The notes below the pieces were generated by a model. The model searched no databases. It was not told the origin of the DNA and saw nothing but the letters and a program-made list of their open reading frames with translations. From Auricularia sp. M13 (lineage: Eukaryota > Basidiomycota > Agaricomycetes > Auriculariales > Auriculariaceae), in the NCBI GenBank assembly GCA_037042915.1, contig CM073200.1, positions 2,414,832 to 2,478,831 of the forward strand: a DNA stretch of 64,000 nt, in the 5' to 3' direction. Below, piece by piece: positions 1-64,000 of this stretch. A program made the translations under genes and the position numbers. Each line of letters begins with the position of its first letter. Position 1 is the stretch's first letter.

Positions 1-607
1 TTCCTGAAATATTCCAGAGACTTCGCCGGCTGCGCGAAGTACAAAGGCAGAACGTCACCGAGGGCTGCGGCGAAAGCCTCGTCGACTCCATCGCGCTAGG
101 CTCGTAAAAGCGATAAGCCTCGGCAGCGTCGTGCTCCGGACGCGACTCCACGATGGCCTTCGTGGCAGGGCTCCGCGATGGCTGCTGCCTCTGGGCCAAA
201 CGCCTGCGTGCCGAACAGGACGAGCTTGCGAAGGCGCGTCGGGGAGTGGATGGCGTACCACGCCGCGATGCAGCCGCCGTTCGAATGGCCCATCAAGCCG
301 GCGAGCGCGTCCAGGCCGAGGTGAAAACGCAGGTGCTCAATGTCCTCCGCCATATGCCAGCTGCTCATGAGGCTCGGGTCGGCGGGAAACGTTGATGCAC
401 GCGTGCCGCGCACTTCAAGGTGCACGAAAGTGAAAGCATCCCAAGGAAGCCGAGGCTGTTCTGGTAGAGCAAGGAGGAGCAGCCCCATCCGGGTGCGACG
501 TTGACGAGCACATGTAGTCCGTTGCCTTGCACGAAGTAGGTCAGCGTCGCCCCGCCAGGCGTGGTGAACGAATGAGCGCCGGAAGCGAAACGTTGGTTAG
601 TGGGCAT
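1..607 (-). pseudogene. alpha/beta hydrolase (peptidase S33-like), frameshifted and cut by left edge
   Basis: The minus strand encodes an alpha/beta-hydrolase of the proline-iminopeptidase-like group common in basidiomycetes. It begins MPTNQRFASG at 607. An oxyanion-region stretch APGWGCSSLL follows, then RGTRAS, then PADPSLMSSWHMAEDIEHLR, and the nucleophile elbow GHSNGG near 275-290. The matching reading frame changes about three times without splice signals. One change lies after the YQNSL segment (~440-470) and one after the HSPTRLRKLVLFG region (~130). The tail LPLYFAQPAKSLEYF continues to the window edge in a third frame. The catalytic Asp/His part would lie outside the window. I read this as a decayed host gene. 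Sequencing errors, or very short introns that I cannot see, are the alternative. Confidence 0.6.
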
Positions 608-1119
608 CGTCGAAACGCCAGTATCGTGCCAGCGGCCAGGGTGCTTCTCCAGCCTTACATATATGACCATCCGTGTCGATCAGGGATCCACTCAGGATGG
701 ACTGGAGAGTGCGTTGGAAGAAATCGAACCCGGGATGAGTGCAAATGAAAGGCGACTAAGACCTTGAGCTTTGAGATTAGGATGCTGCATCAAGGCCGAG
801 GGTCTGGATTATATTTGTGAGCTGTATAATTTTGGCGCCCATAGGAGTCACAATCGGCGAGAATGGCCCAATACATCACAAGCAGTGGTGGGGTGAGAAG
901 CGTAGTACGTGATTGGGAGTTGGGGCTTCAAGTTTCTCTCGCTCAACTTACACTAAACCTCGTCGCCGGGCTCTGTTTTGGCCCTCTGCCTCTCCCATCC
1001 GGCGCTTCGCGCTTGCATATGTACGGAAGCGGCCAAGTGACACTCCGATTCAGTGCTGGGCATGCTCAACATGGACAAATATTACACAACAAGGACCCGG
1101 CCTGCTCTCGCGAACTGCG
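608..1119. other. intergenic, no gene seen
   Basis: This is the divergent spacer between the broken hydrolase and the first kinase-like gene. Only short unsupported reading frames occur, and no TATA element is obvious. Confidence 0.5.
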
Positions 1120-2507
1120 ATGCAGAATCGCAATCCATTGCAGGACGACTATGTACGCTTTCCTCCCTCTACGCGTGGAGGCCCAGAGATGGCTGCGCTT
1201 ACTGCAGAAGCTGCCGCCAAGGGCTTGTTCAAGCTGAGCGAAAGTGAGGAATTCTGGCGCGATATCCAGCCGTACCTGCTGTCAAAGGGTTACATTCTGC
1301 GGCCCAGATATACGCCCGGCTGGACTCCAGCGTGGGTGGGTACAGACATTTTCGCCGATGAGTTCGAAGACCGCATTATGGCTTCAGTATGTATCTTGCA
1401 GCCCGGTTTCCTCGCTCATGCGGTTGCAGCTTCCTTTGATTATGGACGCCCGACGGGAATCGGATGGCATGCTCGTCGCCTTGAAGTGGATTCCGAACGA
1501 GGCTCATACGCGGGACGAACTCGATGTCTTGCGCTTTGTCTCGTCGCCTGAACTGCAGGCCGACCCCCGCAACCATTGCAATCCGCTTCTCGACTCATTC
1601 GCCCACCCTGAAGATCCCGAAGGCATTTTCATCGTTACCCCGTGGCTTCACGACTTCTATTCGATACCAATCTTATATGTGAACGAGCTTGTGGATATGA
1701 TGCTTCAGACATTCGAGGTGCGCGCAGTCCTTGGCCGTCGGTGATAGCGTGAAGACAAGTTCTACAGGGGCTCGCATTCTTGCACGAGCACAGAATTGCA
1801 CACCGGTCAGTCTATGTCTCTTAAGGCATTGTTGCATACTCATGACTCTGGCAACACGACAGTGACTGCACTCATCGTAACATCCTCCAAGACAGTCGGC
1901 CAGCGTTCAAGGGAAGGTTGGAACCACACCCTCAACGGCCAGGATTCGCGATAGACGGAAAGGGCGATGTCGAGCCGCTGGATCGCTGCTTGTGCCGACC
2001 TCCTGTTCGCTACTACTTCATTGATTTCGGCATATCAACACGGTTTGAAGGTCCAGGACCGTATCGTGTGACGGGCATCATCGGACGTGACCCTACCGCT
2101 CCAGAGCTGTCCGAAACGGTGCCATACGATCCCTTCAAGTTGGACGTTTATATTCTCGCGAATTTTTACTTGCAACATTATGTACAGGTATGCTCACGTC
2201 GTCGGCATGCGCCAGACTCACTATATGCTCGTAGAAATGCTCCAACCTCGAATTCTTGCGGCCTTTACTGCTTCGCATGACTCGACAGAATCCGGACAAC
2301 CGGCCAACGATGGGCGAAGCCCTTCAATTGTTGAAACGAGCGGCACGGAAACCTTCCGGCACATGTTTTCGCTGGAGACTACGTAAACGATCAGAGTCCA
2401 TTGTTCTCGCTCTCATCCAGGACATTCTCTCCCTTACCCGAGAATTGTACTTTCAAGCCCAGGCCGTATTTTCGGATGGGGGAGTACTCAGCTTTGGACG
2501 ACCTTGA
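1120..2507 (+). CDS. kinase-like protein, copy 1 (5 exons)
   Basis: Exons are 1120-1386, 1430-1717, 1768-1805, 1863-2187 and 2235-2507, all phase-consistent. The protein is of the eukaryotic protein-kinase fold, in a divergent family common in basidiomycetes. After an N-terminal region (LQDDYVRFPP...GGPEMAALTA) come the VAIK-like lysine in MLVALKW, the catalytic loop HRDCTHRN (HRD-x4-N), the metal-binding DFG in FIDFGIS, an APE in RDPTAPELSE, and the subdomain XI arginine in NPDNRPTM. I see no GxGxxG phosphate loop ahead of the lysine, so the ATP grip is atypical. The HRD loop is assembled across an intron, which supports the exon model. The start is the ATG just ahead of the segment conserved in copy 2. 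Substrate and pathway are unknown. Confidence 0.85.
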
Positions 2508-3366
2508 TGTTTTTGTATTGTAGTTGAATATATCGAGTTTGGACGTGAGTGAGCGGAATTTTGCGACATCTACCAGCAAGGGACTTCGATCAGGTGCAAC
2601 GGTCCTTGTGTTCTATGGAATTCCTGGGCCCTGGGCGCTCGAGAGTTCGAGTCTCAGTCAAAGTCAGTCAAAGTCAGACAGAGCTTCATACAGACCGGCG
2701 AAACCGCGTCAGCGCGTATGATCATCAGGCACAGATGACCGGCTCTCGTTGAGCGCTGTGGAGGACGAGCCTGAAGACGCATGGCATCGAAGAAGTTCAT
2801 TCGAGTGCGCTGTCAAGATATCTCGATCAGTAAATGTGACTTACAATGTCGTAAATGAAACAATTTGATGGGGAAGAACAACGAGTGATAACGTCGGAGG
2901 TGTGCGAAAGGGCCACTGCTCACGAAATTGTCCCTACGGACAATAAAGTACAATGCTGCGACTGGACCCTTGAAGAAATGATGGAAACCGTCCCCCTCGT
3001 GAAGGAACAACACGCTACGTGGTCGACACGTGCATGAAGTTGGCAAGGAAATGACGGGGAATAGGTCCTCGCCGATCTGCCGAGCGTGTTAAGGCCGCGA
3101 CGTTTGGTTGCTATTAGCACAAGGACGGCGGCTCCATCGGACGCCCACACTGAACAACAATTGGAACAACCACCCCGTGCCTACATTGACTGAGACTGGA
3201 CCGTGGAGAAAGGCACTAGCTGTAGTATTCCCAAGGGATTCAAATTGCTCAGTGCCTGACGTAACTTACGAGCCGGCGCAGTGGTGTCTCCGGCGGTAAG
3301 CAAAGGTTCAACATGGGCAAACAGCAGTCAACACACACGACCGTCTGCTTAGTCCTCTCGCCGTCA
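2508..3366. other. intergenic between kinase-like paralogues
   Basis: About 860 bp of spacer. It contains a short direct repeat of GTCAGTCAAA near 2655-2675. I see no gene or RNA here beyond small unsupported frames. Confidence 0.5.
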
Positions 3367-4736
3367 ATGACGAGCCCCAACCCATTGCAAGATGACTATG
3401 TTCGATTTCCTCCCAGTATGCGCGGTGGCCCTGAAATGGCCGCGCTCACTGCACAGGCAGCTGCGTCTGCCGTATTCGAGTTAGGTGAAATGGAGGCATT
3501 TTGGCGCGACTTGCAGCCGTATTTGCTCTCCAGGGGCTACAGACTACGACCCAGGTATACACCTGGATGGACAGCCCCATGGATTGGCACAGACATATAT
3601 CCTCATCTTTTCGAAGAGATAATTACCAATACGGTGCGTATTGCATCGAGGTCGAGGATGCTCTGACTCCTCACTAGTTACCTTGGATTATGGACGCACG
3701 TCGGGAAGAGGACGGCATGATCGTGGCCATAAAATGGTCTCCAACTCAGAAGCACACCCGCAGCGAGGTCGATGTCTTGCGGTTCGTCTCCACCCCCGAG
3801 ATGCTCGCTGACCCGCGAAACCACTGTAACCCACTCCTCGACTCATTCCCCAATCCCAACGACCCCGCTGGTGTACTTATTGTGACCCCATGGCTCTTCG
3901 ACTTCCACTCGCTGCCAATATCGTACGTGAATGAGCTCGTCGATCTGATGTTACAAGTTTTCGAGGTATGATTTTCGACTGCCTCCTATATTCGAGACTA
4001 AAATGCTCAGGGCGTCGCATTTCTTCATGAACATCGTGTCGCCCATCGGTAAGAGGCCTTCGTCTGCTTCCAAATATCTGCTCAACGATTTTCAGTGACT
4101 GTACACATGGAAACGTCATGCAAGACGTCCGGCCCGCATTCCCTCGCTTACAGCCCCACCCGATACGAATGAGTTACGCGACGGATGGCACTACTCCCAT
4201 CGATCCTCTCGACCGCTGTATGTGCAATCCTCGAATTCGTTACTACATCATCGACTTTGGGATATCATCTCGGTTTGAGGGGAATGGTTCACACCTGGTG
4301 ACGGGCACCATTGGACGAGATCCCACCGCACCGGAGCTATCGGACACCGTCCCCTACGACCCGTTCAAATTGGACGTCTACATGGTTGGAAACTGGTTCC
4401 TTCAGCGCTACGTTCAGGTACGCCGACGGTGTCTGGAAGTTCGGGGGACTAAATCATAAATAGAAATATTCGAATCTCGAGTTCCTGCGACCGCTTTTGC
4501 TCCGAATGACGCGTCAAAGTCCGGACCGACGCCCTGACATGGAGCAGGCTCTTCGAGCCCTGAGAAAAGCAGCGCGGGGCCCCTACGGTGTAGCCTTTCG
4601 CTGGAGGCTTCGTGAACGGTCAGAGTCCCTTCTGAAAGCAATGGCTCTGGATTTGCAATGTTCTTGGCGCGAAGTCTACTTTCAAGCGCGTCGTTTGTCT
4701 GTTGGTAGCAGAGAAATCTCATTCGGGCGCCCGTAG
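3367..4736 (+). CDS. kinase-like protein, copy 2 (5 exons)
   Basis: Exons are 3367-3633, 3678-3965, 4011-4048, 4096-4417 and 4464-4736. The intron positions and phases match copy 1, and exons 1, 2, 3 and 5 are the same length as in copy 1. The same kinase landmarks are present: VAIKW, HRDCTHGN catalytic loop split by an intron, IDFGIS, RDPTAPELSD and SPDRRPDMEQAL. It therefore arose by tandem duplication with the gene structure kept. The proteins clearly differ, so the duplication is not recent. A glycine-rich loop is again not visible. The C-terminus ends SFGRP in both copies, which fixes the stop. Function is inferred only as a probable serine/threonine-type kinase fold. Confidence 0.85.
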
Positions 4737-5040
4737 TTCTTCGAGACAGCCAACATATCTTCAACGCGCAATGAAGCTTTACAGAGCCTCACTATCTGGG
4801 AATATTGTCGGCACAGAGGATCGCGTTCCTGAGCAACGCGGCGCTGCTTTATCTCTTGACACTCCGGAGTCATGACATTGACGTACCGTAGTACGATATG
4901 CCAGTCAGATTGTACCCACACTTTCGGGGCTACTGAGTCGGTGGCGCTGTTTCGATGGAACCGCCGACCTGGAATCAACACAGTTACGCGATTGCACCCA
5001 TGCGCGATCCCGTCACAAGAACAATCCTCCTCTGCCTAAC

Positions 5041-6839
5041 ATGCAGAACAACCCTCACGAGTTGTTCACTGCTGTCAGGACGGCAGGTCTCAAATACCCA
5101 TGAAGACTCTCACCATGCCGGTCATTCGCTACGCTCTTCTTTCCACCTATTCTCTCAGTCTCTTTCAGCGCATCAAATGCAAACCGCTATCTCGCAACGC
5201 AGCTCAGGTGAGAGGCTGCCCATCATGTGTCATATTTGGGCTGTTGAACCCGGAACGCGCTTTAGTTTCCAACGCCGACGATGTCGATGATGAGCTTCCC
5301 CGGTTACTTTCCTTCAACCTCACTATCCCTTTCATCCTACCGTCTGGAACGGCCACACTTCCCAAGAGCATCAAATGCGACTGCTCTCCACGGCCCAACC
5401 AAAGTGTACCTCCGCACCCTGAGGGTCAACTCCGCGCTGGCGATCTGTTGTGTCAATGCTCTCCAACGTCTGGCCCCGGCATTCTACCGCACGACCAGAA
5501 GGGGATTAGTGCAAGCGACGTGGAAACAGCCATTGGAACTGCATGGAATATTGCAGGCGCCGGCGGCATTCTCCTCTGCGGTGCACACCTCCTGAATCAG
5601 GCCACGGGGAAATATTTCGACGTGCTTGGCCAGCTGGACGAGACTATCGTGCTGCTCTCTGACACCAAGGATCAGCTTAAAGCTGCTAGTCGTCTTCCAG
5701 AGATGATTCTTTACTTTCCCGCCTTTATCAGAACATGTTCCAGTACGTTGACGACGTGAGTGATTATGCGCCATTGGCATTCGTTCCATCTCACAGACTG
5801 TGTTTATTGCGATAGTGTCACCTTTGAGCTGCAATCGCAGCATATGAAGGCGCGGAAACGGGGGAAATTCACGATCATCGCAAGCTCCCTAAGTTCTGAA
5901 ATTGCTGAAGTACGCCGATACGTCCGAGATACGCGAGAGCATCTTTATCGATGGTTCGACAACATTGAGGTCTGCATTCACTTACATTGGCGATAGCGTT
6001 GTTTAACTTCCTTTTAGAACTCCAGCAACTACGCCAAGCAACTGCACCAATGTGGTCGTCCCCCAGGCACTTTGACCGAGAAAGAGCAACTGGACTTTGC
6101 CACTGGTAAGTGCATTCAACATTGAACGAAACATGTGCACGGTAGATGAAATTGCCCTTCTCAAGCGCTTCAACCTCGGCAAGAAGTCAACGAAGGTTCA
6201 TTATTTCAAGTGCGAGGGTGGTTCTTCAGCGCAGGGACTGGCAATCCGCACCGAGATCTCGAGGCCAATGCAGGCGTGGGCACTTCAGACGAGGAAGCTG
6301 GTGGCATCAGTTCTCTGTCCAGAGCACCTGGTGAGTGTATGATTCTCGCGGATACCTGCTATTGATCGTGAGCTCACCGGGACCATCAGGCCGTACCTCG
6401 AACGATGGCGGGGACCCAGACCCAGGACATATAGGTTAGTCTAACTCATGAAGATAGAGACTGAATTGCTGACAAACCTATCCCAGCGGCGGCGAGGCGC
6501 GATCGTGGTTCTTCGATCTTGACATCGAGCGGTTAGTTCATATTTCATTTACTCGCTTGCAACTCATCTAAAAGTACTGCAGGTTCTACTGAGACATTCG
6601 ACTATTGGCATGGTGCCCCCGGAGATGCGAGAGCTGGAGCATCGTCGACTGCCTGCGAACTCGTGGCGAACCTAGGCCAGACGTTTTCAATCCAAATTCT
6701 CCCGCAAAACAGCACGGGTTTTGACTACGCAGCGATGAACCCACCGGAGACGTTGAATGATTTCCTATCCCAGTGCCTTCTGGCGAATCCCTGGCTGGAG
6801 ACCGGCGAGGCAGCGGAAGGGGCAGTTGCCGAGAATTGA
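5041..6839 (+). CDS. hypothetical multi-exon protein, helix-rich N-terminal half
   Basis: I do not recognise this gene. A well-supported stretch around 5510-5755 encodes DVETAIGTAWNIAGAG and DETIVLLSDTKDQLKAA. A phase-2 intron follows at 5756-5815, then IAEVRRYVRDTREHLYRWF and another intron at 5970-6017. The C-terminal part uses exons 6390-6434, 6487-6531 and 6583-6839, all phase 1, and ends FSIQILPQNSTGFDY...AEN. Within the exon near 6146-6330 the better frame appears to switch from FNLGKKSTK to SAGTGNPHRDLEANAG without an intron. Either the gene is frameshifted or a splice was missed. The 5' end is the least certain; ATG 5041 is only a candidate. The amphipathic helices recall N-terminal domains of fungal STAND/NLR-like proteins, but this is only an impression. 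Confidence 0.4.
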
Positions 6840-8973
6840 GGGAAGGCTGAGTGTAAGTATTCCCCGCTGCGCGGAGGCCGTTGAACGAGTACTAGTCCCA
6901 ATCCTCACAGACTTAATCGCATGCGCTTTTATGCATTCGATGGCCATGGTGTGCTGCCCTGTGCAGATTTCCAACGCAGACCGCCCATTTGAACCACTCC
7001 CAGCACGAGGCTCACGATATTGAGGAAAGGTTTTGACCAGAACTCGAACTCCACGACAAGCCCTGGTGCACGGTGGGCAGTAAGAGTAGTTCCCGGGGAT
7101 GACAGCCCAGTCGCAGACACGGCTACTGAGCAAGCGATCAGTGCGCACGACTGAAATGACCGCGCTGTGAAGCCTGGAGCCACAGTTTCTGGACCCAATC
7201 CTGTCGAATAGCTCAGTCGTGTTGTCTGGCATATCAGTCAGTCAGCCTCTCCCTCGCGAATGAACAACCTTGCACAAGCATTTGCAATAAAAAGCGGCGC
7301 CGCCGGCAGCGGCGTCGTTACACTTTGTACTGATAGTCAACGATAAGCACTTAAGCAAGAAACCCACTCGTGGACGCCAAGTTGGAAACATCACTCCGTC
7401 TCGAGCTTTTTCGCTTCGCCTGCAACAGAGCCTGATGGTGAGCAAGGAAGGTGTGGGAAGCACAGCAAGAGCGTACCATCCGCGGCAGGCTTGGGTTCGT
7501 CAGGCTCCTTCCGCTTTAGCCCGTTGGATTCGCCGTTCGCGGGTGCGAGCAGGCGCGGGTACGACGGCTACAAACGATGAAGGCGGCGTTGGCGTCTTCC
7601 TGAATGCTGTATTTGGGTTCGAGTAGCACCGGGCCCGTCCATAGAGAACGATGATTCGATCGGATTCCATGGATCCAAGAGGCCGCGGCGTAAGCGACAA
7701 ATCTGTGGTGGCAAGTCGAATGGCAGGCATATTGCCTAAATCCGCATAAGACATGCGCTGCTTCTAAAGTGCTTCTAGCCTTTCGTCTGTCCGGAGGCAA
7801 GAGGATCCGTGAACGCTGCTGCATGCGAGTTTATACATCGCGTGCTACGGCCTGCTACAGCAGGCTTATAGACTATTAAGGCGTCATATAAATAATGTAA
7901 AGCGCGTAAGATGCCAATTACTTGATCCTTCGATGAATCCTCGACATAGCGAGAGCGTGAAGCGCGATCTGCGAAGGTCTGAAAGGGAGAGTAGCGGAGA
8001 AAGAACGATTGTAAACCCCGCTACTTGCTCTCTCTCTCCGTCATCCGCGTTGCCGATAGACATGACAAGTGGCGCTGTGGCTCATACGGCGGTCAAAGCA
8101 GGCTGCATGATGCTGTTATGCAAGGACCTACGTGTCTTACTAAGTACGACCGCGGACGCCCACAGCACTTCGACGCGAGCTCGAAGTGCGCTGCCCGTCA
8201 GGGCGCCGCAGGATCCTTATAATCGCCATAACAGAACATCCTTTGAATAGGGAAACTAAAAACAGCTATAGGGCTATTGATACTATACGGATTTCAGGCA
8301 AAGCGGTGAGGTGCAGGCGTGCAGCCTGATGCTGGGAACTATTACGCTTCCGCGCACTCGAATGCAAACCCCAAGCAAATCGAAGATGAAATACCACCTT
8401 CGTACAACAAATTTTATCAGTGTATGGACTTGGACACACTTCCACCAGGGACAGCGCCGGTGCCTGCTTCACTATAGCTCGGTTGTATGATACCTCTGAT
8501 CCCTCCACCATGGATTTCGCCCTTCACCCGGAGAGTTGAGGACTTTCCAGACAGGTCAGTCTTTGCGAAACTATATGATAAGATTTCTAGCTGTTATGAT
8601 AGATGAGATTCGGCTTCGATATGGCTCTATTTCAGCGCATAATCAATGAACTCTGCCTATTCCAAGAAGTAAATATTCCCTTTTTAGCTGCTGTGAAGTG
8701 TAAGTATCATATCAGTCGATGCAAATGCTGTTTGCTAAGTACGACGGAACTGCTGAATCAGGCAGGACAGCCCACGTGCGGCGCCGGCCGGATGTGCCGG
8801 GCGATGAAATGGCCATCTCCGCATCGAGCCTGAGCTCTCTTCACATCGTCCAAGCCCAGGTCGCGTCCTGAACGCGTGGCCGGGTACTACGCTCGCGCAC
8901 AAAGGCTGCCCCTTTGACGATCTAACGCGCGCGACCCCGATCCCGCTCGCTGAGCTTACCCGGGTACCGCACC
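6840..8973. other. 2.1 kb intergenic, possible membrane-protein debris
   Basis: No convincing gene. On the minus strand around 6930-7200 a hydrophobic stretch (FWSKPFLNIVSLVLGVV) could be a scrap of a multi-pass membrane protein, but no flanking exons fit. The rest holds short frames without recognisable domains. The last 150 bp would be the promoter of the Cdc4-like gene; no TATA box is clear. Confidence 0.4.
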
Positions 8974-10989
8974 ATGTCTGAGCAGCTCATCGCAGAGTCT
9001 GGCAGTGGCCACGGCTTCGTACCCCCAGCATCGCCGTCTCATGTCTTTGTATCCCAGCTCTCGTCGTCTGTCGTGGTCTCCGTGCCTTCTCTGCCGTCGC
9101 CCGCGCCGTCCCCGCGACAGTCTGGTGCATTTGAGGCTTTGACGCACTCTGCGCACGACTCTAGCATCGACCTGTTGCTTCATTTTCAAACCCTGCCCCG
9201 TGGAAGAGCGCGGAGCGCGTTCTTACGAGGATTGTTGGATCACTGCGAACGCGACGAGCTGCTTATGCTCTCGACACTGCTTGCACCGCGTCTGAAACGC
9301 GACTTCCTCGGCGAGCTGCCGCCCGAACTCGCCCTGCACGTCCTGTCCTTTGTCGATGACGCGCAGACTCTGGCCCGTGTATCCTGTGTCTCGAAGGCCT
9401 GGCGCCACCTTCTTGGGGACGAGCAGCTGTGGCGCGCAATGGGGCACCGGTACAACTTCAACATCGCCGCCCCGGACCCGGCTCGTTCATTCAGGCGGCA
9501 GTTCAAGACGGCCTTTCAAACTGGTGCGTGCTTCGTACAGAGAAGCGCGCTCCGACATCTGACGCGGCGCAGAACGCAACTGGAGAACCGGCGGGCGCCT
9601 GATCAAGTCGAACCGCACGCCAGACGAAGGCATCGTGACGTCGCTCGCGATGGACGACGACCTGATCGTCATCGGGTTCAACAACCACAACGTCAACCTG
9701 TACGACGCGCACACGGGCGCAAAGCTCGCGACGCTGCTCGGCCACCAGCAGGGCGTCTGGGCCATCTGTCTCATCAGCCGCGGCGGACGCCTGCTCGACC
9801 CGTCCGAGCACGCGCCGCGACCCGTTCCCATCTGGCCACCGGTTCAGCCCCATGTCGTCCTCGCAGAACCGGTGCAGGCGACTGCGCCCGCCCTCGGGCT
9901 CGGTCTGGGCTTCGCTGAGCCCGGCGTGACGCTGCCGGAGGAGTATCCTGAAGGCTTTGTCTGCCCAATGCCGTCGTCTGACAACGCAGAGGCGCTCCGG
10001 AGCGATGTCTGTGGTGCGACGCGCGGGTGGGGGCAGCCTCATGCCATCGTCGTGAGCGGCTCGAGCGACCGCACCGTGCGCGTGTGGAACGCAGCGACCG
10101 GCGAGTGCATGCACATTTTGACCGGACACAGCGCCACCATCCGCTGCATGAAGGCCCTTCAGAATCGTCCGCTAGTCGTCAGCGGGTCGCGAGATAGTAC
10201 GCTGAAGGTCTGGGACATTGAGCGCGGTGTCCTGCTCAGGACCATGGTCGGCCACACGGACAGCGTGCGCTGCCTGGACGTCTTTGCGAATCAGGTCGTG
10301 TCTGGCAGCTACGACACTTCTTTGCGGGTGCGCACGCAGTCCCTCGCATACAGGAGCTGATCTGACAAAACATGTAGCTGTGGGACGCTGACACCGGCCA
10401 GTGTTTACGGACGTTCCTCGGACATACGCAGCCCATATACGCCGTCTCCTACGACGGCACACGCATCGCGTCTGGCGGTCTTGACCAGATCACCCGCGTC
10501 TGGAGTGCAGAACACGGGTAAGTGCTCAGCGCGTGTTCGACGCCGTCCGCTGACAGCAGCAGGTACTGCCACGCGTTGCTGCAGGGACACAACTCGCTCG
10601 TGTGCCGCCTGCAGCTCTCGCCGCGCCGGCTGTGCACGGGCGGCGCGGACGGGCGGCTGCTCGTGTTCGACGTGGCGAGCAACTACAAGCTCGCGCACCG
10701 CCTCGCGCCGCACTCGCTCACGTCGCTCGCCGCGCTGCAGTTCATGGAGCGCGGCTCGTCCGCGGGCTGCCTGACGAACGACCTGCTCGTCAGCGCGGCG
10801 AACGACGGCCGCGTCGTGCTCACCGACCTGCGCACCGGCGCCGAGGTGCGCGAGCTGAGCGAGAAGTGCGACCAGGTGTGGTGCGTGGGCTTCCGGAACG
10901 ACCGCCTGGTCGTCGTCTGCCTGCGCCACCATAAGACCGTCGTCGAGGTGTGGTCGTTCCGGCCGGAGGACGCGGATGGCGAGGAGTAA
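8974..10989 (+). CDS. CDC4: F-box/WD40 ubiquitin-ligase adaptor, Cdc4/FBXW7-like
   Basis: Exons are 8974-9523, 9573-10327, 10378-10517 and 10563-10989, encoding 623 residues. Order: Ser/Pro-rich N-terminus, a D-domain-like dimerisation helix (LLLHFQTLPRGRARSAFL), an F-box (LPPELALHVLSFVDDAQTLA, about residues 112-155), then a WD40 propeller to the C-terminus. Three arginines that in human FBXW7 (R465, R479, R505) grip the phosphodegron appear in matching places: GHSATIRC, VVSGSRDSTL and GHTDSVRC. The product should therefore be the substrate receptor of an SCF E3 ligase, destroying phosphorylated cell-cycle or transcription factors in the nucleus. Unusual: an insertion of about 80 residues (Pro/Ala-rich, then acidic) between the first and second propeller repeats. 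The start is the first ATG before the conserved region. Confidence 0.9.
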
Positions 10990-12539
10990 GTTGTATTGCT
11001 GTACTCGTTGTTGCTGTGTCTTTTTAGAGATCTTGTTCGAAGCTGTATCTGTCACACCCTTGTGTTGTCGGCCGCGGAATGCGGGATGGAGTGGATGGTG
11101 TCTTTTTGATTGCATGCATTGTATTCAAGCAGGTTCCGTATTTACGGAACAACGCGTTTTGCTGTTACTGGAGTTCGAAAGTTTTTGCAGAATTACGTTG
11201 TAGAGAGCCAGAGTAAGCAGAGGCGATGGCTAGGTCTTGAGTTCTGCTAAGCGCCAGACGGGAGGCGGGGAATTCCAGACGATGCCGAGTTGCAGGAGAG
11301 GTTCTACGGGCCGCGCATCGGCCGCTGCCTCGGACACATCCACCGCGGGACGCGCGCGAACGAGCTGGCTCAGCGCACTCAGCACGGCTTCGTCAGTCTA
11401 CTCCAGGCCAAAATGCAGCCTCCAAAGCTAGACAAAAACAGAGGTTGTGGGAACCTGCGACATTCAGTCGCTGGAGAAGTCAACATGGAATGAGTAGCAT
11501 CTGCCAAGGACGAGTTCGCGCAAGCCCGTGACGTCGTAGGCAGGACCAAAGGGATAAGCTCTGCGGTGATGGTCGCGTCAGCGAAGTCTCGAGCAGGTGA
11601 AGGAGCACAGTGGTGTCGATATGGTACCGGAGATCGTCGAGCAACAAGACGAAAATGTGGCAGAGCAGCTCGTCGGTAGGACGGAGGAGACCGCGAGCAC
11701 GTAGCATACGCCGCGCCACGAGTTACCTTTACTCGGAGTACGCCCTTGCAGTCCGCGGCCTCCTGGGCGGCCGGGAGCGCCATTTCCGCGGCATACTGTG
11801 CGGTGCGCGCTCCGAGCTCCCGCCTCTCCAACCCGGCGTGGTACTTCGCGTATAAGGCTAACTACTCGCCCGTTTCAGTTGCGCCGGCGTATCGGCATTC
11901 GTCGAGCTGAAGCGTGTCAGGCATTGGCTTTGGACGAGTTCGAAGGAACGAAGCCGGAAGTGCGGAGCTGGCGTTACCGGAACCGCCGGAACTTTGGCCA
12001 TGATTACTTCGAAAAACAAACAAACAAACAAACACTCGGCGGACAAAACATAAGCTCACCTGAAGACTGACTCACTGGCCGAATGTGTGAGTCGGCGCTG
12101 TTTGGCTGGGTCCCAGCTCATGTGACGGCCATTCATGAGCATTGGGGTCATCGTTGAACGCCGAATAGGTAGTACTTGCTGAAGCGCTCGACCATTGCCC
12201 GTCCCCCAAATGTGCATCTCTCTAGCTCTGAGGCTCATCAAGTCAGGAATATAGCGAATAGATGTAGTTCTCCGGGGGAGGGGCTGCCATTGTGATATGT
12301 CACCGTTACCGTCTCAGGTGCGATAATCACTGGCACGGGGTCCAGTACCCGCGTCAATTTCTGCTCTCCCGAGGTGCTGCGCACATGACCTACGGTCAAG
12401 TCAAGCTGTTAGCAGGCGGAGCGGTGCATCGTGGTTGCCGCGCTGCAGCAGTGCGCTTTTGTGCGCCGGATCCAGGAACGGCACCGGCACACCACGCCGG
12501 ATCCGGCCGATTGCGCCTAGATAGATCCGCCGTCGGGGG
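10990..12539. other. 1.5 kb intergenic with a possible F-box relic
   Basis: Contains the uncertain F-box-like relic listed separately (11480-11850, minus) and a short AAAC repeat at about 12015-12032. Nothing else is supported. Confidence 0.4.
11480..11850 (-). pseudogene. possible F-box gene relic
   Basis: On the minus strand a coiled-coil-like stretch (LERRELGARTAQYAAEMA) is followed in another frame by RPTDELLCHIFVLLLDDL. This recalls the LPxELLxxIF core of basidiomycete F-box proteins, which usually follows an N-terminal coiled coil. No downstream exons or complete frame were found, so it is at best a remnant; chance resemblance is possible. Confidence 0.25.
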
Positions 12540-12547
12540 TTTAAATA
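12540..12547 (+). promoter_or_regulatory. TATA-like element
   Basis: TTTAAATA lies 52 bp before the ATG of the single-exon gene at 12599, followed by a C/T-rich leader. Position and context fit a core promoter. Confidence 0.5.
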
Positions 12548-12598
12548 GCGGCATCGCTCCTCTTCCCGCTACCACCACCATCTCTGCCCGCCTCTGCA

Positions 12599-13171
12599 AT
12601 GATGCTTAAACGCACTATATCATACGTTGATCTTGACCCGCAACCCATGCCGGGGCCGTCGAAGGTCGCCCGGCTGGACGGGGCGCGGGATGTGAAGCTG
12701 AAGCTGCAACGATCGCTCACCCCGCCACAACTGAACCTGCCGCCGCCGCCCAAGCGTTCTATCCCGCCTGCTGCAACCAGCAAGCCGCATTTTCCCATAC
12801 CCGGGTCGTCCAAGCGCACCATGTCTGCTTCAAGTCGCCGCCCGCTGCAAGATATCAGCCACCTCGAGGTGGCACGGCACAATACCGCCGGGCCCACGGG
12901 CGCTCGCGGCCCCTCCTCCCAGTCCCAGTCCCATCCACCTCCCCGCGTTGTGCAGGGGACTATGCCACGTCTTCGCCGTCGCTCATCGCCACTGGCACCG
13001 CCTAGCGCCCGCGTCACCCGTCAGCTCTCAGCTTTCCAGCCCCCGCCGGGCGTGAACCTGGGTCGTGAGCGATCAGATGCCCTGCTGCACAAGGCGATAA
13101 TGCGCCATTTCGGTGCGGACAAGCACTTCAAGTACTGGAGCCTCCGGCGCCGTGGCATCGGTATCTCCTGA
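12599..13171 (+). CDS. proline/serine-rich basic protein, unknown
   Basis: An intronless 190-residue protein beginning MMLKRTISYVDLDPQP. It is rich in Pro, Ser and Arg and looks mostly disordered (PPPPKRSIPPAATSKP; SSQSQSHPPP). A more ordered C-terminus reads RSDALLHKAIMRHFGADKHF. That tail may be a short helical binding module. A TATA-like element 52 bp upstream and a C/T-rich leader support the start. The two consecutive ATGs leave a one-residue ambiguity. A 3' region of pyrimidine-rich, stop-dense sequence follows. I do not recognise the family. The low-complexity composition would suit a nuclear or cell-cycle regulator, but that is speculative. Confidence 0.65.
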   Translation: MMLKRTISYVDLDPQPMPGPSKVARLDGARDVKLKLQRSLTPPQLNLPPPPKRSIPPAATSKPHFPIPGSSKRTMSASSRRPLQDISHLEVARHNTAGPTGARGPSSQSQSHPPPRVVQGTMPRLRRRSSPLAPPSARVTRQLSAFQPPPGVNLGRERSDALLHKAIMRHFGADKHFKYWSLRRRGIGIS

Positions 13172-14085
13172 GTGAGCCGGACCATCGCCACCGCATGGCG
13201 ATGCGCGTCTGTCTATTGTGCCTCAAGCCGTCAAGTATCAAGCATATTCTCCCCGTCGTGTGACAGTCAAACCCACGCGTGCTGCAAGCCTCAAGCCTTA
13301 GCCACCTCTTCAAGCCGTCTCCGCCATGATGATCATGATTGTCTTCGTTTTCGTTCGCGCTTCAAGATCAAGTCCTGTACAACACCGGAATACTGGAACC
13401 TGTGAAGCCCGCAATTTGTACTATTCCCCCTGCACTATTGAGCTCTGCTGTACCATGACTCGCCACCGCTGTATCAGACTCCTGTCTCCCTAATTGATTG
13501 TACCCCCTCTGTACCCGCGCTGTCGACCTCAACGATCAAGTTTGCTTTCTGTGTTGTGCTGGACTCTGTTTCTCATCTCTCGATGGACAATACAAATCTA
13601 CCTCAATTCGATGAATCGGGCCTGTCCAAGGTATGGCAGTGCATTCAGCTAGTATGTGAGATGGTAGTTCGCAGTTCGAGCTGGTGTAGTGGGTTTTGTG
13701 GCAATTCCGCGTCCGGCGGTCCGCGCCATTGGACACGAGTCTGACAAGCCGCAGCTGCTGCCTTTCTGCTGTAGCACTGTTGACATCTCTCAGACCACAT
13801 TGAATTATGTTCGCGGGCTCTGCGCCCTTGTTGCCTTGCAGTTTCTGTGCATTGGATTTCGGGGATGCTTTCAACCTCGTCATCCTGTCAGGATTTTAGA
13901 TAAATAATCCATTCGTTAACTGATAGTCATGTGTTGGACTCTATACCTGTAGTGGCAGAGCTAGCTGGCACTGTTCGACTTGTTCAATTGAAGCGACTGA
14001 GCTGTCAACTACTTAGCAGCCGGTGTTATCCGTTCCAATCATCTCTTCACTCTTTCCCCATTCTTTCCCCACATTTTCTGAGCAC
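13172..14085. other. 3' and 5' flanks, no gene seen
   Basis: Pyrimidine-rich downstream sequence of the preceding gene and the promoter region of the zinc-finger gene at 14086. No supported reading frame or RNA. Confidence 0.5.
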
Positions 14086-15495
14086 ATGTCTACAAAACGG
14101 GCTCGCCACGAGCACGAGCACAACGATGAGGCCGTCGAGCACTCGAACGAGTCGGACGCGACGCCCGACGAGCAGGAGCCGGCGCATAAGGCCGCGCGCG
14201 CCGAGCCCGCCGTGAGCCCGCCGCCGCTCATGTGCTACCTGCCGCCGACGTGCTGCCCGCCGCACGGGCGCCCGACGCCGCTGGCGAACACGCGCGAGCT
14301 CGAGGCGCACTATGCGCGCGTGCATGCACACGTGTGCGCCGCGCAGGGCTGCGCGAAGGTCTTCCCCGACGCCCGGTTGCTGGAGCTCGTGAGCTGCTTT
14401 GAGCCTTCTTTGTGAACGGCCAGGCTGACTGTGCGCTCGTTGTAGCATCATACGGAATGCCATGACCCGCTGGCGGCTATGCGGAAGGAACGCGGCGAGA
14501 AAATCGTGAGTTATTGCTTTGACGTTGGGCGTCGCGGTCAAGGCGCAGGGCAACGGCAATGGAACCTCCAGCGTGTCTTGCAGCACAATTGGCTGTCCAG
14601 CTGTTGGAGGTTAACCATTCTGACTTGCAGTGAACGCTGCTGCTCTGTTATAGGCTCTGCTCTGCTCGCCGTTGCTAACGCTCTCCTTGTCCAGTTTCGC
14701 TGTCATGTCGCGACCTGCCCCAAAGTTTGCGCAACCGCAAAGACTCGGAGGCTACACCTCATCGAAGCACATCATTATCCGAAGCAGTATTTCTTTGCCA
14801 TCACCAACCGAGGCATCGGCGACTTGATTGCGCGCTGGGGAGAGAGCGCAAGTCTGCTGCGGCCAGAGTGGAAACCACGGCCGGGCCAGCTGCCTGGCGA
14901 ATCGGATATGGTCGATGGTGCTGAACAGGCCCCGCCGCCGCAACCACAGCCTGCCAAGCAGCAGCAGCAGCAGCGTGCGAAACCGACCGCCCAGCGCGAA
15001 CCGCCGCCGCACCTGGCGGCACGTCAGTCTGCACCGGTGCCATCTTCGTCGACATCAGCGACGCAAATGCGCAAGGACGCGTTCCGGTCTGCCCAGCCGG
15101 CAAGCTCGGACGAGGACGACGCCATGGATCAGGATCCCAGCCCGTCGCGCCGGCGTACAGTGCGCTTTGCGGACGACGACTCGAACGACGAGGAGGACAA
15201 GGACGGCGCGAAGGCGAGTTTGGGCGATGGCCTGGACGCGCTCGCGCAGCAGCTCAGCAACATCTCCTTCGTGCCGCGCTCGGTCCAGTTTGGGCGCGGT
15301 GGCGCGCACCGCGGCTTCGAGCACCGGAGCGCGAGCGCTCCAGCGCCGGACGAAGGTGCCGCCGAGGACGAGGACGGGAAGAAGAAGACGCGGCGCACAA
15401 CGCGCGGCGGGCGTGGGCGGTCGAGGAAGAAGAACCGCAACCGCGCCGAGGCGCAGATGGCGGTGGACGGGGACGGCGCGGCGCAGGATGCATAG
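14086..15495 (+). CDS. C2H2 zinc-finger protein, ZNF511-like
   Basis: Exons are 14086-14388, 14446-14505 and 14695-15495, encoding 387 residues. After an acidic N-terminus the first finger reads CYLPPTCCPP...LEAHYARVH. The second is CAAQGCAKVF...HHTECH, with its histidines supplied across the first intron. The third is FRCHVATCPKVC...HLIEAHHYP. This arrangement matches the ZNF511 family. The C-terminal half is low complexity: Gln/Pro runs, an acidic block (SSDEDDAMDQD), a conserved-looking RRTVRFADDD, and a basic RRTTRGGRGRSRKKNR tail that may bind nucleic acid or act as a nuclear signal. The second intron (189 bp) is unusually long for this window. The role is probably nuclear; targets are unknown. 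Confidence 0.75.
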
Positions 15496-16041
15496 GCGCA
15501 TTCTGAGCCGCATTCTGGAGCGCAACAACGGATCGAACATCTTGTATTCTCGCGGGCACTTGGAGTGATGTATTTCGTAGGCTCATGTTCAGATATTTAG
15601 ACGAGATGAGACGCGGACGCAGGACCCTGCATCTAGGCGGTTTATGCACTGACGTGCTGTTTGGCGCTCGCTTACATTCAGTGGCAGATAGAAGCGGCCA
15701 AACTCGCTGTCAGGCTGGGCTGATAGAGTGCTGACACGGTTGGAACAGGAGGTCGCAGTTCTGAGTGGGTGGGAGCGTTCTGCCCGGGCCCGTTCCGCAA
15801 AGCCATCGCTCCGCATCTCGTTGCCTCTGCCGGGCGCTCGAACCCAGGCAACCACACACTTGACGGGGGGCCAGAGCCCGCTTCGACTGATATGCAGCCT
15901 GATCATTGCAAATGTGAAACCTTAGACCACCACGTTGACGGACCTAAAAATTGAAGACCAGCCGAAGCCAGGCTTGATCTATTTCCACATCGTTCAATCC
16001 TCCGGAATAAGGTGTCACTGCGCCTTGGGATACTTCGGAGG
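15496..16041. other. intergenic spacer
   Basis: About 550 bp between two zinc-finger genes with no supported gene. The last 80 bp lead directly into the ATG at 16042. Confidence 0.5.
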
Positions 16042-18417
16042 ATGTCAGAACCAGCCCAGGCCGCGCCTGAGACCCCTGCGCTGGATGCCCTGCTTGCCGA
16101 GGCTCAGTTGACACTGTCAGTGAGACAAAACTCTATTGCCGGGCGTCTATACTGACCGAGGTTTCACTCATCCGCAGGGCTCCCTCGCCGCCGCCGCCTC
16201 AACATCAGAGAGGGCCTCCGACGTCCTCAGACTCCAGCTACCGATTCCGGCAGAAGCGCAAGGTGTCGTATGACTACGGATACGACGGCGCCGGCGGCGG
16301 CGATGACCAAGAGGATGATGACTGGGCGGCTGCAGTCATGGGCTACGGTCCAGCCGAGATGGACCGCGACGAGCGCGACGACCATTACAAAGGTCCCTCC
16401 AGGCCGGCAAAGCGCCCGAAGACGAACGCGAGCGTCCAGCGCGAACGCGACCCCTCGAAGCCGCTCGGAGGCGACGCCGAGGCGCGTGCCGTCCAGCTGA
16501 GGGCCCACCCGCTCGCCCAGATCGTCGAGCCCGACCGCGTGTTCTGCAGCGCGTGCGAAAAGTGGGTCAAGCTCGGCCAGTACGCATATTACCTGCACCA
16601 CTGGACCCAGCACCTCAGCACCGTGCATGCCCCGGACCGGCAGTAAGCGTGTCATCCTTTCCCCCCTCCTTCGATCCTCCTTTTCATCACGTTCCTTTGT
16701 CAGGCGAAAGAAACCCGGGCCCAAACCAGGCTGGCAGAATGCTCTGAAGTTTACTCCCACCAAGCCGAAACCCGCTGCTCCGGCGGCCTCGACCTCCGCC
16801 TCAGCACCAGTCACGCCGTCCAGGCCACCAGGATACCGGGCGCTGGTCAATGGGAAAGTCGTCGAGCTGCCTCTGCAGCCGACTTCAGCTGAATCATCGT
16901 AAGCAATCGTCCCTCCTTTCAGACGATCTCTCAGGCCGATTTGTTTCTTGTTTCATGTCAGAGCCCGGCTGCGCAACTACAACCCGCAGAGCGCGACCGG
17001 CAAGCGAGCCCCTCTGCGCAACGAACAGCAGCGGCTCGCGGAGCTCGTGGAAGACCCTGACGTCTACGCCGTCGAGATGTTTCGCGTGCGGTGCCGCCGC
17101 TGCATGCGCTGGGTGCCTTTGGGCCATCGCGGGCCATACTACACCGGGCAGTGGTCGAAACACCTCCTCAAGTGCCAGGGCACGGCAAACGGCGTCTTGC
17201 CGCCCGGCGAAGAAGACATGGTTGTGTGCGTCGCCACAGTTTTCGCGTTCACTGTTTGGCACGCCTGTTAATCACTGCCCGCTTCTCGGTCAATCTGCCC
17301 CGTTACGGCCGTCGACGTCAATAGCAAACTGGAGCCGGGCGACGACTCGGCCAACCTGTCCAGTGCCAACGGCGACCATGCGGAGCCCGCCGGAGACGGA
17401 GACTGGGACACGCAGTCTTACAGGCAACTCACCGCGTCGCCCGCCCCCGCCGCCCCTGCGCCCCTGCCGGCCCCAGCATCAATGCCTTCCACGTCGACGG
17501 CGCGCCCACTCCTGACGCACGCACCGCTGCCGACGCGCGCACCGCTGCCGTCGCGCTCGTACCAGTCTTTCCACGGCGTATTACCGCATCTCCTAGTCGA
17601 TGTTCGAAGCATTCCGCGCCCGATCCTGCTCGACGCGGGCGACCAGCAGTCCCCATCGCTCACCCAATCTCCCGCTCCGCAAACCGACTCTGCAATGTCG
17701 GGCGACCCGCCGTCGCTAACAGACACGCCCGAACCGACGCCTCCCATTGACACTGTTCCTCTATCTGCTGCTGAGTGCGTGTATACACGCCACTGCAATC
17801 TTTGCGGCGCTGGATCTGACGAACGCCAACTGCAGTCTGAAGATTCTTAATCCGCCCGACGTATTCAACCGTGCGGAGTCGAGTGCTCGCGAGCGCGAGG
17901 AGGCATTCCGCGACGATCCCCTCGTTGCGGAAGTCGGCGAGTCTCTGTCTCATAGCACTCGATTAGCGTACGCTAATTGCTGCTTTAGAGCCGCGTCGAG
18001 TGAGGTGTACCATGTGCGACACATGGCTGAAATTGGGCGCGGAAAGCGACTACGCGCCGGGTCACTGGCTGGTGCACAGGAAACGCTGCAAGGAGCGCCC
18101 GAACTGGTCAGTCTGCAACTCTATTGCGCGACTTCTTGCTTATTCAATGCACTTCAGGCTGAAGGCTCGAGGCGTCGGCACCAAACCCAACAACCCAATC
18201 AAGGGCAAAGCCCCCAAGGCGTACAACCCTCCTGCGATATATCCTGTTGCCCCGAGGCAAGCGCGGCCCACAAACGGTACACCAGCGCTGGCAGGTCACA
18301 TCATGGTGCCAATACCCAACGGCCTGCCTCGCCCGGTCCTTCTGCCCGGAGGTCCGGGCGTCGTCCATTATCTCCCCAACGGCATGCCCGTCCCCAAGCC
18401 GGTCCTCCTCCCGACCC

Positions 18418-18450
<33 letters not shown>

Positions 18451-19675
18451 AAGGCACACGGACGCTCCGCGCTCTCCCGGCGCAGTCCTACGCGCCCGCG
18501 CCCGCCAAGGCTGAAGACGAATTCGTCTTCCAGACACCCGGCGCGCGCCTGAACGAGCTCGAGCGCCGTGCGCAGTTCGAGCGCGATCCGGACGTGCGCG
18601 AGGTCCACCCCGACGCCGTGATGTGTAACATCTGCGGCAAGTGGATTAAGCTAAGCAACACTTACCCGTATGCCTCTGGAAACTGGAGCGGCCTGAAAGG
18701 ACATAAGATTACCTGCCGCAAGCGCCATGGACTGTATGTTTGCTGCTGCTGCTGTTTCCTTCATGCTTACACAACCACGCGATTCAGGGATGTGCAACAT
18801 CTCATTGCGGCTGGTGCACGCGCGCCGGCTCCCCCACCGCCCACTGGGGAAGGTAGCTCAACTCCTAGCGCGGGTGAGAAGGTGCGAGCGAGCGCACGGA
18901 TCACCAAGAAGTTGCTGGAGGAAGAGGAGTCCCTCCGGCACGACGAGCGTGTTCGCCGCATCGTGGACGGGCGAGCACAGTGCAACGCATGTGGCAAGTG
19001 GTTGAAGATTCCCAACTTCCGCATGCATCTCGCAAATCGCTGTCGGAAAATGCCCATCGAACGGGTGCGTATGCTCGAGGTCCCTGAAACATCCCTGACG
19101 ATCTTCTTTAGGGCGCGAATCGCCCGGATTACGACTCTGAAAGCGAAGCTGATGAGCCAGTCTGGCAGGAGGAAGAAGAACTGTCTGAACTGACCGACGT
19201 CGACTCTGCCTCTGAATCAGACTGGTGGGTGCGCTCACCCACGCCGCCTCCGCCGCGGCCGCTGTCTCCACAACCCGACTATGTCGCTCGCTATGCTATG
19301 TATCTCAACCCTCAGATCGCCGCTATGGCCGCCCCCGGCCAGTTTACTAGGTCCGCGCTCCCCGCAAACAACGCCAGGCTCTCTGCTGCCCAATTCGCGC
19401 CTCACGAAGTTTCGGCGTCGAACGAGGACTTCGACCTGGACGACGTGCGAATGCTTAATGGTCCAGACGGGGAGTCGAGCAGCCCGCATTTGTTGGCTCG
19501 ACCACGTGTGCACTACGCGCCCTCTGGCGATGCGAGCACGCGCCTTTTCCTCACCCAGCCGCCTTACCAGCCTTGTCCCCATCGTCGAGACGAAGACGCA
19601 GACAGCAAACCCGTGGATTATCTGCGCGAGGCCGGTTTACTGGTGCCGCCTCCCCCTCCGCGTGCCTATGTATGA
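16042..19675 (+). CDS. large protein with five CCHC modules (C-x2-C-x2-W...H...C)
   Basis: A ten-exon model encodes about 1,030 residues: 16042-16115, 16178-16642, 16704-16898, 16962-17225, 17325-17774, 17836-~17936, ~17989-18106, 18158-18733, 18788-19064 and 19112-19675. Five times it repeats a zinc-binding-like unit: C-x2-C-x2-W-[VLI]-[KP]-[LI], then a variable loop, often W-x2, and H-x3/4-[CH]. The modules lie at 16545-16628, 17092-17175, 18006-18089, 18624-18716 and 18981-19043. Before several modules sits an acidic or basic helix with a D(P/D)DVxxV-like start (LVEDPDVYAVEMFRVR; FERDPDVREVHPDAVM). Linkers are Pro/Ser/Ala-rich, with an 11-proline run. The exon 6/7 junction is uncertain: a GC donor (GCGAGT) or a weak GT site gives the right phase. 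I do not know this family. DNA or histone binding in the nucleus is an inference from the fingers and disordered linkers. Confidence 0.75.
18420..18450. repeat. (CCG)n microsatellite coding polyproline
   Basis: About ten uninterrupted CGC/CCG triplets inside exon 8 of the five-module gene encode most of an 11-proline run. A length-variable site is likely between strains. Confidence 0.9.
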
Positions 19676-20010
19676 TGCGAGCTCTCTCTCTTTCTTTTTT
19701 GTACTCTGGGGATGGCCTGACACACTCGTTGCCTGTGTCCGGCCATCGAGATATCTTCCTCTATGGCCACGTCTGGTAATGCTCCCCTATACATTGACGG
19801 GGCTGCGAACCTAGCACTGACTCGTCTGGTATATTCAGTCCTCTCTTTCCTACCTGACACGAGCCTTCTTTTGCCTGTCTAATGTCCCCAACTTCGTTCC
19901 CCCTGACTCGGGTTATTCTGATTGTCGCGCCTAGAGTATACAAGTGTATGTGGTGGTAGGCGTGTAATGGTATCTCTATAAGTAACAGGTGTCGTGGCAT
20001 TGCGTAGAAA
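19676..20010. other. convergent 3' spacer
   Basis: 335 bp between the stop of the five-module gene and the end of the minus-strand 7TM-like gene. T-rich stretches suit 3' ends; no gene is seen. Confidence 0.5.
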
Positions 20011-21580
20011 TTACTGTGCGACATATTCATTCTTTGAATCTAAGGGGTCCAGACCGGGAGGGTATCCAGCGTATGGATGCGGTCTAGATTCCGACGCTTC
20101 CCACCGGACGGACGTTCTCACTGGTTGAGCAGCCAGGGAGGAAGGTTCACCAGTCCACCACTTTGAGCCGTACGTTCTTTCCAACGCATCGGTTGTCTCA
20201 TGGGCGTCGTAGTGTCTCGAAGACGCGAGATCGCCCGGTAGCACTGAGCCGCGGCTCATGCCAACGGTGTCGGTCTGCGTATCGTGTTGCCGTCGGCGCA
20301 AGTGCCAGACTTCGAGAACGTCCTGTTTATGGAATCAATGCCGGTGCTGTTCACCTCACAGAGTCGTACGGACCGGAAGCGTGCCAAAGACAAAGAATGC
20401 TGCTAGAGGGACTGGTGCCGCGTTCATTCAGTGCGAGAACAGCACATTTGGGTGTACTTACGGGTTGCTACGTAGAGGCTGACCACCGTATGCAGTGCCG
20501 GGGTATCTGGAAGAGCAAGGCGGCACATACTACCACCGACGGCTTCAGCTTCCTAAAAAGCGCTGATGGTGATTCACTCACCATGCACTAGGTAGTTGAC
20601 GCGGCTGGTAAGCGGCATTCGCGACGTTTCATGTGCAAACTTACATGGCTGTTACTCCTGCGTATGCCGCAAAGATGGTAAAACGCAACACCACCCGCAT
20701 CCACGGCGCAGAGGTAGAACGTGACGACAGTCCCTTGCGCGCGGAGAAAGTGAGAGTGAACATGAAGGCTTCAGCGCAGTGACGGGTTAGCGAAGGCGGC
20801 CGTTTTTACGCTGTGCACACATACAACTCATCCCCAGGCTGGCGAGCAAGAAGACGCCGATGATAATGGGGGTTATCCGGTCGGCCAGGTATGTGCCGCC
20901 TGTTGATCGAAATCCGCAGATAAGGTCTCGCTGCTCTGCTTGAAGAGTCCCGGGGTGCATCAGTTCGATGCCTAAGAGAGTGAGTTCATAGACTACGAAT
21001 GCCAGGGGCGCAGCGCAAGCCATCTGCGTCCCGTGTTAGCAATCGATTGCAAGAGCACACGCAGCGCACCAGGCGTTGTCCGAGAGGACCAAGACCGTTC
21101 CTGAGCTGCTTGTTGCTCAATGGCATGGTTAAGCGAAGCTATGGGCGTCAGGCGGCATAGACCACAGGCTACGACAAGCCACATACGTGAAGAATAAGGC
21201 AGAATGCCGCTATCGATGTCCTGATGTGTGTTCAGAACATCGAATCCAAGGAGGTGTGTCGGTACACACATAATCAGCGAGCCATTGACGAGCGCGGCTT
21301 GCGCGAGGCAGAGCGGGTGTGACTCTATGTCATCGTCTCCTTGCCGTCCTGCGTAGAGCCTGCAGCGTGGGTTCAGATTCCAAGAACGAGACTTCGCCGG
21401 AGGTGCGCACACGATGCAGGTAGCCAGCGAGTAGACCGTGAAGCAGGCAAGAAGCTCCAAGAAGAGCACATGCCGATGCACCCGCTGGGACAAGATACAC
21501 GTCGCGAGCACGACGGGCAGCAGCACCTGGCCGCCCGTAATGGAGAGGACGAAGAACGCGATGGAGGCCGCGTCCAGCAT
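20011..21580 (-). CDS. seven-transmembrane-like membrane protein
   Basis: Several minus-strand exons encode hydrophobic helices typical of fungal 7TM receptor-like proteins. The first (21411-21580) reads MLDAASIAFFVLSITGGQVL then LLACFTVYSLATC. A 51-bp intron (21360-21410) leads to LYAGRQGDDDIESHPLCLAQ, where the Cys plus Ala-Ala-Leu-Val segment is characteristic. Further exons carry AAPLAFVVYELTLLGIEL and ITPIIIGVFLLASLGMS (20790-21020), then GTVVTFYLCAVDAGGVAFYH (~20670-20740). A hydrophilic C-terminal tail (WHLRRRQHDTQTDTVG... to stop at 20011) ends the gene. Not all internal junctions could be fixed, and the true start may lie upstream of 21580. The ligand is unknown. It may be a plasma-membrane sensor, or a partly decayed copy of one. 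Confidence 0.5.
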
Positions 21581-22198
21581 CGCAGCCGCAGTGGTGCGAG
21601 TGGCTCCTAGATGGCAGCCAGAGGGAGGAGGGAGAGCGGCGTGCGGCCCGTCGATGCATCGTCCCGAAACTCATGGCCGGGCAGGGCCATCTGATCCTCT
21701 GGTGCTCACCGGTTCGCACGGTGGCTCATGGCACGAGGCCGACTAGGATAGCAGAAGCTTCCATCAAGCATGCCGTCTGACGCCGTTGCCTAATTTGTAA
21801 TTGGAGATACCGAGCAAGCCAGCATGCGGACGAGACCTGATAATGAAAGACGAGACCCCGATAATGTAAGACAGCCAGAGCGCAGAGTGCAGAGTCCAAG
21901 CCAGCAAGGTCAATTACTTGTGGATTGTACTACAGATCAATAGGCCCCTATGGCCATGCGCTGCTGGGATACGTGATAAATTCAGGTCGCGAGTTCGCCA
22001 CGGGGCATTGCAGCAAAGAGTTCGACCAGAGCATCGTATTAGTACCTTTCCGTCCTTTGTCATAGATAGAGCTCGAGTGTTAGAGCGCGCGAAGCACGTC
22101 GAGTGCCAGATCAAGTGGTGATTACCGTTTGGGTAAGACCAGCAAATCAGTCGGACTTCCAAGCCGCGTCGAGCTTCCGCTTGCCTCTCAAGGGCACC
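21581..22198. other. divergent promoter region
   Basis: Spacer between the minus-strand 7TM-like gene and the plus-strand MYND gene. It probably holds both promoters and possibly an upstream exon of the 7TM gene. No other gene is supported. Confidence 0.45.
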
Positions 22199-24309
22199 AT
22201 GTTTTCAGGATTCGACAGGCCCGCTCCGCGCCCTTTACCATACGGCGGCAGGCCAAAGTATGTGAAACTTGCGCCAGGCGACAAGGGCTATTACCTAGAC
22301 CCGGTTTTCTTCGAAGGTGCGATGTATCCGCGCCACAGGCTTCCTGTCAGTTATCGCTGACCCCAGTTCACGCCTAAAGACCCTCGCACGTTCCAAGGAA
22401 AGCCAGGACCAAAAGGGCACATTGTTCAATGGGGGCTTACACCCGTGAGTCTCTCGAACGCGTGTTCGTGGGATGTCGACACATTTTATCCCAGGTAGAC
22501 AACGAAAACCAGCCAGGTACGCGCCGTCACGACTCTCTAGAGGAACAAAAAATATATCTATCTTCCAGATGTGGATATCATGACATTGATGACGCGAAAG
22601 GTTCGCAGTCTGCAAGCATGTGGCGTCTAACTGGACGTCCGTTAGAGCATCTCGCAATTCGAGTACATGAGAAGCGGGGGAGTCAATCTTCCAACTCCAG
22701 AGGTGCAATTTGTGGATGTTCTCAAGGAACGGAAAGTGAGTTTCAGCATTCATTATAATGAAAATTTCCTCATTGCGATCCCAAGATGAAAAAGCTCGAT
22801 GCGCTCGACCTTCACGAGCGGGACAAACACGACGTGGTCCTGCGCGTCACACTACTGTCTGTTTCTTTATTGTCTGGTCAATATGCATCCTGATTTATAG
22901 CAGCAATGTCACCAAGAACTGCGAATATCGCATATGGCGGCGGTTCCGAGTTTCCGCGGGCATCAAGCTCAGCGTATTCCAAGACAAAGTTCTCACCCCG
23001 ATCATGGGCTGGTAAGATAGCAATCCTTTCATTCTCATTTTATTAAACAGCCCATAGGACGCGAAATTTGCATGCGTACGTGTTCACGGACTACAAGGAC
23101 GGGGCGCTGTTTGGACCGGAGGTGAAGACCTGCCGCAGCTTTAATCGGTCGGTTTTGCTGACCAGTACTTATTCGCCAACCCCAGGGAATGTCATCCGTA
23201 GATCACTTGACGTGGCTCTCGGCCGTGCGCTCAGCTATCTTGTGCTAGAGCGGTGGCTCATATGGCAATTCTCAGATTGGCCACGGCTATATAAGCGACG
23301 ATAGGTATGCATTTGCAGCCGTATGGTCTTGATTTCGCTGACTCTCATCGTGAGATATACCTTAGCCCATATGTTCGAAAAGGAGCGCGACGTATTTGGT
23401 TACCTGTATGATTTCGGAGACAAGTGGTTCCACGAAATCGAGGTGCGCCCTTGCAACTAGCGCTGGCAAGATATTGCCTCTTATGTTCATTAGGTAGAGA
23501 AAATCATTCCCCTCGAAGACTCGACGGGTCGCGTCGAGATCCTCGAGGGAAAGGGCATGTGCCCCGGCGGTACGTGTGCACGACGATTCCCTGGTCGCCG
23601 ACGTTTGGCCGTTGACAATCCGTCAAGAAAACATGAAAGGCAGTTGGTGCTACCAGGACTTCATGGAAGCATACGACAAGGCGGGCACAGCGGTCAGGTT
23701 CGGAGATCTTACCCGCCCTTTCTTGCGTCGTCTCATCCCCCAAAACACCAGATTCCAGAAGAGTCTAGAAATCCTGAATCAAGCGAACTATCACGACTTC
23801 GGGAAACCGCTCGCGAAGTTCAATCCAGATGTATTCGACATGGAATATGCGACGCGCTGCCTCAAGGAGGCCCTGGCAAGTCACAACTCTGTCCGTCAGG
23901 GCGCCAAAGGTTTCAAAATGCCAATCTCGGGCACGCCGGATGAAATCGACGATATGGACAGCATCCGCCTGAAGAAAGGGCAGAGTTTCAAGCGCACGAG
24001 TTCGGACACCTACGGCTACTGGCAGGAAGCCCAAACAAGCAAGAAGGACAAGAAACGGCAGACTATCTGTGCCGAGTGCGGCAAGCCAGGCGACGATTTG
24101 AAGGCGTGCGGTGCTTGTCGTCAGATCTGGTCAGCTCGCGAACGTGCGATGCCCTGCTGCGGATCGGCTGACAAAGTTTCAGGTATTGCTCGGTCGATCA
24201 CCAGAGAGTCAGTCCTATCGCTCGTATTCATCCAAAGCTGACGTGTACGCAGGCCCACTGGAAGGAAATGCACAAACGACAGTGTAGCAAGCAGTTCTCT
24301 GCGAAATGA
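22199..24309 (+). CDS. pRiA4b ORF-3-like domain protein with C-terminal MYND finger
   Basis: A gene of at least thirteen exons. N-terminal exons (22199-22316, ~22380-22444, 22495-22516, 22569-22600, 22646-22735, 22786-22856, 22901-23011, 23058-23121) lead into a pRiA4b-ORF3/MM3350-like fold: YRIWRRFRVSAGIKLSVFQD and MGWTRNLHAYVF. The later part reads VFGYLYDFGDKWFHEIEVEK and GKGMCPG. Exon limits between 23122 and about 23365 are unresolved. Exon 23628-24129 carries CAECGKPGDD and CGACRQI. Exons 24183-24207 and 24253-24309 finish a MYND zinc finger (YCSVDHQRAHWKEMHKRQC). The sixth ligand, usually Cys in MYND, is His here (VDHQ). MYND fingers mediate protein contacts; the pRiA4b-like domain has no settled biochemical role. 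Probably a cytoplasmic or nuclear adaptor. Confidence 0.75.
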
Positions 24310-24938
24310 GTCATATTGCACCCTGACACCCGCTATATCTCCAGGCCGTCTTGCACATGTACGTAGCAGCCTATCTACCTCACTGTCGCGCTCGCTGTGC
24401 CGCAGTCATTTGTTTCATATGTTAGTACGCTCCATGGAGTCGTCTGCACCGCATAATACCACGATTAGGTTAATCTACATCGTAACGGCCCTGCTCCGCG
24501 AAGGTCTGCCGTTCATGCCTACAAGTGGCTTGCGCTCCCAATGTCCTTTCCAACAACACCGTGCTGGCGTTGTAATTTTCAATTGGGGACTCCTCATATT
24601 TCGAAAACTGCAGGAAGCCTCGTCCTTCAAGCTTTTCGTGCCAGTCCAATCGATACAAATCTCGGGACTTCATGGCTATGTATTCCAGGTACGAGTCTAT
24701 TTATGGCTGCTGACGAACGAGTCTCAAGCTGTGAATTGTTGGTGCGATTCCGAGCGAAAACTGTTGTTTGCTCGACTCTGGGTCAGCTCGAATTCCAGGC
24801 ACCACCATGTCTAACAGGAAGCAATGCGACTGCGGAAACCAACATTGTCATGCTCCTCCTCTCAACATTGCAGCCATGACGGCTATAAAGGCCCAGGACG
24901 TGCTTCATTTTACCACGCGAAGTTCTCACAGCCAAAGG
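24310..24938. other. upstream region of the peroxygenase gene
   Basis: No supported gene. The last 300 bp should contain the peroxygenase promoter and leader; CTATAAAGG at about 24881-24889 is a TATA candidate about 50 bp before the ATG. Confidence 0.45.
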
Positions 24939-26539
24939 ATGCCGCAATTTCTCAAGTTCTCAGTCGTACTGTCGTCGCTCGTCTCTGTCATCTACGCGGG
25001 AAGTATCTTGCCCTTTGCGTCGCTCGCTGGTCGTACAGAGGCGGAGATCGAGCAATTTGTTCGTTCCAATCACGTCTCCGGCGCCAAACCTGCTCCAGGG
25101 CCCATTGCAAACACGTCCTCGATGCTCGTCAATGATATAGACCATCCCTGGCTTCCCCTTCGTCCGGGACAAATTCGCGGTACGTTTATACATTCCTCGA
25201 TCTTGGTAGCATCCCAATCGAATGCTTCCTAGGAGTCTGTCCAGGCTTGAATACTCTAGCCTCTCATGGCGTAAGTAGCAACCAGATAGCCGATGCGATA
25301 TTCACCTTCCTCTCAGTGGCTACCAAGATCTGGCGTGGCAACGCCAGGGCAGATTGTGACTGCGGTGCAAGAGGGTCCGTTACAATGCCGTCCCCGGGCC
25401 AGACTCGAGTCGTCTAACTCGCACCAGGATTTAACATGGGATGGGATCTTGCGATCCTTGTAACCTACGCGTCAGTCAATGTCTCCGCCTGTTAAGTCTT
25501 TTAGGAGTCTGAAGTCTAGGGCAGCGCGATGCTTGTCGACGGCAACCCTCTGACCGATCTCCTGAGCATCGGTAGCAAGACATTTTTGACTGGTCCTGCC
25601 CCTCCCGAACCGGCCATTGTTGGAGGACTGAACACTCATTCTGTTTTCGAGGGTGGAGCTCATTCTCTTTTTTCAAAATTTTTGCGTCCTCATTGACGCC
25701 CCGATAGGAGACGCCAGCCTGACAAGGGGCGATGCATTCTTTGGCGACAATCACAGCTTCAACGACACACTCTTTCAGCAGGTTTGGTAACTGGTCCATT
25801 TATATTTCCGTGCTCACCTTCCTCTGCAGTTGATCGATGCTAGCAATACGTTTGGGGGAGGGAAATTCAACGCCTCGGCCGCGGCAGAGGTTCGATTCAA
25901 TCGCATCCAGCAGGTACTGTCGTCGCTGCCCTCAAATACCCTGCGTCATGAAAAATAATGACCACATGCGTTAGAGTATTGACACGAATCCCGAATTCTT
26001 CTTTAGCCTCCCCCGCTACGCGACTGCCTTTGCGGAAGCGATTTTTCCCATTGCATTCTTTGTGGACGGCCGGCTCACCGGAGAGGCTGCATTTGAGCTT
26101 GACCTCACCGCCGCGCGCGGATTCTTCCAGGATAGTCGGATGCCGAAGAACTTTCATCGGCGCGAGGGAGCTTTCGGTCTGGACGCCGCAGGAGCGGGAC
26201 TCGGCTTTCTTTTCAATGCTCACTTTGTGCCTCCCGGATTCAACAAAGGGGTCGGAAACTACGTTGTCGACGAGGAGATTCTGGACATAGTGCAGAATGG
26301 CGACTTGGTAAGTGACTCATTGCTATATATTGCTGTCGCGGGAGCTGAATAGCTTTGCACCCCAGGTGTGCGCATTATACAACTTCTTCGTGAACAAGAC
26401 CATTGAGTTGTATCCGACGCCAAAGACCAAGGGGGTGCTGCGGAAATCGTTGGCGCAGAACTTAGCCAACTTCTTTCTTGCCGTCACCGAAGTCTCATCC
26501 TGCCCCGAGCAATTCCCCTATGGTCAATCCACTGATTAA
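24939..26539 (+). CDS. heme-thiolate peroxygenase, long UPO type
   Basis: Nine exons encode 393 residues: 24939-25179, 25233-25270, 25317-25374, 25428-25474, 25520-25652, 25708-25781, 25830-25913, 25975-26307 and 26366-26539. It is related to Agrocybe aegerita peroxygenase, which uses H2O2 to insert oxygen into C-H bonds. The heme-ligand cysteine sits in GVCPGLNTLASHG. Downstream are WLPRSGVATPGQIV, the EGD metal site (FEGDASLTRGDAFFGDN), and the catalytic pair R-x6-E in RYATAFAEAIFP. The proximal motif is VCP rather than the usual PCP. An N-terminal signal peptide (FLKFSVVLSSLVSVIYAGSI) shows secretion. N-glycosylation sequons are present (e.g. NHSF, NKTI). The C-terminus VSSCPEQFPYGQ retains the cysteine that in long UPOs pairs in a disulfide. 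It neighbours three membrane cyclase genes. Confidence 0.93.
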
Positions 26540-26953
26540 TTTCATGTTACGTGTTGTAGTTTCTTCTTCTCATTGACACGATCGTATATAACAGATGTAA
26601 TTCAGCAGGTGGTGTAAAATTACCTTTTTTTCAATTTCCTTGACATCTGAGCTGAGAATTCAGATTTTTGTGACACTTGAACGATGTAAGCCGCGCTATT
26701 ATACATGTGTGCCATGGATAGTTTCTTGATTTTACGGGCATTTGTTCTGAGCTGTCTGAGTCCGAAATAGTGGTTCGACGCGGATCATCGTGCCATGATC
26801 GTCGGCGGTCTTTTTGGGTTTTGCCTCAGCGCGTCGACGACACGTAGACTGCAACATACTCCTTCAGCGGTAGATTCAACTGGAATCTTCTAGTGTCTGC
26901 TCCTCGTCTACATACGAAACCGCGACGCCTCTCCGTGCATTTCGCCGCGCAGA
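26540..26953. other. intergenic spacer
   Basis: About 410 bp between the peroxygenase stop and the first membrane cyclase ATG, A/T-rich in its first half. No gene is seen. Confidence 0.5.
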
Positions 26954-27727
26954 ATGGGCTCAGCAGACGTTCCCCCGCCGCACGTTCCCGCGCACGTCGT
27001 ACCAGTCTCCAATATCCTGCTACAAGCCGGCGGAGCTTTATGGACCCTCTGCTATATCTTGCTCATACGCGCTTCCAATCGCACCAAGTCCTACGGAATG
27101 CCGCTCTTTGCGCTCGCTCTCAACTTCGGCTGGGAAGTTGTCTACGGTCTTTTCATTGCGGAAGAACCTCTCGAGCGCACCGGCTTCCAAGTCTGGCTAT
27201 TGGTCGACGCCGGCCTCGTTTATGGGCTGTTGAAATACGGTCGCGCAGAATGGTCGCATGCGCCCATCGTTAGCCGCAACCTCGGCCTGATCTTCACTGT
27301 ACTTTGCCTGGGCAGCGTACTCGGCCATTGGACCTTTGCGCGCTGGGCCTTCGATAGCGGCCTTGGGATGCATCGAGGCAAGACATACGCTGGCCAACCA
27401 AGCGCCGACACGACCGAAATGGGATTCTGGAGCGCGGCGTTGTGCCAGGTCTATCTCTCCGGCGCAAGCGTGGCGCAGCTGCTCGTCCGCGGTCACACGC
27501 GTGGAGTGAGCTGGGGCGTATGGGCGACGCGAACGCTGGGCTCGATTCTTGGATTCAACGTTTACTACGGCTTTCGGTGGTGGTACTGGCCCGAGGGACA
27601 CGATTACGTTGTGACGCCTTTCGGGCTCTTCCTCGCGGGCGCGGGTCTGTTTGCGGATCTCATATATCCAATCGTCTTTTATAGTGTCAAGGCACAAGAA
27701 CCTGCAGTTCGGCAACGCAAGGAATAG
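26954..27727 (+). CDS. PaxB/Pyr4-type membrane terpene cyclase-like protein, copy 1
   Basis: An intronless 257-residue integral-membrane protein with about seven helices, in the family of PaxB, AtmB, Pyr4 and AusL that cyclise epoxidised prenyl chains in indole-diterpene and meroterpenoid pathways. It starts MGSADVPPPHVPAHVVPVSN and keeps the acidic residues thought to protonate the epoxide: Glu in NFGWEVVYG, and Asp in FRWWYWPEGHDYV. Between these lies the family stretch GHWTFARWAFDSGLG-RGKTYAG. Unlike copies 2 and 3 it has no intron after DTTEMG and lacks their C-terminal LPDGRKV tail. Substrate cannot be read from sequence; many basidiomycete members are uncharacterised. It lies head-on to copies 2 and 3 in the same 8-kb region. 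Confidence 0.85.
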   Translation: MGSADVPPPHVPAHVVPVSNILLQAGGALWTLCYILLIRASNRTKSYGMPLFALALNFGWEVVYGLFIAEEPLERTGFQVWLLVDAGLVYGLLKYGRAEWSHAPIVSRNLGLIFTVLCLGSVLGHWTFARWAFDSGLGMHRGKTYAGQPSADTTEMGFWSAALCQVYLSGASVAQLLVRGHTRGVSWGVWATRTLGSILGFNVYYGFRWWYWPEGHDYVVTPFGLFLAGAGLFADLIYPIVFYSVKAQEPAVRQRKE

Positions 27728-28163
27728 ATCGTATTGGTGCGATTTCGGCACGGCGTCGTGTGGAACGCACAGCGCAGGCATTGCTTAGTGCTGTTATTCA
27801 GCAAAACTGCGCTGTTTGGGACTGCGCGCGGACATCGAGGAGCCTTTCAGCCTCTTCATCTTTGCAGATGATGCATCTGGGGTGATATTATCTGAGGACC
27901 AGTAGGCTGGTGCCCGCGCGACTGCGAGAAGCAACAGGGCGCCAGACGACAGCCAATGCTGCAGGTCTGCGTCAATGACTGCCTTTAGCCGATACTGATT
28001 GTTAATGCAGGCAACAGAGCTCTATTGTGGCGCAGAGATGAAGGAGAAGTACAGGCACGCCGGGGAGCTACGGTTCACAAGTCATTCGTCGACGGCACTC
28101 GAGCGGCGCTACACAGGGCCATTCAGGATGCCCGGTGCGGTGACTAGAGTTGAGCGACAGACC
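27728..28163. other. convergent spacer
   Basis: About 435 bp between the stops of the first cyclase copy and the small minus-strand beta-rich gene; no gene is seen. Confidence 0.5.
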
Positions 28164-28475
28164 TTAGTTCTCGGTCCAGACGCCGGTGCCAGCGATCGTG
28201 TTGGCGGGCGAAATGGGCATGTTGAGCGGGCCCTCGATGACGGGGCCGTTGGCGAGGGTGATCTTGACGGTGGACGTGCCGACGTGGCCGCTGAACTCGC
28301 GAGTCGAAGTGAGCTCGTTGGTGTTGTTGTATGTGAGAGTCGCGTTGAAGCTCTCGAACGACTGCACCGACGGGCTGAAGTTACCGGGGAAGTTGTAGTT
28401 GATCTCGTCGATGACGAACACCGCGATGAACTTGGTGCCCGAAACGCTCTTGACGAAGCCAGTGACGGAAGGCAT
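28164..28475 (-). CDS. 103-residue beta-rich protein, unknown family
   Basis: A short protein starting MPSVTGFVKSVSGTKFIAVF and ending ISPANTIAGTGVWTEN. It has no signal peptide and alternates hydrophobic and polar residues as beta strands do. Its final ~88 residues align with the C-terminal half of the protein at 29556-30602: FIxxF, SPxxxS, LTxxRxFxGxVG, NGxxIxGxL and GTGxW are shared. The ATG follows directly on an acceptor CCCACAG. A donor GTGAGC lies about 70 bp upstream, so a 5'UTR intron ends exactly at the start codon. A TATAAAA (28607-28613) upstream supports strong transcription. Function is unknown. Confidence 0.75.
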   Translation of the reverse strand: MPSVTGFVKSVSGTKFIAVFVIDEINYNFPGNFSPSVQSFESFNATLTYNNTNELTSTREFSGHVGTSTVKITLANGPVIEGPLNMPISPANTIAGTGVWTEN

Positions 28476-28545
28476 CTGTGGGTGGTGTAAGCGGCGTCCT
28501 AGTACTGTAGCCACTGAGAAAGCGGCTCACGATGAGATGTAGTTG
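28476..28545 (-). other. probable 5'UTR intron abutting the ATG
   Basis: Read on the minus strand, CTCATC|GTGAGC begins the intron and ACCACCCACAG|ATG ends it. No in-frame ATG precedes it within the short leader, so the first exon would be entirely non-coding. Confidence 0.55.
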
Positions 28546-28606
28546 CTGTGAGCTGGTAGAGGACTGAGGAAGTCTGCTGGACGAAAACGCTGCGTTTTGC
28601 TGGGTA

Positions 28607-28613
28607 TTTTATA
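28607..28613 (-). promoter_or_regulatory. TATA box of the 103-residue protein gene
   Basis: TATAAAA on the minus strand in the context CAAGGTATAAAATACCC, about 60 bp before the putative 5'UTR donor. The same CAAGGTATAAAA core precedes the secreted six-cysteine gene at 55.5 kb. Confidence 0.65.
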
Positions 28614-29555
28614 CCTTGAGGTTGAGAAGGGGCTTGGAACCGAGCCCATATCCTCAGTTCATGGGCGCGCCCCTCGTCATCATGATGAGACACCGTGTCG
28701 AGCTTCTAGTGTGCGCGCATACGCCGGAGGAGCTAGACTGCCTGACCCTAGTCTTGCACTCCTGTGTAACCTCGCGACACTGTCGGCTGGGGACGTATCA
28801 AGGTCGGCCTCCGAACACGTTCCCGCAGTCTCATAGCTGTCAAACGTGAGACAAACTGCAGCTCCATCCCAAAAGAAGGAACGTTATCTGCACTTCTAGA
28901 CGATGACCGGCTCGGAGAAATACGCTTCCGAATGCAATCTCTGAACTATCTCGCTTTTGGACGAGAATAACAACTACTAACACGGCTTTTTCTTCGAGAC
29001 TCATGACCGTCGGGACAAAGAGTCGGGACAAGGACGTCTAAAACGGCAGGGAGACTGGGTGGACCGGGCGACAGAGGTTCCGACGCTCAATGTACGCTAG
29101 GCGCTATCCGAACTGCCAAGAAAGGTGCCCGGAGTCCTGGACGATGTAGTCACTCTGCAAAATATACAGTACTGCGGCGGCGGCGGCATTGATATATGTC
29201 TAAGTGAGAGCAAGTGTTCACGGCAATGGTTTTCTGACCGAGCAAGAGATATCTCTTCGGTATTCTCACCTGCCTCGTGCACTCGGAGTCCAGGCGAGAC
29301 CCGAGATTGTTTAATAGCGCTAACGATACCGACAATGTAAGTCTCGTCAGCAGATTTGTCGACACATTGTTTGGACCGCGGAGCGGTCAGAATGCGGGGG
29401 AATGCCACCTAATTTGAAGTCTGAACCAGATTCGTCATACCGTCACAGACCGGCAAGGACGAGGGGGTGGAAAGCTCTCATCAACTTGGTCCTCTCACGT
29501 CACACCCCCCTCTACTCTCTCGCACTGCGCAAGCCTTCGTCTTCGAACATCGAAC
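28614..29555. other. divergent promoter region
   Basis: About 940 bp between two genes that share a domain and are transcribed away from each other. It is likely a bidirectional regulatory region. No reading frame is supported. Confidence 0.45.
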
Positions 29556-30602
29556 ATGACCGCGATCAAGATCACCACGCAAGTTCTCGATGCAGCTATG
29601 CTCATGGCTAAAGCCAGCGAGGTCAGGTCTTGATCGATAATTGAGTGGAAAGTCCGAGCTGACGCAGACCAGGTTGCCTCTCAGCCAAATCCCGAGCCGT
29701 CAGCAGGGCTGACTGAGCGGCCGCACTGGATGCAGGTTGTGGTGAAGAACCAGACGCAGTTCAACATCTCGCCCCTCAACCCGCCGTATTTGGAATCTGG
29801 CAAGTACTGGAGCCTGCCACAAGAGCAGAAGCCGTTCTCGCAAGCTGCCTTTGCCGTGTCCAATCGGGACTGGGACCCGCGCGGCGCGACTGGGGGGACA
29901 GCATTCAGACTTCACCTCGACTATGATACGGTCTACGACTTTGCAGTTGTTCGCATCGTCTCTCCTGCTCTCACCGCGTGCTGATGAGAGTAATCCAGGG
30001 TTGGACCGACCCCATCCTCGGTGCATACAAGTCGTCCATAGTTGCCTCCTCCTCGGCCGAGGACGGATACAACGCAGCAAGCCCAGAGGGCAACTCGCTC
30101 ACGTCGGACAACATCTATCAAGGCACAGATTCTCGCGGGAACCTTGTCCGTTTCCGGCTGCACTTTTCAGCCATAACAGCAGACCATCTGGCTCTGATCG
30201 TCGTCGACCAAGTTCGTCTCCCAGAATCACCGGTGCGTCTCATCCTCCACTCTGGGCTGATGGCTCACTTGTACACAATGCGGACAGATCTCCTTTGCGT
30301 ACGGGAAGATGGAGAGCAAGGCCGCCTCGTCGTTCATCGGGACGTTCGAAGTAGAGGGGATCCCATTCCACTTCACTGGCAAATACTCTCCGAACCTCGA
30401 GAGCTGGACGGCGGAGAACGTACGGCTCGAATATCCAAGCGTCCAAGCTTTGACTGCAGCGAGAAACTTCTATGGCAAGGTAGGAGTGGCCGCCGGTGTC
30501 GATTTGATTGTCGACAACGGTGTCGCAATCCGAGGCCAACTTGCGCACACTATTTCTGCGGCCGCGACTGTCAGCGGCACTGGCACGTGGCTCGCCGACT
30601 GA
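29556..30602 (+). CDS. two-domain beta-rich protein, unknown family
   Basis: Exons are 29556-29621, 29673-29948 (or -29945), 29999-30232 and 30288-30602, encoding about 296 residues. A short helical start (MTAIKITTQVLDAAMLMAKA) is followed by a first domain: HWMQVVVKNQTQFNISPLN, LESGKYWSLPQEQKPFSQ, then TAFRLHLDYDTVYDFAVGWT. The second domain (from FIGTFEVEGIPFHFTG to GTGTWLAD) aligns with the whole 103-residue protein encoded at 28164-28475. There is no secretion signal or membrane helix. The exons join in consistent phase, and aligned residues continue across them. I do not recognise either domain, and the first looks like a beta-sandwich by pattern only. Located between membrane-cyclase genes; relation to their pathway is unknown. 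Confidence 0.7.
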
Positions 30603-30760
30603 TCGTCGACTATGTAGACTACGTTGTATGCTATGCAAAGCCTGTCCATCTCTCTGAAAGCTTGGTGCAGTCGATGATCCCGGCTCAAGTTAGTTGTCTC
30701 ATTGACGAGCTTTGTTGCTGCAGAAGCGACCATAGAGTACATTAACGTTTCGCAGTATAT

Positions 30761-31659
30761 TTACTTCTCCAAGTTTAGTCTCATTGATCCTTCATCTGCG
30801 CTCCCCGGTGCTGCATGTAGACCAACCTTGCGGCCGTCTGGCAACGTTATTTCCGTGCGTCGGACGCTCGAAAGGATAAAGGGAAACGCGCAATCTGAGA
30901 GGAACGCGGTTGCCCAAAGGACCATGGCGAATGGCGATGTGACGTAGTCGTGTGCCTCGGGCCAAAATAGCCAGCGCCAGACGAAGTAGGCATCATATCC
31001 GACCACCGTCCCTATAGCGCGTAACGCCCATAGCCGGTACCCCACGCCGCCCGAATGGCCTCTGACGGCCAGTTGGCAGAGACTCAGCACGGAGCAGATC
31101 GCCCCTGTGACGCCCACGCTCCAAAAGGCTGGCAATCCGTGTGAGTTATTAGGCAAGCGACGTTGCATCACGAGTGAACGGGTGCCTTACCAAGCTCTGT
31201 GATGTCGGCGCCTGTACTGAAGAAGGTCTTCCCGCGGTGGGCGCCGATCCCGCTATCGACCCACCAGCGGATGAAGGCACCGTGGCCGAGAGCGCACCCA
31301 GCGCAGATGACAGTGAATATCGTGCCAAGGTGGCGCTGGACCATTGGGGCGTGCGCCCACTCGTACTTGCGGCCGTGGACGAGGAGCACATAGATAAGAG
31401 GACAGTCGACCAGCACCCAAAGCGCAAAGCCCGCCCGCTCCATGGGGTGTGTCGCGACAAACACATAGATGCATTCCCACGTAAGGTTCAGCGCCAGCGC
31501 GAACATCGGCATGCCATATGTCTGATCCTTGTTCGACGCACGAACGGTGAGGATATAGTAGACTGTCCAGAGCGCCCCGCCAAACTGAAGCATCGCATTT
31601 GAGACGGGCACGACGTGCGAGGGCACATGCGCTGGTGGAACATCGGCGCAACCAATCAT
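30761..31659 (-). CDS. PaxB/Pyr4-type membrane terpene cyclase-like protein, copy 2
   Basis: Two exons on the minus strand (31191-31659, then 30761-31128; phase-1 intron) encode 278 residues. It begins MIGCADVPPAHVPSHVVPVS and holds the family landmarks: acidic Glu in LNLTWECIY, WAHAPMVQRHLG, the IRWWVDSGIGAHRGKTF segment, and the second acidic site in WRWLFWPEAHDYV. The intron falls just before AFWSVGV, at the same point as in copy 3. The C-terminus RRTEITLPDGRKVG is shared in part with copy 3 (RRTERMLPDGRKVS) but not copy 1. Copies 2 and 3 are thus closer to each other in structure. Expected in ER membranes; substrate unknown. Confidence 0.85.
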
Positions 31660-32524
31660 GAGTACAGTCAGAAAGGGATGGAAAGGCCAAGTCTTTCTGG
31701 TGCCCGCTTAAGTATGCGGCTGAACGACCAAAATCGGCGGACCGCGGCAAAGTCTTCAGAATCCAAGGGTCGAATAGAATACGGACAGCGGTTTTCAGCC
31801 AGAGGCGGCCGGCCGCCTATCAGCTATTAGTAAGGCCCGACAGCACAGCAGGTCCAGCACCATCAGAAAGACTCAAGAGACAATAGTAGCCGCGTGGATC
31901 ACGGGTGAGCGCTCGGCGTTGTGCGTGTAGCGCCTGCGAAACCCAAGGCCTTTCGTAGGACGGGCGACATAGCTGCGTGCATGACCGAGCAAAGAGACGA
32001 GCCTAGCACAAACGTCTGCGCGACGAAGGCGCGAACAAGACCAGATGAAAGTCGCTGGTCAAGAGACGCAGTTAGCCGAGCTTCACGCTCGACGTGCTTG
32101 ACAGCCCGACAATTCAACACAAGAAGATTCGCTTCATTTTATTTACCAGGACGTTGCGTTGCAAGCAAGTTGTGTCAGCGATTACGAGGACAGAGCCAGT
32201 GTCAATATGAATGCTCAAAAGCGGCGGAAATTCAGAGTCTCTGGGCCTGTGGACGAAATAGGACGAGTGATGCACTCTCCGTCCTGTTTTAAGAAAGAGA
32301 TTCAGAGATATGCGAATCATGTGGATCCTGGAACAGATCTTGAGCTGTCGAATGCTGTGCAAGTATTTCAAGTTCGGAAGTATCCCGGCTTTGCAATTGC
32401 TCTCTCTCTCTCTCTTCCACCTTTTTACTTACCTTCTGCTCGTTGTGGTTTCAGCTTTCCTTGCCACATCTTGCGACTGCCAACTGCTTGAGCCTCTTTT
32501 TCTATCTATTATTCGCCGTTCGCC
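31660..32524. other. divergent promoter region
   Basis: Spacer between cyclase copy 2 (minus) and the spherulin-4 gene (plus). A CT-repeat tract (about 32399-32417) and a pyrimidine-rich leader precede the ATG at 32525. No gene is supported. Confidence 0.5.
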
Positions 32525-33448
32525 ATGGTCCACGCCCTCCGAGTCCTCTTTCCGCTCTACATCTACCCGCAGAACTGCGAGGTGTCGCGCGACGCCTGCG
32601 TATGGAAGCCGCTTTACGACGCGCTCGATGCATACCCCTCGCTGCAGTTCACCGTCATTGTCAACCCGCGCAGCGGCCCCGGCGATGGCGACCTGCCGGA
32701 CCCCGCTTACGTCGCCGGTGTCACTGCGCTGAACAGCTACGCAAATGTGCAGACCATCGGGTACATATATCTTCAGTTGACCTTGCAGTGTAAAGCTCAA
32801 ACTTTCTCAGCTACATAGCCTCTCACTGGGGCGAGCGTCCTGTGAACGAGTACCAGTCCGAAGTCAACAAATATGTGAATTGGGCTACGTACACCGACGC
32901 GGACATTGCGATGCACGGCATCTTCGTCGACGAGGCCAGCGCAGACCCCGCCACGCTCCCGTACTACACGGACTTCTCGAACTACGTGCACTCTGCGTTC
33001 GGCGACGACTCGTCCCTCGTCGTCCACAATCCCGGCAGGACCACGCCTCAGGAGTTCTTTGATGCCATGCCAAACGATGTCTTTGTCACCTTTGAGAACG
33101 CCGCCAGCAACATGTGGGTGCCGTGGACCGCCTTCACGGACCCGCTTTACAAGGACACGCCCCACGATCGCCAAGCTGCCATCATGTACGGCTTTACTGG
33201 TAGTGCGAACGACCTCGTCAACATCACTGACGGTCAGTCTCTCTTCTTCTATCAATCATTGAGGAGTTTACTCGACCTGTCTGATGTGCATTCCAGCTGT
33301 CGGTGAGATCGAGAGGATGAGCTACGTCTTCGTCACCACGCAGCCCGATTACAACGCATTCCCAACCAACTGGGAGACCGTCGCAGCTGCCATTAATGGC
33401 ACCAACAGGTACATGGCCGAGCATCCCGAGTGGTTCTCGCGTGTCTAG
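32525..33448 (+). CDS. spherulation-specific family 4 (spherulin-4) protein
   Basis: Exons are 32525-32760, 32811-33232 and 33297-33448, encoding 269 residues. The protein matches the spherulin-4 family, a TIM-barrel-like group distantly linked to glycoside hydrolases: LRVLFPLYIYPQN at the start, FTVIVNPRSGPG, the segment QTIGYIASHWGERP assembled across intron 1, MHGIFVDEAS, SLVVHNPGRT, VFVTFENAAS and the tail MAEHPEWFSRV. FVDEAS holds the acidic residues found at the barrel's active end in this family. No signal peptide is evident at the chosen ATG, although many relatives are secreted. Intron 2 uses the donor GTCAGT seen several times in this window. Its place among cyclase genes may be coincidental. 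Confidence 0.9.
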
Positions 33449-33681
33449 GCACAGGGATAAATCGCGTTCAGCTCTGGTTCAACTGTTGATAATATTTATT
33501 CCACGTGAATTCAGCAGCGTCGACTACAGCGGACAATATGTTCGACATTCAAGATGCTTACTGGGTGGGAAGATCGCGTTCGTCAATTCCATCGCGATGT
33601 AAGCTATGCCACAGGGTATAAAAGAGGTGAGAACCAAGTTACGCGGAATGCAAACGATAGTGGGATAGGTCACTTAGGACC

Positions 33682-34589
33682 TCAGCTTTTCTCCGTGGGT
33701 GAGTTCAACTCGGCCACAGCGTTGTGTTCGGAAACCTTTCTCCCGTCTGGCAGCATACGTTCCGTTCTTCTCACATGCGCGAACACAAACGGATAAACCG
33801 CGTCCACGAGGAAGGCCACAGTGCCCAGGAGTAATGCGAACGGGTTGGTGAAGTAGTCGTGAGCTTCCGGCCAGAAGTACCAACGCCACGCGTAATACGC
33901 GTACATGCCCATCGTCGAGCCTAGCGCGCGCGTCGCCCATATGGACCAACTGACACCTCCCGAATGCGCGCGCACGACCAGCTGGCAGAGACTGGCGACG
34001 GAGAGGTAGCACTGGCAGACGAGCGCGTTCCAGAAGCAGAGCTCTGATCAGGCGCAGGATTAGCACCCCCAATTCAGACACCCGCGGCGGCGGCGGCGGA
34101 AGCACAAACTAAGCAACTCTCACCCATCATGTCAGGTCCCAGGCGGCCAGCGTACGTCTTCCCGCGGTGGAGGCCGATGTTGCTGTCGATCCACCAGCGC
34201 GCGAAGGTCCAGTGCGCGGCGACGCAGCCCGCGAGCATTATGAAAAAGATCTTCCCGAGGTGCTTGCGCACAGCCGGCGCGTGCGCCCACTCGTTCGCGC
34301 CGTACGCGATGAGCGCGTAGACGAGGCCGAACTGGATGACGAGCCACGTCGCGAAGCCGCCGCGCTCGAACGGGTCCGCCGCGAAAAACAGGCCGAAGAC
34401 GGCGTCCATTGCGACGTTATTGGCGATCGCGAACATGGGCATGCCGTACGACCGCGTCCGCAGGCCCTCGCGCACGAAGAGCGCGTAGCACACCGTCCAG
34501 AGCGCCCCGCCGCCCTGCAGCATCATGTCCGAGACCGGGATCACATACGCAGGCACGTGCGCGGGCGGGACGACGCTAGAGCCGAGCAT
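33682..34589 (-). CDS. PaxB/Pyr4-type membrane terpene cyclase-like protein, copy 3
   Basis: Two exons on the minus strand (34124-34589, then 33682-34043; phase-1 intron) encode 275 residues. It starts MLGSSVVPPAHVPAYVIPVS and keeps WAHAPAVRKHLGKIF, HWTFARWWIDSNIGLHRGKT and AWRWYFWPEAHDYF. At the first acidic site the W-E-x-x-Y of copies 1 and 2 is replaced by MDAVF (Asp for Glu, Met for Trp), which could alter or weaken catalysis. The intron site equals that of copy 2. The C-terminal tail RRTERMLPDGRKVSEHNAVA is partly shared with copy 2. The upstream 2 kb are free of genes. Probably an ER membrane protein. Confidence 0.85.
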
Positions 34590-36588
34590 CCTGCGTGCGA
34601 GCTATGAGCGGCGTGCTGTCTGGGTGAGAGACGACAAGGAAGAAAATATACTGGTAGCGCGTACCTTATTTTATCGTGCGTCTGATTCCGGTTTTCCGAC
34701 GCGCTTGCGCGCTGACCGGGAACGGAAGAACAAGAGATTCGAACGGAAGCTGAGTGCAAGCGCCATATTGGTCTCTGCCGCCCGTCTGCCATTCGTTGCT
34801 TGTCCCGCCGGTGGCTTTGCACTGTGTTTGCACCGACTTCTAAATGTTCGATCACTATGTCACCATTCCGGCAGCTTGCTGTCAATTTCAGAAAATGAGA
34901 GCGCCCTTAGCTGGTGTCTCTTGAGATAGGTGAGACGAAATGTACAACGTTCCTGTGACAATTCCTCACTCAGTGTTTAGTACAGCCGGGTAGCGACGCA
35001 GACTCCTCCACATCCGCGGCTCTTGTTATGATTGCCTGCGACCAGCGCGCATCTACCGGCGTTGGCTTCGTCCGTGGACGGCTTCAGTCTCGTACGCGCG
35101 ACAGTGACAGAGCTGATGGAAAAAGCTCCAGCGCACACACTGGCTGTGACACACGAAGGGGGCGTCAGGCTCGCAGGCCGACTGGTCGAGGTCGTCATCA
35201 GGGACGAGCGCATGAACGGTCCGTTGCTCGCCCGTCAGTGCGTCAGTCTGCGTTTACAAGCGAGCTGGATCGCTTGGCTATGAGCATAGACGCACGACGG
35301 CGGAATTTAGCGTCACCTCGGACGCGAGGAGCCCAGCCGAGTGCACTGGTGCGTCGGTGTGCATGCTCCGGCCGCCGCTTCGCATGTGTTGGTGACGAGA
35401 TGCCAGAGTGTCCGGAGAGCAGAGCGCGAGGAGTGCACGCATAGTCGCGTTGAGAGTTAGTCAGCCAACTCAGCGGCGTGCTTGGCCCCTGCCTGTCGTC
35501 CAGCAGCCATCTGCGAACGCGCCCGTCCACATCGAGGGCGTTGGGACCCCCGCGAGCATGCGTACGAAGGCGGTGAGGCTGAGGCGCAAGAGTGGGACGG
35601 CCGTCTTTGAAACCGTCGGGGGATGAGTAGTGCAGAGTGCTCATTCCCATGGCAGATGCACTGCGGGCGGCCGATTCTTGCGTGAAGGCTCTCAAGCACA
35701 ATTGCATCGGTCGGCTACGACTTCCGGCATCGATGCGGACTTGGTATTCACAGTTGCGTCGCTTTGCGGCGTGCCCAAGCCTTACGCGAGTTAAGACTGT
35801 GTCGCACGAGCATGCGAGTCAGGCAAACGACACCAGGAGCAGCTACCAGTGCCTGAAAGGATTTCCCCGGCTGCTGCGACAATATGCGGCTTGATCAAGG
35901 ACGACGGCGACGAGTGGGACGCCTTGACGTCGGCGTAACCAAGCGATCCGAAAGCCAGCGGCATTTGTAGAGGAAGTGGAAAATGACAGGATATGCAGAG
36001 TAGGACTACTATCTCCGCCGCTTTGAGCTTGTGGGAGGCCCAGTATGACATCGGCGCGCCGCCACGACAAGGCCGCCAACGACTGCAACCGGTTGACGAG
36101 CAGCATGCGAGAGCAGCGTTAATAGGCCAGCATGTTCATTTCGTCGGTCACTTTGAGCATAGCAACAGCCGCCAAGGATAGGAAATTCCACGAAGAAAAT
36201 CGCAGCAGCCACAGTGCGGAGACATAGACCGAAGGCACCTGGCAGCCAAAAGTCCAAGGTCCAGATGCGAACCAGAGCACAACGCAATGCAAAAGACCCA
36301 ATACACGCATGCGCTTGCGTATGAGCGCAACCTGAGCAGCCCGCCTGACTGCGCCAATGCGTACTGATTAGAGTGGTGTGCTGGGCAAGACCAACCGACA
36401 TATTGTGTTGTCGTGTTTACACACCAGGACACGCGATTGCCGCTGAGCTTGAGGGCAAAAAGTGAGGCTACAATGTAGATCATTGCCTTGCACGCCCTTA
36501 CCAGTATACTTGCATGCAGATAAGCTTCACAAAATATGTGCTCCAAAATTCGGCCCTGACTTGTGAGTCGGGGGCCAGGAAAAACACG
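34590..36588. other. 2 kb intergenic, nothing recognised
   Basis: Only short overlapping frames on both strands without domains or splice-consistent neighbours. No repeats or RNA seen apart from the tRNA that begins at 36589. Confidence 0.5.
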
Positions 36589-36681
36589 TGACCGTGCCTG
36601 GATTCGAACCAGGGTTGAAGGAACATCCTACGGTTTTCAACCGCTCAGAATCCTCAGTGATAACCACTACACTACACAGCC
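36589..36681 (-). tRNA. tRNA-Gln (anticodon CTG) with 21-nt intron
   Basis: The minus strand folds as a full cloverleaf. Acceptor stem GGCTGTG pairs with CACGGTC, followed by discriminator A. The D-arm GTGTAGTGGTTATCAC is nearly identical to eukaryotic tRNA-Gln. Anticodon stem GAGGA pairs with TCCTT around the loop TTCTGAT, and the T-arm CCTGG-TTCGAAT-CCAGG is perfect. A 21-nt intron (36624-36644) interrupts the gene one base 3' of the anticodon (after position 37), the normal place for nuclear tRNA introns. The mature RNA would be 72 nt before CCA addition. It lies about 190 bp upstream of, and divergent from, the first ABC transporter gene. Confidence 0.93.
36624..36644 (-). other. tRNA-Gln intron
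   Basis: 21 nt beginning GCGGTTG after A37. It contains GGTTGAAAACC, which can form its own small hairpin next to the anticodon stem, as tRNA splicing endonuclease requires a bulge-helix-bulge. Confidence 0.8.
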
Positions 36682-36872
36682 TGTGGATGCGCAGCCAATT
36701 ACAGGAGATGTATATCAAAGCGTTGTACACCATCGTTCGGCAACCCGGTCCGTGCCGAGGCGGAGTCGGCATCGGCGAGGACGATGTGCTCAATCCATTG
36801 CATACTGATGGCGTGACGGTACCTATTGACCTCTTATCCTTCCAACCGTGCCCCTTGCTTGTTGGAACATAG

Positions 36873-39800
36873 ATGCCCGAGTGAGTACTGCTCTGCGATA
36901 GGATCTCTACGCTCATGGCATGATTGGCATCGACAGTGAACCGTTCGCAGACTGGAACCTGCTTCTTGTCCCCGTTCTCGGTGGCTTGCTGTCATTCGCG
37001 GTGCTCTCGTACCAGTCGATAAAGCATCCTATAGTCGACTATGCTAGCAATGCACGGGCTCCTCAGCCTGACGCTGGGTTCATGAAACGGTTGAGACAGT
37101 ACCTCAGCTTCACCGGCGGCCCAGCCATCGTATTTTGGAAGCTTGTTCGAGCGCTTGGATGCACTGCTCTTCTTGCGCTGAGTGTGCTATCCGCGGCCTC
37201 GACCCGACGCGAGGAGCATGGACTTGCGTTCGACTTGTCCTGGCATGGCCCCAGCATGTTCAACTGGTCTGCTCAGTCGATACGGCACTCCGTGGGTTCG
37301 CAGGCGCAATTGATCAGCATTGCGCACGTCGTACTCTACGTGAGTACAGTAATCAGATCTTTAGCAGGAAGAGGCACTCAAAGCGGTCTCCACAGGCATA
37401 TGCAACGGTGCTGAGCTGGCTAGTGCTTCGAGCGCGAGCCCTGGCAGCACTGCGCCTCCAAAGGCACCTCAACCTTCTCCTCGTCGTGACTTGGCTCTGC
37501 TATGTTATACGAGACCTGTTCCCGCTCGCAACGTTCACCCTTGTCCCATTGGACATAGCCGACACACTGCTTTGGCAGAAGGTTGCTCTGTTGACGCTTG
37601 TCGGGGCCGTCGTACCACTGTGCACGCCGCACGCCTACATACCCATCGACCCGCTGAACCCATATGAACATCCGCCGCCCGAACAAACCGTTTCATGGCT
37701 CAGCTTCGTCACCTTCTCCTTCCTCGACCCGTTGGTTTGGAAAGGCTTCCGATCGACGCACCTTGGCTGGGACCAACTGCCTCCATTGGCCGATTATGAC
37801 CACGCAGACCATTTGCGAGTGCGCGCCTTCCCGGTGCGTGCACTCTGCAGACCAGGACAGACTGACTGAACATGCACCAGCACCTCGACCCGTTCCACCC
37901 CTCCAACCCGCCCGAAAAGCGGCGCCATCTCTTCTTCCATCTCATGCGCGTCTTCCGGCAGGAATACTTCTTCCTGGCGACGGGTATGGCGCTCCGCGTG
38001 CTCGCGTCGTTCCTCGCGCCCATCGGGCTGAACCGCCTGCTCAACTACATCGAGACGCGCGGCGCCGGCGCGATCGTGCGCCCCTGGGTCTGGGTGTTCT
38101 GGCTCTTCCTCGGCCCGTGGTTGGGCAGCGTCATCTTCGAGTGCTACATCTTCGCGACGACTCGCATGCTCGTGCGCTGTGAGGCCATGATCACGCAGCT
38201 AGTATTTGAGCATGCGCTGAGAATACGCATCAAGGAGGACGGCCCGCGGCAAGAGGCAGGCGACGGCGCGAATGGCAAGAAAGCGGACGATCAAGCGAAA
38301 CCCGGGACTGCGCCGCGCAAGGGCGACAATCTTGTTGGGAGGATCAACAACCTCGTCACGACCGACCTGAACAACATTGTCGAGGCGCGCGACTTTCTGT
38401 TCATTTGTGCGTAACCTCCTCTGCCCACCACGTACAATGCTGAATTGTGATGCAGTCATTTACTGCCCGCTGCAGATCGTCATCTGCGTCTGGTTCTTGT
38501 ACGAGGTCCTCGGAGTAGCGTGCGTTCTGTTCACTTCAAGCAACACTGGCTCTACACTCATGCTCTGCAGTTCATTCGCCGGGCTTGCGACCATGGTCGT
38601 CACGTTCCCGTTGCCAGGATGGGTAGCGACAGAAGTCAATAGGATTACGAAGGAGCGCGCGAAGAAAACCGATGCACGCGTCCAGGAAGTTACAGAGAGT
38701 ATGTTCGCGTCTTTTCCCGTACCAAAGAAGCAGCTGACATCCCATGCAGCAATGGGGCTGCTCCGCATGATCAAGATGTTTGCATGGGAGCCCAAGATTC
38801 ATGAACGCCTTTCAATGAAGCGCGAGGACGAGCTCGACTGGATCCGCAAAGCGCGGACAATGGCTCTTGTCAACATGAACCTCAAGTACGTTGTGGTCCC
38901 TACCCTGGGAGCATAATATTGACACGAGATCCAGCTACGCTATACCTGTCCGCCGACATGTCCTACAGCGCGCGTTCCATTGCTAACACTCTATCTGCGC
39001 AGTTGCTGACCATGATCGCCGCCTACGCAACATATACTCTGGCGCTGGGCCACGAGTTGTCCGCGTCTCGCGTTTTCTCGAGCATGGTCGTCTTCGAGTT
39101 ATTGCGCGACCAGTTCCGCGTCGCGGGCTTCAGTATACCGGCCGTCATCCAAGGTAAATGGTCATTTTAGCCCCCTATAACCATCACTGAATACCTCCCA
39201 GCCAAAGTTTCACTCGATCGACTGAGTGATTTCCTACATAATGTGCGTCGCGCGTAAACGCTTTCATCACTATACTCGCCTAATTGTCGGCGCTAGACGG
39301 AACTCCTGGACAGATATATGGAGAAGCAAGCGGCTACCCCGCAAGTCTCTGTGCTGGACTCTGTACCAGATCCGTCGTGCATCGGATTCCAAGACGCCTC
39401 TTTCCAATGGGCCATTTCCGCAACAACTAGCGGCGCATTCACCCCGGGCTCGGTCATGCCGTCCCCTCATCGTCGGGACTTCACGCTTCGGATCCCCGGA
39501 CAGCTGCTCTTCAAGCGCGGCGCGCTCAATCTCGTCGTCGGGCCCACAGGCAGCGGCAAGACGTCGCTTCTCCTTGCCCTGTGCGGCGAGCTGCACTTCA
39601 TCCCTCTGGCACCCGGGGCGTGGTACAATCTTCCGAAGGCCGGCGGCATCGCATACGCGGCGCAGGAAGGCTGGGTCCAGAATGAGACCATACGCGACAA
39701 CATCTTGTTCGGCGCGCCGTACGACGAAGAACGATATCGGAAGGTTCTGCACCAATGCGGTCTGGAACGCGACTTGACTCTGTTCGCTGCTGGTGACATG

Positions 39801-42783
39801 ACCGAGGTAGGGCAGTTACCTTCTGCATCGCGCACACCGGATTGACATGCATTGCAGGTTGGGGAGAGGGGTTTGACCCTGAGGCGCGCCCTCCAAGCCC
39901 TCATTTGCTGGAGTAGATGACTAACCCCTCTGCAGTGGCGGACAGAAGGCTCGCATCACTCTTGCGCGCGCTGTATATTCGACCGCCGAAGTGGTCCTGC
40001 TCGACGATGTGTTGGCGGCGCTCGATGTCCACACGTCGCGCTGGATTGTGGACAAGTGTTTGCGCGGCGACCTCCTGCACGACCGCACCGTCATCCTCGT
40101 CGTATGTACCGATTCCGCACATAACCGTAGGTGCTCAGTGTCGCGCAGACGCACAACATTCCGCTTGTCGCAGACCTTGCCGCCTTCGTCGCCGCGCTCA
40201 ACATCGACGGGCATGTCGTTGCGCATGGTTCGCCGTCCGACGTCTTGTCGCATAAGCACGCCGAACTAGCGGATCTGGCGAAGGAGGTTGAAGAAACCAC
40301 TGAGCAGGACGCAAAGGAAGAACAGATCGTCGACGGTCCTGCAAAAGACGATGCGCGGCCAGCCAAGTCCGGAAAGCTCATCGTTGCGGAGGAGATCGCG
40401 ACGGGCCATGTGAGCTGGCCTGCCCGTAAGCATCGTTTTGTCCTGTTTATTGCGACCATGCACTCAAAAATTTGTAGTCAGGCTGTATTTCGAGAGCTTG
40501 GGCGGTTTCGGCTTTTGGTTCATATACCTCGGTGGAATCGCTGTCTCGAAGTATGTCTGCGCTAAAATCTGCATACTGTGGATTGTTCATAAATATTCCT
40601 AGTATCATTATCGTCATGCAGACGTGGTTCCTGGGATACTGGGCTCAGCAGTACGACCTCGAGGAGCACGTGCAGGCCGCAAAGTAAGCCCGCTTCGCCC
40701 AAGTAAATTCTAATAACGTGACCATCCTAGGTATGTTGCAGGGTATAGCGCACTGGTGGTGCTCAGCCTCAGCGTCTACTCCGTGTCGTTCATGGTCTTT
40801 GTTTACGGATCCATGCGGGCGTCAAGGACTATTCACGATCGCCTCATCAGTTCCATCCTCGGTACCACACTTCGGTATGTCAGTGCATATTGGTATCTTT
40901 ACCAATGGCTGACCGCGCTAGGTGGCTTGACATTGTGCCCGTGTCCCGCGTCATCACTCGCTGCACGCAGGACCTGCGCTCCATCGACGGTCCCATCGGC
41001 GTGATGTTTGCTGAGGTCGTCGAAACTTCTTTCGCGATCCTGAGCCGCCTGGCAGCCATCGTAGTGATGAGCCCCGTCTTCGTTGTACCTGGACTGCTCG
41101 TCGCTGTCGTCGGATGGGCATGCGGCCAGCTATATATGAAGTCACAGCTCTCAGTCAAGCGGGAGATGAGCAACGCCCGGGCGCCGGTACTCGGTCATTT
41201 CGGCGCTGCCATGACAGGCCTCAGTTCGTCTTGCTGCCGATTCCTCACTGTGTCCTCGTATTGATTATTTTCCTGTAGCATCGATTCGCATTTACGCCGC
41301 AGAAGCAGCCTTCAGCAGGGAAATCAGGGCCCGTATCAATGTGTACACACGCGCTGCACGCTCCTACTACAACCTCAATCGTTGGATCGGCATCCGCATC
41401 AACGCCATTGGTGGATTGTTCTCGGCTGGTCTTGCTGCCTATCTTGTGTATGGCTCGACACCCGGAGCGAGCGCCACCGGGTTTTCACTGTCTCTGGTCA
41501 GCCATTTGCCCTTGACATTTGCCATCGGCTCACTCCAAGTCGAAGACAGTTGCATTTTCACGCCTGGTGGGCTGCAACTCCAGAGACATCTCGGATTGTA
41601 CCTGCGCTCATCATCGGGTATTTACAGATCCTCTGGTGGACCCGAAACCTGAACCAGTTTGAGGTCGAAGGTATGTACTCTTGCATTGAGCAAATGCATG
41701 ACTAAAGGCGCACTCTTTTAGGCAACTCTCTGGAGCGCATTCAGCAGTTTGTCGACATTGAGCAAGAGCCCAAACCCACCGGGGCCGGAAAACCACCAGC
41801 GTACTGGCCAGCGAGCGGGAGTCTGCGCGTCGAGCATCTCGACGCAAAGTACTCCACTGACGGGCCGCTCGTGCTGAAAGATATCAACTTTGAGCTCAAG
41901 TCTGGCGAGCGGATCGGTGTCGGTAAGCGATAATTACCGTAAGATATGGCTTGACTCTCATGACTCTAGTCGGTCGTACTGGCAGCGGCAAGAGCTCCCT
42001 GACGCTATCCCTCTTGCGCTGTATCTTCACGTCGGGACATGTCTACTACGACGGTCTCGCAACCGACTCCATCAACCTCAACGCTCTCCGTAGCAACATT
42101 ACCATCATCCCGCAACAGCCTGAGCTCCTCAGCGGGTCCCTCAGGCAGAACCTGGATCCCTTTGACGAGCACGACGATGCCACCCTGAACGCCGCCCTGC
42201 GCGCCGCCGGTCTATCCACTCTGCAGGCGTCCGCGACTGAGGGCAACATCACACTCGACACGCCCATTTCCAGCGGCGGAGGAAATCTGAGCCTGGGGCA
42301 GCGGCAGATCATCGCTCTTGCGCGAGCCATCGCGCGCAGGAGCAAGATATTGATTCTAGACGAAGGTGGGTGTGATGCGATGCGCACTACTACGCCACAA
42401 TTGACCGTGTCGCATGCAGCCACTGCCGCGATAGATCATGCTACCGACACCGCCATTCAAGATTCGATCCGCAACGAGCTTAAGGATGTGACACTTATCA
42501 CTGTCGCCCACCGCCTGCGAACTATCATGGACGCTGACAAAATCGTATGCATTTCCCAGTCTCGATACAAGTTAGACAATTAATCATCACGCAGATGGTC
42601 CTGGACGCTGGTAGACTGGGTAATACATGCTCTCTCAGGCAGTCCCCAGCTATGCTGACACCTCAATCAGTTGAATTCGACAGTCCAAAGGCCCTATTAA
42701 AGCATAAGGGGGGCCATCTCCGGTCGCTTGTCGACGGAAGCTCGGATAGAGATGACTTGATTGCGATGGTCCACGCTGCATAG
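36873..42783 (+). CDS. ABCC-type full ABC transporter, tandem copy A (26 exons)
   Basis: My 26-exon model is phase-consistent throughout and gives 1,542 residues. Order: N-terminal membrane region (TMD0-like, LLLVPVLGGLLSFAVL), TMD1 (exons from 37881), NBD1, TMD2, NBD2. NBD1 has Walker A GPTGSGKTS, Q-loop AAQEGWVQNETI, signature LSGGQKARITLARA and Walker B VVLLDDVLAALD; its catalytic Glu is replaced by Asp, as in other ABCC proteins. NBD2 has GRTGSGKSS, IIPQQPELLSGS, LSLGQRQ and ILILDE-ATAAID with the Glu present. Such pumps export drugs, conjugates or metabolites across plasma or vacuolar membrane. The first exon may be only 8 nt (ATGCCCGA). Microexons of 13 nt (38935-38947) and 21 nt (41546-41566) match copy B. 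The NBD1 signature is split by an intron with a GC donor (39884). Confidence 0.9.
39884..39935 (+). other. GC-AG intron inside the NBD1 signature of copy A
   Basis: Exon ...ACCCTGAG|GCGCGC; acceptor CTCTGCAG|TGGCGGACAG restores LSGGQ. The equivalent intron of copy B starts with the ordinary GTGTGT, so the donor changed in copy A after duplication or vice versa. Confidence 0.7.
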
Positions 42784-43598
42784 ATAACACGTTGAGGTTT
42801 CCTGCGTGGATGGCAGAGTCAATAAGCAGTATTAGAAGAAGTGTGAGTCTCTAAAGACACGCCTCGTTTCGACACTGCTCACGTGTCGCGATTCGCAGGG
42901 AACCCTGGCCTTTTGAGAACGAACCTATAAATGGTCGTCACCGAGGGGGCCGATCGTCGCCTTCAACGGACGTCAATGCACTATGCTGTCGCTATGGTCG
43001 ATGGTGGATCCGAGCAATGTAATGTGATTGCATTCACGTCAAACATTCTTGTCCAGCCGCCAGTCTCTATGGCCGTATGTTCAGAACTCATAGAACTCAT
43101 GAGCATTGTTCAACTTGCGCAGGATTCTGTCGAACATGCACAAGATAGCCGTCATAATAAGTTCGAAATATGCGTCAACGACTCGCTTCGCGTCACGGCG
43201 CAATAGACTGGCCTGCGCGACAAGCAACGTGCTAAAAATGAACCTTTTTGCGGAGGCGAGTAAGTAACTGCTGCGGTATGTGCCATTGTGACAGCGCGGT
43301 GCCATTGACCGCGCGGAGGTCTCTGCCTTGGGTGACGATGGCAGAAAGCATGAACAATTCTGTGTCCCGCGTCCGAGCCGCGTGCTGCTGCTACAATGTG
43401 TTGTTCGCCGTCATTGCAGAGGAGAGTGAGGGAGAGTGGATTGCCAGCCGATCTGCGGATCCCGCCGCAGCAACTCGGAACACCGGGGGCTGCGTCTACC
43501 CTGCTCAGCGTACTACTCTCGCCGGCTCTGGCATCTATAAGTATAACGGTGGCCAAGTATGGCGCTACAGTCAGCAGCTGTCCCTTTGCTCCTCCCAA
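42784..43598. other. spacer between ABC paralogues
   Basis: About 815 bp. An AT-rich CTATAAAT (42925) sits at the head of a 91-residue frame (42931-43206), but that frame has no recognisable features. I treat the stretch as promoter and 5' leader of copy B. Confidence 0.45.
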
Positions 43599-46500
43599 AT
43601 GCCCGAGTATGTCAGTGCAGTAGTCATTGCGGACAAAGACTAAGAAAGACAGGGGGAAGCTGATGCTTGTGCCCGTCTTTACGGGCATACTATCCTTCGT
43701 AACTCTTGCCTATCAGCGGATACGACATCCCATAGTTAATGATGTCGACGTTGAGCGTGCTCCTCGAGCCATTGGATTCGGCCTCCGTCTCACTGGGGGT
43801 CCAGCCATAGTGTTTTGGAAACTCGCACGCGCTGTCGGTTGCGTTGCTCTGCTCGCGTTGAGCGTATTATCCGTCAATTCAAGCCAAGACGACTTTTGGT
43901 GGCCAAACGGGGGACAGGTTGGATGGCTGCAAAGGCGAGTGCTTGAGATACCGCATGTTGTCCTCTATGTAAGGAATGTCTATTGCATTTGCGGTAGCAA
44001 GAGCGCTCATGAAGGACTCGGCAGACATATGCAGCGCTCCTTAGTCTGGCCGTGTTGCCAGCGCGGCCTCTTGCGGCACGGCGTCTACAGTTGCACCTTG
44101 ATTCGCTCCTGTTCATTACCTGGTCGACTTACGCTGCCCGAGACTTGTTCCCGCTCGCAACATTCACCCTGGCCCCGCTTGATATCGACGACACGCTCCT
44201 TTGGCCGAAAGTGTGCTTATTGTCGCTGGTCGGGGTGATCGTGCCAATCTGCATCCCACATGTATACATCCCGCTCGACTCACTCAACCCATCCAAACAT
44301 CCTCCGCCCGAGCAAACTATATCGTGGTTGAGTTTCTTCACCTTCTCCTTCCTCGATCCGCTCATCTGGAAAGGCTTCCGCTCTACTCACCTCGGCTGGG
44401 ACCAGCTCCCACCACTGGCCGACTGTGACGATGCCGAACACCTGCGCGCACGTGCCTTCCCAGTGCGTACACCCAAGTGCTCAATAAAGAGGACAGCACT
44501 AAGCTTGCGCGCAGGACCTTGACCCATTCCACCCGTCCAACCAAGTTCAGCCCTCCAAGCAACGCCACCTCTTCCTTGACCTTCTGCATGTCTTCCGCAC
44601 GGAATATATCTGGCTCTCGCTCGGCATGTCCATGCGCGTGCTCACGGAGTTCGTCGCGCCCATCGGGCTCAACCGTTTGCTCAACTACCTCGAGACGGGC
44701 GGGAATGGCGCAGTCGTTCGGCCGTGGGTGTGGGTGTGCTGGCTTTTTCTGGGACCGTGGCTCGGCAGCGTCAGTTTCGAGGTCTACATCTTCCTTGCTA
44801 CGCGCACGCTCGTGCGCGCCGAGGCCATAATCACGCAGCTCGTCTTTGAGCACGCGCTGCGTTTGCGTGTGCACGACGACAGTCTACGATCTTCCACTGG
44901 CGCCGTCAAGAACGGCGTTGCGAACGGCAGGACGCCAGAGCAGGCGGCCGCGCCGCGTAAGGGTGCCAATTTGACTGGCCGACTCAACAACCTTGTCACG
45001 GCCGACCTGAATAATATTACCGATGCCCGCGACTTTCTCTTCATCGGTGTGTACGGCGTTAGTTGTGCTGATTTGCACCTGTAGTCAGACTGAGCTTGCA
45101 CAGTGCTCTATTGTCCGCTGCAGCTCATCGTCTGCATCTGGTTCCTGTACGAGGTGCTTGGCATGGCGTATGTCTTGTTTTTCGCTCGCTGGTCTTCGTT
45201 TGATATTCATCTACGACCAGGTCTTTCGCCGGGCTAGCCACAATGCTCGTTGCATTCCCCATTCCGCGATGGATTGCGACGCAGATCGGCCGCATAGCGA
45301 AGGAGCGCGCGCAGAAGACCGATGCGCGCGTCCAGGAAGCTACAGAGAGTGCGCAGCATGTACAAGGCTTTCTGACCTCTGGCTCACTGTTTGACAGCGA
45401 TGGGTCTGCTCCGGATGATTAAGATGTTCGCCTGGGAGCCCAAGGTACATGAGCGGCTATCGAGCAAACGCGAGGATGAGCTCGAGTGGATTCGTAAAGG
45501 GCGGACCATGGCGCTCGTCAACCTTCTATTTATGTGAGTTCTAACTAATGTGTTCCATTTTAGTTGCTCACGTTATTCACTTAGCATGGCGATACCGGTG
45601 AGCGCAGCCTGTTTCTACAATCACAAGGGCCGACATATTGACTTCGACCTCGACCGATATAGTTGCTAGCCATGGTCGTCACGTATTCGACCTATACCCT
45701 CGTTCTCGGTCGCGAACTGACAGCCTCGCGTGTCTTCTCGAGTATGGTCGTATTTGAGATGTTGCGTGATCAATTCCGCGCAGCAGGGTTCAATGTGCCT
45801 ACCGTCATACAAGGTGAGCAATACATCGCCCCTTGCCTATGCATTGCGCTGAGTCTGCCGTAGCCAAAGTCTCGCTTGACCGGCTGAGCAAGTTTCTGCG
45901 CAGTGTAAGACTTGTTTGCTATGCCCTTTGCATTGCGGGTCACTAATTCGTTGTGCCCACTAGACTGAGCTGCTTGACCGATACGCGGAGAGGCTGCCAG
46001 ATGGCCCGTTGGTCTCCGGCACAGACACGATTCCTGACCCATCCTACATTGGGTTCCAGGACGCATCGTTCAAATGGACTTTATTCCAAGATCAATCATT
46101 GAGCGACACATCCGCGCTAGGCTCAGCAGCGTCCACCTCGCGTCGGTGCGACTTCACCCTCAGTATCCCCGGCTCGCTGCTCTTCGCGCGCGGCAAGCTC
46201 AACCTTGTCATTGGGCCCACAGGGTGCGGCAAGACATCGCTCGTGCTCGCCCTCTGTGGCGAGCTGCACTTTGTGCCGCTAGCTCCTGGCGCGTGGTACA
46301 ACATCCCGCGGGCAGGCGGCATCGCATATGCCGCACAGGAGGGCTGGGTGCAGAATGAAACGATCCGGGATAACATCCTATTCGGAGCGCCGTTCGACGA
46401 GGTCCGCTATCGCAAGGTCGTGCATCAATGCGCGTTGGAGCGCGATCTTGCGCTGTTCGTCGCCGGCGACATGACGGAGGTGCGCAATGCTGTGTGTTGC

Positions 46501-49493
46501 TCACAGAATGCCCTTGGGTTGACATTGCGGTCCATTCCAGGTCGGAGAGAAGGGTGTGACGCTCAGGTGTGTATGACGAAGCTCAGCAAATTGGTATAGC
46601 ACCTGACAGTGATGCAGCGGCGGACAGAAAGCGCGCATCACCCTTGCGCGCGCGGTCTATTCAAGGGCGGAACTTCTCCTTCTGGACGATGTCCTGGCCG
46701 CGCTAGACGTCCACACATCGCGCTGGGTCGTCGACAAGTGCTTCAAAGGGGACCTTGTCCAGGGCCGCACAGTCATCCTTGTCGTATGTCTGCAAAATAC
46801 ACCGCACCTGGCTATGGGTCTAACACTCCTCCAGACGCACAACATCCCACTTGTTGCAGATATTGCTGCCTTCGTTGTTGCCCTGAGCAACGATGGGCAG
46901 GTTGTTGCGCATGGACCTCTGGCCAAGGTGTTTTCTTCTGCGCACGGCACACTGGAAGCCATAATCGAAGAGGTCGAGCGAACGGAAGACCAGGCCGCGA
47001 AGGAACAACAGGCTGTTGATGAGTCCCCCAATGCTGCCAAAGATGATGTGGGGAAAGACAAATCTGGTAAACTCCTCGTCGCGGAGGAGATTGCGACTGG
47101 TCATGTAAGCTGGGCCGCACGTAAGTCTCACGTTCATGGTATCTTGTTGACGTCGCGCTCATTTACCCACAGTTGGCTTATATTTTCGGAGCTTGGGCGG
47201 CTTCGCATTCTGGGCATTCTATCTCGGCGGGGTTGCCATTTCCAAGTACGTTTGCGAGAGATCGCTGCTGAAATTCTAAAGTGCTGAAGTCGGGCTCACG
47301 CGCTCTTCAAAGTGTGGTAGTTGTTATACAGATGTGGTTCCTGGGTTACTGGGCAGAGCAATACAACAACGAGACGCACGTGCACGCTGCAAAGTCAGTT
47401 CCTTATGTCCGTGTCGAGTCAGGAACTGACAAGTTTAGATACGTCGCTGGATACACCGGCCTTGTCGTCCTCGGCCTGTCAATCTTCACGATTTCGTATA
47501 TGGCTTTTGTCTACGGCTCCATGCGCGCGTCACGGAACATTCATGACCGCCTTATCAGTTCCATTCTGGGCACGACGCTCCGGTGTGCATGCCCGCAACT
47601 CTTCCTTTTATCCTGAGCTCACTGCGCTAGATGGCTCGACACCGTGCCCGTATCGCGCGTCATTTTGCGTTTCACGCAAGACTTGCGCTCCGTCGATGGA
47701 CCCCTGGGCAAGGTCTTTGGGGAAATCGTCGAAACATCGTTCTCGATTCTGGCCCGCCTGACGCCCATCGTCATTTTGAGCCCCGTATTCATTCTTCCCG
47801 CACTTCTCGTCGCCGTCGTGGGATGGGCCTTCGGCCAGCTCTACATAAAGTCGCAGCTCTCCGTCAAGCGCGAGATGAGTAATGCCCGTTCGCCTGTGCT
47901 AGGGCATTTTGGCGCTGCCATGGCAGGGTTGAGTGCGCTCATCGCTGAGTCCTTCATTGCAGTTTCTGACGATGCTTTTGCAGCCTCGATTCGCATCTAC
48001 GGCGCGGAAGCTGCGTTCAGTCGCGAGATAATCCGGCGCATCAATAAGTACTCGCGCGCCGCTCGATCGTACTATAACCTCAACCGCTGGATGGGCATTC
48101 GTATCAACGCTATCGGCGGTCTGTTTTCCGGAGCGCTCGCTGCCTACCTTCTTTATGGCCCTTCGCTGGGAGCGAGTTCTACTGGCTTCCTGTTGACCTT
48201 GGTTAGTAACACGCCGACATTCATACAGTATTGCTGACTTCCGTTCTCAGACTGTTGGGTTCTCACGCATGGTGCCACTGTTTATATATCCCTGAAACAA
48301 CAACGCTGACAGCATCTGCGTTTAGATTCTCTGGTGGACCCGCAATGTCAATCTATTCGAGGTCGAAGGTACGCATCGTTCGTCTTCCCTGGGTAGAATT
48401 CACGCCAACTCGGATGCAGGAAACTCCCTGGAGCGCATCCGCCAATTCATCGACATCGAACAAGAGCCCAAGCCAACGGAAGCCGGCAAACCGCCCGCAT
48501 ACTGGCCATCAAGCGGGGACTTGCGCGTCGAGAATCTCGAAGCGAGGTACTCTCTCGACGGCCCGCTCGTCCTCAACGACATCAACTTTGAGCTCAAGTC
48601 CGGCGAGCGCATTGGTGTCGGTCAGTCGCTGAATACATGCCCATGCCCAATCCTGACAAAAAGCGAGTCCAGTGGGACGCACAGGCAGCGGAAAGAGCTC
48701 GCTCACATTGGCCCTCCTTCGGTGCATATTCACCGCAGGGCACGTCTACTACGACGGCCTGGCGACGGATACTCTGAACCTTGACGCTCTGCGAGGCAAT
48801 ATTACGATCATCCCGCAGCAGCCTGAGCTGCTCAGTGGGTCACTCAGGCAGAACCTGGACCCCTTTGGCGAGCATGACGACGCGACCCTCAATGCGGCGC
48901 TGCATGCGGCGGGTCTGTCTGCTCTGCAGGCGTCGCGCGCGGAGGGCAGCATCGCACTCGACACGTCCATCTCGAGTGGCGGTGGAAACCTCAGTCTTGG
49001 GCAGCGGCAGATCGTTGCGCTTGCGAGGGCGATTACGAGGAGGAGCAAGATTCTGATCCTGGACGAAGGTGCGCGTGTGCCTGACGTGACTTATTCTCTC
49101 GCGCTGACTGTCCCTGTGCACTGCAGCCACAGCTGCGATAGACCATGCCACCGATACCGCAATCCAAAACTCCATCCGCCAGGAGCTGAAGGACGTCACG
49201 CTGATCACCGTTGCGCACCGGTTGCGGACGATCATTGATGCCGACAAAATCGTGAGCACACTTCATTGAGATTATGAGTGCTGAACCCTTCGCGCAGATG
49301 GTCCTGGATGCAGGCAGACTCGGTGTGTGATGCACTGTGTCTTTCCTACTCCCTGGCGCTGACACTCCTCAACTTGCTAGTTGAATTCGACAGCCCGCGG
49401 GCTCTCCTGAAGAACAAGGCTGGGCATTTGCGTGGGCTCGTTGATGGGAGCTCTGACCGTGACGCGTTGGTTGCGATGGCCTATGCTATATAA
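43599..49493 (+). CDS. ABCC-type full ABC transporter, tandem copy B
   Basis: A paralogue of copy A with nearly the same intron positions; it ends VDGSSDRDALVAMAYAI at 49493. The start is uncertain. ATGCCCGAG at 43599 mirrors copy A, but its splice to the first clear coding stretch (LMLVPVFTGILSFVTLAYQ) needs an intron of only 28-34 nt. TMD1 holds MRVLTEFVAPIGLNRLLNYL. NBD1 has Walker A GPTGCGKTS (Cys for the usual Ser), signature LSGGQKARITLARA and LLLLDDVLAALD. NBD2 has GRTGSGKSS, LSLGQRQ and ILILDE-ATAAID. A 13-nt microexon lies at 45585-45597 and a 21-nt microexon at 48251-48271. The intron 47933-47983 is 51 nt and stop-free. Expected to be a membrane efflux pump with one degenerate and one canonical ATP site. 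Confidence 0.88.
45585..45597 (+). other. 13-nt microexon (copy B), paralogous to 38935-38947
   Basis: C-ATG-GCG-ATA-CCG flanked by TTAG and GTGAGC. In copy A, C-TAC-GCT-ATA-CCT is flanked by CCAG and GTCCGC. Both encode x-A-I-P between the same two neighbouring exons. Confidence 0.75.
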
Positions 49494-52400
49494 ATGGTTT
49501 GCGGAAGGCGGAAGTCCTCGTCATATCGGGCACTGCTATTCCATCGGACACTTAACACTGGACTTTCTTCAGACTGGGCACTTGGCTGTATCGCATGCTT
49601 TGCACGGACTTGCATCTGCTGCGGACTCTTTATCTTGGACGGTTAGACCTTATTCGAGTTGGGGATGGTATGAAAAGTTCATCGGTCCATGATTGCAACA
49701 TAAAATTTGCCACCTGAGCGTGAGACACGGCGAAATGGTCCCCGGATACTACTTTTATGGAGTAGAGCACTTGTTATTTCCTAGAGTGCCTTGGAGGCTG
49801 TAGCGACAGATGGTGAGCTGGCGGTGCCGGAATGACCTGATAAGGACTGGCACACCTTCATCTGGCCGTGTTTGACCATTAATCTACTGTAATGATACAG
49901 CTGAATGAGCTCTCGCGCCTATAGCCAGGTTACCTGCACCTCGCTGTCCGACACAAGAAGTCGCACCTTCAATTTGGCACTAAAAGAGCATGCTTGCATG
50001 CTATGCGACCGTCGGCAGTCCAATCCGACAACATTGACTCCGCGTTTCCAGCTGCTTCCAGCTCCCAGCGCCCATCACAGATTCATTGACGGTCCTCAGC
50101 GAGCAAGCGACCTATGGCTGGACAGGTCTATTAATGTGGTGCCCGCATAGCGTTTATATTGACATTGTTGTCATCGTGGAGACTGGAGCGACGCATGTGT
50201 CGATGGAAAGCGAATAGCCCGTCCACCTCAGTTTCAAGTCTGACAGAGGAATGCTTGCCCATGTAGTAACACGCACGCCCCTCGTCAAAAAGCCCTAGAC
50301 CTAGTCTCAAGAATGAACGAGAGGATGTGCCAAGACCTGACAACGCACTGTCCCCAAACGCCGCCTTCTACACGCGCAACGTTAAGCCTAGTAGCTATAG
50401 AGGTACCTGCAGGCTGAGAAATGAACTGCGTATGGCCGCGGTGACGATATGTGTTTGGTTATCAATGGCCGTGGCGTATTGTTGGGCATAACTCCCACAA
50501 AGAAAGGTCGATGCGGCACCTGCCAGGTGTGGAGAGTGGAAAACCTGAGCCTGATGTCACGGCGTGCCAGATCATTCCTTCCCCCTGAAGCGTTCTATCC
50601 ACCTATAAGCTACAGTGAGCCGTAATCAGATTTCTTCGAGGCGACCATGACCAGGGTACGCTGCTGCAACGTTTGCCGTCGCCGTACGAACTGACTAGCA
50701 TATCAGCGAGCCTTGCTGAGCAGCGCTGTCCAGCCACCAAGGATGTCTTGCGAACAATGTTGACCTTCGACGCCATGTACCAATTCTAGCCAAGCTTTGC
50801 GCCAGAATAAAGCCGTATAACGCGAAAGATCCCAGGCGCAGTGCGACGTTGCGCCGGCCTATTGTAGTCGCCGCTGTAGATGTTCGCAACGCTTCTCCGG
50901 AGTCCGTACCAGTCAGAAAGACCAAACTGTACCCTCCCTGACGGGCCGTGAGACAATTAGACTAATCCCATAGGGGAAGGACAATAAAGTTCCATGGCGC
51001 TCTCGTCGTTGCCAAGTAGCGCTGGCGGAAAGGGACTGCCAGTGTAAAAGACCGCCATCCGCACAGCAAAGCCGGAGAAGTTCAGGTAGCGTCGTAGTTT
51101 CCGTACACGAGAGATCAGGTTCGTAGCCAATACGGCGCGCAATGGAGTAAAAGCGTGTCGTCCCCAAGTCGTTCATTGTACAATACAGTATTTGTACTCA
51201 TACGTGGCCCAAGTATTTGGGGCCATGTAGCGGATGCTCGTCACTAAAAGAAGTGTGTGTGTGCCATTGAGAGAAGTCAACTGTCTGTCTGTTTGTGAGC
51301 GGCGGCGTTCCCGCCGAGGACGGAGAGAAGAGAGCATCGGCGAAATTCCGACGCGGAGTCCGCGGACCTTGGCGGTCTTTCAATTCAAACTTTGAGTTCT
51401 CCGCAACTTGAATGTGGCGGCATCGTTCCCACTATATCCGTCTATGAACACAGCGCGTTAGCATCCTTCAGGCCAGCCGATGCACCGTACCATGGCCGCG
51501 CTTGACCCGGACACGCTTTCACACCGCTGGCCCTCCTGGCGCGTTCGCCACAAATATTCCTCGAGCCCAACGCGTTGAACGGTCAGCTTATCAAGATCTA
51601 CTGTCCATCCAGCGGTTTATTCCTTGGCGCTCAAGTCGATTACGTGTGTGCAGGTCGGGAAGATTCAGGGTCGCCGGGCGGCACAGTGGTTGGCAATACC
51701 TTCTGCTGGCAGCCCCGGAGTCAGTAACGCAGTCAATGGCCGCAATTCCAAGTCGCGCCTTCGCAGCATACCGATAATCGTCAAGCTGCGCTTTTGAACG
51801 TTGGAGTTGCAATGCTGGGCACGATCCTATGCTCTCAGTGCGCGTCATTCATGCGACAGCATTTCCAGGGACGCCTCTATATCTGCATTGCATCTTACAT
51901 TTCGAAACCCCTGCTCGCATGCGAATTTCATCTACTTGGCCGCCATCGATGACTACCATGGCGAAAACACAATTGCCCGGGCGCTGCATCCTCTCAGCTG
52001 ACGATCCGACTGCTCATCCGAAGACGGCCGTTGCGTGTCACATCATTCATTAAGCAGCTATGAACACGGCCGGTCCGACGTGGAATGAACGTGCGAGCGT
52101 GCACAATGGCGCTGACAGGTCCCGTGCGCCGCTCTCCCTGCGCTGCGTCGTGCGCCCCCGAAGCTAGATCAGATGCAGAACGCGCGAAGCGCCGCAGAAC
52201 ACAATGGCCACAGCACCCGCGTCCCCAGCATGGCGAGAACGTCGAACGTCGTTGCTCAGGCCGCCGCTTCGGGAGAATCAGATTGTGCACCGGAAGGAGT
52301 GTGGCGAGCAATCTGTCAGGCCATTGTAACTCCGGATGCTGTACGGTGAGGAATGCTGTGGCGATCGGTGGGTTGTACTTCCCGGACGCTGAAACACCAT

Positions 52401-53115
52401 GCAGAGGTTGTAGCGCGCCGACGCCGTTCTCGTCGATGGTCGCGACTCCCTGGCCAGCTTTTTACACGGCGCGCCAGCGATCAGACTTTCACGCAGACGT
52501 ATCACGTGGCCGCGCAGCGCAGCCAATCGCAGGGCGTGCGCGGGTCACAATTGCCCCGGTGCCTCGTGGCCAGGAACGCGGACCGCGCGATAGGGCATGT
52601 TTCTGGGGCTCCATTGTACACGCATCGCTGCCGATCGGGGCTCGTCGTCGGGGACAATGCCGGCACCCTCCGAATGGGCGTCGGACAATAGGCGCTGACA
52701 ACAACCACTGGTTGTACAATGGGCGGGTATTCTCCTCTGGCCGCTATTGAGGTGGTTGTCGACGCTGCTATAAAGTACAACGGGCGGGGAGTGCCTGGTT
52801 GATTGCTCCCCGCAGCGTCTCCGTCCGCGCCTTAAAAACCGGTTCACGCCTCTCACGCCTGAGCATCGATTGCTCTGCCTGTCCTTTCTTCAGCTTCCGT
52901 CTTTCTCCGGTGCGTGGTGTTCAGTTGAAATGAAGGGCGGCCGGGTGTTGACGGCTGTTGACTGCTTTCCGTTCTCAGACTGTCTCCACTGTAGCCGTAA
53001 CATCTGAACCACGCTCCGCCTGCGTATTTTAGGGGCCGTCTGTCTGCTCTCTGCTCTCCCGCTTCACGCCCCCCGCATCCACCCCCCTTTGACGACCTTT
53101 TTTCTCCCTGCCTCC
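49494..53115. other. 3.6 kb gene-poor region
   Basis: No convincing gene. On the minus strand, hydrophobic scraps at 50700-50910 (LRLGSFALYGFILAQSLARI) and 50960-51140 (KLRRYLNFSGFAVRMAVFYT) might be debris of a multi-pass membrane protein gene, but no splice-consistent model emerged. Near 52716-52790 the words TACAATGGGCGGG and TACAACGGGCGGG repeat, with a TATAAAG between them. A C/T-rich leader precedes 53116. Confidence 0.4.
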
Positions 53116-53832
53116 ATGTCGACTGCCACTGTGACCCGCCGCCGTCTCTCCGTCGGCGTCCCATCGTTCGCCCCCGCCCCCGCCGCATCCCGCGCGCCCT
53201 GCTCGCCGATCACGAACGAGCACCCGCACGCACACACGGCGACCAAGCCCCCGACGGCGCGCGACCGCGTGCCCGTGCTCAAAAAGATCCGCTCGTTCAC
53301 GTCCATGCTGTCCCGCTCGCCGTCGCCCGCGCCAGCGCCGGGCCCCACCAAGAAGGAGCTCAAGGACCAGCGCCGCGCCGAGAAGAAGAAGCAGCAGGAG
53401 GACTTTGCCAGCGCCTACGGCTCCGTCTTCGCCAGCGAGGTCGCGCTGCTGCAGCTGCTCGACGGCGGCTCCACGACGCGCAACATCGAGCGCGTGCACA
53501 AGGCCCACGCCAAGTCTGCCTCCCGCCACGGCCAGCACCATGGCGGCGTCGCCGCCGGTGCTGTCCGCGGGCCGCACGGCGAGCTGTTCGCCAGTGCGCA
53601 GGACGAGAGCGAGCGCCGCGGGCTCGTGCGCGGCGGCTACGAGCGCTCGCGCTCCAAGCGCGTGCACCATGCCGACGAGGACGAGGCGTTCTACAGCGCC
53701 GAGGAGGACGCGCCCGCCTGGGCCGCCTTCCAGCCCCGCCAGCGCAGCAACACGGCCCGCGCCCCGGCCAACGCCCGCGATGCCTTCTTCGCCGAGTCCT
53801 TCGCCCCGCCCATGCCCGCACGCCGCGCCTGA
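53116..53832 (+). CDS. basic, disordered protein of unknown function
   Basis: Intronless, 238 residues, starting MSTATVTRRRLSVGVPSFAP. The N-terminal third is Pro/Ala/Ser-rich; then comes a basic helix (KKELKDQRRAEKKKQQEDF) running into FASAYGSVFASEVALLQLL, and a short motif LDGGSTTRNIERV. The rest is charged and low complexity, with acidic EDEAFYSAEEDAPAW near the end. The KK/EE helix suggests a short coiled coil. An alternative in-frame start lies 27 bp upstream (53089). The strong codon bias and GC3 of this frame, and the C/T-rich leader, support it over the long antisense frames produced by the same composition. I do not know the family. Confidence 0.65.
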   Translation: MSTATVTRRRLSVGVPSFAPAPAASRAPCSPITNEHPHAHTATKPPTARDRVPVLKKIRSFTSMLSRSPSPAPAPGPTKKELKDQRRAEKKKQQEDFASAYGSVFASEVALLQLLDGGSTTRNIERVHKAHAKSASRHGQHHGGVAAGAVRGPHGELFASAQDESERRGLVRGGYERSRSKRVHHADEDEAFYSAEEDAPAWAAFQPRQRSNTARAPANARDAFFAESFAPPMPARRA

Positions 53833-55117
53833 ACACCGCACCAACTTACTCCTGGGACGCCCCTCACGACCACCAACACGAAAGACGCGCCGGCCGCACA
53901 ACACCCCACAACGACAGTCACCGCATGCTTTACGCACCCTTCTAGCATACCCATTACACGCTATAATCCGCCCTGCACACCATAATGCATACCCGCCCAC
54001 ACCGGGCGTGCCGCCCTCACGCTCCCCGCTAGAGCCCGCCCATCGCCGTCAAGGTTTTCTTGCTGCTCTCGACGCTACGCGCTACGCAACCCCACACACT
54101 GTATCTGTGTATCACGAATCATCGCAACTACTTTCAGACTTCACTCACCCCACCACGCATGTAGCATGTCACCCTTTGGAATTTACATACGTACTTATGC
54201 ATCTTGACTCGCAATGGAACATGGGCCTTGTCCGCTCGTTTAAAACTTTTACATCTTTCTGGCGTGTGCGACCCGTCAACTGAACGTTTTCGCGACAGCA
54301 ATAACTTTCCTTCCGACCATTAAAAACGTGTCACGACGCCATCGATCAGCTCGTGATGAAGGGGGCCAGGCACGTGACGTTTGGAGCACGCCGGTTGCAG
54401 CGTCATAGCGTAGTAGTACATATATGAATGAGTACTTGGCCGACGTCACCACGGCGTCTCCATAGAACATCCTATCGATGGTTATGCGGGAAGGACTTAC
54501 TGAGACAGTAATGATCAGTCAGGTCTTCCTCCGTAAAGTCTGCAAAGGAGACTAGTCAGGATAAGACAGGATAGGATGGTTGATGCACGAGGGGTCCCTT
54601 CAGAAAGGGCCACTCTGCGTGCGCTATGTTCAATCAAATATGTACCGCAGATGTTGAGCCGACGACTATGCGACGACCGCGCGAACGTTCATAGATATTC
54701 ACCATAACCGACTAATTCAGGCAAACTCTCTGATAAGACTCGGCAGTGGATTGAAAAATTCTAGTGGGTGAAGCATGACCAATTAAAGCTCTGCGGTATT
54801 CACTGTCATTGAGTGAATGATCCAACACGTACAGAGCGTGATCTTCCAGCTGTCTCATCGGATACAGTCTCATCCTTGCAATGAGAATTTGGATTCTCGC
54901 GGCCTCTTATATCTTGCGGGAGGTTCGCGAGCAAGCTAGGGGCAATATTTGCGCTTGCGAGTGTACGCAGTGTTGTCGCACTCCGTCTTTCAAGGACACC
55001 TTCCCCCGCGCTCTTCGATACTGTGGCAAAGCAGCCAGCTCAGCTTGCAGACACGGCAAGTCAGGTTATAGAGTACATGAGGTGCACATAACCGCCTTCA
55101 CGGGGCTAGGCTAGCTC
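53833..55117. other. intergenic, no gene seen
   Basis: Downstream flank of the basic protein gene, then about 1 kb of lower-GC sequence without supported frames up to the end of the minus-strand secreted-protein gene. Confidence 0.5.
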
Positions 55118-55443
55118 CTACAAGCAGTTGGTCACGCAAGCGACGGTGTCTGGGATATCGTCGACGCAAGCTACAGAAAGTCGACGTATATTTAGTGCCT
55201 CTTGCAGGCTGTCAATGTGATAGGCTTACTGATCACCGTGCCGCCTCTGTTCAGGCAGCCAATGAGACCTACAACGTCCCCCACGCAGTCTGCACTGGTC
55301 AGTATGTGCATGCCACGCCATGCAGACGAATTACCATGAAGACAATCGAATAAGTCTTGCCTGGCTTCAATGCTCGAGGTCGGCACTGCAGCGACGGAGC
55401 CGAGCACGGCGAGGGCGACGGCGAGAGAGAAGCGCATGATCAC
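55118..55443 (-). CDS. small secreted six-cysteine protein
   Basis: Two exons on the minus strand (55230-55443, then 55118-55170; 59-bp phase-1 intron). The precursor of about 88 residues starts MIMRFSLAVALAVLGSVAAV, a clear signal peptide, followed by PTSSIEARQ, which could be a short pro-region. The mature part has six cysteines (DLFDC..., ILTSADC, VGLIGC, TVITC, DTVAC, VTNC). Exon 2 was found only by splicing: it supplies CVDDIPDTVACVTNCL and the last three cysteines. Small size, secretion and even cysteine number resemble effector-like or antimicrobial-type small secreted proteins, but no family is recognised. A TATA box sits ~70 bp upstream. Either of two close ATGs could start it. Confidence 0.7.
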
Positions 55444-55509
55444 TCGGAGCGGTGCAAGTGAGGGTACGTCCTGACTGGCGAGGAACTGAGAGGACGCACC
55501 CGTAGCTCC

Positions 55510-55516
55510 TTTTATA
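55510..55516 (-). promoter_or_regulatory. TATA box of the six-cysteine gene
   Basis: TATAAAA on the minus strand in CCAAGGTATAAAAGGAGC, 67 bp before the first ATG. Confidence 0.65.
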
Positions 55517-57325
55517 CCTTGGGAGGCCCTGGGACTATTATTGCTGGTACCACTCCCATGTCCCGGCAGCCATTATCACAGTGGCGTCAGTCCGGTTGTC
55601 CTGTCATGCTCGAGAGAGGCAAAATTCCCACGGTCCCGTACGCCCTCTGACGCTGAATCGGCTCCTCTGAGCCTTTTGAGGTAAAGAATGATCACTCAAA
55701 GCCTTCAGAACGCAAGACACTCTGCCATGTCGCAGCCACGCCGATATGCCGCAAGTTCTCGCACCCGGGTTCGTGCCAGTGAGACGTTCCTTTGCTGGGC
55801 AGACATGGCGCCCGCGCGTCACCCCAGGACAGCCGAATAGTACGGGCGGCGCCTTTGGGTGCACACGGTGACGCTGCACCATGAGAAGTTGGCTCTCTAT
55901 CCGCAGCGAAAGTTCTCTTCCGCGAGATGTAGACGTATAGCTTTCTGAGCATCGATTAACGTGCGGGCTTCATGGGCGTCGGTGTTGACACCGACCCGTG
56001 ACCACAGCAAGGAGGTGAAAAATGGTTCAACGGTGGCGGTGGCTAACTCTTTGGTGGCCGCTTAGAGGATGCAATACTGCGAAATGAACAGCACACAGTA
56101 CGAGAGCCGCATTGTACCTGAAGGAATGTGTCACCGTCAACTGCTGTGGCTAGACTGCGAAACGTCGAAGCCGGGTTTTCCTCGCACATGGTATGCCGAT
56201 GGCAGAGGCTCGACATTTTCCTGCCAAGTCGGTCGGCCGGGACTTGGTCGGACCTAGGATGAAACGAGCAATAGATAACGGCCAGGGCGGAATGCCATTG
56301 CAGAGCAGACTTCGCCGCATGAGGGGAGCAGGCATCCGTTGCAAGACCAGAGCAGAGCCTCGGTGAGGGGATCCTCGGTGTCAAGTCTCAGGGCCATCGG
56401 TACAAGCAACTCGTCATGGCTTATAGCGCGAGAGACCCAGTAGACGTATCCTTAGGGCGGGCGTCAAAGACTTGTCGAGGTGGTCAAGTTGAGAGCCAAT
56501 GAGTTACCCGGCGAATGAAGCACCCCGGACCTGACGAGGACTCTACGACTGTCAGATCATGTCATGATTCCCCTTCAATGGGTTGCAGAGATAGCACGGT
56601 GCACGAGTCCGTCCGAAACCGAGTCGATGGGGTCCGCATTGCGACATAAGTAAAATCAGGCAGACTGCGAGACGGCGGACTGAGCATTCTACATGCTAAT
56701 AGACATACATTCCAGGCAGAGGCCGGCAGCGAAGACCACGGGGAGCAATTCTTCAGGGCGGAACGCGGGGGCGAAGATCAGGAGCATGGCAGTTGAAGCG
56801 ACTGCGCAAGCTCGAGGAGTCGCCGCCGAGTCATAACGTGAGCAGACCCTTGCAATACTTATCGTGCCGGGCAGACCTGTTCGCCAGCTTCCCACATACT
56901 CTCTACTCCGGCTGCATCGCGGCGCCACATATTCAGGCCAGCAACCCGCCACTCTGATAGAAAATCCAGGCTAGCCCGTGCAGCGTAGACACGCGCGTCG
57001 CCCAAATCGCCAAGTGCCCGCCAAACCAGCGACGATTTGTGGTCTGCGTCGTCGGCGCAGACAATATGGATTATGACGCGACGGACGGTGGGGAGCTCAA
57101 GGATGCCCTTTACTGCCAATGCCAACCGCGCGGCGACCAGCGTCGTGTACCATCCCGGGCAACAGGTGCTGAACACGGCCAGCTGCGGGAACGCGAGTGG
57201 CGAGACGACGGCAGAGATGGAGAAGGAGTGTACGTCTGCCAGATGGAAGTGTGTGGCGGGGTATGGCGGGTGGATATGGACAAAAGTCACCAAGTGAGAG
57301 GTTGGTTCTGTTCTTGTGTTGGCCA
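55517..57325. other. 1.8 kb intergenic, no gene seen
   Basis: No supported gene on either strand. The sequence becomes repetitive at its right end (minisatellite). Confidence 0.5.
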
Positions 57326-57460
57326 ATTCCCGCATCATTCCCGCATCCTTCCCGCATCCTTCCTGCATTGTTCCCGCATCATTCCCGCATGGCCATCATC
57401 TTTTCCGTGTGCGATTCCTGCATGACGTTCCCGCATCGTTCCCGCATCGTTCCTGCATGG
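57326..57460. repeat. 11-bp minisatellite, consensus ATTCCCGCATC
   Basis: Two blocks (57326-57391 and about 57413-57460) of an 11-bp unit, TTCCCGCATC preceded by A, C or G, with a TTCCTGCAT variant. About six units are in the first block and four in the second, with a short non-repeat stretch between. Confidence 0.85.
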
Positions 57461-58687
57461 CATCCCTCTGATTTTGAGACTGAGGATCAACCTCGCAGAT
57501 TGCTGCACAGCTCTGCGCACTGCATCACTGTCACCATTGATGCCAAGCAATGAGATCTGTCAGTGTCATTACAAATATCCAACACGGTATCCTTGGCCCT
57601 TTACAGTCACCTTATCGTGCGTCCGCCAGACTGCATGTCCATCACAACTCCCCCCAGTCCTTCGGTCCCTGTTGCAGACGAACATCGTCACCTCTGCAAC
57701 GGTTTCCGCTTGTTGCTGTCTTGTGCGCTGCCGAGTGAGCACGACCGTTGGGATTTGATATCTCGCATTCGCACGTTTCTTGACCATATAACATCAGTAT
57801 GACTTTCCTGAACGCGAAGTAATCACAACATGTTGATATTGTTTCCAGACCCCATCGTCGGCCGACCTTTGCGCCCTTGAGAGTAGCTGTCAGGAGATGC
57901 TTCAGGCTCTTCGAGAGCCTTTGCGATCTGTCAGCATGGCAGCGGCCAATGTTTGTCCTTCTTCCTATGCCAGCGTCGCATGACCAACCCAACCCCAGCC
58001 TCCAGCAATGCCGTCGATCACTATCCCGCAGTCATCATCCTGTGGACCTCACAGATCCTGCTCACCCTCCTCTCCTCCACGGGCTGCAGATGATGTCCCA
58101 TCTCAGAATCATTCTGCTGTACTACTTACGGACTCTTTCTCCCGTTCTGTCATTGCCATTTCTTTGACAGACCATCTTCCTTATCATTCGGATATCTCTC
58201 TCCTGGCGCATGCTACCCCCTCGCTCTCGCTCCCTCTTACCCTTTCGTTCGACACACCGCCCTCTGGTAATTAGATATCTGTGCGAACAACACTTTCCAA
58301 TGCAGCAGAAGCGATTCTATTTTGTCTCACATTTCCAGAGAGCAGACTGGCACCCTGGTTCCATTCTAATATGGAGCTGCACACTCAGTTTCTCAGATAA
58401 GCTACAGCTGGTTGACCCGTCGGCACCTCGTTTCGATGCGCCGGACCGGACGCCGGACGACTGGACATGCGCAGCCACAACCTATTGCCAGGCGCACCAG
58501 CAGCCTGGCAATTATTCCAGATCCTCAAACCAAATACCTATTCCTTTAGCTACCATTCCCCATGCTTCTTTCTCTCTACGCAAGACAGGAAATACATAAA
58601 CAAATCCTTTTATCCAACGGCACGGTTGATTTGTGTCTATTTGTTGTTCCTTTTCCTTCTCGCATCACCTCGGCCTCACTCCATAAC
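57461..58687. other. upstream flank of the integrase gene
   Basis: Pyrimidine-rich, low-complexity sequence with no supported gene. It may contain the left end of the element; I found no terminal inverted repeat by eye. Confidence 0.4.
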
Positions 58688-60515
58688 ATGCCTCCTCATA
58701 CGAGTGAAGTCGATCACCAGCAGGTTCTCGATATATACATTCGGGAACATGCCCTGTTATCAGATGAAGTCCGGCGCTACGTCCACACTCGGATGGACCG
58801 CACGACCGAGGATGAGTCTGAACAACTCCGCGCTAGGGTGATCAGCTTTCTACAGCGCGCCGAATCGGTTTGTCCTTCCCTCGTTTCACACAACTTAGCC
58901 CTGAGTCTTGTGCCTCACTTCCAGCGCCTCGAGGTCATCCCGGCGCCAACCCTTGCCCAGCTGCGCTTGAGTTGCTCGAACATGATAGAGACCATCGACG
59001 AGTATGCGCGCGATCAGCGTGACCCCATAGTGTCCACTGCACCTGTTGTGGTGCGCAAGGTGCCTACTGGTGGTCGCCCTCGCGTCGAGATAGACCCTTC
59101 CTGGCTCTCTGCTGCCACCACTCTCCGCACTCCCTCTGGCATTGCCGAAAAGCTCGGTGTTTGCTCTGCCCGTACTATCCGTCGGCGCCAGATTCAGGCC
59201 GGACTTGCTCAGCCTGCACCCCCAGTAATGACCTACCGTGTTGAACAGCCTCCTACCCACAATGCAGAGTCCCGCGGTCCCAAGCCGCTCACTTCAATTT
59301 CCGACGACGACCTTGATTCTGTTGTTGCACGCCTCATCAACCAGTTCCATAATCACGGCCGTGCCCTCATTGAAGGCCAACTTCTCGCCGAAAACATTTT
59401 TGTCTCGCGAGCTCGCATCTCATCAGCCATTCGACGTGTCACCGGCGTTCCTGGACAGTTTGGACGTCGGCCGATTAAGCCAAAAAAGTATCGCGTCGCT
59501 GGTCCTGGTTCTCTCTGGCACCACGACGGCCAGCACGGTAAGTGGGTCTTACCTTGGGGTTTCGCATGACTCATTCATTTCATCAGGCCTCATTCACTGG
59601 AAGATGGTTGTCCACGCATTCGCAGATGGATACTCGCGCCGTGTCATGGGCATTCGCATCAGCAACAACAATCGGGCGGCTACCGTGCTACAGCTCTTTA
59701 CAGAGATCACTCGTGTATTTGGCTATCCTAGCCGCGTACGAGGCGACCACGGTGTGGAAAACCTTCTCGTGGCCGAGCGCATGGAACAGGTCCGGGGACC
59801 AAACCGAGGCTCTTACATCTGGGGACCCAGCGTACACAACACGCGGATTGAGCGTTTGTGGGTAGATGTGGTGGTAGGCTTCGTGGGCAAGTGGAAGTCG
59901 TTCTTCCTTGACCTTGAAGCCAACCATGGCCTCGTGCGCGACAATGACGTCCACATTTTCCTTCTTCACCATCTCTTCCTCCCTTGCATCAACTACGACG
60001 CGATTACCTGGGCGAATGGTTGGAACTTTCATCACTTCACCCACTTACCGGATTACCAGCACCAGCGCGGATCTCACCTTCCCTCACCTGAAGAGCTCTA
60101 CTTTTTCGGCGAACTTGAAAACGGTGTTCGTACTCTCCATGTCGACGATGAAGTTGCTCTGGAGGACATTGCAGAGTACGGCATCGACTGGGACGATGCT
60201 CCTGACCACCACGATGTGCGCCGTGTTCAATGGCGCAGGGGACTCGCCGTTCAGCCCGAGACCGACGTTGTCGAAGTCGAGGGCGATGATGCTGACATCA
60301 ATTCCGATGAGCGTCACCCTAACGGCTGGAGTGCGCCGCAGCGGATGTTCGAGGTCCGTGTTCCTGAGCCTCAGGCTGACCTCACCGCGGAATTCCTGCA
60401 TGACCTCGATGCCCATCTTGCGCAACATGCGGACCTCGATGCTGAGTCTATGCCTCTTCGCCGCATTTGGTGGGAGTGTGCTTTGGAGTTTGCGTCTACT
60501 CGGCAGATTCTGTAG
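58688..60515 (+). CDS. DDE integrase (rve-like), 592 residues
   Basis: Exons are 58688-59537 and 59587-60515 (phase-1 intron). The N-terminal half carries helical segments and a possible HTH region (TPSGIAEKLGVCSARTIRRR; LIEGQLLAENIFVSRARISS) that could bind element ends. The catalytic core begins GPGSLWHHDGQHG. Its acidic triad is seen as D in WHHDG, D in RVRGDHGVEN and E in VHNTRIERLW. The typical VVHAFADGYSRRVMGI lies between the first two. The intron sits right after the first catalytic segment. The C-terminus is acidic (VEVEGDDADINSDE) and Asp/His-rich. The enzyme would cut and join DNA ends in the nucleus. The exact superfamily is not settled by what I can see. Confidence 0.8.
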
Positions 60516-60616
60516 TATCCTCACATCATTTCACACCTGCTTTCCTCGATGTCCAGTTGGTCTGTTAGTATCCTCACATCATTTCACACCTGCTTTCCTC
60601 GATGTCCAGTTGGTCT
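60513..60616. repeat. tandem duplication, two 51-nt copies
   Basis: TAGTATCCTCACATC... occurs at 60513-60563 and again, identical, at 60566-60616 (period 53). The first copy starts with the integrase stop codon, so the duplication lies at the gene end and in its 3' flank. Confidence 0.9.
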
Positions 60617-60697
60617 CATGCACCCCTGTATGTACTGTCAGTTACTCATCAAGACGGTTCATGTGGCCCACTGATCCGGCCCTGAAATCTCATTGCT

Positions 60698-62736
60698 ATG
60701 CTCCGCGTGGCACACTATCGTTCTCTTCCACCCACTTCCTGGCCTATGTCCAACCGTCCTCGTCGCCAGCGTCCTATCGCGAGGCATCCTAATGACTATT
60801 GGGATCCTGCACACGATGTTCATTTGCGCGAGCTCACTGCTGCCCATGCTGCGGCTACACAGCGATCTCGTCTGGAGCGGCAGCACATTCGTAGTTCTCA
60901 GCCCCCCGAGACCTCGCAGGCACCCATTCCTCCCGCTGCTCCTCGCGCATCCTCAGCCTCCCCTGTCCTCTCTTCGCCTCAGCGCGCGGGCGTCACACAC
61001 TCTTTCTCATCACAGCAATCCCACCCTCCGGCTCGTTCTAGCCAATCTGAGTCGCATGCGCAACCGGCTCTGCCGCATACAAATGCTGGTCTCGCCGTCG
61101 CCCCAGGCTCCATTCAACATCCTGTCTGCTCGGCTGGCGAACAAGATTCTGCACCACCAACACATGGCGGTCAATCCCGTCCGAGTTCGCTGAGCGTCGC
61201 CCCTCCCACTGCTGAGGAACTTCAAGAAGCAATGCAGGTCAGTAGCACGCCTTTGTCAATGTTGAACCAGAACTTATATCATTTCCATACATAGGCCTTT
61301 GCCTCACAGCAAGCTCAATCCCGCGCACGTTCGCCCATAGGGCCACCTCAAATCCCAGCTGGTTTGGATTCTCAGGTATGAGTTTTTGAGCAGCCGCGGC
61401 TGACCATGGAGCTTATTTGCGCTGTCAGATACGCCAACGCCAAATCCTCGTATTTCTCACTGTTGCGGGACGTCTTCCTCATTTTGACCGCGGTCACATT
61501 ACGTCAGTCGTCGTCCCTATTGCGGTCAAGGCACTCGAGAGGGACGATATACAGCTACCGCAGCTGCGAAGCATTTTCCGCGCCATACTTGGCCTCCCTC
61601 GCGTTGCCCCTGCCCACGAGCTCCTCCAGCATGTTCAGTCGGTGTGCAGCTCGGCGCGGGTCCTCTCTGGCCCATCGCTCGTTTCTGAAGACTTTGACTA
61701 TACGCTCATGCATCCCGACCCAGACAATTATACCTTTCATGGCTCACTTGCCAACATCATATCCCATTCTCTCAACCCACCACCTTCCCCTGTCCTCTGC
61801 ACCGAACCATTCAATTTTCTCGAGACTGTCTGGTCCCGTTCTGCCCGGCGCTTGGCAGATGGGGGCGAGCCATGTGCGATTTCCATTTATCTCGAGCATC
61901 CCATGATACAACGTCCACCACTGCATCTTCGCCCGCGCAGTCGCAGTTCCGACGGTGCTGTGCTGTCCCACCCTGCACCTGTCGCTCAATCTGCACCACT
62001 GGCATCTAGCCAGCCCGACACTGGGTATCAGCGCTCCCCTGCTCCACCAGGTTCAGCACGTGGGGCCTCAGCACTGCCCCCTGCCGCAGATCAGCTACCT
62101 CTGCCACCTGGGGACACTGCTGCCCCCGACGCTGCGTCCACCACCGGTTTGTCTCAGATTCACCGTCTCATCATCGAGCGCTATCCCCGCCAGTTCAGCG
62201 ACATCAAATACTGCTCTTGGAGCTCGCTGTCGAGCAACCTCCGTCACATGGTCCCACCACCGCTCCCAGTGAACCAGCTCCCTCGTCAAGACTATGGAAC
62301 TGCGTATGCCAGCTGGCGAGTCTACTGCCAGATCGAGCATGCTTGTCGCGGCATGTCCCTCAGGCTCGACAAACCCACCTTGCGCCAGCGCGTAACCTTT
62401 GGCGCCGAGACTCTGTCTGTCAATGCATACGACATTATCGACGCGTTCAATATCAATCGCAGTACATGGAGCAATACCAAGACTCGCTTCCAGGGCGTCC
62501 GCACGCTGGGCAACCAGCTTGCAGAACATGTGCGCTCCCACCAAAATGCGTCCACCTTTCTTGTCCGCATGAACACTCGACTGTCGATTCTTCTTCGTGA
62601 TGTCACTGTCTTTGACCCCTTTGCCTTGCCTAACTCCCCGATTTTCACGCCCGAAGAGTCCTTTGTTCTTTTTGACTGGAACACAAACACATTCTTGGCG
62701 GACGTATCCTATGTCAAACAGGACCTTGGGCTGTGA
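60698..62736 (+). CDS. unknown protein paired with the integrase
   Basis: Exons are 60698-61237, 61295-61375 and 61429-62736, giving 642 residues (626 if ATG 60746 is used). The N-terminal 230 residues are Pro/Ser/Gln-rich. The middle holds a helical stretch (HITSVVVPIAVKALERDDIQ, ILGLPRVAPAHELLQHVQSV), then a second Pro/Ala-rich linker. The C-terminal 200 residues look folded: IHRLIIERYPRQFSDIKYCS, GTAYASWRVYCQIEHACRGM, VNAYDIIDAFNINRSTW. I recognise no domain. Its close head-to-tail pairing with the integrase suggests a helper protein, for example for DNA binding or transposition, but only co-occurrence elsewhere could show this. Confidence 0.7.
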
Positions 62737-63645
62737 TCCTTACTTTATATTGTATCTCGTATCGTAATCTTCCCCCATACTTATTTCTGTCCTTTATTTT
62801 ATTTTATTTTCTTGCTTCTCTCAAGGGAACTTGATGTCTATTTACTTAAGTCTCCGAATCCAGTATTTAAACAGGCTAGAATATAAGGCTCTAGCTTGAA
62901 GAATGGCCGAGCATTGACAAATGCCATCTGCGGCATCGCGCTGGCAATAGCTTGTGGCAGTGCACTTTCGGATTTGACCGGCCACCGTCGCGTCTGCTGC
63001 CTGCACCGTTTGTTCGCACGTAGCCAACAATGGGGCTTCGTTCTGGTATATTTCACAGGTGCCCAAATGGAAATTTGCGCCTCAAACTCTGTTCCTGGGC
63101 ACTTTCTGATCATCTATTGCTTTTGCTCTCCTGTGGCCGCGCCGCGTCAACCACTGCCTTGATCCTTGCATCCGCCTGCTCATGATGGTTGCTCGCTGCG
63201 CCGGCGTCAACGATATTTTCAGAATCCCTTCCCCTACTCTCACCGTTGACCCTGAGGCAATGCCTGCAACCCGTTTTCCCCGTCGGACCGCTCCTCCCGG
63301 GTCGTCGCCGTCGATGATGTAGTTGCATCTGCCACTGCTCTTGCCCACATCCTTTCTACATGCACGTTGTGCACTGAGCGTGCCCAAATGATTGGCAGCT
63401 GCAACGGCTCTTGCACCACACTCGCTGAAACTTCCATATTGCGCGGCGTATTCTCTGTGCTGCTGGTGCTCATGCTGATGCTGGTGGACTGTGCTGGTGG
63501 TCTGCAAGATGGTGTGTTCAAGATCCGCTCCGCGATAGTGGATTGCGCACTCGATGTCCATGTGCAGTCATCATCATGTGGCGCCAGGAACAATCTTTCT
63601 GATTCTGAGCCTCTCTCTCTCTCTTCTCTGCTCCCTCCAGGGAAC
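62737..63645. other. spacer with a possible integrase echo
   Basis: AT-rich sequence just after the element (ATTTTATTTTATTTTC near 62796-62811), then GC-richer sequence without a supported gene. It holds the minus-strand motif listed at 63345-63392 and a CT microsatellite at about 63611-63625. Confidence 0.4.
63345..63392 (-). other. integrase-like motif echo (fossil?)
   Basis: The minus strand encodes IIWARSVHNVHVERMW, closely matching YIWGPSVHNTRIERLW around the catalytic Glu of the integrase at 58688-60515. Neighbouring core motifs were not found. It may be a small old fragment of a related element, or chance. Confidence 0.25.
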
Positions 63646-64000
63646 ATGTCTCATTTAGCGCCTCGACTTGTGAGTTCTACCTCGCATTTCGTGGAGGTTT
63701 ATCAGACCTTCACAGCCTTACGATGTTATGCGCGAAATCATTCTCCATCTCGCCAACGACGTGAAGGCCTCCCATCGCGATTACATTTCTTCTTGTGCTC
63801 TCTTCAACCTTGCAAGCACATCCCATGCCATGCGTGACGAGGCGCTTGTGCATTACCTCTCAACCATCATTGTACCAACGCACTGGATGCACTGGCTTCT
63901 ATACCTCCTCACCTTCGACCCATGGACTGTACCATGCAAGACGCTACTGCTTGGCATCGACTTCCCTCAAGCTCATCGCTCACTCTCGCTCATCTCGTCG
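63646..64000 (+). CDS. F-box-like protein, N-terminal part (cut by right edge)
   Basis: A 24-nt first exon (63646-63669, MSHLAPRL) splices over a 46-bp intron to 63716, giving LAPRLPYDVMREIILHLAND. This fits an F-box core (LPxDVxxEI). It continues SCALFNLASTSHAMRDEAL, as in fungal F-box proteins where helix 2-3 carries ASxxxR. The frame then runs open to the edge through THWMHWLLYLLTFDPW. A CT-rich tract just upstream suits a promoter leader. Downstream repeats that would define the substrate are outside the window. Confidence 0.6.

Follow-up and report, generated by a model that had tools for sequence, protein, structure and literature searches.

Five modules in one predicted protein

The window analysed here is a stretch of 64,000 nucleotides from Auricularia sp. 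M13, in which a pattern of two cysteines, a tryptophan and a final His-Cys or His-His pair recurs five times on the + strand. This raises three questions: do the five copies belong to one protein, are they a known kind of zinc finger, and what might such a protein do? The original prediction placed five modules at 16545-19043 in one protein of ten exons. The first Cys codon lies at 16545-16547 and the last at 19041-19043, and the modules occupy successive open exon pieces. All five can be read in a single frame of one spliced model of 1027 aa, predicted from the sequence, with ten exons, a predicted start ATG at 16042, a stop at 19673-19675 and nine introns between. The features of the locus are as follows.

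16042..19675, + strand: predicted gene model; exons 16042-16115, 16178-16642, 16704-16898, 16962-17225, 17325-17774, 17836-17936, 17989-18106, 18158-18733, 18788-19064 and 19112-19675
16407..16424, + strand: NLS-like AKRPKT preceding module 1 (model residues 102-107)
16476..16640, + strand: module 1, CCHH type with N-terminal extension, C-x2-C-x18-H-x4-H
17023..17190, + strand: module 2, long CCHC type
17836..18106 (exons 6-7 including the intron), + strand: module 3, long CCHC type; the extension ends exon 6 and the finger is in exon 7
18555..18731, + strand: module 4, long CCHC type; AlphaFold mean pLDDT 80.2
18912..19058, + strand: module 5, short CCHC type; AlphaFold mean pLDDT 81.9
19112..19672, + strand: C-terminal tail; net charge of the first 40 residues -14; motifs YxxxYxxYLxP, TRLFL and LxxAGL

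Since 80 alternative gene models retained all five modules, the details of the predicted structure are provisional; the least certain introns are 4 and 6, and the donor of intron 1 is weak. The short introns, together with a Pyr4-like terpene cyclase elsewhere in the window, point to a fungal host. Intron 6 (17937-17988) is a GC-AG intron in our model. A GT donor instead leaves module 3 two residues short in its extension; the GC-AG intron yields LVAEVEPRRVRC in module 3, which is how the modules of other genes are spaced, and we infer it because this family spacing is restored.

The motif had been described accurately: in every window module a Trp stands two residues past the second Cys and is followed by [VLI][KP][LI]. 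From 5' to 3' the order is H-type, long, long, long, short. Modules 2 and 3 are spaced C-x2-C-x19-H-x3-C and module 4 C-x2-C-x22-H-x3-C. Module 5, C-x2-C-x11-H-x4-C, is a distinct short type that the earlier description lacked, as it did a conserved extension of about 20 residues N-terminal to the CxxC (roughly R..eL..DP.V...V). The linkers, announced as Pro/Ser-rich, are indeed rich in Pro (14-27%), but Ser varies from 1 to 11%.

A module family across the genome

We searched the 52.1-Mb genome (14 contigs) with three blended and one natural module peptide, and with profile passes. At least 25 distinct modules were found on seven contigs: C8, which holds the window, C9, C7, C10, C2 (two places), C6 and C4. 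Module counts are lower bounds because only the best candidates were scored. The modules thus form a multi-gene family within this genome. With one 52-aa query, the whole-genome search reached C9 at E 4e-8, C7 at 1e-7, C10 at 5.5e-5 and C2 at 6e-4. A profile built from the five window modules matched 16 of the 20 other distinct modules at E<0.01, nearly all loci in this test having been pre-selected for similarity and eight coming from a pattern search. The four weaker modules scored E 0.075, 0.3, 0.084 and 0.73, the last two being the weakest accepted members (C10a and C4), which stand at about 2e-4 with an iterated profile. There were 53 forward matches, overlapping cuts of the window gene included, and none among 2998 reversed peptides (best E 0.97). 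A search for viral or prokaryote relatives with one C7 peptide found none.

Invariance of all four ligands had been named as a sign of a stand-alone family. The first three are invariant, both Cys and the His being present in 25/25 modules, but the fourth varies, with Cys in 22 modules and His in the other 3. The Trp after the CxxC is kept in 24/25 modules and a second Trp in 22/25. By eye, the modules fall into a long type with Cys (n=10), a long type with H-x4-H (n=3) and a short type (n=12). The H-x4-H type comprises window module 1 and single modules on C7 and C9; these cluster in the module tree with support 99/96, against 56/44 for the short type, in a tree that leaves 17 of its 22 inner branches open.

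The types are combined in various orders. On C10, short and long modules alternate three times, 5' to 3', over about 4.5 kb, an array that may represent two genes. On C9 the order is long, short, long, short, short, long, and a single-module gene adjoins. A paralogous pair on C7 and C9 gives dN 0.115, dS 0.446 and dN/dS of about 0.26 over 168 bases. On C6, a version of the short module lies inside a repeat whose copies span at least 1.7-3 kb, are 96-99% identical and occur at six places between 4.125 and 4.313 Mb, near one end. Pieces of about 300 bases recur within several copies of this repeat.

The position of introns also differs between types. A strong splice donor follows 20 of the 25 modules; the other five were left out of the phase count. 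The first strong donor is in phase 2 after 9/11 long modules and in phase 0 after 9/9 short ones, a difference (Fisher P 3e-4) to be taken as a guide only, since the modules of one genome are related and donors were counted by our own score, whether or not an acceptor followed. GTGCGT occurs nine bases past the fourth-ligand codon in six short modules; both long exceptions have a phase-2 GTGCGT slightly further downstream. These positions are consistent with multiplication of the modules by exon duplication, in which the long and short types would carry different flanking intron phases.

Comparison with catalogued zinc fingers

No Pfam family reached its cut-off in seven exon pieces, in the spliced model or in any of the 25 modules, in keeping with the claim that no named family has this architecture. 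The best E, 0.0078, was that of module 5 with zf_C2H2_13 (PF18508), at 16.2 bits for a cut-off of 26.5. The curated Pfam C2H2 cut-offs were likewise not reached: zf-C2H2_4 scored in 1/25 modules, with 13.9 versus 27 bits. The classical C2H2 pattern is C-x2,4-C-x12-H-x3,4,5-H (PMC12295980); the window modules have x11 or x18-x22 instead of x12, and the last ligand is His in 3/25 modules only. Further departures from classical fingers are the Cys at the fourth ligand in 22/25 modules, the Trp past the CxxC, the N-terminal helix-strand extension and, in the long window modules, 7-11 extra loop residues.

With BED fingers (PF02892) the modules share ligand order and general size. All 25 are below the zf-BED cut-off, two scoring at all (best 15.5 versus 20.6 bits), and of the genome's 12 listed zf-BED matches none falls at a module. 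BED fingers have N-terminal aromatic residues, which are not conserved here; membership was rejected.

Among solved structures, the sole sequence match is to the MORC3 CW finger (PF07496; 4qq4) and covers its first half, about 25 residues, at E 5e-4 with the 25-module profile and E 0.029 with the five-module profile. The likeness consists of V-x-C-x2-C-x-K-W-x-K-L and a later Trp, and the CW first-half pattern C-x2-C-x-K-W-x-K-L is present in modules. The zf-CW score is still below the cut-off in all 25 (4/25 score, best 14.6 versus 27.5 bits), and a genome search with zf-CW matched none of the module loci. CW fingers have four Cys ligands, whereas the third ligand is His in 25/25 modules and the second half of the module is predicted to place His and Cys on a helix. 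We thus rejected zf-CW membership too.

Predicted fold

Modules 4 and 5 were modelled with AlphaFold from alignments of the five window modules and without zinc; both models have the same order of elements: helix, strand, hairpin, helix. In the module 4 model the CxxC lies on strands and helix 47-64 bears the His and Cys (residues 56 and 60 in our count). Neither model had a Foldseek match at E<=0.001, so that the fold assignment rests on the order of elements and the places of the ligands. Among the 50 non-significant matches listed, most for module 4 were ribosomal proteins; for module 5, Tramtrack (2drp, rmsd 1.7, 34 columns, E 2.9) and other C2H2-type fingers appear. The modules are predicted to be C2H2-like beta-beta-alpha fingers, with both Cys on the hairpin and the His and second ligand on the C-terminal helix; in most, the third residue ahead of the His is also large and hydrophobic (W-x2-H), as in classical C2H2 and C2HC fingers. 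The statement that the pattern is neither C2H2 nor BED holds for the canonical patterns, although the predicted fold is C2H2-like.

Charge, possible nuclear localization and C-terminal tail

The fingers are basic, with a mean charge of +3.96 and a positive value in 24/25 modules. Those of the window gene carry +1, +7, +3, +6 and +7 (35-residue cuts) versus a mean of -0.5 (SD 3.8) elsewhere in the protein (33-residue cuts), where 10% of the cuts reach +4 or more. The NLS-like stretch before module 1 agrees with the nuclear binder originally proposed and suggests a nuclear location; basic stretches also occur upstream of single-module genes (PPKRPR on C9, RKRAR on C7).

Evidence for a common tail in the window gene and a family gene on C2 (4.786 Mb) is mixed. 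The three tail motifs occur in the same order in window 19280-19672 (+) and in C2:4785449-4785817. A chain of ungapped pieces between the two tails has a score reached by 4/400 shuffles, but the gapped alignment score was matched by 88/500 shuffles and that of the C-terminal part by 84/1000, and in searches of the genome neither tail retrieved the other.

Possible function

Our best explanation, which we hold with about even confidence, is that the modules represent a new, C2HC version of the classical finger and that the protein is a nuclear, multivalent regulator that probably binds DNA and carries an acidic tail. In each module, 50-60 residues long, an N-terminal helix and strand would be followed by a beta-hairpin and then by a C-terminal helix. 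The putative ligands are Cys-Cys-His-Cys (or His); their conservation suggests that zinc is held by the two hairpin Cys and the His and Cys/His of the helix. DNA would most likely be met by the basic hairpin-helix face. Five such fingers on flexible Pro-rich linkers could bind several sites or spread along chromatin, and the acidic tail might recruit the transcription machinery. More doubtful is a wider reading in which the modules make up a separate zinc-finger class of this fungal lineage, a 50-60-residue unit in long and short forms, variously ordered and exon-duplicated, from which a multi-part DNA or chromatin reader would be built.

Several observations count against DNA binding. Fingers of classical fold and C2HC type can bind proteins instead, the FOG-type finger binding a GATA factor or another protein. 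The window protein could accordingly be an interaction array whose FOG-like fingers bind transcription or RNA factors, as a scaffold or corepressor. The long modules have a conserved W-x-G-x2-G-H-[KR], shared by the six long modules on C9 and C10 and by window module 4, which could be a peptide-binding face; moreover the short type is near the FOG C2HC spacing, and ARS2, spliceosome chains and RNF125 are among the non-significant shape matches listed for module 5. But the fingers are basic, and DNA-binding Tramtrack fingers are among equally non-significant matches, so we consider this second-ranked reading unlikely. Another is that, by sequence, the PDB entry matched best is a histone reader. 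If the modules were CW-like readers of histone tails, the Trp past the CxxC would help to form a methyl-lysine cage. In MORC3 the CW domain binds H3K4me3 through an aromatic cage (PMC5811534), and W419A is described as its ligand-binding mutant (PMC8516933). The MORC3 match ends ahead of the third ligand, and the Trp ahead of V-x-C in MORC3 is R in 10/25 modules and W in none. The predicted helix of the modules bears His and Cys in place of the two Cys of CW. Together with the zf-CW scores given above, this makes a histone reader, ranked third, improbable.

Least probable of all is a domesticated BED-like transposase finger brought by a mobile element. The ligand order CxxC...H-x3-5-[HC] is BED-like, two modules have the weak zf-BED scores already mentioned, and one version of the short module sits in the six-place C6 repeat; yet no module passes the BED cut-off, and no transposase family appeared at E<=10 in the seven exon pieces or the spliced model. 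A transposon origin of the window gene was also rejected, inverted repeats within 14000-22000 having arms of at most 27 nt. The DNA-binding regulator is ranked first.

One survey, covering the C2H2 genes of 30 Basidiomycota, used PF00096 for its search and, as it describes, discarded sequences lacking C-x2,4-C-x12-H-x3-5-H (PMC12295980). Because such inventories demand a second His, a finger family with Cys as fourth ligand would be left out; candidate regulators may be overlooked when a multi-finger family of this kind is missing from the lists. The module boundaries and the intron rule given here are sufficient for building a search profile. Fungal transcription factors are treated in other papers (PMC5415576, PMC3998117); in the literature searched with general terms we found no name for the module, and one may exist elsewhere.

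Other features of the window

At 24226-24297 (+), CTQAHWKEMHKRQC, a weak match to the module profile, resembles the end of a MYND finger. An F-box-like protein is encoded at 8926-9915 (+; E 7e-13). At 26894-27724 (+) lies a Pyr4-like transmembrane terpene cyclase (PF25129, E 2.8e-59), possibly a gene of a terpenoid pathway.
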